A DNA stretch of 64,000 nt, taken from the NCBI GenBank assembly GCA_025201345.1, contig JAIXMG010000032.1, forward strand, positions 186,001 through 250,000, in the 5' to 3' direction. A program made the position numbers and the translations under genes. Under the pieces are notes generated by a model. That model was not told where the DNA came from and did no database searches. It saw nothing but the letters and a program-made list of their open reading frames with translations. The stretch comes from Thamnidium elegans (taxonomy: Eukaryota; Mucoromycota; Mucoromycetes; Mucorales; Mucoraceae). This document shows positions 1 to 64,000 of the stretch, piece by piece. The stretch's first letter is position 1. Each line of letters opens with the position of its first letter.

Positions 1-36
1 TTTTTTATCCTCGGAAAATATGCGTGAGTTATTTAC

Positions 37-110
37 CTGTGCTTCATCGACCATACAATATCTTCTTTTGATTGAAGGCCCGGCTTGATTCGCATATAGG
101 CGAAATTCAT
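37..110 (-). CDS. First exon of an unidentified gene running off the left edge
   Basis: On the minus strand an ATG at 110 opens 24 codons plus two bases, reading MNFAYMRIKPGLQSK and ending in VWSMKH, followed by a good donor (AG|GTAAATAA) at 36-35. The clean coding text ending exactly at a consensus donor suggests a genuine first exon whose continuation lies left of the window. No family can be recognised from so few residues. The call rests only on open frame, start and donor, so it could be chance. Confidence 0.4.
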
Positions 111-1288
111 TTTACATGATTATGTCGTTTAGAGTTTCTTAACACTAAGTGTTACAAATATGCTGTATTAACCGTACAGCAAATATTGGCATTTTCGCGT
201 AATATGCATGGTAGGACCGGTTTGTGTTCTGACGGTGCTGGAAAATGACATTTGTTCAAATTCTTTTTTTGAAGGCTAATTAATTTTCTTATGTATGTTG
301 GTTTAGTGATGTGGATATATAATTTAAATTAGATTACTTTTCCTCTTTATCTTTTAGTTGCGAAGGGCAATTTTTTATTATTATTATTATCTCTCTTGGA
401 GTATTTTTATTCGCTTCAATTAAATTAAATATTGTTTAACGTTTTTTTTTTGAGAAAATCCTGATACGCGTTCTATTTACACGATCAGAAAAAAAAGCGC
501 AACGCATTATTTTTTTCACGTACTTTTTATGCACGGCAGTTACTCTAAGAAGAGCAATAGTGGTTTGTGTAAACATAAGAAGAAGAAGAAGAAACAAAAA
601 GTACAAAAACAAAAGCAGAATAAACAAAGGAAAAAGAAATACATTAGCTGATATATTTATTATTCCAACTAGATTCAAAAGCTTCGAAAATGATAAGAAT
701 CAATTAGGCGGACAATACAATAAACTTATTTTGTACTTTGTCGATCATCTGTTTAATTGGATAAGTTATTGTCTTGGGTTTGCCAAGTGCGCCAAGCTTA
801 TTGTTTTTATATTTAAGGAACGAGGAAAGTGAACAAATGCTACGTTATCATAGTTACAAAAATACATATGCCCTTTTTCTTATCCAACTTTTTTACTTCT
901 AAAACCAATGCTCAGCCGTACTTGATCAAGCGTTCAATTCCTGTACCTTACAAACCCTCTTTTGTCTACCAACCTAAAGTTGAAATACATATGCCATACA
1001 TCCAATCAATACCCTTTCTCCAAAGATAATTTTTTTTTCATGACGCAACAAGTCTTTTAATTGGCTGAAAAAACTTTTTTTTTTTTTTTTTTCTCTTTTT
1101 GTATCAAATTCTTTTTTTTTTTCGTTACAAAAAGCAAAGTGGAAGGCTTATACAAAAACTCTTGCTTTTCCTTTTCTAATATTTCTACCCCTATCTCTCT
1201 CTCTGTAACTCCGTGCTGTGTTCCTAAAAAAAATAAAAAAGCTACATAAAACTTTCGCATAATATTATTAAAAAGTTGAAAATTCAAG
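111..1288. other. Intergenic region, AT-rich, with long T runs
   Basis: I see no convincing gene. Short open frames at 560-1029 on the plus strand have no recognisable composition or splice support. Homopolymer T runs (about 1073-1093 and 1111-1122) and CT-rich stretches near 1150-1205 lie just upstream of the transcription factor start and may belong to its promoter or 5' leader. Confidence 0.5.
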
Positions 1289-3164
1289 ATGGCACGTGTA
1301 CACATGTTCAAGTCTTCGTCCGATAAACAGAAGGATGTTGTTGTCGAAAGCCCACAAGACTTACCCGCTTCACCTTCTTTACTATTAAACAATACAATAG
1401 CAGAAGAACACTCGTTAGATGTTACAGCTCAGTCTCCTAAACAACAAATGTCGATTCTTAACCGCAATGAAAGTGCGGCATTAACAGCGGCATTATTACA
1501 AAAGGCTTCTACAAATATGGACGTAGTTGGTGCTGTTGCTGCTGCTTTATCTGTTAAACCAGGTAACTTAAAAAAACGGGACTATAAAGAGTATTTTTTT
1601 TTTTAATTTATTTTTTTTTGCATAAAAAATATAGACTCTTTAGAAATGTTGAGTGAAAGAACACAACAACAATTACTGACGACCTTACAACAACATCAGC
1701 AACAACAACAACAAACAAACCGAGACCAGGCACCAGAACCACAAGCAGACGCACAACCTACACCAAACCACATCACATTACCTTCATCACCTTCTATCCA
1801 TCATACCCCAGACAAGGAATTAATACATAAATCAAACCAGACTGATAAAAATGTTGCTACAGAATTTATGGATCAAGCAGCGGCCGCTACAGCGCTTCAA
1901 TTATTAGGTCTAGCCCAGCAAAACAATAAATCGCCGGAACAGGCCCGAGCGTCACCACCTGTATTAGATAGTAACGTGATGATGATCGCTAATTATCCTG
2001 GATTAAACGCCACGCAGCAGCAGCAAGCCATTGAATCGTCGTTGGAGGAAATGAACCAGAAGCGAGGGGCGTGGACACGAGAAGAAGACGATTTATTACT
2101 AGCTGGGATAAAGAAGTTTGGGTACGGCCGGTGGAAAGAGATTGCGAGTATTATACCGGGTCGAAAAGGCAAACAGTTAAAGCAGCGGTGGGACAACACA
2201 CTAGCGGCTAAATACGTCGACCAGGAATGGCTGCAGAATAAAATTCGAGACGAGATAGATGTGGATCGGATGAAGCGAGAGGATAGAAGTAGTACGGGTA
2301 GCAATACCAGTAGTTGTAATTTAAGACCGACACCAAGTATACATAACTCAATCGAACTGGCGGATTGGACGACGATTGCGCAAAAGATCTCGGAAAAGCT
2401 ACGAGAGGGCGATCAAGTAGCCATTGAGTCGTTAATATCGCAAGCTTTGTTAAGTACGATTAGTTCGGCTAGTAATAATACAAGTACAGCTACGTCTTTT
2501 AAATCGAATACACCGATACTTAATTTTAATGACCCATCTTCCATTGCATTATTTAATACGCAGCAGCAACAACAACAACAACAACAAGAAAATTCTACCG
2601 CAGGCGGTGAAGAAGCTACGTCTTCTTTATCTTCACATTCATACTTTATACCTAATCAACAACAGCAGTTACAACCCTCGTCTCCTAAAAAGAGAAGAAG
2701 ATCGGATCCTGCTCTCGCTGATACCCAAAGTGATGCCATGTCCATTTACGCTTCGGCAACACCAATCACTACAACTGTCAATAACCAAACACAGACATTT
2801 TATCCGTGCTTGTTTCCTGACTGCGGTAAAACGTTTGCGAGATTATATAATTTAAAGAGTCATTCAAGAACACATACAGATGATAGACCGTTTGTGTGTC
2901 AGGTGTGTCATATTGCGTTCAGTAGAAACCATGATTTGAAAAGACACAGTAAAATTCATGGAGGTGATAAGCCGTTTAGGTGTGCTGGATGCAGTAAAAC
3001 TTTCTCAAGGTAAATGATGAGTGTTCGTGTGCGTGTGCAAAAAAAAAAAAAAAAAAAAAAATTAACTTGTTATTTTCTTTTTATATAGGTTGGATGCTTT
3101 AAAAAGACATAAGAGTAACCAACGTAACAAAGCCACTTGTGTGAATGCTCCCATAATACAATAA
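1289..3164 (+). CDS. Myb/SANT plus C2H2 zinc-finger transcription factor
   Basis: Three exons (1289-1562, 1635-3009, 3089-3164) join in frame to about 574 residues. A single Myb/SANT repeat lies near residues 234-290 (GAWTREEDDLLLAGIKKFG, then GRWKEIA and LKQRWDN). Three C2H2-type fingers near 480-565 end the protein; the third is interrupted by the last intron and finishes with an H..C arrangement (LDALKRHKS...TC). Poly-Q tracts separate the blocks and a basic KKRRRS run precedes the fingers as a likely nuclear signal. It should bind DNA and regulate transcription; the target is unknown. Myb and C2H2 domains in one chain is an uncommon combination. The start ATG is the first in the open frame and follows a long T/C-rich leader. 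Confidence 0.8.
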
Positions 3165-3230
3165 ACTTTTTTTTTTTTTAATAAAGAAAATGGCGACATT
3201 TATTTAATAATTCATGTGAGTTTTTATTAT

Positions 3231-5713
3231 TTAATCAGTGGTTTCGTGCAACACTAAACGTTTTCCAACCTTCTTACGACGCGTTGTAGAACGTGGGGAT
3301 AAACTACTGGTGCTGGATTGATCAGATTCCATTGAACTAGGTTCTTTATACTCTCCGTTATCAAAGTAACTATATCCGTTGGGACTTTCTCGTTCTGCTT
3401 CTTCCATCTCAAGTACACGTTGACGTTGAGAGATACCAGTTGGGTATTTTTCTTTCATTAGCAAGACTTGAATATCAGTTAAATAAGTCTCGAGGGTGTT
3501 CAAAAATCGTTGGGTTTGACGATGTTTAGAAGAAGCTACAAACTAGAAAAAAAAAAGGAGTTAATAATCTTTCATGAGATTTTTTTTTTTTTTTGAACTC
3601 ACAGCTATGCCATCTTCCTTAATAATATAGCCAATACCAAAACCGTCAGAAACAGTAGGTCCAAATCCGAATAATCGTAAAGCCGGGTTTCCACAATTAG
3701 AAGTACTAATGACAGTATGATTTAAAATTTTCCAACCACGATCGGTAAAGAGTGTAGGCTTCTTTTTGTCTTTGTATAACCGATCCCACACACACTCCAA
3801 AGCGTACAAGTGACGATCCTGACCTAATCCCATTGAGCATTCTCGGGTCAGCTTGGTGTGATACTTCAGGGCACCGCGTAAGCTCTCTAACTTTTGGTGA
3901 CTGGTTGCGTTCTTGCTGTAGAACTCTTTTACAAATTGAAGTGAGGCGTCAGAGACACTACGTACTGCTTCGGTACGGCCGTGTAAGAAGGTCTTAGTCA
4001 TGGCAGGTTCGTACGTACACTCGCTTTTACCGTAAAGGCCGTAGTAAGCAGCTTGAAAGGCCATTTGGACAAAGGCATCGGGACTCATCTTCATATCAGT
4101 GATAAAGTATTTACCGTAATTATTAAACTCCAGTACTTTGACTTCGTTTTGCAAGATCAAATCGGATAATCTCGTTTCGGCAAATCGAATACCAAGTGAA
4201 AGCTTTTCGGTCATGGACCATTCGATCTTTCTGGGGTTGATGTCAATTTGAGGTTGTGTCTTGGGATGGTTTACGCCATTGGGCTTGTATGAATGGAAAA
4301 TAGATTTTGTTTGACTGTTGATTGTTTTTGCGAAGCGAAGAATGGTTTCAGTATAGATATCAGAGACATAACGAAGTACAGTGTGACCATCCACTCCTAA
4401 ATATTAGATTTTTATAAATATCACATTCTTTTTTTTTTTTTTTGGAATATGATTTTGTTTTATTTTACCTGTGTGTTCAAAATTGATACCTGCGCTTCCA
4501 TTTTTACAAACGATAATCTAGAAAAATAAAATTAAGATTAAAATTAAATTGCATAATAGTATATCCACTAGTTTACCTGAAGTTTATCATACCACCGATT
4601 AGTACAAGTGCCTACTTGCATACCATCCACCAACTTATAAGTACCACACAACATATTTGTACTCAACTGATTGGTATCAGCCGGTTCAACGTGATCGAGA
4701 CAGACAATGAACAGAGCAGAGTCAATGACCTTCAACGACTCACCGTTGATTTCATTTTCTTGTAATTCTTCACGTAAGCCAGCCCAATTCAATCTGTTTT
4801 CAGTGGTTAATACACCCATGGCGTTTTGTGAGATAACAGAAGCAGGTGTCTGTGAAGCATCTTTTACAATGGCACGTAAGTTTGCAGAGATGTCTTTTTC
4901 GTTCAAGATAACGTTGCCGTGTTCGCCCAAGACGTCGAAATGGTAGAATTGGGATTGGGCCATCACAACAATGTGTCTGGCTTCGTCAGAAGGGGCTATG
5001 TAGCAACCATCACGCGTGGCGACACGAGCAGTAGAAAACAAGCGGCCGAATTGAGACATACAGAGTGGCGTGCCACGAAATACATCAGGTTCGAGTTCTT
5101 TGGCTCGTAACGTCTCGATAAATGTCACGGTAGAGTAAATTAATGAAGAGGCTCGCACGATTTGGTCATTTCGCAACGGTGTTGGGTCATCTTCCAATAA
5201 GAAAAATGGGTTCAAGTTTAAGACCACAGGATCTGTATGTTGCAAATAAGAGTCGTACCTGTGGTACAAAAAAAAAGTTAATAAAGGGTTTTTTTTTTAT
5301 AGAGTGTGGGGTAAAAAAAAAAAAAAAAATTGTTTTGTTTTTTTTTTACCAAAATTCTTCAATGTATGAAGATTTATCGGTTGCATATGTGTTTAGCTTG
5401 GCTTGGAGCTCGGGACCTTCAGTTTTTAAGAACTCGGAAACAGCAATTTTGGTATCTTCATGTTCTTTTGATGACTTTTTTGTTTTTTTTTTTTAGTTTT
5501 TTATCGATTGGAGGGAAGAGGGGGATTTTTTTTTTTTACCTGCAACGGTTTAAGTACGGCAAGATATTTTTCAAGAGTAATTTGGAGTTCTGGAATAGGC
5601 AACTTGGGTAACTTACTTTGGAACTGAAAAGTCTTTCCACCGCTAGGATCGATTGGCAAATTGGATTTTTTAGGAGAAACGGGAGATGTTGGAGTGACAA
5701 TAGTCATATTCAT
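3231..5713 (-). CDS. Carnitine O-acetyltransferase (choline/carnitine acyltransferase family)
   Basis: Six exons (5713-5540, 5474-5350, 5258-4577, 4517-4469, 4396-3603, 3542-3231) give 711 residues, all phases agreeing. The family transfers acetyl groups between CoA and carnitine, moving acetyl units between compartments. The catalytic histidine is in INFEHTGVDGHT (about H342), split by an intron right after it. The carnitine-binding STS motif is HTVISTSNCGN (about 574-576), followed by the family hallmark LRLFGFGPTVSDGFGIGY. There is no mitochondrial presequence and the C-terminus (HETTD) is not a peroxisomal tripeptide, so I infer a cytosolic YAT2-like form. A Ser/Arg-rich C-terminal extension of about 70 residues is atypical. 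An ATG two codons downstream (5707) is an alternative start. Confidence 0.92.
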
Positions 5714-6985
5714 ATAATAAAATAAGATAGATAAAAAGATTAGAAAAAAGGATAAAAATAAAAAAATGTGAGAATTTATATACAAAGTTGACCCATTGAT
5801 TCTCCGCATTTAACCTGGAGAAAAAAACCTGTGATCATCATTATGCGTAACAAAAAAGACGTTGAAAATCATTTAATGAGAAAAGGAGAGAAGGGTTTAA
5901 GGCATCTGGTTTAATCTCCGGTTTATTGTAATACGAGAAAAAAAAACATTTTCTATTCAACTAACAAAAGATAGTTTTTGAATAAATAAAAAAAACTTTG
6001 CATAAAATAAAAAAGTTTTTTTATACTAGTAGTTTTGTTTGGTTGTATATTATCCCCCTTTTTTTTTCTTACGTTATAAAGATAGTATTAATAATAATCG
6101 ATCACATCAAAATGTGACATAGATTACCAAATAGAAAAAAAAAAAGGAATTAAGCTTTTTTTTTTAATAGTTCTCTCTCTTTATTTGGTCCACGTGAATT
6201 TCTCTCCCACTTACTAACTTTGAAGGCTTTGGAAAAACTTTCTTTCTATCTCTTTTTTTTAAAAAAAAAATATTTCTCACGGTGTCTCGTTTGATTCGTC
6301 CATTTTTTTTAATAATGTTGAATTATAAGCAATTTTCCTTACTCGTGAGAAAAAAAAAGAAGAAAAGAAATGGGAACCCAAACAATTTTAGTTTTTTTTA
6401 ATCGAGGGGAATCTCCCGTTTAACATACAATTCCTTTTTCTACGCAAGTATACGTCATTTATGTATAAAGAAAAAAACCTGGTTTAGACTCACATTGGTA
6501 AAACTATCAAAAAACGCGGGGACGTGTAGTACAATCGATATATGCCATCAGTTACACTTTATCACTGGTTTTGACATTATCTGTTAGCGGTAAACCAAAA
6601 AACTCCTCTCCCATTAAAACGTCGGGATGTTGGTTATTGTATACATAACTATATATATATATATAGCTTATATAAGTATGTGATCGAGAACGATCATACG
6701 GATTTTTGTTTTAATAAATTTATAAAACTCTGGTTGTTTAGAAATGAACCGTAACATTTCACTTTTTAATTGTTTTGAAAGTATAACTAATAGAAGTTTT
6801 TTTTTTGTATTCTACATGATTAAAGCAGTCAAGTGAAATAAAGTTTTTTTTTTCATTGATAAATGAGAGTATAATGAGGGTAGTTGATTTATCAAAGAAA
6901 AAAAAAAACTCCCTCCTAACAAAGAACCATAAACGTATATATAACCAACTTGATATATATTTTAAATTTGCATTTTTTTTTATCC
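5714..6985. other. Intergenic region without a recognisable gene
   Basis: No open frame here has coding character on either strand. It contains many T/A homopolymer runs, including a T8-A10 tract near 6256, an (AT)n run at about 6650-6668, and TATA-like sequence near 6650-6680. It separates two divergently transcribed genes and probably holds both promoters. Confidence 0.5.
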
Positions 6986-7734
6986 ATGATATTATTCAAG
7001 TTACTTCAATTCCTATCTCTCGTTCTATCCAGCATTCTTCTTGCAGTCGCTTTAGTCGGCTCTCGCGTTGCACGGCATAAGGAAATCTTTAACTCCTTTT
7101 TAGCCGATACCGGACAATTGGTGTCACAGTCACCTTTCAATTACGTACTCAATACAAGTACAACTAATGGATTTGATAATAGGTTTCAACATCATCATGT
7201 GTTGGCGGAGATTGGCACCATGATATCAAGTTATGATAATACAAGTATAGGTAACATATAAAAAAAATAATTCATTAATTGTATTTTACACTAAAACCAT
7301 ATTTTTATGTAGAGCATTTTAATATATTAAATTATAACCAAGGTATATGTTTGACGAGACCACCAGTTGCTAGTAGCACCCCGCCTAGTGTAAACCAGAC
7401 CTTTACTAAGGCAGTATCCCATGTCACTGTTTATGAGCCAGCTGTGACTCATACGGTCACCCTTGCTCCATTCACTGTGACTGAAACAGTGACGATCAAG
7501 ATACCGAGATTTATTGTTCGAAAGGTATGTGTTGAAACTTTACACGTAGCAACAAAGACTCTTTCCATAGCAACAAAGACTCTTTTCATACCAACAGAAA
7601 CTCGTCCCATAGCAACAGAAGTTCAACCTGCAGCAACTCACAAGGATATGTTTATAAAATTGCAAGTTAAGTTACCTGATTGGTTTTCGAAGGACGTTTA
7701 CCCAAAAGTAGTTGAATATATCAACATATTTTAA
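6986..7734 (+). CDS. Secreted Thr/Val-rich protein with degenerate 8-residue repeats
   Basis: Two exons (6986-7250, 7313-7734; G|AG joins in frame) give about 228 residues. The N-terminus MILFKLLQFLSLVLSSILLA is a strong signal peptide or anchor. The middle is rich in T and V (VTVYEPAVTHTVTLAPFTV). It is followed by a decayed repeat around 155-195 with the pattern (I/V)-A-T-K/E-T-L/R, seen as ATKTLSI, ATKTLFI, PTETRPI, ATEVQP. No known domain is recognised. Thr-rich secreted fungal proteins are often O-mannosylated wall or surface proteins, which is my inference. An upstream TTG-initiated extension is unlikely. A GTATGTG inside exon 2 looks like a donor but the frame stays open across it. Confidence 0.55.
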
Positions 7735-7952
7735 CAATAATAAAACGCGTTTTTTTTTTCTCAATGCAACCCAAGCTGTCCTTTTTTCCATGTTACGTTC
7801 AGTTGTACAGATATGTTTGATATAAAACTAAAATATATTACTTGACGGGTTCTGATTGTCAAATAAAAATATTAACTACATAGATCCGAGGCAAGAGATA
7901 CTCAATGGACTAATCATATCGGATAGGGATAGTATACAAGGTATTATCTACC

Positions 7953-7987
<35 letters not shown>

Positions 7988-8686
7988 CTGGTTAAACAAC
8001 CGTCCCAGATAAGTAAACGAGAATAAAAGTGATTAAAGCTCACCTATCAATATAAATTCAATTTAAGTTAATTCCTGCCAGACAATTGGTGTACCTGAGT
8101 TAAGTTGTCGGTATAATTGTAAGTTAGGTCCCTCCCCCTTCCTTCTTCGCTTCAAGGCTGGCAAGATTAATCGAATGTTTCTTCGTTACCAGCACTAATT
8201 ATCATGTTAACACGTCAACCAACCAGGTTTTTCGAAGATGCTGCTTGTGTATCTTTACATACACATATAGAAAGATACTTACTGGTGGTATGCATTGTAA
8301 AAAAAAAAAAAGATAAAATAAATACAGCTTAGGCTGATAAAATGGGTCGCTCACTTTTACTCATGTGATCTATTTAATCACTTGTCGTTCTACACTTTTT
8401 CATGCAAGAAGTTCAAAAAAATAAAATACGTCACACTTTTTTTTCCCCTAAACGTGTGCACAGAACGGTTCCTATTATGACGCTTTTTTTTATGTTGGAT
8501 GGATAATTGGTATACAGTGCTCTCAAGTGATGGGCAATTCGCTGTTTCCAATTCAAGTGATGGCGTGGTATGACAATTCATTTGTTTTTGTACGACATCA
8601 ATTGCAATTCCGGTTATTAAAGAAGAGAGATTATATTTTATATAGAATTAGAAAAAAAAAAAATGAATTTATGGTTATTATATTTT
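7735..8686. other. Intergenic region with a T31-class homopolymer
   Basis: I find no gene. A T run of about 31 bases sits at 7957-7987. The region lies between the 3' ends of two convergent genes (the secreted protein and the septin), so it should hold their 3' untranslated regions. Confidence 0.5.
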
Positions 8687-10352
8687 TTAATCAGCTAATT
8701 GAGCCTGTGCTAATCTAGCTTCCAAATTACGCAAAGCTTCTTCTTTGCTCATAAGTTCAGCTCTCTTTTCTTGAATTTCACGTTGGACCTTCAATTCAAT
8801 TTCACGAAGCTAGAAGGAAAAGTTAGCAAGTAATATTTTTTATTTTTAGGTCGTATAATATTTACCTTCTCTTCTTCCTTTCTCAATTGTTCTTCCTTCA
8901 ATCTAACACTTTGACTTGCCATATCTTCAGCATTCAAAGAAGCATCTTCTTGATCTCCACCATTCACAGTACGACTAAGCTTCTCAGTACGATAATTTTC
9001 ATAAAGGAAATCATGAGTAATTTCCTTAAGATCTTGTAAATGAGAGCTAATATATAATTTTTTAGCATTTCCATTATATAAAAAAGGAAATATAACATAT
9101 TTACCTCAATAAAGCAGATCTCAATCGACCAAAATCAGAATGTTTTGGGTTATCGACTTCGACAGCACCCCAAGGGTATTGACGGCCACGAACGGTACGA
9201 CCATTCACTGTGATTTCTTCTTCACTACCAATAATAGAAAAGGGTAAAAGTGCTCTTAACTCGCTATTTTCTTCAATGGTATCTTCCTCATCTTCTTCAA
9301 CATCATAAGGGAAATTGTAAATGGGAATATTATAATGTTCGATATCTTCCATAATCTGTTTTATAGTTAGTATGTATATGAATATTTATAAATTCGGTTA
9401 CTTACTCTTCTCTTGAAATCTTTGAGTTCTCCAGGAGTAAGTGAATCAGCACGACCAACAACAGGAATGACGTTAACACGAGGACTAAGTCTACGCATCA
9501 ATTCAATATCTATTTCACGAAGACTATGTACGCATATGTATATATTAGTATGATTTAATATGTATGTATATATTATACACATACGCATGACCAGTAGGAG
9601 AAATGAAATATAAAAGAGCATGAACACGGTTATCACGGAATCTAGGATTACGTTTAATTCTTGATTCTTCAGCAAGAATATCATCATATTGCTTTTCTAA
9701 GTAAGCTACAATTTCATGAAAGCTACATATAAAGATAAAAAATGTTAGCAAAAAAGGGATATTGTTATCACTATGGTGATGGATTTACCATGCTTCGTTA
9801 TCAATGTTATCACCAAAACCTGGTGTATCAACAATAGTTAAAGAAATTCTATGGAATTAAAAAAATATGGGTCAACAAACTCCTTTCTTTAACCCCTTTT
9901 TTTTTAACTCCTTATTTTTTTTTTTTTTTTTTTTACCTAACACCATCTTCATCCAATTCTATATAACACGGTTAGAAAAAATTAATTAAATTTTTTTATT
10001 TTTGGGGAAAAAAAAAACTTACCAACAGAGACAGGTTTAATATTAATTCCTTCTTCGTTATGTGCGTCTTCTGGGTTGTCAGATTCTTTCTTTGCAAGAA
10101 CATTGTCATCACAAAGAGTATTAACAAAAGTAGTACGTCCAGTACCAGAGGCACCTATTTTTTTTTAAATAAAATTTTTGTAAGTCATCATCTTCCATCA
10201 TCATCTTTTTACGGGCGCACTGTACCAACTACCATCAAGGTGAATTGAAAACCTTTCTTTACGTTCTTTCTACGTCCTCCAAGTCTCTATGATATAATGT
10301 TAGCTTCTTATATTAGTCTATTCTTCTTTCAGTTGCGCCTTACGTGTGCCAT
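8687..10352 (-). CDS. Septin GTPase, Cdc11/AspA-like
   Basis: Ten exons (10352-10344, 10286-10226, 10154-10023, 9958-9937, 9848-9789, 9722-9585, 9523-9406, 9355-9105, 9046-8866, 8809-8687) splice in perfect phase to 364 residues. Septins form hetero-oligomeric filaments at septa and branch sites. Visible are a polybasic region (GGRRKNVKKGF), P-loop GASGTGRTT (24-32), switch G3 DTPGFG (82-87), the G4 position as VGRADS, septin-unique text RGRQYPWG, and a Glu/Arg-rich C-terminal coiled coil (about 310-360). The P-loop has R in place of K and G4 has GRAD rather than AKAD, so nucleotide hydrolysis may be weak. Two exons are only 9 and 22 nt. Assignment to the Cdc11/AspA group is from overall likeness and less certain than septin itself. 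Confidence 0.93.
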
Positions 10353-11825
10353 TGTATTATATTAGTAGTTATTATTAAGTGAAAAAAAAAACAAAAAAAA
10401 AGTAAAAAGGAAAAAAAAGAGAGAATAAAAAAAAAGGGGGAAGGATAAGGGCGGGGTAAAAAGATCACTATAACAAAAAAAAAAATGGTTCTTATCCAAT
10501 AATACAGGTTTATTAAATATTACACGCGCAAGATTCCCTTTTCTTTTTCCTGTACACTTTGATTTACAACCAAATTTGATTTGATCTTTATGGTACATGT
10601 CTTTTTTTTTTTGTGTGAGTATCCTATTTATTTCTTAACTTATAATTGATACTTTCACTTTGATAAGTATATACTAATGATATATATTGCAAGTATTTCC
10701 ATACTGATTTTCTAGTTGTAAACAAGAATGATTAAAAAAAAACCTTTTATATCAAAACCACGAGAATATATTCTGACTCAGACAAGCTTCTTTTTTTTTT
10801 AGAGCTGTACTTTGGAGGGGCACGTACAGTATAACATTTTCGTTAGAAGCATGCTTAAATCAACACCGTAATCCGTATTTATTAGGAGTGAGGGCTGAAA
10901 ATCCCTTTTTTTTTTTAAAAAAAAAGGATAAAGACTGTATTGGGAACAAACAGTTGAAAACATCCTCCCTCCAACTAACTAACTAAATTACTGCGAACAT
11001 GACTCTTTTTTTTTTAAAAAAAAAAAAACGTCAAATAGTATTTTAATGTTACAACTCCTTATAAAAAAGGAGGTTATGATGTGCTCCCTCCAGACAATTT
11101 TTTTGTGTAAGGTTGTCATTCAAAGTGAATTTCCCCTCAGCCCATAATAAAACGTTCATTCTTAAGACACATTTTAAAAGAAACCTAGATCACGTCTCCC
11201 TCAAATAAACATTTTCATATAAGCTCACAGGATGCATTAAATGGTAAACAATTCATAATATATTGTTTGTTTACATGTATACCCTGATTGTAAAGCATAT
11301 TAAAACGAAAACCAATGTCTCTCTAGTAAAGAAACTTTTTGTTTTTTTTTTGGCCAAAATATCTTACTCCGTTAAAATCATGTGTGCCTCTTTTAATTTC
11401 TTTCAATAAAAATGGTTATAACTAATAGCTCTACTGAGATTAACTTTTTGTGACACTTGGAAAAAAGAATATTATGCATTGCAAATTTAACGTTGTGGTT
11501 TATGCTTTTGAACTAAAATAACCTTTGAATCATCTGGTAGTTATAATAGCATATTGTATTTTTTAAAGTATTATACTTTTCTTATTCGGTCTGAAACCCA
11601 CTAATATAGTTTCAGAGATCAAGGGCTTGCTTTATTAGAAAGATAAATTGATCCTATTGAGTAAGCTATACTTCACGGAGTCAGATCAGCCCGTTTATGC
11701 AGGCTATTATAGCGGAGACGACGCTCTCCCAAGGCAGACTTTCTTCTGTCAAAGTCCTCCTTCTATATTAACCCTAACGAAACTAATTAGTAGCGGTAGG
11801 TAGTTGACCAGTGTGCCCTGTCCAT
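10353..11825. other. Gene-poor stretch with T-run/A-run palindromes
   Basis: No supported coding sequence on either strand. Notable are tracts where a T run is followed directly by an A run (about 10908-10926 and 11006-11028). I see no tRNA, rRNA or transposon ends. Confidence 0.45.
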
Positions 11826-12444
11826 TCATAATAGCATTACTATCGAGTACAAAATCATACAATTTCGTTTCATTTTTTTTTTAATCATTTCGTCTACCAG
11901 CGTTTCAACTCTTTTGTCATCATGGTTCAAAAGGGAGGAACCAGAAATCCTTTTAAAAGCTATTGTAAATATACTGTTTGTTACATATTTGAAAATAAGC
12001 GCACTTACGGCTGAAATTGCTTTTGTATTTCTTGAATTTTAGTACTATTATCCGCAGTACTTATCGCTTCCGTAGTATCATGAAAATCGCGGTAATTATC
12101 TTCAGGTGTGTTTGATTCCTTCAGTTAAAAAGTAGTGAGTTAGTTTGAATATATAGATAAACAAAGCTTTAAACGCTCACTCTCTCTTTTATATTATCAA
12201 AGACATTACCTCTTACTTCCCTGATCACGTTGTTTATCTCCTCACGTAAACGAATATTGTTTGTTGATGAAGATCTGTAATTCCTATAACATACGTAGCT
12301 TTTATTAAAGCTGCTATCTGGTACCCTTCGATTCTATAAAGAAAAAGACTTAGTTTACTTAGACTATTATTATAAAACAAGTATTGGTTTACCTTATATT
12401 TCCTGGTACATGAAAAATGTTTAAGAAAAGAAGACTTTTCAAGT
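11826..12444 (-). CDS. Small multi-exon gene of unknown function (5' end unresolved)
   Basis: Four consecutive minus-strand segments fit together in phase with consensus splice sites: 12444-12393, 12333-12181 (51 codons), 12118-12009 (36 codons plus 2 nt) and 11949-11826 with a TGA stop. The product is about 145 residues so far, polar and Asn/Ser/Arg-rich (for example NNIRLREEINNVIREVRG, then NTPEDNYRDFHDTTEA). It ends in a basic segment and a short hydrophobic tail (CMILYSIVMLL) that could be a weak membrane anchor. No start codon was found; a further 5' exon must lie above 12444. Each exon is too short to show as a long open frame, so the gene is easy to miss. Family not recognised. Confidence 0.5.
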
Positions 12445-13276
12445 CTTTAGTCAAAAATAAAAAGATGCACGGTTCGCACGGTTGATTCAAAAAGTGTGAC
12501 CCGTTACTTTTCACTTATCTTTATGGACGACCGTTTCTCTAAGAAGAACTGTGTTGGTTTGTACCAACTTAAAATACAAAAAAACAAAAAGCAAAACAAA
12601 GAAAAATAAGTAAAGAAAAAGGCCTGTTAAGTAAATAAACCCTCTACTTATTGTGATTAATTATTCATGTGATCTATAATTCATCATGGCGTATTTATGC
12701 TTCATAATACTCGTATTTACGTATACGTTAGCTGATCATTTTTATTATACACATGTGTATTTGTTATCCCAACCTGGTTCGAACAAGTTCCCTTTTTATG
12801 CAGATAAAATGAAGTTGAACGTATAAATAAACCATGTAGCAAGAATTTTAGGTATTAACCATCACTTTTCGGCTAAACATTTTTCATGTTCCAGGAAATA
12901 TGTATAAAACTTCCTTTCGCATGATCAACTGGGTTAAAAAACGCCAATTCTTGACGCGCTGCCACACCCAAATAGTGTTTCATTTACTTACAGTAATCTA
13001 ACGTCTTTAACAAACAGTAATTTATTAAATAAGCTTATGGCTCTACTAAACCACAAACTAAGGCTTATAACTTTTTTATCATATATAATTTTTTATTGCT
13101 GCTCTCAACTTTTTATTCAGGAAATAGCGTATAAAAAACCCTTCGATCAACGTGTGTAACCTTCACTCCAGAAAAAAAAGTGCTTGTAGCCCTTATAAAA
13201 AATACAAGACGTGTAAAAAAAAAATCCCCCAGAGCATTATTACAAAAGTTGCTTTCTTTTACTTAAAAAAAAAAAT
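12445..13276. other. Intergenic region upstream of the COY1-like gene
   Basis: No gene seen beyond a possible unplaced first exon of the small minus-strand gene to the left. The last 60 bases before 13277 are A-rich, as is usual for leaders in this window. Confidence 0.4.
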
Positions 13277-16018
13277 ATGAGTGAAGAAAATCATTTTTCT
13301 TCAGCTATCCAATACTGGAAAGGTATACAACTTTCCAACCTTCAAAAAGAGCTCGACCAACAAGGTCTTGCCATTGTTGAAAAGCAAAAAGATGGTCTAG
13401 TTTCCAGAAAGAAACTTGCTGAACAAACCAGAGGTATAATACATAATTTCCTTTTTTCTATAATTATTTCAATACTCATCATTCTCAGAGTTCAAAAAGA
13501 TTCCTGACGAAGAAAAGCTTCAAAAATTCAAAACATTATTAAAAGGTAAAGAAAGCTAGGTATTTTATAGAATCGTATTTAACTAATGAATTTTTTTAGG
13601 TTACCAATCCGAGATTGATAACATTACAAAACGTACAAAGTATGCAGAAAACTCGTTTTTGACAGTTTACAAGTTACTAGCCGATGCTCCTGATCCAGCT
13701 CCTTTATTTGAAGCCGCCGTGGTAAAATATCTTTTTTTTTTTTAAAAAAATAAAATAAAATAAAAATGATTCTATTACTAAGTATATTTTATTAGGACCA
13801 AAGTGCTAAACTTGTAGATAACACAAGTCTACAATCCGAAAACTCAATGTTAAAACAACAACTTGAAAAAGCAAACCAATCGCTTAAACATTACGAAACT
13901 GTTGAAAAGACAAACTTGGAACTTGTACAAAAAGTATCTGTTTTAGAAGCGTCTGTAAAGTATTTTATAAAAGTATTCAATTCGCATGAAATTTAATTTT
14001 TTTTTTAAAAAAAAAAGTTGGCTGAAAGAAAGTCAAAAGATACTAGTAATTTAGAACAAGAAATGAAGGATCAGTATAGTGATAAAATAAGACAGTACAA
14101 AGAACGGTAATATAAGTTTTTTTTATGTATACTAGTATACTGATTAGAAGTAGTGAATACGACCTTCAAAAGCAATTAAACCAAGCGTTGGATCAATTGA
14201 CCGATCTTAGACAATCGCACGATGATACACAAGCTCAACTGATTGGTCATGACCAAAAATACGGTAAAAGCAAAATATAAGCAGAAGCCGCCATTATTTA
14301 CTAAGTGTATAAAATAGATGAGGAAGTTGTTGGTAAATTGGCAGAGCTGGATATGGTCACTATGGACTTGGAACGTGCAAATGGCAGAATAATTCAATTG
14401 GAAAAGAAAATTGCAAGTATTAACTATAGACAACTATACAAACTAAATTTCTAAACTCGTTAAAAATAGGATGACTTGAAAGAAGAAAATATTAAATTAC
14501 AAGAAACCCGAGATAATATTGAAGGGTAAAATTCGTCCACTTTTTTTTAAGCTTTTTATACATAAAAACTAACACCATCTACCGTGAATAGAACTGCTTT
14601 AGCAACTGAATCAATTCAACATGACGCAGAAATTTCTAAACTTATGAAGGATGTTGAAACGTACAAAGATCTCTATCAAAAGACAGATCAAAGACTTTCT
14701 AAAAAGATTAAGGATCTTACTGCTGAATCAAAGTCTTTATTAAACGAAAGAGACAATTTAAAAAAGAAATTGAAGGGATTTGAAGACTATGATGAAATTA
14801 AACGTGAATTACAAATTATGAAGGTAAAGGGATTTATCAAAGTTGTTTTTTAAAAAAAATATATCAAGTTTTTTTTTTTTAAAAAAAAAACTATATAGTA
14901 TGTCGAATTCTCTACAGGCGATGACGACGATGATGACTTCAACGCAACAGACGTTCTCAAAAAAGACGGATCCCTTGAAGACTCACTTGAAGTTCGGTTA
15001 ATGGAAAAGAACAAAAAGCTCGAGACAGAATATACCCAAATCAAAGTATCGTATGCAGATCTTCAACGGGACCACGAACAATTATCCAACGCTGTTCAGC
15101 AACTCACCAATACGATGTCTGAAAAAACTTTATTGATTCAACGTTTAGAAGAAGATTTACTTCGTATCGGTCAACAGACCCCACAAAATACAAATATTGT
15201 CGATGCGTTAGGTAGAACCACAAATTTCTCTAACTCTCGTACACCAGATGGTGCTGTCACACCCCATTTAGAAAAATCGGCAAAAGAAGATAAGAGTATA
15301 TTGCCTATTGTGATGAGTCAGCGTGATAGGTTCAGACAGCGTAATGCTGAGCTGGAAGAACGCACAAGGGCTTTAGAAACTACGTTGCAAGATACCAGAA
15401 CTGAGGTTCAGAATTTGAAGGCGGATAATCTTAAATTATTCGAGAGACTCAAGTTTGTTCATGTTTGGAAGGAGCAACAACAACAAGATGGTCCTAGCCT
15501 AGTTGTAAGTAACTATTGACTCATGTATATATATATGTAATGACCCTTTTTTTTTGAGCATAGAATCGATCTGTAGCTGTTAGTATGGATACTGCCGAGC
15601 CTTCAACACCTATCAGAAGTTTCAAGAAATCAAATAAATCAGACGACCCGTCAGATAAATATGGAAAGTTATATGAAGAAAGTATGAACCCATTTACACA
15701 ATTCCATCGCAAGGTAAATATATTTACATATAAGAGTTATCAGTGAGAAAAGTTAATTTTTTTTAATATATTTAGGAAGAAAATCGTAGATATAACGCAT
15801 TAAATCCAGCAGAGAAGTTAACACTAAACCTGACCAAAGTGCTATTCTCGCATAAATGGTCAAGATATCTGTTTATCCTATACTCGTTATTACTTCATTT
15901 ATTGGTTGTTGTGACACTATATGAGCTTAGTTTATGGGAATGTAGACATGACCATGATGCTATTAACTTTCCTACTCATAATGAAGATGCCGCAAATATA
16001 TTGAAAAACAACTTGTAA
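13277..16018 (+). CDS. COY1: Golgi golgin of the CASP/COY1 family
   Basis: About twelve short exons starting at ATG 13277 and ending at TAA 16016-16018. The protein is almost wholly coiled coil and closes with the CASP C-terminal domain: YEESMNPFTQFHRK, RYNALNPAEKLTLNLTK, then one transmembrane helix (WSRYLFILYSLLLHLLVVVT) and a short lumenal tail. Family members are tail-anchored Golgi golgins that tether vesicles in intra-Golgi transport. N-terminal text (IQYWKGIQLSNLQKELDQQG) also matches the family pattern. An acidic DDDDDD run follows the start of the TGDDD exon. Several introns contain T-run/A-run tracts. Exon number is my estimate; ends and the C-terminal domain are secure. Confidence 0.9.
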
Positions 16019-16747
16019 TAAATTTTTTTTATTAGTTTACCAACGATATTTGAATTTTTTTTATTCATTTAAGTACAAGCGCAAAACAAAAGTAGGGGGA
16101 AACCTTACAGCTATCATCCCTAAATGCAAAAGGACTTAGATGTTAGTAGTTTGCGATATTCAAATCAGCTTTTTTATAATTTGTTTTTATATCTATAATG
16201 GACGTATATAGAATCCTTCTTTTCTCAAGTGAAAAATATACTCCCAAGCTTTACTGTAATAGGTACATTTTGAGAAAACCCAAAATACTGGTTACTAAGT
16301 TTTTTTTTATTAAAAAATATTGCCACAATTTTTGAGATCGAGCAAGGGTTAATAGTTTTATTTTTAGCTGAATATCCTTTTTAAAACGATAACTTGTAAA
16401 CAAGTCCCCTGACTTGGGGAGTATAAGAATACTTCATTTTGACTTCTCAAAAATGTGGCACATTTAAAGTTCGATCCTCTTAGGGCACCCAATCCTGAAC
16501 TACCGTATGATCCGTACAGAAAAGCGTTTTTCACTTATAAAGACATACTGACCGTTTAACATAAGAGTATTTTATGCAACTTTTTTGTTATGATCTACTC
16601 TTAAAAAAGTAGTTAATGCCCATTGCAGCTCTTCAAGCCGTTATTTTTTTTAAATATATATATATATATATATATAAAGAAAACAAAATATAAATACATG
16701 TATTATCTCTCTCTTTCAATACTAATTTATTTTTAACTGTAAGAAAA
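16019..16747. other. Intergenic region holding the first copy of a repeated promoter segment
   Basis: No gene. From about 16575 to 16747 the sequence resembles the upstream regions at 17495-17640 and 18095-18252: ATGATCTACTC/TACT text, then GCAGCTCTTCAAGCCGTTAT or variants, a T run, an (AT)n or A-rich run and CTCTCTTTCAATACTAA. An (AT)n run lies at about 16655-16675. Confidence 0.5.
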
Positions 16748-17086
16748 ATGTACATCTACACACTCTCTTTAGTGTTTTTCGTTTCTATTCTAGTCTATTT
16801 TACTTCTGCGAAGGATTTCGATAAAAAAAGTTGGGATGGTAATACTAATCAAAGTATTGAGAAGCAAAATACTCATCGTAACGCTTAAAAAAAGAGAGAT
16901 ATAAGAAACAGACTTTCATCACATAATTATGAAATTTTACTACGCCAATATTACTCTTCTGGTGGCTACTATAGCGGTGGTAGCTACTATCCTAATGGTG
17001 GTGGTGGTGGTAATGGTAGTGGCTACTATAATCGTGATAGCTACAATAATGGTGCTGGGGTTGGTTCTGGATTCCGTGGTATATAG
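16748..17086 (+). pseudogene. Broken paralogue of the silk-like gene (in-frame stop)
   Basis: ATG 16748 starts MYIYTLSLVFFVSILVYFTS, nearly the same signal peptide as the intact gene at 18253. The frame reaches NTHRNA and hits TAA at 16886-16888, where the intact copy reads MHRNFYRKRERRKRLSS. Beyond the stop the same frame continues KKRDIRNRLSS, then Gly/Tyr/Ser-rich text (SSGGYYSGGSYY, PNGGGGGNGSGYY) to TAG at 17084-17086. The repeat region is GGYY-type rather than GAGAGS-type. I see no intron that would remove the stop. A short 46-residue secreted peptide from the upstream part cannot be excluded. Confidence 0.65.
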
Positions 17087-17494
17087 TGACGACGAGGTTT
17101 GAGGTTTCTGAAAAAAATGCATTGTGAAAATCGATATCTTGAATTACTTTTATAGTTATCTCTGCATAATTTTAGATTTTAATAAGTTACGACTATAATG
17201 AAGATCTATTGTTTATACTAGAACATCCTCTCGCTCTATATAATAGATATATTTTTTTAGTATTTTAAACTTATAAAGACACGTTAACTGTTTGATGGTT
17301 TGCTAAATATCATAACTACAGTTGTGATATTTAATTATATACAGTGGGTTGGGAGATAAACAAAATTTATTTAACACGATGTAGGGGTACTCTTTTTTTT
17401 TTTTTAAAAAAAAAAAAAAAAACGCTCCCTCTCGAATAACAAGAACATTTTCTCTTTCAATATTTAATAAAAAAAAGAAATGCGCATATACCCA

Positions 17495-17770
17495 CCTGTT
17501 TTGTAGACTACCTTTTATGATCTATGTACTCTCAAAAAGGTAAGACATGTTGCAGTTCTTCAAGTCGTTATTTGTTTTTTAAATATATATACAAAAAACA
17601 AAGTACAGATGCACATACTTTTTCTCTTTTTCAATTCAATACTATTTTTTTTTAAAAAAAACTAGGTCTATGCACTCTCTTTCACGGATTTTGATAGTAT
17701 CATGGCCACTTTGGCTTCAATAAAGAAAGATTTTTGGCTCATAACCTTCAAGGTATCAATAACCAAGATA
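17495..17770 (+). pseudogene. Relic second copy of the silk-like gene's promoter and 5' coding end
   Basis: The stretch 17495-17640 matches the promoters of the flanking copies. The stretch 17668-17765 aligns with the first 110 bases of the 18253 gene: TCTATGCACTCTCTTT, then GATAGTATCATGGCCACT, AATAAAGAAAG and TCAAGGTATCAATAA, with indels and stops in all frames. No Gly-rich part remains. It is followed at once by a 59 bp inverted-repeat element. Confidence 0.6.
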
Positions 17771-17829
17771 CAGTGGTGTTCTATTTAGGAGTACAAAACC
17801 CCGGGTACCATAAAATCGAGCGACTACTG
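17771..17829. mobile_element. 59 bp inverted-repeat element flanked by TA (deletion derivative)
   Basis: Begins CAGTGGTGTTCTATTTAGGA and ends AATCGAGCGACTACTG, a decayed version of the ends of the 173 bp element at 17865. TA lies immediately on both sides (17769-17770 and 17830-17831), as expected for a TA target-site duplication. Confidence 0.6.
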
Positions 17830-17864
17830 TAAGTTTTGAGATAAACTCAGGATTTAATGATATA

Positions 17865-18037
17865 CAGTAGCGGCTCTATTTAAGGGTGGCCAAAATTCTC
17901 AGAAAATCCACCCTTAAATCGATTATTAGCGATAATAGTGGTGTTAAAGCGGGGGACGGAAGAAGGTGTCCTGGAGAAATCCACCCTTAAATAGAGCCTA
18001 CTCTTAAATCGAACACCCTTAAATAGAGCCGCTACTG
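17865..18037. mobile_element. 173 bp MITE, TA target site (Tc1/mariner-pogo type ends)
   Basis: Terminal inverted repeats CAGTAGCGGCTCTATTTAAG and its complement (CTTAAATAGAGCCGCTACTG) are perfect for at least 20 bases, with TA on both flanks. The interior carries further copies of the ACCCTTAAAT motif and no ORF. A second copy at 30352-30523 is clearly the same family. TA duplication and CAG-starting ends point to the Tc1/mariner/pogo superfamily; this assignment is inference because no transposase is identified. Confidence 0.85.
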
Positions 18038-18252
18038 TAGTAGATAATGTAGTTAATGCGAGAAAATTATTTAGTAGATTATAGGGGTACTTTATGCGCC
18101 TGTTTATAGACTACCTTTCATGGTATACTATTAAAAATGTAATTCGTGTTTCAACTCATCCAGCTGTTATTTTTTTTTGAAAAAATATAAATACGCACAC
18201 ACACACACACACACTCCTTTTCAATACTAATCTATTCTTAACAGTAAAGAAA

Positions 18253-19437
18253 ATGTATATCTATACACTATCTTTAGTAGCTATTGCTAGTATTACGGTC
18301 ACTGTCGCTTCCACAAACAGTTTCAATAAAGAAAGTAGGGCGATTGATATTTATCAAGGTATCGATAATGAAGGCATGCATCGTAACTTTTACAGAAAGA
18401 GAGAAAGACGAAAGAGACTTTCATCGCGCCAAATTCGTCCTTTAGCTCCTGGTAGCAAGGGTAGTGGTGCTGGCGATAGTGATGGCAGTGGTTTCGGCTA
18501 CGGTGCTGGAAGTGGTTACAGCGAGGGTGCTGTTTACGGCGCTGGTGCTGGTGCTGGCAGTGGTGCTGGTTTTGGTGCTGGTTTTGGTACTGGTGCAGGA
18601 AGTGGTGCTGGTTTTGGTTACGGCGCTGGTGCTGGTGCTGGCAGTGGTGCTGGTGCTGGTTACGGCGCTGGTGCTGGTGCAGGTTATGGCGCTGGTGCTG
18701 GTGCTGGCAGTGGTGCTGGTGCTGGCAGTGGTGCTGGTGCAGGAAGTGGGGCTGGTTTTGGTTACGGCGCTGGTGCTGGTGCTGGTTACGGCGCTGGTGC
18801 AGGTGCAGGTTATGGCGCTGGTGCTGGTGCTGGCAGTGGTGCTGGTGCTGGCAGTGGTGCTGGTGCAGGAAGTGGGGCTGGTTTTGGTTACGGCGCTGGT
18901 GCTGGTGCTGGTTACGGCGCTGGTGCTGGTGCTGGTTACGGCGCTGGTGCAGGTGCAGGTTATGGCGCTGGTGCTGGTGCTGGCAGTGGTGCTGGTGCTG
19001 GCAGTGGTGCTGGTGCAGGAAGTGGTGCAGGTTTTGGTGCTGGCAGTGGTGCTGGTGCAGGAAGTGGGGCTGGTTTTGGTTACGGCGCTGGTGCTGGTGC
19101 TGGTTACGGCGCTGGTGCTGGTGCTGGCAGTGGTGCTGGTGCAGGTGCTGGCAGTGGTGCAGGTGCAGGAAGTGGTGCTGGTTTTGGTGCTGGTTTTGGT
19201 ACTGGTGCAGGAAGTGGTGCTGGTTTTGGTTACGGCGCTGGTGCTGGTGCTGGCAGTGGTGCTGGTGCTGGTTACGGCGCTGGTGCTGGTGCTGGCGAGG
19301 GTGCTGGAGCTAGCGGTGGTGCTGGTGCTGGAGGTGCTTACGACATTGTTTATGGCGTTATAGGGGATACTCCCCTATCAGCTGCCGTTAGTGATATCAT
19401 ACGTAGTCTTGAGACAGCCACTGAAGATATAATTTGA
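18253..19437 (+). CDS. Secreted silk-fibroin-like Gly/Ala repeat protein
   Basis: A single-exon 394-residue protein. Residues 1-20 (MYIYTLSLVAIASITVTVAS) are a signal peptide. A short polar propeptide follows, with dibasic Kex2-type sites in FYRKRERRKRLSS (about 50-60). Residues about 72-355 are nearly pure Gly, Ala, Ser, Tyr and Phe arranged as GAGAGS, GAGAGY and GAGFGYGAGAGAGYG modules. The C-terminal 35 residues are non-repetitive (YDIVYGVIGDTPLSAAVSD). The GAGAGS/GAGAGY grammar is that of crystalline silk fibroin, so beta-sheet fibre or wall-coating function is inferred; no homologous domain supports descent from insect silk. DNA of the repeat modules is nearly identical between blocks, indicating recent expansion. 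It sits downstream of two decayed paralogues sharing its promoter. Confidence 0.85.
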   Translation: MYIYTLSLVAIASITVTVASTNSFNKESRAIDIYQGIDNEGMHRNFYRKRERRKRLSSRQIRPLAPGSKGSGAGDSDGSGFGYGAGSGYSEGAVYGAGAGAGSGAGFGAGFGTGAGSGAGFGYGAGAGAGSGAGAGYGAGAGAGYGAGAGAGSGAGAGSGAGAGSGAGFGYGAGAGAGYGAGAGAGYGAGAGAGSGAGAGSGAGAGSGAGFGYGAGAGAGYGAGAGAGYGAGAGAGYGAGAGAGSGAGAGSGAGAGSGAGFGAGSGAGAGSGAGFGYGAGAGAGYGAGAGAGSGAGAGAGSGAGAGSGAGFGAGFGTGAGSGAGFGYGAGAGAGSGAGAGYGAGAGAGEGAGASGGAGAGGAYDIVYGVIGDTPLSAAVSDIIRSLETATEDII

Positions 19438-20659
19438 ATATACCCGTTAGAAATTCTTTAAAGCGACGTCAAAGTTCAAAACAGACGAGTTCATTTTATT
19501 TTTAACTATTGTCCTTTTTTATCAGCTTTTTAACACCGATTAAAATCAACCTTTTCCTTTTACTCATCTTTAAAGAATCTCTCTTTTTATTTCTTTACTT
19601 TTCTTTTTCTTGATATTTCCTGCAAGTATAGAGCTTTTGTACTTTTAATTTAATGGAAACATATCCGCCTCGTACTAACAATTGATGCGTAGAAAATGGT
19701 TTCTCTGAACCTATGTTTATAGAAAAGTTTGGGAAAATATTGGTATACTATGCACTTGTAGTTTTTTTTTATTCTTGAAGTTACATACCGTTACGTCCGG
19801 TTTAATAAGAGTTTTATTTCTTTGGGAAATAAAGACAGAGAAATATAGCTTAAAGAATAAATTATACTTGAGTGATAGCGAGAGACCCTGTTAGTGAGCA
19901 CCAAAATGATACAACTCGGGAAAATTATGTTTAAGTGTAGATTTTGGGGAAGATATTATTATAAAACACGAAGTCAATAATAATAAAAATAGTAATTTTA
20001 AGTGAGCACCAGACTATATAGTTGTCAACTTAGTTATGTAGTTTATTTATTAGTTTATTCGAAATGGTATTAAGCGTCTTGTCTTCACTAAGGGATTATC
20101 AAACGATGTTCTTTAAAACAAGAGGATAATCAAACAAAATGACAGAGAGAGGGTAATACAATAAAATCGTATAAAATAAAGTTTATTTAAAATAATAGTT
20201 TTAGGTTGTTTGAATAGTATATCAGCAATGAATCTTTAGAAAGGTAACTAGGAAATGTAACTTAATAAATATGGTAGTTATGCAGTGAAAGATAAGAAAG
20301 GGATATAGAAAGACCAACAAGTGAACACTAAGATATTTTAAGTCTACGGTAGTTAAGTTTATTTGAAAGAAAAAAAAAAAGATGGCATTTATACCTTTAT
20401 CAGAAGTTTGTGTTATTTGAGACATTATTTGGTGTAACAATACACGTCTTCTTTATTTAAAAGTTAATAGCTGAAACAGTTCTAAGGATAAATTGGATTT
20501 ACAAAATCCGTCATTTGAATCCGTCAGCACTATATCCAAGTTAAAATCGACTAAGCTACTACTCGATAAAAAATAATTCTTAGGAGACTGATATATAGCT
20601 TATATAACGCTTTTTATTTTATTTTCTATCGCTATTTACACGTGGATATATTTTTTGCA
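19438..20659. other. Intergenic region between the silk-like gene and the LEA_2 gene
   Basis: No supported gene. A minus-strand frame at 20222-20419 begins MSQITQTSDKG but turns hydrophobic and T-rich with no family likeness; I do not call it. The two flanking genes converge here, so 3' untranslated regions are expected. Confidence 0.45.
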
Positions 20660-21704
20660 TTATTTTATTTCAAGTATATTTTCCATATTTTCGATAAGAA
20701 ATTGTAACTGGATTTAAAAAGAAATAAATTTAATTTCGCGTATACATATTGGTCGTGGAGGGGGGGGGGGGTTACCTTTCCGCAAGACATTTTAGTCTTT
20801 TGACCAACAAAGGCCAATGTAACGATTGGATAATTGTAAATCCGGATAGTTGGCATCAAGTCGAATAACACCACGATATCCGATTCGTTATCACCATCGC
20901 ACGAGCTTATAACCATATCCTTAAAAGCTTTCTCACCATCACTTTTATCTTTTTCTGAACTGCTTATCATATGTACGGGGAATGTTACATTTGTCCTAGT
21001 CTGTGGGCCAAGTATTAAATTATGTATCTCTGCAACTCCAACTGTAGTCTTGTTAGGTGTAGGATAATAAATCTATTATATAAATTTTTTATTAGGATTG
21101 TATTATTTAATTTCTCATCATTACTATATACCACTGCTTTTATACTATCAAAATTAATTTCAAAAAAGTTTTCATTTGAAACACTGTACTCAAATTCTAA
21201 ATCGTCTAGTGGTGATAATAATAAAGATCGTCCGTTTCCATTAAATGTAACCTCTGGTCTCTTGAAAGTAAAGACAAAGACTACAACTAATCCAATAATA
21301 CTACAGAGTGCAAGGAAAATAAAACAACATATAGTTCTTGTCCACATTGGTAGACAAGGAAAACAAATACAGCACATTAAGCGAGAACAAGAAAATCGAT
21401 TTGTATTTTCTTCCCTTGCGAAGTCAGTATGTACTATTTTATGGTGATTGTATTTCTCTACATCTGTAATATTTATGATAAATAAGCTAATTGGAGTTGA
21501 GTGATATACAAGATTTTTTTTTTTACCTTTATATGTTCGAGTAGGTGTGTTACTGTAAAATGATTCACGATCATTGGCAATAAACGGTGGCGGTGGTGGA
21601 CTAGGTACTAATCGATTGTATTCGCTATATAGATTATGTCGAAGTGTTGCTGCAGGTGGTAAAACCGGTATAATACGATTCTTTTTATAAGAAAATAAAG
21701 GCAT
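20660..21704 (-). CDS. LEA_2-like single-pass membrane protein
   Basis: Exons: 21704 to about 21530, about 21466 to 21134, a third ending near 20774, and 20707-20660. The N-terminal half is cytosolic and Pro-rich (LVPSPPPPPFIAND), followed by a Cys-rich juxtamembrane stretch (CSRLMCCICFPCLPMW) and one transmembrane helix (ICCFIFLALCSIIGLVVVFV). The exterior domain has the LEA_2 pattern: VTFNGNG, FEYSVSNENFFEINFDSIK, then after an intron IYYPTPNKTTVGVAEIHN and TNVTFPVHM. Proteins of this fold occur in plants and fungi as membrane-anchored lipid- or stress-related factors; exact function is unknown. The last intron contains a C11 run near 20760. The intron after KAV has to be removed to keep the domain intact. 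Confidence 0.75.
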
Positions 21705-22213
21705 GGTTTAAAAAAAAAAAAATTAAGGCGAAGGAATAGAAAGGGAAAATTAGATTTTTTTTAATTCAAATATGTGTTTTTGATTGTTGTGTAATTTTAT
21801 TTGCATCTACATTGACAGAATTTAGATGTGTAATGTTTATCTTTTGGTGCATTAATTGCACTTACAGAGTTAACATTCTTATATTAAAAACGTGTCAATT
21901 TTTTTTTAAAAATAGTTGCTATTTATAAGGGTTCTTGTTGTTGTCTAATACATGTTTCCTTACGAAATGGTATACATGACCTTTTAAAAAAAGCCCCCCT
22001 CCCCCGATAAAATCGATAGTAAAGGGGTTTCTTGCTTATCTGATTTTAAGAACAATCATCTATAGTTTTCAAATTTACTATTGTCATATTAACTAAATAC
22101 CACACAGTGTCCTATCTATTTATAAATCGCCAGTAATGTCATAAAGGAATTGCTGCAAAAAAAGTGCTTTAACTGTTTTTTTTTACTGCCGTATTAGAGG
22201 AAACCACCCCAAT
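21705..22213. other. Intergenic region
   Basis: No gene seen. It separates the starts and ends of two minus-strand genes and should hold the promoter of the LEA_2 gene and the 3' end of the MMADHC-like gene. A short poly-C run is at about 21993-22003. Confidence 0.4.
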
Positions 22214-22905
22214 TTAGTTATTGATTTCATTTATTACTTTTTCTAAAACGTCAGCAGGAGCAGTAGTAAATAAGGTAGAAGGGTATATATAACTGTGCCA
22301 TGTTGGGTGCAATAAGATATGGCAACAACCAACATTTTGGACGTCAAATCTAGGAGCAAGCATTTGGGTTCCCTGTACGTCTGGATAAGGACTAGGTCCA
22401 CCTTCGCTAAAGATCTTTTTTTTTTTATAAATTTTAACTAGTCATTTTTGAAAGTTTTTATACTTACAGGAAATCCAGAAGCAGGATCCATAATATCCGC
22501 CCACATACCAATCGATTTTATACGATCTACTACTTTTTTACCCCATTGAACAAACTTATATGGTTGTTTAGTAAAAGATATATATATATTTGATCAAAGA
22601 TCGGTTTGTTTTACCAATTCTAGCTTAATATCTCTTTCATAATTGACGTTTTTAGATAGTCCAACCATATCAAATTCACATTTTTGAATTATAGGAACTA
22701 CCACGAGTTGCTTTCGTTGTTTAGTGTTTAAAGAAGGAAATATGGTTTCGAAATCTCTTAGGAATCGAGATGAGGGTTTATAAACTGAGTATTCAAACGT
22801 AGAGGCATTGTATTCAAATACAGTAGGTTGTATTAAACAGACAGAAAGCTTTCCCTTTTCTTTTACAACTTGTGTGGTGTCTGATGGAGTAATATATGTC
22901 ACCAT
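22214..22905 (-). CDS. Cobalamin trafficking protein CblD (MMADHC family)
   Basis: Three exons: ATG 22905 to LELEL at about 22615, then the FVQWGKKVVDRI exon ending SGFP, then IFSEGGPSPYPDVQG to TAA 22214-22216. Matches to MMADHC: the FPSLN...LVVVPIIQ segment, the EFDMVGLSKNVNYERD block, WADIMDPASG, and the ending FDVQNVGCCHILLHPTW. In animals this protein partners MMACHC and routes processed vitamin B12 to methionine synthase and methylmalonyl-CoA mutase. Its presence implies cobalamin use, known to persist in some early-diverging fungi but lost in most others. An in-frame ATG at 22968 is an alternative start. It faces the nucleoporin gene across 304 bp, so they probably share a bidirectional promoter. 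Confidence 0.85.
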
Positions 22906-23209
22906 AATGTCAAAGAAAAGAGTACAAAAAAAGGATTCACCCAAGAATAGGGTGCACGTAGAATACATGTCTAAATTCTTCAGTCACGGGCTCCCCCCCA
23001 ATTCGCGTATTAAGTGGTTAACAAAAATTTTACTTTCAGTTTTTTTTAAAGAAAACAACTGTAAATAACTTTGTACATTTATACCTTTTCTTTTTTGTTG
23101 TTGTTATCAACAATCGCGTTTTATCTTTAACATTTTAAAAACCAAGAAAATACAGAAAGGAAAAAAAAAAGTAGAAACCGTACAAATAACAACGACAGCA
23201 ACAATAATT
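22906..23209. promoter_or_regulatory. Probable bidirectional promoter, MMADHC-like / NUP192
   Basis: A gap of 304 bp separates two divergent start codons, so both promoters must lie here. I see no unmistakable single motif; the part next to the nucleoporin is A/C-rich (AGAAAC, ACAACAAC). Confidence 0.45.
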
Positions 23210-26200
23210 ATGACGAGTTTAATAGAAGAGTTAAACGCTTTACTCAATCAAGTATGTGAGGGAAAGCAAGCTACTACGACTGCTGATGTCATCAAGCTGG
23301 AAGATAGTTTGTTCCTTAACAAGAAGCGTATGCTTAATTTATTGGACGATTTACCTAAAAAGGCTGAACATCGAACCTTGATTCAATCAGGTAAAGACGT
23401 AGTTTTTTTTATATATATATACTATATACATATATATATATATTAACACGACAAGTATACAGGCAAAGCAATTATTAATGGAAAGGAATATCGACTCAAT
23501 GAAGACTTTATCAAACAAACATTGTTTCTCTCTGATCAATTAAACTTGGACGAATATGAATCTGCAAGATTACTACTTGAAGGAGTTAGTCAGTCTTCAG
23601 CTATGAACTCTACAGGTTTGGATACCGCAGTTTTCTTATATCATTCAGAAAGAGGATACGTTTTATCTATTTTAAATGTTATACTGGAAGCAGCAAAGGA
23701 TGCATCCTTGGACAACAAAATTAGAATTGTGTTTGTAAATTTCATCGAGGATATTGTTAAAGAAAAGACATCGACTGGTAGTTTTGTTAGTAGAATTGTT
23801 CAATCTACAAGGGATTTGACTACAATGATTAATTCTATTACTAAGATTGGAATGTTGGAGTCGGCAAAGTCTATTCAGTTAAATCAACAGCAACAACAGC
23901 AACAACAACAACAACAACAAATGCAACAACAACCACTGATGCAGCAGCAGCAACAACACATGCTTAATACTAATTTGCAACAATCTACTGCTAATCAGCT
24001 TTCGTTTAGACCCGAAACGGCTAATTTACGTATTGATAGATTAAACGAAGAACGCATTTTACTTGCTCAAATTTTATATCATATTGCATCTCTTCACTGG
24101 TTACCTGAAGATGATTTATTGGTGATTTTAACTAAAGTACAATCCATTAATTTAGCAGATAGTATTGCTTCCTATATCCTGACCGCATTATTATCTGCTA
24201 TTTCATTTGATTGCTCTTATCCAGGTGGACGTCAAGGAATTGATTTCTCCAATAATGATGCGTTCTTGAAAAAAGTACACGGTCAAATTACAAACGAATC
24301 CTGGAAAGTAAATACATTAAAGGCCGTTGTATCTATTCAGTGGTCTTTATTTATCAGTATTATTTCAAAGACAAGACCTGCAGTCGATCAAGCGATTTCG
24401 TTTGACAAGAAGCAAAGAACAGATGTTGTCAAATCTGCTATTGCGTTAGATGCGTTTGGATTTATGAACAGTTACCTCTTATATTTTAAGCAAAAGGAAG
24501 AGTATGGTGTTGATAAGAAGAAGATGATTTCGGATGTTAGTGACGATGATTCGGCTATGGCCCTTGATGGGTTAATTGTTGATCCTAACGATTATACAAA
24601 ATTCAATGTCGATATCAGTACTGATTTTCAACAATTTGTTGTGCACGAGTTAGAGTTCTTGACCCAATCTTTCATTTTGAACATGTCAGAGATATTCAAG
24701 GATCTTAAATCAAAGGCGCTCGAGAATCAAGTCAATCAACAACCTGATAGCAATAGTAATGAGGAGATCAAAAATAGCCTTACCAAATTCTTGACTTTAC
24801 TTTCAAGTATTTACAGAGATCGTATGAATGCCGGATTAAAGTTTTGGAACAATCAAAATATTGGTTTATATTCATTCTTAGGTTTTCTTGTTGATTTTAA
24901 GGTACCTGAATGTCTTTCCGCTACGTTTGATTTCTTTGGATCCATCTCGACAGGTGTTGAAAGTGCTGCTCATGCACATGTCATGATGAAAATAGGTACA
25001 GATAATGAAACTATTGGTAACAGTAACTTGTTTTCTTGGGGTAAACTCTTTTCTGCTCTACAATTCTTTTCCAATTGTCTTCAAAAAAATACAACTGAAG
25101 GTGATCCTCCTGCTTTCCCTGCTCATGAAGAAGAATCGTTATGTAAATTCCTGTATCTCTGTCAACAAGTAGTCCAATATTCTAACGAAGCTAGATTGGA
25201 AATTTGGTCAAATGGACTTTTGGCTGCTCATGAATCTATTGTGGCTATGATCTCTAGTCATACCTCAAACCGCCTTCGTACTGCTCTTTATGATCTCTTG
25301 GCAGCTTTCTGCTCTAATTGGGGTGGTGGTATCAATGGTATTGGTAGAAGAATCGCTTTAGATGTATGGAGAACTTTAGAGTTTTCTGATATTGTTATTT
25401 CTCAAAAGGTGATGGTAACTCAACCTACAAAGCCTGCGGCAGCAACTCCTTCAGTCATCCAACCTACTGTCAGTAGCTTATTTAATGAATATATTTTCCC
25501 TCAGAAGCAATTACCATTACCTGATGCAGTAAAGAAACCTGCTGTTCGTCAACTCTATTTACCAGAGCAACCTGTTGGATTCCTTCGTGAATTTGAAGAG
25601 GAAATGACAACAAAGTTTTATTCTCAAACACTATCTATATTACATTTGCTTGCTTCTTTAATTCATGCACCTAGTAAGAGAGATGAATTAATCGCTGGAT
25701 TTTCTTTATTGCCTTCCTCTGTTCCTTCACTTTTAGGTCATGATAATCATCGTACACCCGGTACTGCTCCTTATCTATCACTTGTTATCGATCACGTCTT
25801 TTTGAATATCAAGAGTTTGAAATTCGTTCATCCTGAAACCCGTTGGAAATTAACTGAAGCTTGTCTTACGATTATTGAAAATAGTATTATGGCATTTAAT
25901 ATTGAAGGTTTGGTAGATCATATCAATGCTTGTAACTTGGACGCTCGTGCTTCTATTGTGCGGTACTCAGAGGCTTTACAAGGTCGTAACCCCGAATCTT
26001 TGAATGCATCAGATTCTGTGCTTCAGTCTGGTCTACTGGCTTTTGTTACTCAACCTGGTTATGATATTTTGGTTCGTATCCTTTCTGGCGGTGCTTTGAT
26101 CCATGAATTGTTCAAGATTGTTGAGATGGGTAAAGATGCTGTTTCAAAATCCCAAAATGAAAAGAGTGATCATTTCAGAAGATCCATGGTTCGTTGCTTA

Positions 26201-29200
26201 CGTATCTTCACGAAGGTATATAAACTTCAAAATGCGTTTGTCAATGTCGTGATTCCTCAATTAAATATCACAGCAAAGAAAGAGGCTATGGGTAATTTCA
26301 GATTGGGTCAATATACCTTCCCTTCTCCCCCTTCGTTCCGTTCTTTGGGCACTTTGATGTTGTACAATACTGAAGTGATTGTTCAAATTGCGTTAATGGT
26401 CAATTGTGATGCATATGAAGATATCTGTTATCTTAGTGCTTTGGTACTTGCTGATTTGGCCTCGCAGCCTGAGGATAATACGAATGATGTCAAGTTTCCT
26501 AACCATATTAATGTTCCCATGGGCGGTATTGGGTCAAAGCTTGCTGGTATCTTAATGTCTAGTCCTAGTGCTTCTTCTATTATCTTGAGTTTCAGTGAAC
26601 GACTCGAGATTGAAAGAACCGACGTGATCACCTATGATGATTACGAATATGATATGAATATTATTCCTTTCTGGCTTGCTGAAAAAACCATGGAAAATAT
26701 CTATCGATTTGATGAGTTTGATGATTACAGTAAACAAACAGTATCTCTTCGCATCGCCATCTTGGATATGTTGCTTGATAATATGTCTAAAGAAATTAAA
26801 TCGCCTACGATTACCGAGTTCTTGTTAGGATTTGATGTTAAACAATTAGAATTGTCTGGATCTCAACTCAAGTCTCTTCCTGCTGATGTCAAGCATAGAT
26901 CTCAATTAGCTTGTTTATTATTTGTATTGAATTTGTTAAATACTGGTATTGATGATGATGACAGTGAAGAACAACCTTTGATTCGAACGCATCCTGTTTT
27001 GGCAGAAAAATGTTATCAATTGATATTTAAACTTTGTGTTAGAGAGTCTACTTCCAGTGCTACTTTACATTACTTGCGTAATAATACAGATCGATTCTTA
27101 GTAAAGCAATTTGAGGCTATTGCTTGTCGTTTAGAAACTTGTGTTCAGGTTTCGGAACCCTATTTTGAAGGTACTTTAGAATCTGCTGATAAGAATAAGG
27201 TGGCTACAGATTATTACACCATGGTTAGCGTATTAAATCAGCGTGCTTGGTTGTTAAAACTAGTTGCTTTGGAGCTTCACAAAACTGGTCCTAAAGGAGT
27301 AGGTACGCTTGATTTGTTAGAATTGTTATATGGTCTCTCTGATAACAAGAATTATAACGCCGAAGATATGTTTGTTAAACAAATGGAAAATATGAAGTTG
27401 CAATTGGATTCCAATTATCAGCAACCTCTTTGGAATATGCTTGAGATTGTCAACTCTTTAGAATTCACTTGGATCGATGGTATGGATGAAGGACCTACCG
27501 AACCTTCTGTTTACTACAAGGACTTTAAAGAAAACGATTATGTAATTCAAAAGGATGGTTATGTCTTGTATGATATCCGTTCTATTTACAAGAGGCTTCG
27601 TTGGAAGGAAACTACCAACCCTGTCGCCGCTACTTTTTCAGATAGCGAACGTAATGCAATGGAAACAGAAATGGGTAACATTTTGAAACGTTTGATGGCA
27701 GAGAACAGATATCGTGAAATCTCTTATGCTCGCTTACACTGTCTTCGTGCTTGGAAACAAGTGGTTGAAGTCACTATCTCTGACTGCTTTGATTTATTCT
27801 CATTTGAATCTCGTGAAAAGATTATTTATGATTTACTCTCGGTGTTATTGCCCAAGTTGGAAAACGGTGCTGGTCTTCATGTTGAGATCTTAAAGGGGTT
27901 GAGTGAAGTCACCCTTAGTTTATTGACTAGATTAAGAGTAGATAAACGTAGACAATCTATTCTTCAAATCGCTAGTGCTGCTACTGAATCCCGCTTGCCT
28001 GATGAAAAGCTTCGTGCTGTCTTTAACTCTATTGTCAATTGTATTCGTAAGGATAAGACTACGATTGAAGTACGTAGTGCCATGTATTCTGCACTTGTCA
28101 ACTTGTTACAATATATCAGTCCCAATGATGATGTTTCTGATGAGGGTTTGTCAGGAAATATATCTGCACAGGTGGTTGAAATCATTGTTGGTGAACCTAA
28201 ACATAAATTATTTGAAACGATTTGTAATGATGCTAGTCAAGGTTTAGAAATGTACAAGACGCCCGCCTATATGGTTTTGGAAGCATTGTATGTCTTGGTG
28301 TCCAAGAATAATAGTAAAGCTATAAATTCTTATTTAGTCGACAAGAACTTTTTACGATATACTATTGATATGATTAAGCGATCTGATTCTGAGTTATGTA
28401 AAATGATTCAAGAACGCGATGGTAAGAAATATATACATATATATAAAAAATCTGCTCTTGTTATTAATTATTATTTTTTTTTAGCTTCTTTAATTCCTTT
28501 ATATAACCATGAGGCCAAGTTCACTTTGTTCAAACAAATTGCTATTAGGAGAGAAGGCACTGCTTTATTGTTAAGCAATGGTATTTTGAACGGTCTTATG
28601 AACCGTAACTTTATTAATACCAGCTTCAGCCGTAGTGAACTTGAAGGTAAGTGATTTTTTTTTCTTATTTAAATTGCTAGTTAATTATTTTTTTTCGTAG
28701 AAGTTGAAACTATTTATAAAGTCGAGCGCCACAGTCGTTTATTGGTTCCTGTCCTTGAACTCGTCAATGTTCTTTTAGCTAGAAGCGAAGGCCAAGGAAT
28801 TGAAAGTTATGGTTTCTTGAGATGGATCAAGAGACAAGATGTACTTGTGTCTATTTTAACGGACGATAATGCTCAAACAACACTTTCATCTCTCTATATT
28901 TTACAGTTGACTGTATCGTTATTATACCAATTGAGTAACTGCTCTGATTATTTCGTTTCTATGGAGGAAAATGGATTAGATAAACATGATTCTTTGTTGA
29001 TGAGTCTTATTCCCAAATATTGTATTCCTAAAGATTGGTCTTCTATTGTTGTACCTAGCACACTTGAAGAGCATACATGGGATAAAAGAACTGTTCCTGG
29101 TAAGTTTAACTTTTTTCTTTTTGTTTACATGAATATTTATTTATTTTTTTGTTTAGAAACTGCTGGAGGTCACGGCTCTTTATTACTTACCAAAGCGGAT

Positions 29201-29425
29201 AAATATATTACTGATATTAGCAAGAATTTGTTAGCTTACGCCGAAGCATCTACTTTTAGACGTTTGCCAAGTAAGAGAAAAAAACAAGGATATATTTCAG
29301 TGATTTGTAATTCTCATCTTTTTTTTTTAATAGATCCTAAAAAAGAATTTAAACCAATTTTCGCCAACACTCTCGTCCCTATTAAGGAATATATTTCTGC
29401 AACAACAAGAAGAGGTTAATATTTG

Positions 29426-29456
<31 letters not shown>

Positions 29457-30135
29457 CGTAACTGATCATCTTTATATAATTTTATAGCCTCTCCTCTTAA
29501 CGCTTCTCTTTCGACACTTGTTGGTTGTCTTTCTCTTACGGGAAAACAATTGAGCAAAGAGATTGCAGAATTTTCCATCTTATGTGCTCAAAAGGAAAAT
29601 GTCGTATCATTAAAATATGAGGAGATTCTTGAAATTGCTAATACTGCTATTCCTCAAGGACTCGGTATTAAATATGATAGCTTAAACCCTTCTCAACAAT
29701 CACAAGTACTTACAACTGAAATCAATCATCGTATCAAGTTAAAGTTGAAAGAAATTCGAGATTTGACTTTTATTATTGAAAATGCAGTGTTTATCCTCTG
29801 GCGTCACTTGGAATTTTATTTAGGTAATTCTGTCTCTGCAAAGGCTACGATCAGTCCTTGTGAGAGGTACGCAAATGAAACAGTTGTTCTTTTACAACAA
29901 GCATTGTATCAAACTTCCCCTTCTGTTATTACTCAACTCAAATCTGCATGCCACAGTGTATTAGAACCTGTCATCCAAAAGTTGGAGACCTTACCTGTAA
30001 GTTTTTTTTTTTTTTTTAAGAATACGTGGTTAAAGAAATTTTAATTGACTTTTTTTTTGTTTTTTTGTTTAGACTATCCATTCTTCAGATACTCTCATTG
30101 AAATGTATACTCGTCTTAGAAGATGCTACAATTAA
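23210..30135 (+). CDS. NUP192: Inner-ring nucleoporin Nup192/Nup205
   Basis: Eight exons (23210-23390, 23463-28421, 28485-28646, 28701-29099, 29157-29270, 29334-29414, 29488-29996, 30073-30135) sum to 2155 codons without a phase error. The protein is an alpha-helical solenoid of the nuclear pore inner ring that joins Nup188/Nup53/Nic96 contacts. N-terminal family text is clear: LLDDLPKKAEHRTL, GKAIINGKEYRLNEDF, FLSDQLNLDEYESARLLLEG. Length is close to vertebrate Nup205 and longer than yeast Nup192. A poly-Q insertion (codons near 23884-23960, mixed CAA/CAG) lies in the first third and is likely a disordered loop. The exon-6 donor is the weaker GTTAAT. Confidence 0.93.
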
Positions 30136-30351
30136 TACATCCTTCATATTCTTTTCTTTCTTCATTTTTTTAAAAAAGTATTTTCTTATCTGCCAAGTTT
30201 ATTTGACAGTTAAAAAATAAAAACATGTAATTTTCGCTATCAAAAAGTCTTTGTTACTGTCGGTATGAATCCATTTGTATTATTTGCTCTAAATTCCCGC
30301 TATAGATAAGAGTAAACCTGAATTAGTATATCGTTTAATAGGTTACTGTTA

Positions 30352-30523
30352 CAATAGCGGCTCTATTTAAGGGCGGCCGAAATTCTCAGGAAATCACCCT
30401 TAAATCGATTATTAGCGTTAATATTGGTGTTAAAGCGAGGGACGGAAGAGGATGTCCTAGAGAAATCCACTCTTAAATAGAGCCTACCCTTAAATCGAAC
30501 ACCCTTAAATAGAGCCGCTACTG
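30352..30523. mobile_element. 172 bp MITE, second intact copy
   Basis: Starts CAATAGCGGCTCTATTTAAG and ends AAATAGAGCCGCTACTG, flanked by TA on each side. The interior matches the 17865 copy through CTTAAATCGATTATTAGCG and GTTAAAGCGAGGGACGGAAG with scattered differences. It lies between the nucleoporin 3' end and the F-box gene. Confidence 0.85.
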
Positions 30524-30721
30524 TAACTACCGTATCTGCTATTCTATTTCATATAAAAGATTATTCATTGGCATTGTTTATCAAATACTTTTTGTTTATC
30601 CGGTTTGATAGGACGAAAAAGGAAATGATTGACTTTTAATAGATGACCTGGCATAATATTAAAAACATTTGCTCCTTTTTTCCCTTTTTTTTTTTCTCTC
30701 GCTTTTATATTATTAACCAAT

Positions 30722-32440
30722 ATGGCAAACAACTCACTTTTTCCAACGGAGATACTACAGAAAATATTTGAATATCTAACAGAACCAAAGGACCTTTACC
30801 GTAACTGTCAACTAGTATGCAGAAGTTGGAACTTGGCTACAGGTTTAAGTAAAAAAGAGTTCTCAGTTCGATTACTTAACTATCAGCTGAGACCGTTTCT
30901 TGGCGATTTGAAGCGGTTTTCCTCTATGGGACCCAAGGTATTTCGTATCACAATGCTTCCTAGTTTAGGATATAAATGCAATTATGATTTCCGAGCTATG
31001 GTCAACTTGTGTCAAAACGTTTCTGAATTGGTGTTTACATGTTCCAGTGTTTATGAATACGTAAGAAGTATCAATTCTCACGAAGCCAAATTACCTAGTA
31101 TTAAGAAAATAATGTTACAAACATTAAAAAAATGTACGCCAACATTAAAGAGATACCATTTGTGGATTAATTTTAGATTTCGTGATACCATCACACACTT
31201 GGAGATATTTGATTTGGAGCATATGGGAGTATTGAACAAAAGTGATAGATTAGTTCAGTTTTCAACTAGTTTTAAGCACCTGCAAAATTTACGTGTTCTG
31301 CTTCAAAGTAGGGATAATGAGTCTGTGGATTTAGATGATATCTTGAGTCCTAATAAAGAAATGAAGGCTCTCAAATTATTTCAATTGCATGAAGTTACGG
31401 CCAATAAAGAAAATATGACAACGTATCCTTTGGTGACAGAGTTGGAAATAACAGTAACTAAAGTAGCAAGTGTGGATTTTTTTCAGTGCATTATACTCAA
31501 GTTTCCAAATTTAAGTTATCTACGTCTTCTCATAGATGAAGCTTTGGTGCATACTGATTTAAATGCAACTGAGAATACGCTGATATTCGCAAGGTTTGCG
31601 ACATATTGCAATTCTATTGAAAGCCTGGGCGTATATTACGTTTATAATGGTCAAGCTGTGCAAATGACTTGCCTCATAGAAAACAAAGCTATTGTATGGG
31701 ATGAAGAAGATATGCTGTGGGATCATGAAAACATGTTTCCGGAAGAAGAGTTCGTTGTAGATTTCCCTGCAGATATCTTTGAATATGTTGAGTATCCTTC
31801 ATCGTCGGCCATGTATGATGACTATTTGGAAATTGACACTGTAACAGCGGTCGAGGAATTTGAAAATGTACATCCCCCTTCTACACCATATGAACAAGAT
31901 TATCAAGATATGCTGGACGATGATGAGTATGTCTATCGAGATTGCTTGAATCATTTACAAAACCTGTCAGACGGGAGCGACTTTAATAATGGTCAAGATT
32001 ACTTGGATTATATGCGAAATATGTTTGACGAGGATCTTATGCAGCGCGTCGCGGATGAGGAAGTTACGAATGAAGGTTACTTGGATCTTATAGAGAGTGC
32101 TGCGGATGAGGAAATTGCCACTCAAGAGCACTTGGATGCTATGCAGAATCTAGCGGACGAGGACGTTATGACTCCAGAGTATTTAGATGATACATACGAT
32201 ATGGAGGACGAGAATGGCTATTATGACCAAAACTACTCAGACACCATGCAGGATATGACGGAGCATAATGAGTATTATGACCAAAGTTACTTGGATTCAG
32301 TACACAACACGTCGGAGGGGATTGATTACCTGGCAACCCAAGATTTCTTGGATTCGTTACAAAGAATGACAGAAGAAAGGGAATACTTTATGACTCAAGA
32401 AGATCATAATATTATAGCTGTGTTATCCAAGCTATACTAA
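30722..32440 (+). CDS. F-box protein with acidic C-terminal repeats
   Basis: A single-exon 572-residue protein. Residues 5-50 form an F-box (LFPTEILQKIFEYLTEPKDL, CQLVCRSWNLAT), which in the family binds Skp1 and recruits substrates to SCF ubiquitin ligases. The middle is Leu-rich with weak LRR-like spacing. From about residue 400 the chain is very acidic and made of degenerate repeats of about 20-25 residues carrying a Y/H-LD core (EGYLDLIES, QEHLDAMQN, PEYLDDTYD, QSYLDSVHN, QDFLDSLQR). The repeat tail is not part of known F-box families I recognise and probably evolves fast. Substrate unknown. Confidence 0.8.
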   Translation: MANNSLFPTEILQKIFEYLTEPKDLYRNCQLVCRSWNLATGLSKKEFSVRLLNYQLRPFLGDLKRFSSMGPKVFRITMLPSLGYKCNYDFRAMVNLCQNVSELVFTCSSVYEYVRSINSHEAKLPSIKKIMLQTLKKCTPTLKRYHLWINFRFRDTITHLEIFDLEHMGVLNKSDRLVQFSTSFKHLQNLRVLLQSRDNESVDLDDILSPNKEMKALKLFQLHEVTANKENMTTYPLVTELEITVTKVASVDFFQCIILKFPNLSYLRLLIDEALVHTDLNATENTLIFARFATYCNSIESLGVYYVYNGQAVQMTCLIENKAIVWDEEDMLWDHENMFPEEEFVVDFPADIFEYVEYPSSSAMYDDYLEIDTVTAVEEFENVHPPSTPYEQDYQDMLDDDEYVYRDCLNHLQNLSDGSDFNNGQDYLDYMRNMFDEDLMQRVADEEVTNEGYLDLIESAADEEIATQEHLDAMQNLADEDVMTPEYLDDTYDMEDENGYYDQNYSDTMQDMTEHNEYYDQSYLDSVHNTSEGIDYLATQDFLDSLQRMTEEREYFMTQEDHNIIAVLSKLY

Positions 32441-32595
32441 ACTAGTAAAAAGGAACTGTTGCTAAATAAATAATAATAAAAAAAAAGGTATGGCGATTTG
32501 CAACTATTCATTGTTTTATTAAATATAAGTATAAAAGTGTTTACATTACATCTTAAGTAAGGTTTATACTTGTCATTAATAATTTACATAATGGT

Positions 32596-32766
32596 ATGAG
32601 TAAAATGTACATTGAAAAGACAACAGAGCTTGAAGGACAAAAATTATATTGTCGCGACCCAAAGAATGCTCCGCCTGAACCGGATGAACTGGTTGTCGGA
32701 ATTGAACAAGAATACAGGGCCGTACCTGAAGAAAGAGTTATGGTAGAAGTCCCTATTATATATTGA
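32596..32766 (+). CDS. Small 56-residue ORF, unknown
   Basis: ATG 32596 to TGA 32764-32766 encodes a charged peptide (MSKMYIEKTTELEGQKLYC, then PKNAPPEPDELVVGIEQEYR and VMVEVPIIY). Codon usage looks coding and the antisense frame, although open, gives a serine/hydrophobic mix without character. It sits 226 bp upstream of NDC80 in the same direction. It could be a free small protein or a relic exon. Confidence 0.35.
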   Translation: MSKMYIEKTTELEGQKLYCRDPKNAPPEPDELVVGIEQEYRAVPEERVMVEVPIIY

Positions 32767-32992
32767 TTTTGATCAGGCTTGAATAAAATAAACTTTATGA
32801 ATATTTTTTTTTTATTGTTACGTGTGTAACTACAGATAAACGCGCATTCTTCACTGTAAGAACTGGTTTTTAGGCGACGACAAAATGTCGTCACGTAGCG
32901 CGTTTAAAAAAAAAATATATTCTGGTTTTTTTTTTGTTTTTCTCTTCTCTTCTCGCAAAAAAAAAAAAAAAAAGAGTATATATACACACAGC

Positions 32993-33903
32993 ATGTCTAA
33001 TAAAAGAAATAAAACTGGGTTGCCAGAAAGTTCTAGTACTAGAAAAAGACCTCCAGTTAACAGCTACGAAAATCCCGTCAAGAGACAACAATTGTTCAAT
33101 CGACTTTCTTCTGGCAGTACAAACGTAATGAATGAATCGCTTGGACCCCAAAGAACTGTAGAGCAAACAGCATCTCCTCCGACCTCATTGTTAAGTGGAC
33201 AGAGGTAATTAAAGATGAAAAATATATATATGTATATATTTACATGGATTTTTTTTTTAAATATGTGAAATATTTCTTATACATATATGTAGAGGATTCT
33301 TTTTAAACAGAAATGATCAAATAGCAGACAAGTTACGTACAAAACTCGAGTCTACGACACACGACGCACCAGCACCTAAATACAATGTAGATTTAAAAGT
33401 GGTCAAAGATAGTGATACACAACGTAAATACTTATCGTCCCTAGTAGATTATTTAACGGCAACACATTATGACGGATCTCGGCCAACCAGTACTCGTTCA
33501 CTTACTTCAGGGCAGTTCCAACAAATCTTTAAATTTTTAATTCATCGTGTTATGCCAGAACGTGTGCCAAAGCCAAAGTTTGAAGATGATGTTTTAGAAG
33601 TCATTCGAGAATTGGAATATCCACTTGTAAGCATGATTAGTCCGTCTTCACTAAGATCCATTGGGGCACTTCATACAAATCCTGCTTTTTTCGCACTTTT
33701 GTTTTGGTTGGCAGAGTATTGTAAAACAGGTGATTATACCAAGGCAAAATTACAAAGTTTATCGGATGGACCTGGTCAGGTTGATCAAGTTTTTGAAGAT
33801 TATGCTACAGAGTGTTATACTGCGTTTATGTCTGGAACGAACGACTTTAGTCTACAAAATAAAAAATTGGGTAGTGTTTGCGGTAAGAAAAATTCATTAT
33901 TAT

Positions 33904-33934
<31 letters not shown>

Positions 33935-35362
33935 GATCTAATGAGTACATAGATAATATTTTGAAGGAGCATCAAGCTGAATTAGAAAGAATACAGATTT
34001 CTATAGAAACAATGGAGAATACGATGGAAGCAGTTGATCAAGGAAAGGTAAATCTGAGTGTGTGTGTGTGTGTGTTTTATTTGATGTAAGCTCACTTATT
34101 ACTATTTATGTAGGATTTATTACAGCAAGAAAGGATAAGACAAGATGAATTAAATAGAGATATTACAAAATTTAAAGACTATATCTTACGTTTAGTAGCT
34201 AAAGATCGAAAATATGAGAATTTAAATCATCGAGTACAAAAGGAAGTTAACCGCATAAATTCAGAATGTAGATTAATGAAGGAAGAAATGGCAAAGATTG
34301 AGGAATATTGGGCAACAAAAGGTATTACCATCGAAAAGATTAAACAATACATCGCAGAACGCTCTGAACTAGAAATGGAGATAAATCAAGTCACCGAAAA
34401 ATATGAAGAAACAGAGAAAGAACTAGCTTTACTTGAAACCGAAATTATTCGCATTCGAAAAGAGGTAATTTTTTTTTATTTTTATTTTCTGGCTTTTTGG
34501 TTTTTTTTTTTTTAATACTTGTATTGTTTAGCTTGAAATTAGTATAAATGAATATAACCAGAATTGTACAGAAAATATGGTTCAGTTAAGATATAATAAA
34601 GATGCTAATAATTCAGAAGATATGTTGAATATCGATATTAAAAACCATGTCATGGTAAAACAATTATATAGATATATATTATACGCTAGTCAAAATATTT
34701 ACTTTTTTTTTTTCCGGTTTGTAGCCCAACTTAATCCATACAGAAACAAAATTGAAAATTGAAATGAATAAAGCGATAGAGGATACAACAGCAGCAAGAA
34801 GTAACTTACTAGAAATAACCGAAAAGTTAAAATTACAAGAAAAAGAATTAAAAGAACAAAGGGAGCTATTACTGAGAAGACAAAATGCTGTCAAGCAAGC
34901 ACGTGAGGTAATAAAACCCCCCAACAAATTTCAGATTGTTTTAATATTTCCTTTTAAGTATTAACGATAAATTTTCAAATAATGTTATTATAGGGTGAAC
35001 AAAATAGACAAAATGACCACAATATTTTAAAAGTAAATAATGAACAACGTCGATTGAAAGCTAGAGCAGAGTCTATTGCATCGTTGGACAAATCAAAGAA
35101 TTTGGTTCAAGATAAAAAAATGAAGTAATTTTTTATTTTTTTTGTAAATATATAATAGGAAGCAGCTAAGCTCTTTTTAAATAGGTTAATTGAGATTGAA
35201 CAACAAACAAGAGAACAAAAAACTATGGTAGAAAGAAAACTTGAAAAGTGTGTTACTGAAGTATCTTTAGGTATAGACAATATGAAAGTAAAAGATGCTG
35301 AAGAACAAGAGCTTACAATTGCAAAGGTTGATAAAGCTATGGAAAAATTAAATATTAAATAA
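32993..35362 (+). CDS. NDC80: Kinetochore protein Ndc80 (Hec1)
   Basis: About eight exons from ATG 32993 to TAA 35360-35362. The basic N-tail (MSNKRNKTG, STRKRPPVN, NPVKRQQLFNRLSSGS) resembles the Ndc80 tail targeted by Aurora B. It is followed by the calponin-homology head: RKYLSSLVDYLTATHYDGS, FQQIFKFLIHRVMPE, KFEDDVLEVIRELEYPLVS, IGALHTNPAFFALLFWLAEY. The remainder is a long coiled coil that pairs with Nuf2. The protein is the microtubule-binding core of the outer kinetochore. Introns carry (TG)n runs at about 33905-33935 and 34059-34075. An upstream in-frame ATG (32885) would add a low-complexity Lys/Phe stretch and is less likely. Confidence 0.92.
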
Positions 35363-35816
35363 TAACAACAATAATAAAACGTGGAAAGTAAGTTATTCAA
35401 TTGTTTATTTTTTAAATGGTTGTTAATTTAGTAAAAAAAAAAAAACTAAACATGTATAAATTGATTTCTTACCAAAAGTCATGGGAACTTATTCATTTGA
35501 CACTTTGTTTATAGTCATACATATATTATAAAAATTCTTTATTGTTTCATTAACATGATTATCGTGTTTCTTGTATAAATACTTGAAACAAGTTATTAAA
35601 ATATGTGTATATAGATTAAGTAGTGTAAAGGGAGAAGCAAAGTGTATATATTTAGATAAGGAGAAGAGTGAATTAAGATAAATAATAAGAAAGCATATTA
35701 CGTTATACGAATAAGAAAAGAGAAATGTATCTAGTGGGGTAATTTAGGGCACTCTCTATATATAATTTATAGTTATTAGTTATTTATCTATACGTATTAG
35801 TGGATGATTGATGTAT
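35363..35816. other. Intergenic region
   Basis: No gene seen on either strand; AT-rich with short T and A runs. Convergent 3' ends of NDC80 and the small minus-strand ORF lie here. Confidence 0.4.
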
Positions 35817-35921
35817 TTACCTAGTCTTGTGTGAGAATGATCCACAGGAACAACATTTATGAGTGACAGCATTAACTGGAAGAGTAATTTCAGATGTCTT
35901 GATAGTATTAATAGGACTCAT
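35817..35921 (-). CDS. 34-residue ORF with a CCSC cluster
   Basis: ATG 35921 to TAA 35817-35819 encodes MSPINTIKTSEITLPVNAV followed by THKCCSCGSFSHKTR. The composition is protein-like and the ATG has an A-rich leader. The final AGG TAA sits in AG|GTAAAT, so the end could instead be a splice donor leading to more exons. The Cys cluster with His could bind a metal, but that is speculation. It may be related to the other tiny ORF at 37198 (shared PV-x-A-x-T spacing). Confidence 0.4.
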   Translation of the reverse strand: MSPINTIKTSEITLPVNAVTHKCCSCGSFSHKTR

Positions 35922-36058
35922 TGTATATATATAAAAAAGAAGTTTTGAATAGTTATATGAAAGAAAGATAAAATAAAAAAATAAAAAAAAGAAATTTAGG
36001 GGGGGCTATATATATGTATGAATACAGACATTTTTTATTATTATTGTTATTGTTTTGA

Positions 36059-36736
36059 TTACAACAGACGTCCAAATAACTCTGTGTTATAAAGCATCAC
36101 AGATTCTGTCAATCCTTTCTTCTTTGAGGTAGGTCGATCCCAAGCCATAAGGGATTTCTGTTGTGTATCCAAAATAGGTCTAAACAATGCGTCGTTAGTC
36201 ATATTGAACAATATGTCCTTTTTAAAGAATGTATTGCATCTTTTCCATAACCAAATTGACATTAAATTATTGGTTGTAAATAAAGTTAAATCTTGAAAAA
36301 ATGTTTGCAAATCAAAATAAGGAACCTTGTTAATAGACTTATTGTTTGACTCCAAATAAAGATATTTCTTTTCCCACTTGGCTGGTTTCGTGTAAAATTT
36401 CATGGTTTCTTCCAATACCAAAAAGTTTTCGTATTCATTCATTGCAATCCTTTCATTTCGAACTTCGACATCAACAATAGTCCAAAGTGTATCGGATATA
36501 CCAACCGCAAGTTGTATAGGCTGATATTGCTTTGGTATATGGCAAAGTAGTTTCCAAAGTCTAAGCTTACTATATCGAGAATTTTGAATTATATAATTAT
36601 AAACTGATTTATTTAACAGCAGTAATTCAACTGTTGTAATGTCTTCATTCCAAACTAGAATGTCTTGACTTGACTTGACATCACTTTCAAGGCAAAGGTT
36701 TATTATTTTATATAGTAATTCAAAAGGTATATTCAT
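36059..36736 (-). CDS. F-box-like protein, 225 residues
   Basis: A single exon from ATG 36736 to TAA 36059-36061. The N-terminus MNIPFELLYKIINLCLESD is F-box-like (P-x-E-L-L-x-x-I) and is followed by VELLLLNKSVYNYIIQNSR, where a second F-box helix is expected. The remainder (WKLLCHIPKQY, IWLWKRCNTFFKK) has no domain I recognise. Lineage-specific F-box-like proteins are numerous in fungi of this group. The F-box call is moderate; the ORF itself is well supported. Confidence 0.6.
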   Translation of the reverse strand: MNIPFELLYKIINLCLESDVKSSQDILVWNEDITTVELLLLNKSVYNYIIQNSRYSKLRLWKLLCHIPKQYQPIQLAVGISDTLWTIVDVEVRNERIAMNEYENFLVLEETMKFYTKPAKWEKKYLYLESNNKSINKVPYFDLQTFFQDLTLFTTNNLMSIWLWKRCNTFFKKDILFNMTNDALFRPILDTQQKSLMAWDRPTSKKKGLTESVMLYNTELFGRLL

Positions 36737-38756
36737 TTTTTGTAATAATTATTTTTTTTGCTTTTTCCGCCACCTGATAACCCTGAGTTGGTACCCCCAT
36801 TTATGGAAATAACTGATCGAGTCTCAGAGTACAATTTGGCTTCGTCCTGTTTGTTTTTTTTTATTTACTGTTATGCGTAGCATCTCTTTTTTCTTTTTGT
36901 GTGTGTTTATTTCAGTAATATATAGTAACTATTTTTTTTTTATCGTTTGAAGAAAATGGTCAAAGCCTTGTGATGAAAATCCCTCTCCTTTACGTGTGAT
37001 TACTTTATTCTTGATCATTCAAAATAAACTTGTAAGCCTTTCTTTTTGATACGTAAAGAACGATGCATAACGTTAAAAGACCAGCGTATTTTATTACCAC
37101 GAGGTCCCCTACCCCGCCCCTTTTTTTTTACCAATATCCTTTATGTATATATTACAAATGATGTAAAAAAAATACATGACTTTAAACACCGGAGAGCATG
37201 ACTTTTACTCAAAACAAAGTGCATCCAGTTCATGCGAAGACAATTGCTCATACCAATAATAAAAAAGGTCCTTTTAATTTATTTTGGTAAGTAACTATCT
37301 GAAACTAATGGGGGAATTTAACTAGTAAACATTATTGGAAATCAACCTATCAATAACTCACTTGTTGTTACATGCGTAGCATTTGCTTCTAAATGTTCAC
37401 AACTCTTTTAAGCTAACAGATAATGGTTTCGTGAATTAAAGCTTTTAGTTAAGGGGTTTTTTTTCATAGTTGTCGAATGCTTTCCACATGACTGTAATAC
37501 CGTATAATATCGAAAGGTTTGTTATTTATACATAATAATATCAGAAGAAGGCTTGTCATTGGTATTGAAACTAGAAGAGCTATCACCAATGTTCAAGCAG
37601 TGGCGTATTTTATTTACACTGATGAGTGACAATAAAATGTATCAAATTAAATAGAACCTGCAAATTTTGCGGGTTTATCTTTGACTAAACTGTTATTAAC
37701 GATAATAGTTATCACCTAGTCTTGAACAGACCATTTTCTTTTGGTGTCTGTATAAGTAATAAAGAGCTGCTGCATATGTATTACTTCGGTCCGTAAATTA
37801 AGCATCGTAGTTAGGCACGGCAATTTGCAGCTACAGCATTATCGTTCGAACCAATAGCTCAATCATATTTGATATAGCAGGAGTTTGGTAGCATATTAAC
37901 CTTTCCATTAAGTATTTATGAGTGTAACCTCCCTTTTCCTTGTCGTAGTCGACTTTCAAGCGATATATAGGCCTGATCTTGAATTTGATCATGTATAAAC
38001 TAATCAATTTTTTGCAAAACTATGTACCCCATCATCTCGTACAACCTAAAAACACGTTTTGTTTTTTGTTTTTTTTTTAATTATATCTTTACGAGACCCT
38101 TTTCCTGTTTTTTTTTTTTGCTAGCCATCTTCTTTTGCAAGCAACAAGAAGGTTCCTTTTGGGGGAGGAGAGACTTACTATAAAATCTATAGATAACCGC
38201 CTAACGCCTGATGCAAATATTATAATCTATACAAATACGTTAGTGTGTATAATGTTTAAGGGACCAGTTATATTACTTTTAGAATATACTGAGCCTGTCG
38301 CGTTAATTGTATCATCTACTAGAAAACATTTGTTATCTATTATTACTTTCTATGGTAGTATTTAGTGTTGTATATTAATACATGTATGTATAAATTAAAC
38401 AGCCCCTTTCTTTAAGCGTTCATACTATACTCACGTCAACCGGAAAAAAAAATGATGCAGGCCCGGACTCTTGATACGCTAAACTCTATTTAAAACGAGT
38501 TAATGTTACCATTACAGTTTGATACCTCCGAAGCTTTTTCTGCGGCATTTAGTGTTACCTTTTTTTTTTAAGAGTTTCAAAAAGCTCAACTCTTTGGAAT
38601 CTTTCTTTTACATGACGAACGTTTTTTTTTATTTTTTTTTATTTTTTGGTTTGAGAAAACAGCAGGTCTATAAACAAAACATTGACTTTTTTTTTTTTAC
38701 ATCAGCAGATCCTTTTTTACAAGTAACAAAAAATGCATATATGTAAAGTACAGACC

Positions 38757-38790
<34 letters not shown>

Positions 38791-39024
38791 AGAAACGGTG
38801 TTATCTTGGCTTGTAAAAAATAGCGTAGTGTATCACTTGACAAAAAAAACAAAACATTTCGAATCATGGGGGAAGAAAATTAATAAATATTATAGCTGAA
38901 TTAAAGGGGTCGTAACAAGCCCCCACTTTTTGTAAAGAAGAAACGTATTTGTTATTTACAGAGATTTACAAATTTAAATGGAAATTTGTTAGGAGTTAAA
39001 AAAAAACTCTTTGTTTTTTGTGCT
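36737..39024. other. Gene-poor region with many T and A runs
   Basis: Apart from the tiny ORF at 37198 I see no gene. The frame at 38135-38365 lacks an ATG. A T run of about 23 bases meets an A run at 38759-38790. GTTCGAACC near 37848 resembles a tRNA B box but no cloverleaf can be drawn around it. Confidence 0.4.
37198..37290 (+). CDS. 30-residue ORF, possibly spliced
   Basis: ATG 37198 encodes MTFTQNKVHPVHAKTIAHT then NNKKGPFNLFW and TAA at 37288-37290. The stop overlaps a perfect donor (TTG|GTAAGT at 37286/37287), so the true C-terminus may come from a second exon. A 39 bp intron ending TTAACTAG at 37325 would add about ten residues, but that is shorter than the introns typical here. His/Lys-rich; function unknown. 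Confidence 0.35.
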   Translation: MTFTQNKVHPVHAKTIAHTNNKKGPFNLFW

Positions 39025-39192
39025 TCATCGTTCTACGGCGTTAAAGGTCTCACATATCGTGTTACCAGTGACAGAGTTAAAAACACCTTTGACTTGGTCC
39101 ATTGTACTTTGTGTAGTTCTTGAGGGCTCTTCTACTACTACATCGTAATTGTTCTGAGTTTTTAATTTTGGATTTGAGAGATTCGTTGTCGA
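39025..39192 (-). CDS. Probable terminal exon of an unidentified small gene or relic
   Basis: Minus-strand segment after an ACATAG acceptor (39194-39193): 55 codons ending TGA 39025-39027. It reads STTNLSNPKLKTQNNYDVVV, then TTQSTMDQVKGVFNSVTGN and ETFNAVER. The MDQVKGVFNSVTG part recalls the D-Q-V-K-G core of CsbD-like stress proteins, but only weakly. No upstream exon with an ATG fits; another frame over the same bases starts with GTG, not ATG. It may be a decayed gene. Confidence 0.35.
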   Translation of the reverse strand, partial: STTNLSNPKLKTQNNYDVVVEEPSRTTQSTMDQVKGVFNSVTGNTICETFNAVER

Positions 39193-40026
39193 CTATGTCT
39201 TTAGTGTTGCCGATAAATCGGTCTTTTTTGAGTTCAGTTCCTTGAGATGTGTTCTTAGAAATGATAGTATTGCTGTATAATAATATACATATAATAACTA
39301 GCCACTTATGCACATATTATTTATGTCTGTCGTAAAAGGTAATTATTTTTTTATTTCGTCATAGTTTATCCCGAAAGAGGAAATCCCTTCCGTCAGAGTG
39401 TTAGAAACCTACGATACTATTTGCGCTTTTTTTTAAAAAAAACATGGTGTTTTGCTAGACGTATATATTCTCTCAATACTAAACTTCTTATATCATTGCG
39501 CTAGCAGAGAAAAATAAGAAAAACTTATTGCAGTTTGAGCTGTTATAATCAAGCTAAAACAACCCCCCCCCATTTCAATGCAAAAGCCACGTATATCAAT
39601 TAGATGAAGGAAAGCATATCGAACGACAAGTTGTTCGTAAACTGCTATAAAGAAATGTAAAAGAAACAAAGTCGCTTTTTATTTTATTTTACTTTGTTAC
39701 TAGAAATGTATCATGTATTTCCTGCCTATGCACGGAGCAATGAAATAAATAATATAAGTTATGATTGTTTTATCTGATAGCATTATAAAAAAAAAAGAAA
39801 GGCTCTAAACCTGTAAATATATTATATGATCGTACTAAAATTGCTTAAACTAATAGTGTTTGACTTTAAGAGCTATACAAATAAATATAAAAGTGTAAAA
39901 AATATTTTATTCTATCTATCTATCTCTACAAGATCCTCTTCTGATGCACTATAATTCTCTGTCAATCTACTGGCTTTATAAATGCATTGTAATGCGTAAC
40001 AAGTATCGCGTATTACTTCTTGTGTA
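39193..40026. other. Intergenic region
   Basis: No gene seen. It contains a C8 run near 39565 and a short (CTAT)n run near 39913-39926. Confidence 0.4.
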
Positions 40027-40200
40027 CTACCTTGCACGGCTTGTGTCTTCATCGGCTGTCTTCTTCTTTTGTTTTGTTCCCTCCGTTTCAGCTATATCAT
40101 CTGCTTGCAATTGTATGGGTTCCACGACGAGAGTCGGCGTAATATATTGCAAAAAATCGATCATGTCGATGCAACGGGTGTTTCCAGATCGATTTGCCAT
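40027..40200 (-). CDS. 57-residue ORF beside degenerate inverted-repeat elements
   Basis: ATG 40200 to TAG 40027-40029 encodes a polar peptide: MANRSGNTRCIDMIDFLQYI, PTLVVEPIQLQADDIAETE, then TKQKKKTADEDTSR. It looks coding by composition and ends 25 bp from a relic of the CAGTAGCGG element family. It might be the C-terminal scrap of the transposase that mobilised those elements, since acidic tails are common in pogo-like transposases. This is a guess from position and composition only. Confidence 0.35.
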   Translation of the reverse strand: MANRSGNTRCIDMIDFLQYITPTLVVEPIQLQADDIAETEGTKQKKKTADEDTSRAR

Positions 40201-40224
40201 ATCCGTTATTGTTAAATTATATAT

Positions 40225-40474
40225 ATGTAGGGGTGTTATTTACGGGTGGTGTAAAATCCCTGAAGAAATCTACTCGTAAAATGAACATACTCTTATATCG
40301 TAGCTGTCATTGTGAATATATAGGATTACATTCATCTGCCGTGAAGATAGGAGTCTAATTATAGTGGTTTAAATTTCACCCTTAAGTCGAATAATGGTGT
40401 TAAAGTGAGGGACAGAAAAGCTCTGGAGAAGTCCACCCTTAAATCAAGCACACCTTAATAGAGCGGCTATGTAT
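40225..40474. mobile_element. Two degenerate relics of the CAGTAGCGG inverted-repeat family
   Basis: The part 40225-40310 begins TAGGGGTGTTATTTACGGGTG and ends ATATCGTAGCTGTCATTG, a decayed pair of element ends. The part 40355-40474 contains CACCCTTAAGTCG, GGTGTTAAAGTGAGGGACAG and TCCACCCTTAAATC and closes TTAATAGAGCGGCTATGTA. Both align with the intact copies but with many changes and deletions. Confidence 0.6.
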
Positions 40475-41017
40475 TGTATTTGATTAGGCTTTAGGAGCAA
40501 AATATTATTTAATGCCTATACATCTTGAATCAACACCAAAATTTATAAACCGTACCATCTTCTATAGTTGCAAAACCTAATAGCGTATGGCTATGTACAA
40601 GAAAAAATTTAGACTTTCTCTTGAAACAACAAAAAAGAAACAAAGAAGTAATAATTAAGCTTCGCAATTAAAAAAACAAAGAGTGAGAGAGTGTGGGGGT
40701 TTTCTAAGGAGCTAAGCCTATCCCCCCCCCCGCTTTGGTTAAATTTTTTTAAAAAGACGGGCGCCGTACGGTTCTTTTTTCGACTAATTCAAAAATAGAA
40801 GAGCCAAACTGTTTATAGGATTTATGAGAGCGCATATTGGTAATAAAAAAAAAGCCACTATTCTCGGTACTTTTTTTTGACAAGAACTTATACACAACAA
40901 AAATACAGGAACAGGATCCTCATTTTTCAAATTGCGCCACAAGTTCCGAATCGCGTCTGTTTCGCGAAGAAAAAAAAACAAGTGCCGCCCTATTCTCCAC
41001 CTTAGCCCAACTTCAAA
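40475..41017. other. Upstream region of the UNG gene
   Basis: No additional gene seen. It includes a C10 run near 40724 and AT-rich sequence; the last 100 bases are the likely 5' leader of UNG. Confidence 0.4.
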
Positions 41018-42248
41018 ATGAGCAAAAGATCCAGACAGAATGAAACAAAAGACGTTTCTAACAAGAAGCAAATGAGTCTTCTGTCTATGTTTAAGCCTGC
41101 CGCAGCGCCTGCAGCGCCCGTTACAACCACACAACCTTTAATTCAAACGGATGCTGCTGACAAGTCTGTCAGCGCCACTTCAACGACCATTACTAAGAAT
41201 CCCCGTGATCTGTTCAAGGATGTCGACGAAGAAACACTTGAATTATTAGACCTGGAAATAAGAACTATGAATTATGAATGGTTGAAAGTACTTGCGCCCG
41301 AACTTCTTAAACCTTACTTTTTAAAGGTAAAACATATAAATATATATTTACTGTAAAAAAAAAAAAGCTAAAAAAAAGTTTCTTCAGTTGAAAAAATATT
41401 TGGCAGCAGAATTGAAGGCTAAAAAAACTATCTTTCCACCTTGTAAGGGCTAATAACCAATTTTTTCTTTTTAAAAGAAGTAAATACTCATACTTTTAAT
41501 TTGTCCAGTGGATCAAATTTACAGCTGGTCAAACTTTACACCTCCTTCTAAAGTCAAAGTTGTCATTCTTGGTCAAGGTATATTGTGCCTGAAATAAAGC
41601 CAGTTATATTGTGACTAATTTTTAATATGTAGATCCTTATCACAATTACAACCAGGCTCACGGCCTTTGTTTTTCAGTTGTTAAAGGTGTCAAAGTTCCA
41701 CCTTCTTTAGTAAATATGTATAAAGCTCTTAAAAATGATTATCCCGAGTTTGAGGCACCCAAGCACGGTTACTTGGAAAACTGGGCTAAACAGGGTGTAT
41801 TGATGTTGAATACCAGTTTAAGTGTAGAAGCTCATAAAGCAGGAAGTCATGCAAACCAAGGATGGGAGCAATTTACAGGTGAAGCATATTATTACTAGTT
41901 TTTATTATTGTTATTATTTTTTATTGATATGTTTTACTATAGATGCTATTATCAAGTATTTAAATGAAAAGAAATGCGATATAGTATTCATGCTTTGGGG
42001 CGCACATGCTCAAAAGAAGGGTTCATCAATTAAAAATTCCGTAAGTAGTTTTATTATTTAATATTTATAAACATATATATATAAAGTCTCATACTTTTTT
42101 AAAATGATAGAAACATCTTGTTTTAAAGAGTGTACATCCTTCACCCCTTTCAGCGCATCGAGGATTCTTGGACTGCGGTCATTTCAAAAAAGCAAACGAA
42201 TATTTGGAAGCTAAAGGAAACACAGTTATCGATTGGAATACTTTATAA
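41018..42248 (+). CDS. UNG1: Uracil-DNA glycosylase (family 1, nuclear form)
   Basis: About six exons from ATG 41018 to TAA 42246-42248, roughly 300 residues. The enzyme removes uracil from DNA to start base-excision repair. The catalytic water-activating loop [13 protein letters not shown] is split by an intron after GQ. Also visible are the uracil-binding GLCFSV, the [21 protein letters not shown] block and the DNA-intercalation loop [16 protein letters not shown]-binding box (QMSLLSMF) and basic residues (MSKRSRQ) at the N-terminus match the nuclear replication-associated isoform. Its stop lies only 40 bp from the stop of the convergent RING gene, so the transcripts must overlap. Confidence 0.95.
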
Positions 42249-42288
42249 ACATTTAAGTAGAAGAAATAAAATTCCATTATTATTTTTT

Positions 42289-43803
42289 TTATACGTCAAA
42301 TAAAACATCTTTGCCTCCAAAATCTTGTTTACACAATGGGCACCGACGGTTTAATATTAACCATTCTTTGATACAAGCTCTATGAAAATGGTGCTTGCAC
42401 CTAATGAAAAAAAAAGTATACTAATTTAGTATTTTTTTTTCTTGTTGTGGTTACAAGTATATATTACCATAAACGAGAAAGCATATCACCGTCCTCATAT
42501 GTAGATAGGCAAATGACACACACCTGATCTTGAGTATCAGGAATTTCTAATATGTCGTATTCTGGTTCTGTTTCACAAGGAGGATCTATCAAGCCCAAGT
42601 AAAGCCATAATTTATCGAACGCGCCAGGTTTTGGGGGATTTGGTTTACTTAGGTCAATAGTAATATGGTCTACACTAGATGCTGGAGGAGATGATATATT
42701 ATTGACGGTATCATTTTTAGTATTTGATGTATTTGGTGCATGTGTTGTATCTATTGTATTTTTGAATTGATATACTGGTATCATGGCTATTTCTTCGGTC
42801 GAAGCACCGCCCATATAAAGGCCGTCGTCTACATGAAGTAGCCTCATACCAACTAATAATTTATTAGCAGCTAGATATTTATGTGTATATATATTAACGC
42901 ATACCTAATACACACGGTAAACAGAATATAACAGATGTACACAAAAAGACGGGTACAGATAATATTAAATATCCATAAACAATTAATACAAGCGAGAAAT
43001 AATATAGAGGAACAGCAGTATCGGAACAAGTAGAAGAAGAAAATATCATGTAATTACCAATGATAAACCATAAAACAGCAAAAAAGTCAAGAGCGGATTT
43101 CGCTCTATAAAAACTACTAGTTAGTAAAAACAAAAAAGATAGTAAACCAAGATAAATAAGGTTACCTATCAACCCAGGCTCTCACAGCATTCTCATCAAA
43201 TTGTTGTGGAGTGTTTAAAGTAGGAGCTGGTTCTTGTATAGGAGTTATAAAGGCAGGATAGTTCTGACGATGATTTGTAGGCATTACAGGAGGAGGAAAA
43301 GATAAGGGACGATTACGTTCACTCATAGCATAAGCTTCACTTAATTCAAGTCTTGTACTTGAACGAGGAGAAGAAACATTACTGGTCGGCCTGCGATGTG
43401 GAGTTAAATGTGTATAAATACTTATGGGTGCAGTTAAAACGAGACGTACTATATAGACTGTAACAAATACTCGAAGTGATTTATCACAATACATCTCCCA
43501 AGATATAAATAATATAACAATGCTGGTTATAATTTGTATCGCAACGAATGTCATTGAAAATCCAAGTATTAATTTTGACGACCTTGAACTTCTACGCCAA
43601 TTTAGCACAAAGTGTGCAAACCAATGGGATCTTACCCTTCTGGAGGTGGGTGCTGTACTTCTTGTAAAATTAACGGCATTTGAAGCGGAATTGGATAAAA
43701 TTTGTGGTAACGCTGGTCGTGTGGAGGAAGAGGAAGAGGATGCAGAAGAAAAAGACAAGTTGGAGGGTTGATGTCGATGACTTAATCTCGTTGTTGAAGG
43801 CAT
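42289..43803 (-). CDS. Multi-pass membrane RING-H2 E3 ubiquitin ligase
   Basis: Four exons, from ATG 43803 to TAA 42289-42291. A Ser-rich cytosolic N-terminus with an Arg-rich patch precedes about four hydrophobic helices ([79 protein letters not shown]). The C-terminus is a RING-H2 finger: [12 protein letters not shown], then [15 protein letters not shown] and CPLCKQDF, giving C..C, C.H..H..C, C..C. An intron splits the finger at the WC. Such proteins ubiquitinate membrane or secretory cargo; the closest layout known to me is the plant/fungal four-helix RING group. Substrate unknown. Confidence 0.85.
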
Positions 43804-43901
43804 TACTATATGTGTCTAAATATATATATATATATTGGTTTCAATGGAAACAGCAACAAAAAAACTTACAACTACATTTACAGATAATATATATACATGT
43901 A

Positions 43902-43902
<1 letters not shown>

Positions 43903-43939
<37 letters not shown>
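43903..43939. repeat. Poly-A run of about 36 bases
   Basis: Uninterrupted A run between the RING gene start and the stefin-like gene stop, in the upstream region of the RING gene on its strand. Confidence 0.8.
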
Positions 43940-43940
<1 letters not shown>

Positions 43941-44011
43941 GAAAGAAAAAGGGAAAAAAAAGTATATGTATATTTGTTGGTTTTTATTGGTTTATTTTTT
44001 TTATACGTCAT

Positions 44012-44627
44012 TTAATCAATGAAATACTTGAGAGGTTCTTCACGAGACCAAATAGCAGTTCCTTCAGTGAGAACAGAATATAACTTAGCTTCACCTTCGG
44101 GGGACTCAAATGCTCTATTTGGCTACGTTAGTATAACTAACACAAAATATCTCAAATAATAATAATAATACCTGACATGAATGTACTTTTCATCACCCAA
44201 ATTAATTTTACCAAAATAGTTGGTTCCGTAGGCAAGCTCTTCCGTGGCATACTCAACAAGTTTATAACAGTCAATACGCTCCAAGTCATCCATTTCATGA
44301 AGACCGTGAACATTATCTAAATGGTTAAGCTTATATATTCATACGTTAGTGTTATTCCTTTTAGTATTATTGAATATACATGTATTTTACCTCATGGAGC
44401 TAATAGTAAAAAATAATGAGTTATGTAAATATGTAAATATGTATAAACGGCATATTAAATATTTACCTTGGCAACGACTGCATCTTTAATATCGTGGAAA
44501 ACCTAATAAACAAAGCGAATTTAATAAATATACTTTTTTTTTATTTTTTAACTACGGCACTTACTTGCTTGGATTTACTATCAACAGGGAGAACAGGTCC
44601 CATAGAATTATTGTTAACGTCAGACAT
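44012..44627 (-). CDS. Stefin/cystatin-like cysteine-protease inhibitor
   Basis: Exons 44627-44565, about 44502-44467, a probable 9-nt micro-exon (44399-44391), about 44329-44173, and a last exon to TAA 44012-44014; about 122 residues. The core EELAYGTNYFGKINLGDEKY followed by IHVRAFESPEGEAKLY parallels the stefin core QVVAGTNYFIKV..GDE..VHLRVFQSLP, and the end EEPLKYF recalls stefin's DELTYF. Stefins are cytosolic inhibitors of papain-like proteases; no signal peptide is present here either. The QxVxG motif is altered to ELAYG, so inhibitory activity is uncertain. The 5' exons carry MSDVNNNSMGPVLPVDSKSK and VFHDIKDAVVAK, with Gly-Pro present near the N-terminus. Confidence 0.7.
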
Positions 44628-45044
44628 ATTTCAAGAAGGAAGAGTTTTTTTTTTTAAAAAAAAAGGTATAAAGAAAAAGAAAAAAAATAAACGAATTTCT
44701 CGAGATCGGTTTTTAAGTGGCAAAAGAATCTGTGTTACTGTTAGACATTCGGACGAGCTTACGTTTTTAAACTATAGTGTCGAATCTGTGCTACCATACG
44801 AAATCACTTGTATTCCCTTTTAGAAAAAAAGTAACACACTATATGAAGTAATTATTGCATATAACAAGAAACATTGGTTAAACCTTGTACGCGATATTAT
44901 CACAACCACCAGCTTGCATATTCTATGCATATCTGTGGCTATGTAGTGTTTTTGTTTTATTAGTCGAGTCTAAGCCTTCGTTCGGATTATGTGTCACTCT
45001 CATGTAAGAGGTAGCAGAGCAAAGAGCAAACAATCTGAGTTTTA
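44628..45044. other. Intergenic region
   Basis: No gene seen. A T10/A10 tract at 44645-44665 lies just upstream of the stefin-like start and may be part of its promoter. Confidence 0.4.
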
Positions 45045-45212
45045 TCAACTTAATAATAACCTTAATATATATTTCTTTTTATCGGTGTGGCCTTCGGGTG
45101 CTAGATCCTCACAAGCAATTTCTGACTCTTCAGATTCGTCATCTTCGACATATATTCTGTCGATCTGAAACGTCGGCCCCGGTTCAACCTCTAATAAAAC
45201 ATCATATGGCAT
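45045..45212 (-). CDS. 55-residue acidic ORF, possibly a retroelement scrap
   Basis: ATG 45212 to TGA 45045-45047 encodes MPYDVLLEVEPGPTFQIDRI, then YVEDDESEESEIACEDLAPE and a basic tail. It abuts, in opposite orientation, the retrotransposon fragment starting at 45215. It may be the 3' tail of another retroelement protein into which that copy inserted. No domain is identifiable. Confidence 0.3.
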   Translation of the reverse strand: MPYDVLLEVEPGPTFQIDRIYVEDDESEESEIACEDLAPEGHTDKKKYILRLLLS

Positions 45213-45214
45213 TA

Positions 45215-46070
45215 AGCACTACGGCAACTGACAACCACTTTAGGTCCTTTTTTTATACCAGAATTATGTAACCACCCACTAGTTCATCCAACCGCAATAA
45301 TTAACGCAATGTCCAAAGCTTTTGATCATTTTCATTATACACCAAATATAGCTAATATATCCCTGGCGGAGGCATTACGGCTACCATTACAATATCTGCT
45401 TCAAACAATACCCGAAAAACATTGGCTAATGAGCCTGGCAACAGTAAATAGGACTGATACATCTTTGATAGATGATTTTCGCCAATTCCCCGATTGGAAA
45501 TTTTTTGTTTCTAAACAATATCGTATGTCAAATGATTGCGAACTACAGAACGCGCTCTTGTTATTCCCGGTCTCGTTACTACATATCTTCTGGTCCACTT
45601 CTATGTTACTTCCCTCAAGAGCCACTTGGTATCGCATACTGTCTCGTAAGATGCCCACAGCTTTCTATCTTCACACTATCCAAACAATTGATTCGTCCCA
45701 ATGTAGACTCTGTCATCAGTCCGTCGATCACCTTAATCATTTTGTATTAATGTGTCCGAAGAAACTCGATATGTGGCAGCTCATCCTCCAAGACTCTGAT
45801 ATAACCTCAAATATCTCCAATAAAGACATTCTAGAAACCATCTTATCTTTAAAGGTCCCTTCCTCCATTCGTAAAAGTCAAATATCCAACTACTATACCA
45901 TCATCGCTACCACCTAATGGGTTATTTGGATACATTACTGGCAGTTCATTTCAAAAAAAAATCCAAGCGCAAATAGCATTACTATTACATTGATAGCCAT
46001 ATACACAGTCCATCCACAATTCGATCCCTTTCCCCTTTATTTTTTTTTCTCCCTTATTTTAAACCTTCGT
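45215..46070 (+). mobile_element. 5'-truncated non-LTR retrotransposon, 3' end of the RT ORF
   Basis: An open frame from about 45217 encodes GPFFIPELCNHPLVHPTAI and, from ATG 45309, the C-terminal region of a reverse transcriptase. The zinc-binding RT motif is clear: WYRILSRKMPTAFYLH, then CRLCHQSVDHLNHFVLMC and KKLDMW. The frame meets TAA at 45915-45917 and then stays open for about 45 codons (WVIWIHYWQFISKKN), so the stop is probably a disabling mutation. The catalytic RT core is absent, as expected for LINE 5' truncation. No poly-A tail with target-site duplication could be assigned. Confidence 0.75.
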
Positions 46071-46218
46071 TAACCAGCCCCATCTCTCCGAGGATGTGTG
46101 ACATAAAAGTTAATAAAAAGTTTATTTTACAAAAAAAAATATGTATATATTCTTTTATCGGGAACACAAGTACTCAACTCTTACATCTCATTCACAAGTG
46201 ACATGCAATTGAAACATA

Positions 46219-46250
46219 CAGTGCTTCCCACTCTCAAATCGAACTTAGTG
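46219..46250. repeat. Left terminal inverted repeat of the orphan-ORF element
   Basis: Starts CAGTGCTTCC, ten bases identical to the inverted right end, then about 16 more positions with few differences. Confidence 0.6.
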
Positions 46251-46386
46251 GTACATTTTTCGAAAATAAAATGGAACATTCAACCAATTAAATTAGAACT
46301 TAATTTGGAAACACTTTTTAAAAATCAAAATAAAAATTAGAGAAAGTTATTTTAATTCCAGCGTTTTATTTCCAACTTGCTCCATT

Positions 46387-48045
46387 ATGCGTCCGCCATT
46401 CCCTCATGGTATTAATCCTAACTTTAAAATCAATGAAACAGAGGCTAAAAAGCATAAGCTATATAAATCAATTATTGGTATACCTGTGTCAAAATGGAGT
46501 TCAACTTCTGAACTGGTTAAAAACGCGTTAGATAAAAATCCTAAAAGTGACGAAAAGACCTACGATAAGTTCAAAGCTGCTTTTAAGACTATTAGCAAGC
46601 AATTTATTCAGCAACCTGCCTTGGTTCGTTTTACAAAACTTTTGGTTGAATATATGAATTTGGAGACCACCAGGAATAAATATAATGATGACATTGAAGA
46701 CGCTGTTTTAGACAGCATGCTCGCAATAGAAGAAAAAAGGTCTAGAAAAAGAATCAAAATCGCGCAAACTCAAAATCTCAACAAGGAGCTTTCTGCCGAA
46801 ATCGGTTGCTCTTCGACAGTAGCTGAGGAAGATGAAAATGATACTGTTGCTGATGATTCGAGCAATATCACTGGGGAAGCGGAAGACGAGACAGACTACA
46901 TACAAAAAAAAATCTATGAAGACGCAGAGAAACTTCATGGTAGATATAAAGAGAGTGATGATTTGACTCCTGTCGAAAGGAAACGTATGTGCGCCGGTCT
47001 TTCTGGGATGCTTGATATCAGTGATAGCTCATACCATAGCCAGAGATTTCTGTTTAGCACCAGTAAATGGGAGAATGTAAATGAATATTACGCTCGATTT
47101 AGACAGTCATTTATTCACACAAAACTTGATTCAAATCTTGATTCCTTATATGAAATATGGGACACTATTTACAAGACGCTTACAACGGACCACAACTTCT
47201 TTCAAGCCCGAAAAACCTTCAATCGCCTCTCTAGTGAAAACGATATTAATGAATACACTTTTAAACAACTACAAATAATTGATTATTTTCTCGACACCTT
47301 TGACAATAAGCAATTTATTCTGAATCCTAAAGATCTGATGAAATTAACGGAACGAGACTACGAATCACAGATCTGGGTTCCTCTCTTCACCAAATTATTC
47401 AACATAAAAAAAATCTTTCTAGTCCGAATCAAGGCAGGTGAATCAGTGCCTGAAGAATCAACAAAAAAGAAAGCCGAACAGTATGGAACCGATAAGAATG
47501 TTATTGGATTTAAAGTCGACTTAAGGCTGATTCACGACCATAAGAAGTTAGAAATAGATTTGGCAAGCACTGAAGTATCTCTTCCGTGCGCTGATGAAGT
47601 CAAATTGTGTCATGATGAATCCAAGTTACTAAGAGAATCCATGATTAATACAGAAACGATACATCACCTTATAAAAAGCGAAGATTATATATATACCTGG
47701 ACTATTAGAATTAGTGGTTTGACTGCTGTCTTCTCAAAAGTTCTTTATGATGACGAACACAAGATATATGTCAACATTTATCAATTCACATTTCATTTTC
47801 CTACCTGTATCAGTGAGCTTGAAGATTTAAAAGACAATCTGGAATTGTTGTTCAAATTTAAAGAAGATACCGAGCGAATTGCAAACAAAGTTCAAAAAGC
47901 ATTGAAACATACCGAACGTCAAAATTATCGTTCTGAAGACTTTTCCCCTGAAAGGAAGGTCGCTCCTGAACCATCGATATATTTTACTCCGCCTAGAAAC
48001 GAAGCACGCCGCTCAGTTCTGCCATTTAAAGGTAAAGCTCTTTGA
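46387..48045 (+). CDS. Unrecognised 552-residue protein inside the TIR element
   Basis: A single long exon, ATG 46387 to TGA 48043-48045, without introns, unlike its many-exon neighbours. Residues 130-180 are acidic (EEDENDTVADDSS). The C-terminal half has folded-protein character: YESQIWVPLFTKLFNIKKIF, IKAGESVPEESTKKKAEQYG, IGFKVDLRLIHDHKKLEIDL, ASTEVSLPCADEVK, DESKLLRESMINTETIHHL. The order E...D-L-R...E-x-S...K is reminiscent of PD-(D/E)XK nuclease-like proteins, but I cannot establish this. The end (SIYFTPPRNEARRS) is Pro/Arg-rich. Intron-less structure and position within inverted repeats suggest a mobile-element gene. A lineage-specific cellular gene is the alternative. Confidence 0.75.
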   Translation: MRPPFPHGINPNFKINETEAKKHKLYKSIIGIPVSKWSSTSELVKNALDKNPKSDEKTYDKFKAAFKTISKQFIQQPALVRFTKLLVEYMNLETTRNKYNDDIEDAVLDSMLAIEEKRSRKRIKIAQTQNLNKELSAEIGCSSTVAEEDENDTVADDSSNITGEAEDETDYIQKKIYEDAEKLHGRYKESDDLTPVERKRMCAGLSGMLDISDSSYHSQRFLFSTSKWENVNEYYARFRQSFIHTKLDSNLDSLYEIWDTIYKTLTTDHNFFQARKTFNRLSSENDINEYTFKQLQIIDYFLDTFDNKQFILNPKDLMKLTERDYESQIWVPLFTKLFNIKKIFLVRIKAGESVPEESTKKKAEQYGTDKNVIGFKVDLRLIHDHKKLEIDLASTEVSLPCADEVKLCHDESKLLRESMINTETIHHLIKSEDYIYTWTIRISGLTAVFSKVLYDDEHKIYVNIYQFTFHFPTCISELEDLKDNLELLFKFKEDTERIANKVQKALKHTERQNYRSEDFSPERKVAPEPSIYFTPPRNEARRSVLPFKGKAL

Positions 48046-48292
48046 TTAAACAAAGTTAACCATTATACGACTAAACAGTACAACTTTTTTTTTTATCTTA
48101 TTCTATTTGAACAATTATTATCGCTGTTTACAATATATTATGATTTCTATTGATGTATAATGTTTATTAATAAAATCGCTTTGGTTCAAATTATTTGTTA
48201 TTGAAGATACCAAGGATATCAAGAAACAAGTGAAACTTTAATAATTTACATATTGACCAAGCGCCATTTAGTCTGTAAAATTAAACGATAGT

Positions 48293-49190
48293 GTATATAT
48301 CGCGCAAGTGCTTAGAATAAAATCACTTGGTATAACCGTGACCACACACTGACCAATTGCTTAGACATCGATTCGACTGTAACATCGAAAAGATGTTGTG
48401 GTTGTGCCTAAGTAGTTCAATGTGGTGTTTGTACGGATCCCTAGATTTAATATAGCCACGGAACATAATCTATTACAGAAATTCAAAAAAAAAAAAAAAA
48501 AAAAAAGGACTCGCCAAATATGTTAGTAAAGCTAAGATCAAAATATTGTAATGAATGAACGAAATTACCTTATTTTGAACTTCATCATGTCAATTAAAGG
48601 CTATTGTAAAATCCGGATTATATTCAGAGAACCACTACTCCATACCGCACAAGATTGATAGTATATATCGCGCAAGTGCTTAGAATAAAATCACTTGGTA
48701 TAACCGTGACCACACACTGACCAATTGCTTAGACATCGATTCGACTGTAACATCGAAAAGATGTTGTGGTTGTGCCTAAGTAGTTCAATGTGGTGTTTGT
48801 ACGGATCCCTAGATTTAATATAGCCACGGAACATAATCTATTACAGAAATTCAAAAAAAAAAAAAAAAAAAAAAGGACTCGCCAAATATGTTAGTAAAGC
48901 TAAGATCAAAATATTGTAATGAATGAACGAAATTACCTTATTTTGAACTTCATCATGTCAATTAAAGGCTATTGTAAAATCCGGATTATATTCAGAGAAC
49001 CACTACTCCATACCGCACAAGATTGATAGTATATATCGCGCAAGTGCTTAGAATAAAATCACTTGGTATAACCGTGACCACACACTGACCAATTGCTTAG
49101 ACATCGATTCGACTGTAACATCGAAAAGATGTTGTGGTTGTGCCTAAGTAGTTCAATGTGGTGTTTGTACGGATCCCTAGATTTAACATA
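48293..49190. repeat. Tandem repeat, 368 bp unit, about 2.4 copies
   Basis: Units start at GTATATATCGCGCAAGTGC near 48293, 48661 and 49029; the spacing is 368 bp both times. Units 1 and 2 appear identical including an A run of about 22; unit 3 stops matching at ATTTAACATAGCCA near 49180. Each unit holds CAAGTG...CACTTG and a CCGTGACCACAC...GTGGTGTTTGTACGG pairing that could form an imperfect hairpin. No ORF. Confidence 0.9.
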
Positions 49191-49328
49191 GCCAAGAAAT
49201 GTACGCCAATTACAGTCTATTTTAGATTAAAAGCAAAAGCGTCTAATTTGAACTTAATAGAATAAAATTTTTGTAATCCTCCTAATTTTTATTTTGATTG
49301 GCAGGTCACGAATCTGAATACTAAGTTC

Positions 49329-49360
49329 AAAAAATGTTTGATTTGAGAATGGAAGCACTG
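49329..49360. repeat. Right terminal inverted repeat of the orphan-ORF element
   Basis: Reads inward from 49360 as CAGTGCTTCCATTCTCAAA, pairing with the left end; a shared GAACTTAG lies slightly further in. Confidence 0.6.
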
Positions 49361-50081
49361 CATTATATTTTACGATTAAGGGGGGCGTAAACCTTTTTCT
49401 TTCGGTCCAAAGCTTATTTTTTTTTTTGGGGGTACAGTGTGCACAACTTTTAATCTCGATACATATTAAAAAAAAAAGCGGCACAAAAAAAAGAAAAAAA
49501 AAAGAGAGGAAACTTAATGGCTCCCCTAATCTACATTAGTTGTAAGCACGACTTCAAAAGTTCTACTTGTTTAATAATTGTAATACTCCTAATAAAGTTT
49601 ATTGTTTCCTAATTATGTGCTGTAGTATATTTAACATATACGTTTTACTCTTTGATTTATTGATACCTGACAGTTATAATTATGTAATACATGGATAGAG
49701 ATAAAGTGCTCGGTTGGTACTATGTTTATGGTGTTTAAAAGTAGGATGCGTCTAGATTAGAGTGAGACAAAACTTTAAATATAATCAGTGATAACTTTTT
49801 TTCTGTTTCTTCTAGTGGTAGGTAGTTTATAAAACTTATAACTAATCATATATTTAAGTAGTTATTTATATTTTCTTTTCATTTACTATTAAACAGAGTG
49901 GTTTTAAATATCAAGTAATCACTGAAGTTAACAAAGACTTTTAAAAGTTTTGGATATCAGTTATGAAGAATAGTTCCTTTTCTTTTACTTATTTACAACA
50001 ACGCATATATATATATATATATATATACTATGTAGATACAGAGAAACAAGTACAAAAGCCTTATAGTGTAGGCTATTTTAT
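49361..50081. other. Intergenic region
   Basis: No gene seen. An (AT)n run is at about 50004-50027, just downstream of the AIP1 stop on its strand, likely in the 3' untranslated region. Confidence 0.45.
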
Positions 50082-52171
50082 TTAGAATGTGACATTCCAT
50101 ACACGAACGGCGGCATCTTGTCCAACAGATACTACTGTTAAATCACTGGTATTATTCAAAAATTTAACGTTGTTGACAGCATCAACATGAGCGTTCTTTA
50201 TGGCAACCTTCTTGAATGGGTTTTCACGGCACCAAACATAAACATTGGTATCGATGCTTCCACTAACTAAATAGCCGCCGCACTTGGACCAGTCTAATGA
50301 AGTGATACGACTGGAGTGGAATACCCATTTTTGAATAACAGGTTCCTTTGTTTCAGTATCATAAACAAAAATTTTACCAACACTATCGCCAACTGCAAGT
50401 AAGTTCAATTGAGGGTGAACAGCCAAAGATGTAATGTTACCAAGATTTCTATCTAATTCTCCAGAAAGCGTCAAATTGCCTCCATTTAAATCATATACAC
50501 GGACCTTATTATCTTGACCACCAACAAAAACAGTCTTACTATCAAGACTGATTTCAGCAGTAGAAGGAGTAAAGCCAGGGTCCTCAAGTTGGCCAATTTT
50601 TTCAAGTTGACAGTTATAGATCAAGACAGAGTCTCTGGTTGCAACAACAGTGGTTTTATCGTTGGATACAGAAATTGAAGAAGGAAGAGATCCAGTAGAA
50701 ATAATCTTTTCGGTAAACTTACAATCAGCGATAGATCCGTGACGAATGGTATCATCCATAGCGGCAGATACTAATTCGTTATCAATTGATGATAATGCAG
50801 TGACTTGGTTTTTATGTCCATCTCCTTCAACACGTTCCGCAGTAGTATGATCACCTTCAGATCCGTACTTCCAACCAAATACACGACCGTCATAAGAACC
50901 AGTGAAAAAAGTATCTTCTTTAGATACAGAAAGAGCAGTGATTGCCTTACTATGGCCATCAATACTACGAGAAATTTTACTAGTATTCTTATCCAAATAA
51001 CTAAATTCGCCAGATAATGAAGCTGTAACTAAATGATCTCCCTTCCATAAATTGCCAACTTGTTGATTGTCGATAGCATTAGCAGCAGAATTAATTTCAA
51101 AGGTACTTATTCACAAAGTTAATTACACAAAACTAAAAAAAAAAAAAAACACACTAAAGTACTCACTTTACAACAGTCTTGGCATTAACATCCCAGATCT
51201 TGGCAGTGTAATCAGCAGAAGAAGATAATAATTGAGTACTATCAGGAGACCATGCAATAGAGAATACACCAGCAGTATGGGTGTTTTCAGCAGTTGACAA
51301 TTCATCAATTTTATCGCCAGTCTTACCATCATATAAAAATATTTTACCATCTGCACCAGCACTTGCAAAGAAATCACCATTAGGTGAAAATTGTACAGAA
51401 TGAACAAAACGCGTATGATCACGAATCGTCTTTACGTATTTAAATGGAACACCAGTGAAAAAGGCGACAGTCATATCATCAGAAGCAGTAACTGCTTTAA
51501 AAGGACGCTGTTGACGAATACTAACACTGTTGATCACTTTAGAATGACCCGTAATTTCTCCAACAGAGGATAAAGTGTCAAAGGAAAAGGCGTGACCGAA
51601 ACTTTCTTTACCTTCTCCAACACCAATAAGTCGCTTACTTTCACTATCCCAAGCAATATCGCTAATCTTTCCAGAGATGGGACGAATTTCATTCTTGAGA
51701 ATATGTTCTTCATTAACCGTATCCCAAATACGAATATTACCATTGACATCTAAAATAGACTAGTGAGATATTGAAATATTAAAGGAATGGAAGAGCTTTA
51801 AAATTGTTTACCTCCAGATGCCATATAGTAACCACTAGGACTAAAACGGGCTACTGAAGTTTGAGCTTTGTGGCCGACATATTCGGTGGCAATAGAAGGG
51901 TTCTGTTATCAAAACAACGGAAAGGTTTAGTAAAAGGGGGGCAACCGCGTTTTTTTTTTTTTTTTGTACTTTACCTCCAAGTTTCTAATAAAAACGGACT
52001 TGCCGTTGGTATAAGTGAATGACTCGCCCTTGGGATCAGCGTCGAGTTTAATAGACTCTCCACGACAGGTATAAGGAAGAGGGGCAAAAGTATATTCTAC
52101 AAAACTATACGTTAGTTACGGTTTAAAGAGTTTTTTTTTTTTTATATATAGTTACTTTTGGTGTATGCCAT
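50082..52171 (-). CDS. AIP1: Actin-interacting protein 1 (WD-repeat, WDR1 family)
   Basis: Five exons from ATG 52171 (MAYTKKYTFAPLPYTCRG) to TAA 50082-50084, about 600 residues. WD repeats cover the chain, for example GHSKVINSVSIRQQRPF, DHTRFVHSVQFSPNGDFFAS, GVFSIAWSPDSTQLLSSSAD, KIWDVNAK, and at the end VVSVGQDAAVRVWNV. The family folds into two seven-bladed propellers and helps cofilin disassemble actin filaments, capping severed ends. N-terminal text GESIKLDADPKGESFTYTNG and NPSIATEYVGHKAQTSVARF are typical of AIP1. The first coding exon has only 16 nt. Confidence 0.93.
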
Positions 52172-53076
52172 TTTTTCAAGCAGGAAGAAAAGGTAAGTAA
52201 AAGAAAAACTATTTAGCCCGCGCAAAATCTGTACCTATAACTTTGTCGGTATTCCAAACCCCCCTAAAAATGGTAATACTATGTGAAATCTATTTTCTGT
52301 ATCTTTAACTTGTAAGTTTAGTCTTATGTTGACGTAGTCATCTTGAAAAAAAAAAATATACTAGTGCAACAGAAATCGCTAAAAAAAAATCGCTCAAAAA
52401 TTTAGCATAAATGTATGCGAATTTAAAGAAGGCTTTTATTCGAACTCTTGAAGGAGAGTCACGACGGAATCTATCTACTATACCTTATATATATATCTCA
52501 GCCCAAGAATACAATTACGTAAAAATTTTGACGCCCCTTTGTGAAAGGTATTCTTTTTTTTTAGAGACAATGCAAAAATAAACTCGAGTTGTATATGACC
52601 CAACTGGCTATCTGAGTCAGTTAAATTCTGTCGCTGTACAACAGTTGGTTAGACTGACAGGTCAATTTACCGGGTATTTTTTTTAAAAAAAAAAAGCTGC
52701 CCTGTGTATATCAAGCTTTTTTTTCTTCATCTTAAATCAGAGTATAGTTGTTTATCATTAACGTTAGTTATATCGTTCAGGTCATATTTATCGTATTAAT
52801 ATTACTATTTATAAATCAATCACGAGTTTATACTTCTAAAAAAAAGTATATTACGAGACTTGTACACATTTGTTAAAATGATGTCGTATGCTTAGCATAT
52901 AGGTACGAGAAAAAATAAAACGAAGGAAGGAGGCGCAAGTATCCTATATTTTCATGACGCATTGTACAACGCAATTAACTCATATGACAAACGATTATTT
53001 AGACTAAAAAAAATGTTTATCAAGATAAATAAACTGATTTAGTTTTATACATTTTCTTAACATTAAATTTTCTTTT
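52172..53076. other. Intergenic region between divergent AIP1 and GRDP genes
   Basis: No gene seen. It should contain both promoters. A T/A tract (T11 then A11) lies near 52678-52696. CCAACTGGC near 52600 and its near-complement ACAGTTGGTTAG near 52640 form a small imperfect palindrome. Confidence 0.4.
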
Positions 53077-53334
53077 ATGTTTTCTGAAAATAAACCGCCA
53101 GAATCCAAGCTCACAGATGAGTTTCCGTCTTTCTACTCAGCTGTTACTGTGCCTAACTGCTGGTACTATCTATCGTTGCTAGAGAGATTCGTTGATATCA
53201 CCAGCTCTATGCCGCAAAATATTCTAAAGATGTACCTCGTTCGAGCAGAATATCGCTATTTCAAATGGATGTACAAAAATAAGAAGCATCGTTTAATTAA
53301 ACAATCTATACCACCAATTGGTAAATAGCATATG

Positions 53335-53370
<36 letters not shown>

Positions 53371-54491
53371 TATGAAATATGTATCCTGATCTGCATTATT
53401 TTAGATGTTGCGTTTTTTTGGCAAGCGCACTTACTTAGCCCTGTAAGATATCAAGAAGATATAATGCGTATGGAACCTTTCAATACAACCAGAATTCCTC
53501 TCAAAGAAATTGTAAAAAAAAAAGAAAAACCGATGGCTATATTAGGCATATATATACTAACTTACCTCTTTATGAAATTAGCATGAGGCGCAAGATAAAC
53601 TTAAAAAATCTGTAGAACGCGAGTGGATCTCAGTAATGAAAGATGAACCATATGATTTAACAAGAGATGCGCTTATTAAAAAAGGAAGCTGCGCATTCGT
53701 CACGTGTATCGTCTGTAACTCTCGTATCAGATCCCCATGGTACAAAGTAAACCGAACTATAAGCGCAAATATAATACTAAGTTATTCTATTTACATGATA
53801 GGAAAGAATACACTGAATGGAGAACAGACCATACTATAGCTTTGCACTGCTGCTGTTGCTACAATGCGTTTACTGTAAAACACGTAGGAAAGGCTAATTT
53901 AAATCATGACAACGCTTCTAGAGCCAATGCTATTTCGTAAGTATATCTTTATGGTTCTGGTAAATATAATAAACAAATAAATTTTACTTTGTAGAGGATT
54001 GATGATAAACGCATTAGGGCGTCCACATAAACCGATGTTTATAAGACAATCGCTCCGTCCTGGTAGGGAAATCATGTCGCTTCCTTTTGATGAAGGGTTA
54101 CAGCCGCTTGATGAATACTTAAAGCAAAAAGAGGAGTTCCAATTTAAAAGTATTAATCCTAGCAGTCGAAAAAGTAAATATTGAATAAGACCCTCTTTTT
54201 TTTTTAATACTCACACGATACTCTATGTAGAAACAATTGATGCGATTCAAAGTACATATCTTTGTACGCCTTATAGAGGAAGTTCTATAGATTTAATTCA
54301 GGCAGTAGCTAGACAGTATAAATTTGCGGTCAAAGTAACCAAAGAAATTAATTGGCATGCGCCTCTGGGTATTATTCGTGGTATTCGACGATATACTGAC
54401 TTTCTCGCTGTGATTAAAGAAAACAAATATTTAACCGCTGTTCCTACTTATGAAATTGGTAATACTTTTTAATAATAGACATTTCAAAAGG

Positions 54492-54523
<32 letters not shown>

Positions 54524-55054
54524 AATTTATACCAAATAGATCTTGCATGGCATACTCACATGCTCCACCATAGAAATTATCATACAATGTGCATATCACT
54601 AATTGGAAAAATGATTAATCATGATGATGCTATCCCTGAAGATGATTTAGCCAGCTATGTGAAAATAACAGATATGGCTTGGGAGGCTCGAAATAAAAGA
54701 CTTAAGGAGGCACGTAAGCCTCCACCTTTACCTTTGCATGGCCCTACTTCTATTGAAGAAGAGAATAAGGCGAACAAAGAGACGAAGAAGATCGGCTTTA
54801 GAAATAAGATCAAATCTTTTATAGGCAAAACCGATGGTTCGGAAGCCAAACCCCGAAACAGACCAATTCCAAAGAGCCGAGTTTCTGACGAACCGTTCAT
54901 GTCTGGACCTAGATACATTAAAGGGAGCTATGAGTGCCCTCCACAATACACGCTAAATGAAGAAACTTCTGTAGTTGAAATTAACAACGATTCCAACTAT
55001 GAACCCGAAAAAGCCAGTTTCCATGATAAAAGTAATTGCATCTATATCTGCAAA

Positions 55055-55086
<32 letters not shown>

Positions 55087-56212
55087 TAACTTATCAAACC
55101 GAAATGTTAGGAGCTATTCGAGAGTTTATTGATTTAAATAACTCGGATGAAACTATGGACGCTACTTTTAGCAATGTTAAAAATTCGGTATATGGATTTA
55201 TTGGGTAAATAAAAAATAAAATAAAAAAATAGTGTTATTAACTTTGCGCTTTTAATTAATTATTATAAAAAGGACAAGCACTTGCGGAAGTAAGTAATAA
55301 AACATATTGGTAATATAGTAAATTTAACAATTGCAAATAGATACTGAAATTTTGAATCAATGGACTACCGAAACGTAAGCTATATTTTCTATATATCTCC
55401 TTTATTCTTAACTAAAATATTTTATATCAAATAGGGATGAAAGCAATAGTAAATATGTATATTTTTCCAATGCAGATATCATAGATCCTAACAATATATA
55501 TATATAGATGCACAGATAGTTACGAATAGTGTTTCCCCTAATCATTCAAGTTATACAAAAGGTACGTTCTATAAATACAAAGTCTTATTTACCATAATAA
55601 CCATAAATATAAATATATAAATAGTGTTTAAGACTAGTAAAGTATAAATATCATATGATATATTATAAAACGAATTTTAAAACAAAATACTGTTTTCTAT
55701 TTTTAGGAGGCAACAAAAGTACATTTGTGACCAAACGCAAGGTGTACGAAAAAGTTCGTCGTAAGTACATGTCTTCTCACAATATCGTAAGAGTTAAAAA
55801 ATGTAGCCATGACAAATCTTTCGATTGGCCCGAGATTATGTCTGTATGGATTAAAGCAGCCGAACTGATCAAAGAACTCACAACTTCTTCCTCTGCATGT
55901 GGGGGCTGGGGAAATTGTCAACAGAGCGGTGGTGATTCATTTGGTCTGACTTCTGGATGTAGTGGTGGTGGAGCATATGGTGCCTGCGGCAGCGGAGGAG
56001 TTGTTGGAGTATGCGGTGGTGGTGGAGGAGGATCATCCGTTTGTGGGGGAGGAGGGTCTTCCGCTTGTGGTGGCGGCTCATCCGCTTGTGGTGGAGGAGG
56101 AGGAGGAGGTGGTGGTGGAGGATCTTCCGCTTGTGGAGGAGGTGGAGGCGGCGGAGGTGGAGGAGGCGGAGGATCTTCTGGATGCGGAGGAGGTGGAGGA
56201 GGTGGCTGTTAA
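53077..56212 (+). CDS. GRDP-like (DUF1399) protein with Gly/Cys-rich tail, copy A
   Basis: About a dozen or more exons from ATG 53077 to TAA 56210-56212. GRDP hallmarks: NCWYYLSLLERFVDI, DVAFFWQAHLLSP, EYTEWRTDHTIALHCCCCYN, STYLCTPYRGSSIDLIQAVA and DLAWHTHMLHHRNYH. Further on are VYGFIG, a 17-nt micro-exon encoding TSTCG, then FDWPEIMSVWIKAA. The tail is a low-complexity run of GGGGG, SSACGGG and SSGCGGG. In plants GRDPs act in development and stress; in fungi the role is unknown. An (AAT)n run (55058-55083) falls inside an intron, although the frame reads through it as poly-Asn. Exon count is approximate; phases agree at all junctions I checked. Confidence 0.82.
53339..53367. repeat. (TA)n microsatellite in the first GRDP intron
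   Basis: Alternating TA of about 28 bases directly after the exon-1 donor region. Confidence 0.75.
54491..54520. repeat. Poly-A run of about 30 bases in a GRDP intron
   Basis: An uninterrupted A run between the exon ending TYEIG and the acceptor before DLAWHTHML. Confidence 0.75.
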
Positions 56213-56555
56213 GCACCTTTTACACACCAGTAAACATAAGCGTCGGTTATGCACTATTCTATAAAAAAAAATCCACAACGTAACACACATATCCCGCTAA
56301 ATTAACTAAATAGTAGTGCCCCTGTTCATTTTGCTGAGCATTATTTCATATGTAAACCACAATCAATAAAAACAGCTCAAAATACCATTTAAAGTAAGGT
56401 TTTTTTTTTACAAGTATGACAGAAATATTAAGGTGAATATACTCTTTGTATGTACAAGTTACACAAATTGCATTATTCTAACTTTTTGGGGGTCTCTAAA
56501 AAGTATAATCATTTCCTCTTTTTCTTTTTGTTTTAATTTTTTTTATACAACTATA

Positions 56556-59500
56556 ATGTATTTCTATAATGACCCACCAGTTGAATTATCCGAAGATGAA
56601 TTTCCTAGAATAAGCGACGTTGTTACTGTTGCCAATTGTTGGTATTATCTATCTTTATTAGAAAGATTTGTTGATATTACAAGTTCGATGTCAGAAAAAG
56701 TTTTAAAGATGTATCTTGTCAGGGCCGAGTATCGGTATTTTCAATGGACTTCTAATAAAACTCCTCGTAAAGCTAAATATACTATACCTCCACTTGGTAA
56801 GAAGTGTTACGTTTTTTTTTTTACTTGATTTCTAAAATATATCATATAAAGACGTTGCATTTTTCTGGCAGGCTCATATGTTGAGCCCTTTTCGATTTCG
56901 AGAGGATACATTAAGGATTCCACCTTTTATGTCCGACCAAATACCTCTCAAAAAAATTGTAAGGTTTTAGATGAATACTTTATTTGGTAATTACACGTGT
57001 TTTTTTTAAAAAAAATGTTAACGTTCTAGCACGACCTTCAAAAAAATCCGGACAAAAAAGTTTTATCAGAGTGGAAAAAAGTCATGTATGATGAACATTA
57101 TGAGTTGACCGAAAAAGTTATTTTGCAAGATAAAGGGTTTGCTTCTATTCAATGTATCGTTTGTAATATAACTATGGAAATAACATGGTATAAAAGCAAA
57201 ATCAAGTTTATAGAATAAAGCATTGACAGTCTTTCTCTCCCTCCCTCTCCCTCTCTTAAAAATAAATAGGACAGAGTATACAGACTGGAGAACAGATCAT
57301 CGGATTGCTTTACAGTGCCACTGTTGTGATACCATGTTTACAATAAAACATGCAGGAAAAGCAAATTTTCTTGCGGACAATGCCAAAGTTCACACTACTG
57401 CGTAAGTACAAAAAAATATACAAGTAACAAAGTTCCCAGATCACTTATTCTGCTTAGAGGATTGCTCCTAGACGACAAAGGGTTTCGTATTACTTCTAAT
57501 GCTGAGAACAGACTTTTATTACCTCTTAAAGATATCAAGTCACTACCTTTTAACCAAGGCTTAGGGCCATTAGATGATCATATAACTGCAAAAATCAATA
57601 AACTTGGATTTAAAAATGGACCCACTAAAGCAAAGAAAAGTATACATTGTAAGACAAAACATTTTACCAGTTCTGATATTCTTGTATTATTTAGAACTTA
57701 TTAATGCAGTTCAAAGCACGTATCTATGTACACCTTACAGGGGGAGTTCAATTGATATGATACAGGCTGTAGCTAGACAATACAAATTTGCGGTAAAGGT
57801 AACCAAGGGAGTAAACTGGGATTCACCAGACGGTATTATCAAGGGTATAAGACACTATAGCGGATTCCTTGCTGTCATTCATGACAATCCATCAATTGTA
57901 GCAGTACCAACTTATGAGATAGGTAAAGTGTTATTATTTTAATAAAATTAGGTTAATATATATTTTTTTTTAAAAAAAAAATAGATCTTGCATGGCACAC
58001 ACATATGCTTCATGCTTCAAATTATCGTCGGTTCTGTAACCAATTTTTTTCCAGACTGATAAATCACGACGATACAATTCCTGAAGATAACTTAAAAAGT
58101 CATGTAGAAAAGACAGATTTGGCTTGGAAGCAGCGTGATACAAGGCGCATGATTTCTCAGTTACCTGCTCTTCCTCCATCTCCTACACCTTCCATTATCG
58201 AAAGCTCAGAAAAAAAAAAAGGTAAAAGCATCAAGAAAAAAATCGGAGCTTTGCTTTCTTTCAAGAAAAAAGGATATCCTAGTCCTTCTCCTCTTCCAGT
58301 TATATCGAATCCTTCTGTTGATGTCGCTCCAGTTGGAGTTACTGCAAAGGACATATATTGCGACGAGAAGTTATTGTTTGGTAAAAGTTTTGTTGCAGGT
58401 ACCTACAAAGAGGTGCCGTCACACCAACCAATTTCTGAAGACCCTTCTGAGAATCTAAAAGAAGAAACTGACGAGCTATCTGAGAACCAAGTAAACCAAC
58501 AGCAAGACGATTACGAAGACCTCATTTACGACAAGGATAATATCAGCTTTCATGATAAGAGTATATATTTTATAGCTTACAAAAAAAAAATACATTGTCT
58601 CACCTATTTGAATGACAGGAGATATAAAGGATTTTATAAAATTTAAAAACTCGGATAAAATGATGGATAAAAAATTCAAAGATGCCAAAGTATCTGTTTA
58701 TGGTTTTATTGGGTATTCAAATACATCTCTTACATTATCCGATTACAATCGATTAACCATATATTCAATTTATTTAGAACTAGTAATTGTGGAAGTAAGC
58801 GCATTAAAGCACATTTCTCCCAAAATATGATAATGTACTGACGCGCTTGATGACCTATTTTAGATACATCTTATTTAGACCAATGGGATAAAAAAAGGTA
58901 ATATGAAACGCAAGTAAACGAGAGGGAGGGTTTTTTTTTCTAACCAATTTTTAATACCTAGTATAATTATCATTATTATCGATTATTGAGCACTAGTTGA
59001 CTTGTAATTATACAGGAAAAGACAAAATCAGAAAAGGCTCAAGCAAACCTCCATTTTCAACATACAAAAAAGGTAATCCATTTTCAATTGACATCAATTT
59101 ATATTTGAATAATCATAGTTTGTTTTTTTTTCTGCATGCTTTGCAGTGTTTCAAACTAGTAAGTGTTTTTTTTACGTGCAGGGATTTTAATAACCTTTTT
59201 TAAACACGATATAAAATTATAGCGGGACCTGCACCAGTGTTTACTCCACGAGGAATACAAAATGTTTCTATATTGCAAAAATCAAATCAAAAAGAATATG
59301 ATACTTACTACAAAGCTCAAAACACTCGATACAATCCAGCTGGTGATATTTTCGATTGGTATTATATCAGTAGAATATGGTTCGAGTCTACAGAGCACAC
59401 AGGTCCGCAAAATAATGACGATTGTAATCACAATGCAATGAAATCAAGTTGTGCTGGCATATCGTCCAATTGTGGTACCCATACGTCAACCTTATCTGGT

Positions 59501-59635
59501 GCGCATACCTCATCGTATTCTAGTAACTGTATTGCCGCAACTTCTAAGTATGAATCTTCTTCCAATGATAATGGATCCTCTTCTAACTGTGGAGGATCGT
59601 CCTCTAACTGTGGAGGAGGAAGTAGTAACTATTAG
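56556..59635 (+). CDS. GRDP-like (DUF1399) protein, copy B
   Basis: Tandem paralogue of copy A, 343 bp downstream and in the same orientation, ATG 56556 to TAG 59633-59635. It shares NCWYYLSLLERFVDI, DVAFFWQAHMLSPF, EYTDWRTDHRIALQC, STYLCTPYRGSSIDMIQAVA and DLAWHTHML with the same intron positions, including the 17-nt micro-exon (TSNCG). The linker after the second GRDP block differs (SIIESSEKKKGKSIKKKIGA) and is basic. The tail is Ser/Asn/Cys-rich (SSNCGGSSSNCGGGSSNY) rather than pure Gly/Cys. Both copies are expected to be expressed since frames and splice sites are intact. Confidence 0.82.
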
Positions 59636-59809
59636 TCTATATTTATCTTTAAAGACGAAACAGAACTTTATTTATAAACAGTATCGTGGGAGAAATACGA
59701 TAAATAAAAAGGCATCACATGTTGTTAAAACGATGAGTGTTTCGAGTTTCTCTTTTTTTTTTTCTCTTTTACTACCTTTTTTTTTTTTGCAGCTGTAAAA
59801 AAAATAATA

Positions 59810-61398
59810 ATGACTTTTAACGTTTTTCCTTTACCAGCACGGTTACCAACCCGTTTAAATTATTTGAAGTTAAAAGAAAATTTATCACCTATACCAACCA
59901 ACGCACTTATTTACCTTCGAGGGGGTAACATAAAGAGAAGAGATGATACAGACATAGAGTTAGACTTTCGACAAGAGAGTAATTTCTTTTACTTATCAGG
60001 AGTAGAAAAAGCAGGATTCCATATTATTATTTCGCTTACTATTGACCGGATATTTTTAGTCCCTCCAACAGTTTTACCTGTCGAACAGTTATGGAAAGGA
60101 ACGCCAGATACCAATACAGAGTTATTGGATAAATATGACGCTGATTTTATTTTAACCGAGGAACAAATTGAAGAATTCATTATCGACACGAAACCAAATG
60201 TTATCTATACACTTGATACTTCCGATGCAGGTTATATACCAGAAAGGTACCGGGACAAAATCGATGCTATTCGTTTACGAGCAGCTATTAATGAATCACG
60301 TCTGACCAAACTTCCATGGGAGATTTCAATGATCCGTTATGCTACGCATATTTCATCTCATGCACATATGGCCCTAATGTCTTTATGCGGTAGCAGAAGA
60401 AAGGAAATAGTGTACGAGCAAGAACTGGAGGCTAAATTTAGATGGATATGTTCCAGGAATGGATTAAACAGACAATGTTACATTCCTATTATTGCATCAG
60501 GGCCGCGTGCCTCCGTATTACATTATACTGATAATGATAAGATCATACCGGGTGGACCGCATGCGCTTGTTTTAGTTGATGCTGGAGGAGAATATAAATG
60601 TTACGGAAGTGATGTTACCAGAACTTTTCCTGTCAGTGGTGTATTTTCAAATGAAGCTAAAACAATTTATAATATTGTATTGAAAGCTCAAAATGTAAAG
60701 TAATAACTCAGAGAAAAAATATATTACGAAATCACTAAAAAAAAAAAAAAAATCGGAAACATTATTATAGGCCGTATTGGAACGTATCAAACCTGGTGTT
60801 TACTGGAGAGATATGCATTCGTTGGTAGTACAAACGCTGTGTCACGAGTTGGTACAAATCGGTTTATTAGTTGGTAAAGAGGAAGAATTGATTAAAGTAG
60901 GAGTTTATCGTGCTTTTTATTTCCATGGTAAGAGTTCACAAGTATATATATATCTAAGAATATAACATAAAGTGGTTACTTATAAATATATATATATAGG
61001 TACAGGGCATTCGGTGGGGCTTGATTGTCATGATGTTGGCGGGTAGGTAAAAAGAAACAAGATTCGGCATATATATTTACACCTATTGTTATAGACATCG
61101 CTTAGGTATATTTGAGCACCCAGAACCTGCTGAATCCGAGTTAGATCTTAATCGAGCTTTGGAGGAAAATATGGTTGTAACAGTTGAGCCAGGAATTTAC
61201 TTTCACAGTGTAAGCATTGACATGTGGGCAAACAATCGAAACTATGCGCATTACTTTAACATGAAGAAGATCAATCAATACCGATCTGTTGGGGGTGTTC
61301 GTATTGAAGATACTATACTGATTACAGCGGATGGACATGAAAACTTTACCATTGTACCAAAAGAAGTACAAGACATTGAAGCACTTATGAAATCTTAA
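59810..61398 (+). CDS. Xaa-Pro dipeptidase (prolidase, M24B)
   Basis: Five exons or so, ATG 59810 to TAA 61396-61398, about 461 residues. The enzyme hydrolyses dipeptides with C-terminal proline. An N-terminal AMP_N domain (LDFRQESNFFYLSGVEKAGF) precedes the pita-bread fold. Metal ligands are all present: D257 (LVDAGGEY), D268 (GSDVTRTFP), H about 351 (GTGHSVGLDCHDVGGHRLG), E about 393 (VTVEPGIYF) and E about 433 (GGVRIEDT). The length and the DVGGHRLG context fit eukaryotic prolidase rather than aminopeptidase P. It lies 174 bp after GRDP copy B in the same direction, with no sign of functional linkage. Confidence 0.92.
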
Positions 61399-61500
61399 AC
61401 AAATATCGTATTTTAAATTGCGACCCTTGAATATAGGTCTTGTTTTTTTTGAAAGACGAAAAAAAAAATTTGTTTATTTTATACATAATAAAAAAAAAAT

Positions 61501-62503
61501 ATGTCATCTCGTTTATTAAGATCAGTTGTCTCTGTTCAAAGTTTAAGACCTGCTCTTCGTATTGTTGCTAGACCAGCAGCAGTTCAAGTTGCTTGGCAAA
61601 AGCCTGTTTTTACGACTGCTATTCGTTGTTATGCAAAGAAAGCTAAAGACAGCAAGAAAAAGTCCAACGTGGAATCTAAAGCAGTTCGCGAAGAGGAAGA
61701 GGAAGAATTTGTTCGTCAATTCAACGAAAAAGATATTCAAGGCCGTTACGAAAGCTCTATTAATTCCCTCAAAGAGCATTTCTCTAGTTTACGTATTGGT
61801 AGAGCTAATCCTTGTAAGTTTTTTTTTTTTCGACACGCTTTTAAAAAACAAGGACTTATTTCTTTTATAAAAAATAGCATTATTGGATAACGTTCGTATT
61901 CGTATTGAGAACGCAAACTTTTCTATCAAGGACGTTGCACAAGTTACAGTTAGAGATCCTCAGACATTGTTAGTTACAGTTCATGACCCTGATGTAAGTT
62001 GTAATGTCGAAAAAAGAACAGAAAAATATGCTTAAATTATTTGTAGTATACATCAGCTGTTGATAAAGGTATTCGTGAAGCTGGCTTAAATTTAAATCCA
62101 ATTATTGATAACAAGATGATTCGAGTTCCCATTCCCAAGTAAGATAAATATAGAAAATACACTGGGAGAGTTGATAATTAATGTACTTATTTAGACCATC
62201 TAAAGAATCTCGCGATAAAATGGCTAAGCTTATTAGTACAACCGGTGAACAGACTAAGCTCAAGGTCAGATCTATTCGTCAAGACGGTATGAAGCAACTC
62301 AAGCATGATTCTAAGCACCAATCTGCTGATGAAATTAAAAAGTTGGAAAAGATTGCAAGTGTTCTTTTTATACGTATATATTTTATACATGATAAATCTG
62401 ACAGTTTTTATTATTATTTATTTAGGTTCAAAATATGACTGACAAGTATAACAAGACTATTGATGATTTATTAAAAGCCAAGATTAAAGAAATTCAATCT
62501 TAA
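61501..62503 (+). CDS. RRF1: Mitochondrial ribosome recycling factor
   Basis: About five exons, ATG 61501 to TAA 62501-62503. The first 45 residues (MSSRLLRSVVSVQSLRPALR, then TTAIRCYAKK) are an Arg/Ser-rich mitochondrial presequence. The mature part has the RRF pattern: LKEHFSSLRIGRANP, VTVRDPQTLLVTVHDP, GIREAGLNLNPI, IRVPIPKPSKESRDKMAKLI, KVRSIRQDGMKQLK and MTDKYNKTIDDLLKAK. It splits post-termination mitoribosomes with EF-G2. The start is 102 bp after the prolidase stop, so the intergenic promoter is very short. Confidence 0.92.
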
Positions 62504-62657
62504 TTACACTGTGTAACCTTTTACTAAATAAACGCTTGCTTATCATTTTTATATGCGATTATTCCGGTAATACAAATATAAATACTTGGGTTATGTTATT
62601 TTTTTCTTTTTCTTTTTTCTTTTACTTTTTTATTCTTCTTTTTATCATTTTCACAGT

Positions 62658-64000
<1,343 letters not shown>

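Follow-up and report, generated by a model that had tools for sequence, protein, structure and literature searches.

A gene of the fungus Thamnidium elegans (Mucorales, Mucoraceae), situated within a 64,000-nucleotide window (the whole stretch of DNA analyzed here), combines a leader, dibasic sites, a silk-type repeat core and a C-terminal tail in one open reading frame, from which parts we infer every biochemical step proposed below. On balance, and to judge from these features, we favor the interpretation that its product is a functional, secreted silk-like surface protein, matured by a Kex2-type protease, which would form a coat or fiber and whose resemblance to animal silk would be convergent.

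Architecture of the gene and its predicted product

The open reading frame occupies exactly the position originally predicted, and its features, given in window coordinates, are as follows.

18186-18191, plus strand: TATAAA, at -67 from the ATG, within the upstream region shared with paralogues (alignment)
18253-19437, plus strand: silk-like open reading frame of 394 aa plus stop codon (19435-19437), without internal stop
18253-18312, plus strand: predicted signal peptide, residues 1-20 (hydropathy; conserved across eight aligned leaders)
18313-18417, plus strand: pro-region, residues 21-55, with RKR and RRKR sites, putatively of Kex2 type (invariant residues in aligned leaders)
18418-18465, plus strand: short linker opening the predicted mature protein, residues 56-71 (sequence)
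18466-19335, plus strand: (Gly-X)n silk-fibroin-type core, residues 72-361 (290 aa), with a 126-nt higher-order repeat (TRF, residue counts)
19336-19434, plus strand: C-terminal tail, residues 362-394 (33 aa) (sequence, hydrophobic moment, AlphaFold, relatives on contig C10)

The signal peptide claimed in the original prediction is borne out, as a secretion-type leader, by hydropathy and by conservation across the gene family described below. No other 19-residue stretch of the protein is as hydrophobic as residues 1 to 19 (mean Kyte-Doolittle value of 1.83), signal cleavage was placed by eye at about residue 20-21 according to the -3/-1 rule, and the highest 19-residue mean after residue 30 is 1.32, which speaks against the presence of a transmembrane segment. 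The dibasic processing sites that had been proposed are likewise present, RKR at residues 48 to 50 and RRKR at residues 52 to 55, and are conserved among the leaders. The 394-residue protein is devoid of cysteine, and its predicted mature part (339 aa) contains 1 Lys, 3 Arg, and 3 Pro, with no Lys or Arg within the repeat; it ends in ATEDII, with no long hydrophobic C-terminal stretch apparent by eye. A Pfam search of the protein returned no family at an E value of 0.001 and no recognized silk terminal domain. AlphaFold modeling from the single sequence yielded a mean pLDDT of 37 and no confident structure, an outcome which counts against a functional role.

Composition and coding evidence of the repeat core

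The silk-fibroin-type repeat domain described in the original prediction was confirmed and extends over 290 residues, being composed of 49.3% Gly, 30.3% Ala, 8.3% Ser, 5.9% Tyr, and 3.8% Phe. Gly is present at 141 of 145 alternate positions, and the 145 intervening (X) positions are occupied by Ala (88), Ser (21), Tyr (17), Phe (11), and eight others. GAGAGS occurs 16 times, GAGAGY nine times, and GAGFGY five times; because seven of the nine GAGAGY words sit inside GAGAGAGY, the Tyr module is mainly an octapeptide. The 126-nt higher-order unit is present in 6.1 copies (TRF). When X residues were shuffled among the X positions (5,000 shuffles), GAGAG[SY] was encountered 13.9 times on average and at most 22 times, compared to 25 times in the core itself, an excess which is a matter of order and not of independent selection, since the units arose by duplication.

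The main alternative, which we consider less likely, is that the core is an unselected repeat, i.e., a short Gly/Ala stretch within a decaying family which grew by slippage of 6-nt units (GGTGCT), its silk likeness being a by-product and its expression weak or nil. The overlapping +2 frame is likewise open, for 293 aa, as a 6-nt repeat would allow, and the open frame alone is therefore weak coding evidence. Relative to four other open reading frames of the window, the core displays a surplus of GGT (codon share of 0.69 versus 0.59) and GCT (0.83 versus 0.49), which is predicted by expansion of GGTGCT and which is compatible with a preference for these codons as well as with a recent expansion of such a unit. 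Against an unselected origin, the entire 394-codon frame is intact, leader and tail included, and the core Ser codon is nearly always AGT and the Tyr codon TAC or TAT, which are not single-step variants of GCT. Furthermore, among 66 distinct 21-nt contexts of the Gly slots, departures from the commonest base numbered 22 at the third codon position, 3 at the first, and 1 at the second (Fisher P values of 3.1e-5 against the first and 8.3e-7 against the second), a distribution such as constraint at the protein level would produce, with the reservation that duplicated units do not represent independent events.

A genome-wide search for the pattern GAGAGXGAG produced 28 matches, 26 of which lie in the silk-like gene, with one each on contigs C15 and C64 (contigs are designated by C and a number throughout); the reversed-pattern control produced 7. 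The GA silk core is confined to one gene, a finding which counts against a functional silk and in favor of the unselected repeat. Other Gly/Ala-rich stretches of the genome are located at C17:364549 (E value, 1e-5) and C28:393551 (E value, 1.9e-4), and weaker ones, which contain stops, on C4, C29, C23, and C35.

C-terminal tail

The C terminus, which had been presented as a unique stretch of 35 residues, consists of 33 residues and seems not to be unique. A whole-genome search with the tail as the query matched only the tail itself; when searched against 15 fetched sequences, it aligned with a stretch at C10:528 kb (46% over 24 aa [E value, 0.019], and 72% over 47 bp at the DNA level [E value, 0.001]), and among the fetched loci a DNA match was also found at C10:572 kb (70% over 61 bp [E value, 1.4e-5]). 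Both of these stretches are situated beyond stops. On the basis of these alignments, the tail is probably related to the corresponding stretches of the two paralogous C10 loci. Loci L023, L017, L027, and L020 were considered as further tail relatives and rejected, as their blastn matches to the 3' end of the window fall after the gene, outside the tail.

The last 22 residues of the tail are amphipathic when arranged as a helix, with a hydrophobic moment (mu_H) of 0.48 that was reached by 0.1% of 5,000 shuffles, and AlphaFold placed a low-confidence helix at residues 375 to 393. By analogy with the C-terminal domains of silks, the tail may have a role in assembly.

A leader family with unlike cores

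The original prediction envisaged a silk-like plan of leader, pro-region, core, and tail, which is upheld by the present analysis; what it missed was the membership of the gene in a family of leader-sharing loci, one of which has a spidroin-like core. At least 21 such loci are distributed across seven contigs (C10, C12, C20, C26, C30, C34, and C45), a count pooled from queries of three members and from which the weak match C14:462931 (E value, 0.505) was left out as doubtful. The shared leader is described by the motif MxIYTL...SA..F.K...KR...KR(L/F)S, to which the silk-like gene conforms; K49, R50, R55, and S57 are invariant in all eight aligned leaders, and K49, R50, and R55 are nearly invariant in an alignment of ten. 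An ATG and an open leader are retained at nine of the 21 loci, one of which (C10:528 kb) is without the KR motif. The other 12 are broken or partial owing to stops, a lost start, a frameshift, or a partial leader (the status of C34 and of three C45 loci being taken from search tables alone), and this level of decay counts against a functional product and agrees with the unselected repeat described above. Contig C45 carries 12 of the 21 loci, most of which are decayed.

A spidroin-like core is carried by the following paralogue outside the window.

C30:85077-85721 (in L017): spider-dragline-like paralogue, 215 aa (translated locus)

Its core is made up of poly-Ala runs of 14, 12, and 26 residues, each followed by GSSGAGGYGGYG (twice as GSSGAGGYGGYGSGSGAGSS), with a GS run thereafter. 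It holds pure GCT and GGTTCT runs, as unselected growth of simple repeats would produce, and its frame stops before the tail that is present in the sister locus C30:133152. A genome search with the poly-Ala/GGY core recovered its own gene only. The remaining cores are dissimilar to it and to one another, being Ala/Gly/Ser with a TAA in C30:133152, GGG-LPIVGG in C45:427378 (with a similar core in P0069, a protein from another assembly), Tyr/Asp/Gly in C10:572414 (with counterparts in P0071 of Helicostylum pulchrum and P0072 of Mucor flavus), Gly/Ser/Tyr in C20, and Gly/Tyr in the in-window copy, with none evident in C45:977162. It emerges from such comparisons that the gene belongs to a birth-and-death family in which the leaders are related and the cores unlike.

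A protein search with ten aligned leaders identified nine proteins at an E value of ≤10 among 7,101 candidates, namely, four from T. elegans, one from H. pulchrum, one from M. flavus, one from a Paenibacillus metagenome-assembled genome (MAG) record, and two from other assemblies; the best of the T. elegans proteins displayed 100% identity over 97% of the first query sequence. The H. pulchrum and M. flavus members bear acidic Tyr/Asp repeats. As P0070 (63 aa) coincides, on visual comparison, with the final part of the leader gene C45:483733, the public Paenibacillus sp. MAG probably contains Thamnidium DNA. The Tyr/Asp member at C10:572 kb, with P0071 and P0072 as likely orthologues, may be the gene which is conserved best within the family.

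The dN/dS values of the silk-like gene against ten other leaders (56 to 60 codons per pair) were 0.32, 0.33, 0.38, 0.42, 0.44, 0.60, 0.65, 0.66, 0.74, and 0.82, the last of these being obtained with the spidroin-like paralogue. Over all 55 pairs of 11 leaders, a set which includes broken leaders and whose pairs are not independent, the median was 0.51, with 52 values below 1 and 43 below 0.7. The highest values involved C10:528 kb (up to 1.07, and 0.87 with C10:572 kb), and recent pairs also scored highly (C30:133/C30:85, 1.03 at a dS of 0.05; in-window copy/C20, 0.85 at a dS of 0.15); such high values count against a functional role. Since the leader values are mostly below 1, past constraint is indicated, which seems to have been relaxed in copies that are recent or decayed. 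That all ten pairs with the silk-like gene fall below 1 argues against an unselected repeat, although the constraint is possibly ancestral, and constraint preceding decay would yield the same picture.

The sharing of the leader among unlike cores might alternatively be taken to mean that the leader is itself the product, in which case a pro-peptide between the signal and the KR site would be released as a small signaling or antimicrobial peptide and the variable C-terminal part would be a carrier; Kex2-released peptides are, in the sources concerned, reported to be widespread in fungi (PMC6339444, PMC7329392). The distribution of invariant residues across the eight leaders does not favor this scenario, in that residues 1 to 20 contain five and the KR sites, together with the positions just after them, four, compared to K26 alone in residues 21 to 47, and the silk-like gene seems to share its tail with two paralogues, which would be unexpected for a throw-away carrier. 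We therefore regard a leader-derived peptide as improbable.

Local tandem array and origin of the gene

Immediately upstream of the silk-like gene, the window contains the following elements.

16748-17086, plus strand: tandem paralogue (pseudogene) with leader and Gly/Tyr-rich core, in-frame TAA at 16886-16888 (leader search, alignment)
17470-17790, plus strand: relic of a third copy, consisting of promoter and decayed leader and devoid of an ATG where the alignment would place one (blastn match of 66% over 225 nt, E value of 8e-18; alignment)
17863-18039, no strand assigned: MITE-like element whose terminal inverted repeats (26 nt) are perfect, separating the relic from the gene

The TAA of the first copy falls in its dibasic region, and this copy is counted among the 21 leader loci, to which the relic is additional. 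As both upstream copies are decayed, the silk-like gene constitutes the third and only intact member of a local tandem array. The sequence from the upstream region through the leader aligns in eight stretches (the three window copies and five from other contigs), and the shared promoter copies to which the original prediction referred are therefore real. A second MITE-like copy, with 2 mismatches in one arm, is located at positions 30350 to 30525 of the window.

Contamination with arthropod DNA, or acquisition of the gene from an arthropod, would be suggested by the resemblance of the repeat to silk and by nothing else, and we assign it a negligible probability. The two decayed copies, which lie less than 2 kb upstream and possess the same upstream region and leader, argue strongly against contamination, in agreement with the fungal origin put forward at the outset. 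Family loci are found on seven contigs, the window also encodes a Nup192 protein and an F-box protein (Pfam), relatives are present in T. elegans, H. pulchrum, and M. flavus, and no silk terminal domain was detected by Pfam, all of which is at odds with an arthropod source. The 40 CotH-matching segments detected in the genome are in keeping with a member of the Mucoromycota, with which CotH is associated.

Database and literature searches

A whole-protein search of a 5.8-billion-protein set, in which the 7,997 candidates sharing most words were scored, returned 64 matches at an E value of ≤0.001. These matches (including bacteria, fish testins, crayfish, and an Ophiocordyceps glucanase) were read as matches of composition and rejected as homologues; none of those with at least three GAGAG[SYFVA] words starts with the leader, as judged by comparison of the first 60 residues. 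A search with the leader only (residues 1 to 66) gave 17 candidates, none at an E value of ≤10. Across the whole-protein and leader searches, whose candidates were limited by length and shared words, no annotated protein and no orthologue of the silk-like gene was found, which counts against a functional interpretation and is consistent with an unselected repeat. A PDB sequence search produced 17 chains at an E value of ≤1, none of which is a silk by name and the best of which is Sperm-associated antigen 8 (E value, 1.1e-5). The original suggestion that the likeness to silk reflects convergence and not homology is in accordance with these compositional database matches, with the absence of a silk from the PDB search, and with the lack of a Pfam family at an E value of 0.001.

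Among the literature matches listed, no fungal GAGAGS protein was encountered, which is weak evidence that none has been described. Similarly, fibroin grammar combined with a dibasic pre-pro leader that a spidroin-like paralogue also carries was not encountered for any fungus among the literature matches listed, in searches whose scope stopped short of most subscription papers and of preprints.

Hydrophobin Pfam models gave no match over the cutoff in the genome and one sub-threshold match (20.2 bits, with a stop), and control genomes gave none either, which deprives this negative outcome of weight. Under the terms searched, PMC3364958 contained no statement on Mucorales. It is conceivable that the leader family stands in for hydrophobins. 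Hydrophobins carry eight cysteines, whereas the silk-like protein is without any.

Comparison with known silks and fungal repeat proteins

The major ampullate spidroins of spiders consist of poly-Ala runs alternating with GGY-type and GSG blocks, and the paralogue at C30:85077 resembles them in that its own poly-Ala runs (14, 12, and 26) alternate with GGYGGYG and GSG blocks; it differs in its length of 215 aa and in that its Ala runs are GCT/GCC codon runs. Pfam includes models of spidroin terminal domains, for which the silk-like window gene had no match at an E value of 0.001. The N-terminal domain of the silkworm fibroin heavy chain (FibH) has a solved structure, which was not among the PDB chains at an E value of ≤1, the leader of the fungal protein being instead homologous to those of its fungal paralogues. 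The fungal protein further differs from FibH in possessing a dibasic pro-region and no recognized terminal domains, and its Tyr words are mostly GAGAGAGY octapeptides, with Phe and not Val as the minor residue. The likeness to FibH resides in the alternating Gly, in the GAGAGS/GAGAGY blocks, and in a composition close to that given for Bombyx mori FibH (Gly, 46%; Ala, 30%; Ser, 12%; Tyr, 5.3%; Val, 1.8%), the Gly/Ala/Ser/Tyr values of the core being 49/30/8/6 compared to 46/30/12/5.3 (PMC8234240). FibH is described as a protein of ~350 kDa with a cysteine in its C-terminal domain that binds FibL (PMC11241164), and the 394-residue fungal protein is without such a cysteine.

In terms of gene behavior, the closest parallel is provided, within the same phylum, by the AGL proteins of Glomeromycotina, which are described as small families of secreted, poorly annotated proteins with fast-evolving low-complexity repeats, conserved signals, and diverged repeat regions, and which have been likened to spider silk and elastin (PMC8786786). 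As characterized there, AGLs are Pro/Gly rich, carry a C-terminal GPI signal, and in Rhizophagus have one intron by the endoplasmic reticulum (ER) signal; the same source reports no secreted AGL relatives in Mucoromycotina by BLASTn (PMC8786786). The silk-like protein, in contrast, has 3 Pro in its mature part, a dibasic pro-region, and one continuous frame.

In animals, secreted Gly-rich silk-like proteins (SLSPs) are reported to have arisen independently many times, and the SilkSlider rule for their recognition calls for at least 25% Gly in 80 aa, a SignalP signal peptide, and no TMHMM transmembrane segment (PMC4944945). Counted after residue 21, the fungal protein contains 41 Gly in 80 aa (51%), and it resembles SLSPs in coupling a secretion-type leader to a Gly-rich domain; that survey is metazoan, and its main text does not contain the stem "fung" (PMC4944945).

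Proteins of the KEP class (KEX2-processed repeat proteins) have Kex2 sites between repeats, and the silk-like protein does not. To our knowledge, there is no closer fungal functional analogue than Rep1 of Ustilago maydis. Rep1 is described as a Kex2-matured secreted repeat protein which forms surface fibrils on hyphae and has a role in aerial hyphae, and its amphipathic repeats of 34 to 55 aa are divided by Kex2 sites (PMC4617103), whereas the dibasic sites of the silk-like protein are found in the leader only. The silk-like protein is devoid of repeat features by which Rep1 and AGLs, respectively, are defined.

Proposed maturation and assembly

In the functional interpretation that we favor, the signal peptide would take the pre-pro-protein into the ER, following which a Kex2-like protease would cut after KR in the pro-region, thus releasing an alternating-Gly mature protein of ~339 aa for secretion. 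This protein is presumed to remain in solution up to its arrival at the wall or outer surface. There, the GAGAGS/GAGAGAGY blocks may stack as beta-sheets and the C-terminal amphipathic helix may help assembly into an insoluble coat, fiber, or glue. The family itself would amount to a cassette in which the shared leader is followed by low-complexity cores (GA, poly-Ala/GGY, GGG-LPIVGG, and Tyr/Asp) that were repeatedly expanded, and the silk grammar would, therefore, be convergent.

Such a function is suggested by the architecture and repeat of the protein, by the third-position variation of its Gly slots, by a Gly content above the SilkSlider threshold, by the size of the leader family (at least 21 loci) and its dN/dS values, by the upstream region and, probably, the tail shared with paralogues, by the occurrence of a second silk-type, spidroin-like core behind the leader of the family, by family members in H. 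pulchrum, M. flavus, and another assembly, and, by analogy, by the precedent that Rep1, as described, offers for Kex2-matured surface fibrils in a fungus (PMC4617103). Our preference for it is nonetheless tempered, and an unselected repeat is granted some weight, because neither an annotated protein nor an orthologue was found in the searches described above, broken or partial loci make up more than half of the relatives, and the growth of simple repeats can make silk-like words. A broader proposition, which we regard as rather doubtful, is that the leader family encodes a surface polymer of Thamnidium and close Mucorales in which silkworm-type (GAGAGS) and spider-type (poly-Ala/GGY) grammars arose by repeat expansion, and which would constitute a true fungal silk with a role on aerial structures like that of hydrophobins and repellents in Dikarya.

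Secreted Gly-rich silk-like proteins are already known in animals (PMC4944945); what is new here is the leader family and the spidroin-like sister. If the protein is expressed and assembled, a fungus would be the maker of a silk, and two of the grammars of animal silk would have arisen behind a single leader; the case would illustrate how silk sequence can evolve from simple-repeat growth behind a secretion leader. It would also supply silk genes that are naturally short and of eukaryotic microbial origin, as well as candidate surface proteins of the aerial structures of Mucorales. Even if the family is decaying, silk-like sequence that arose largely by mutation would serve as a null model for claims of silk-like proteins.

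Other features of the window

Two neighboring open reading frames of the window, at positions 54560 to 55132 and 58005 to 58646, are similar to each other, and the latter has a weak GRDP-like Pfam match (E value, 0.016) below the cutoff; the pair possibly represents a duplicated glycine-rich-domain protein. A Gly/Cys/Ser-rich open reading frame is located at positions 55655 to 56212, and a short tandem repeat at positions 59573 to 59617. A 368-bp unit, repeated 2.5 times at 99%, occupies positions 48293 to 49194, just 3' of a 552-aa open reading frame (positions 46387 to 48045) without a Pfam family.
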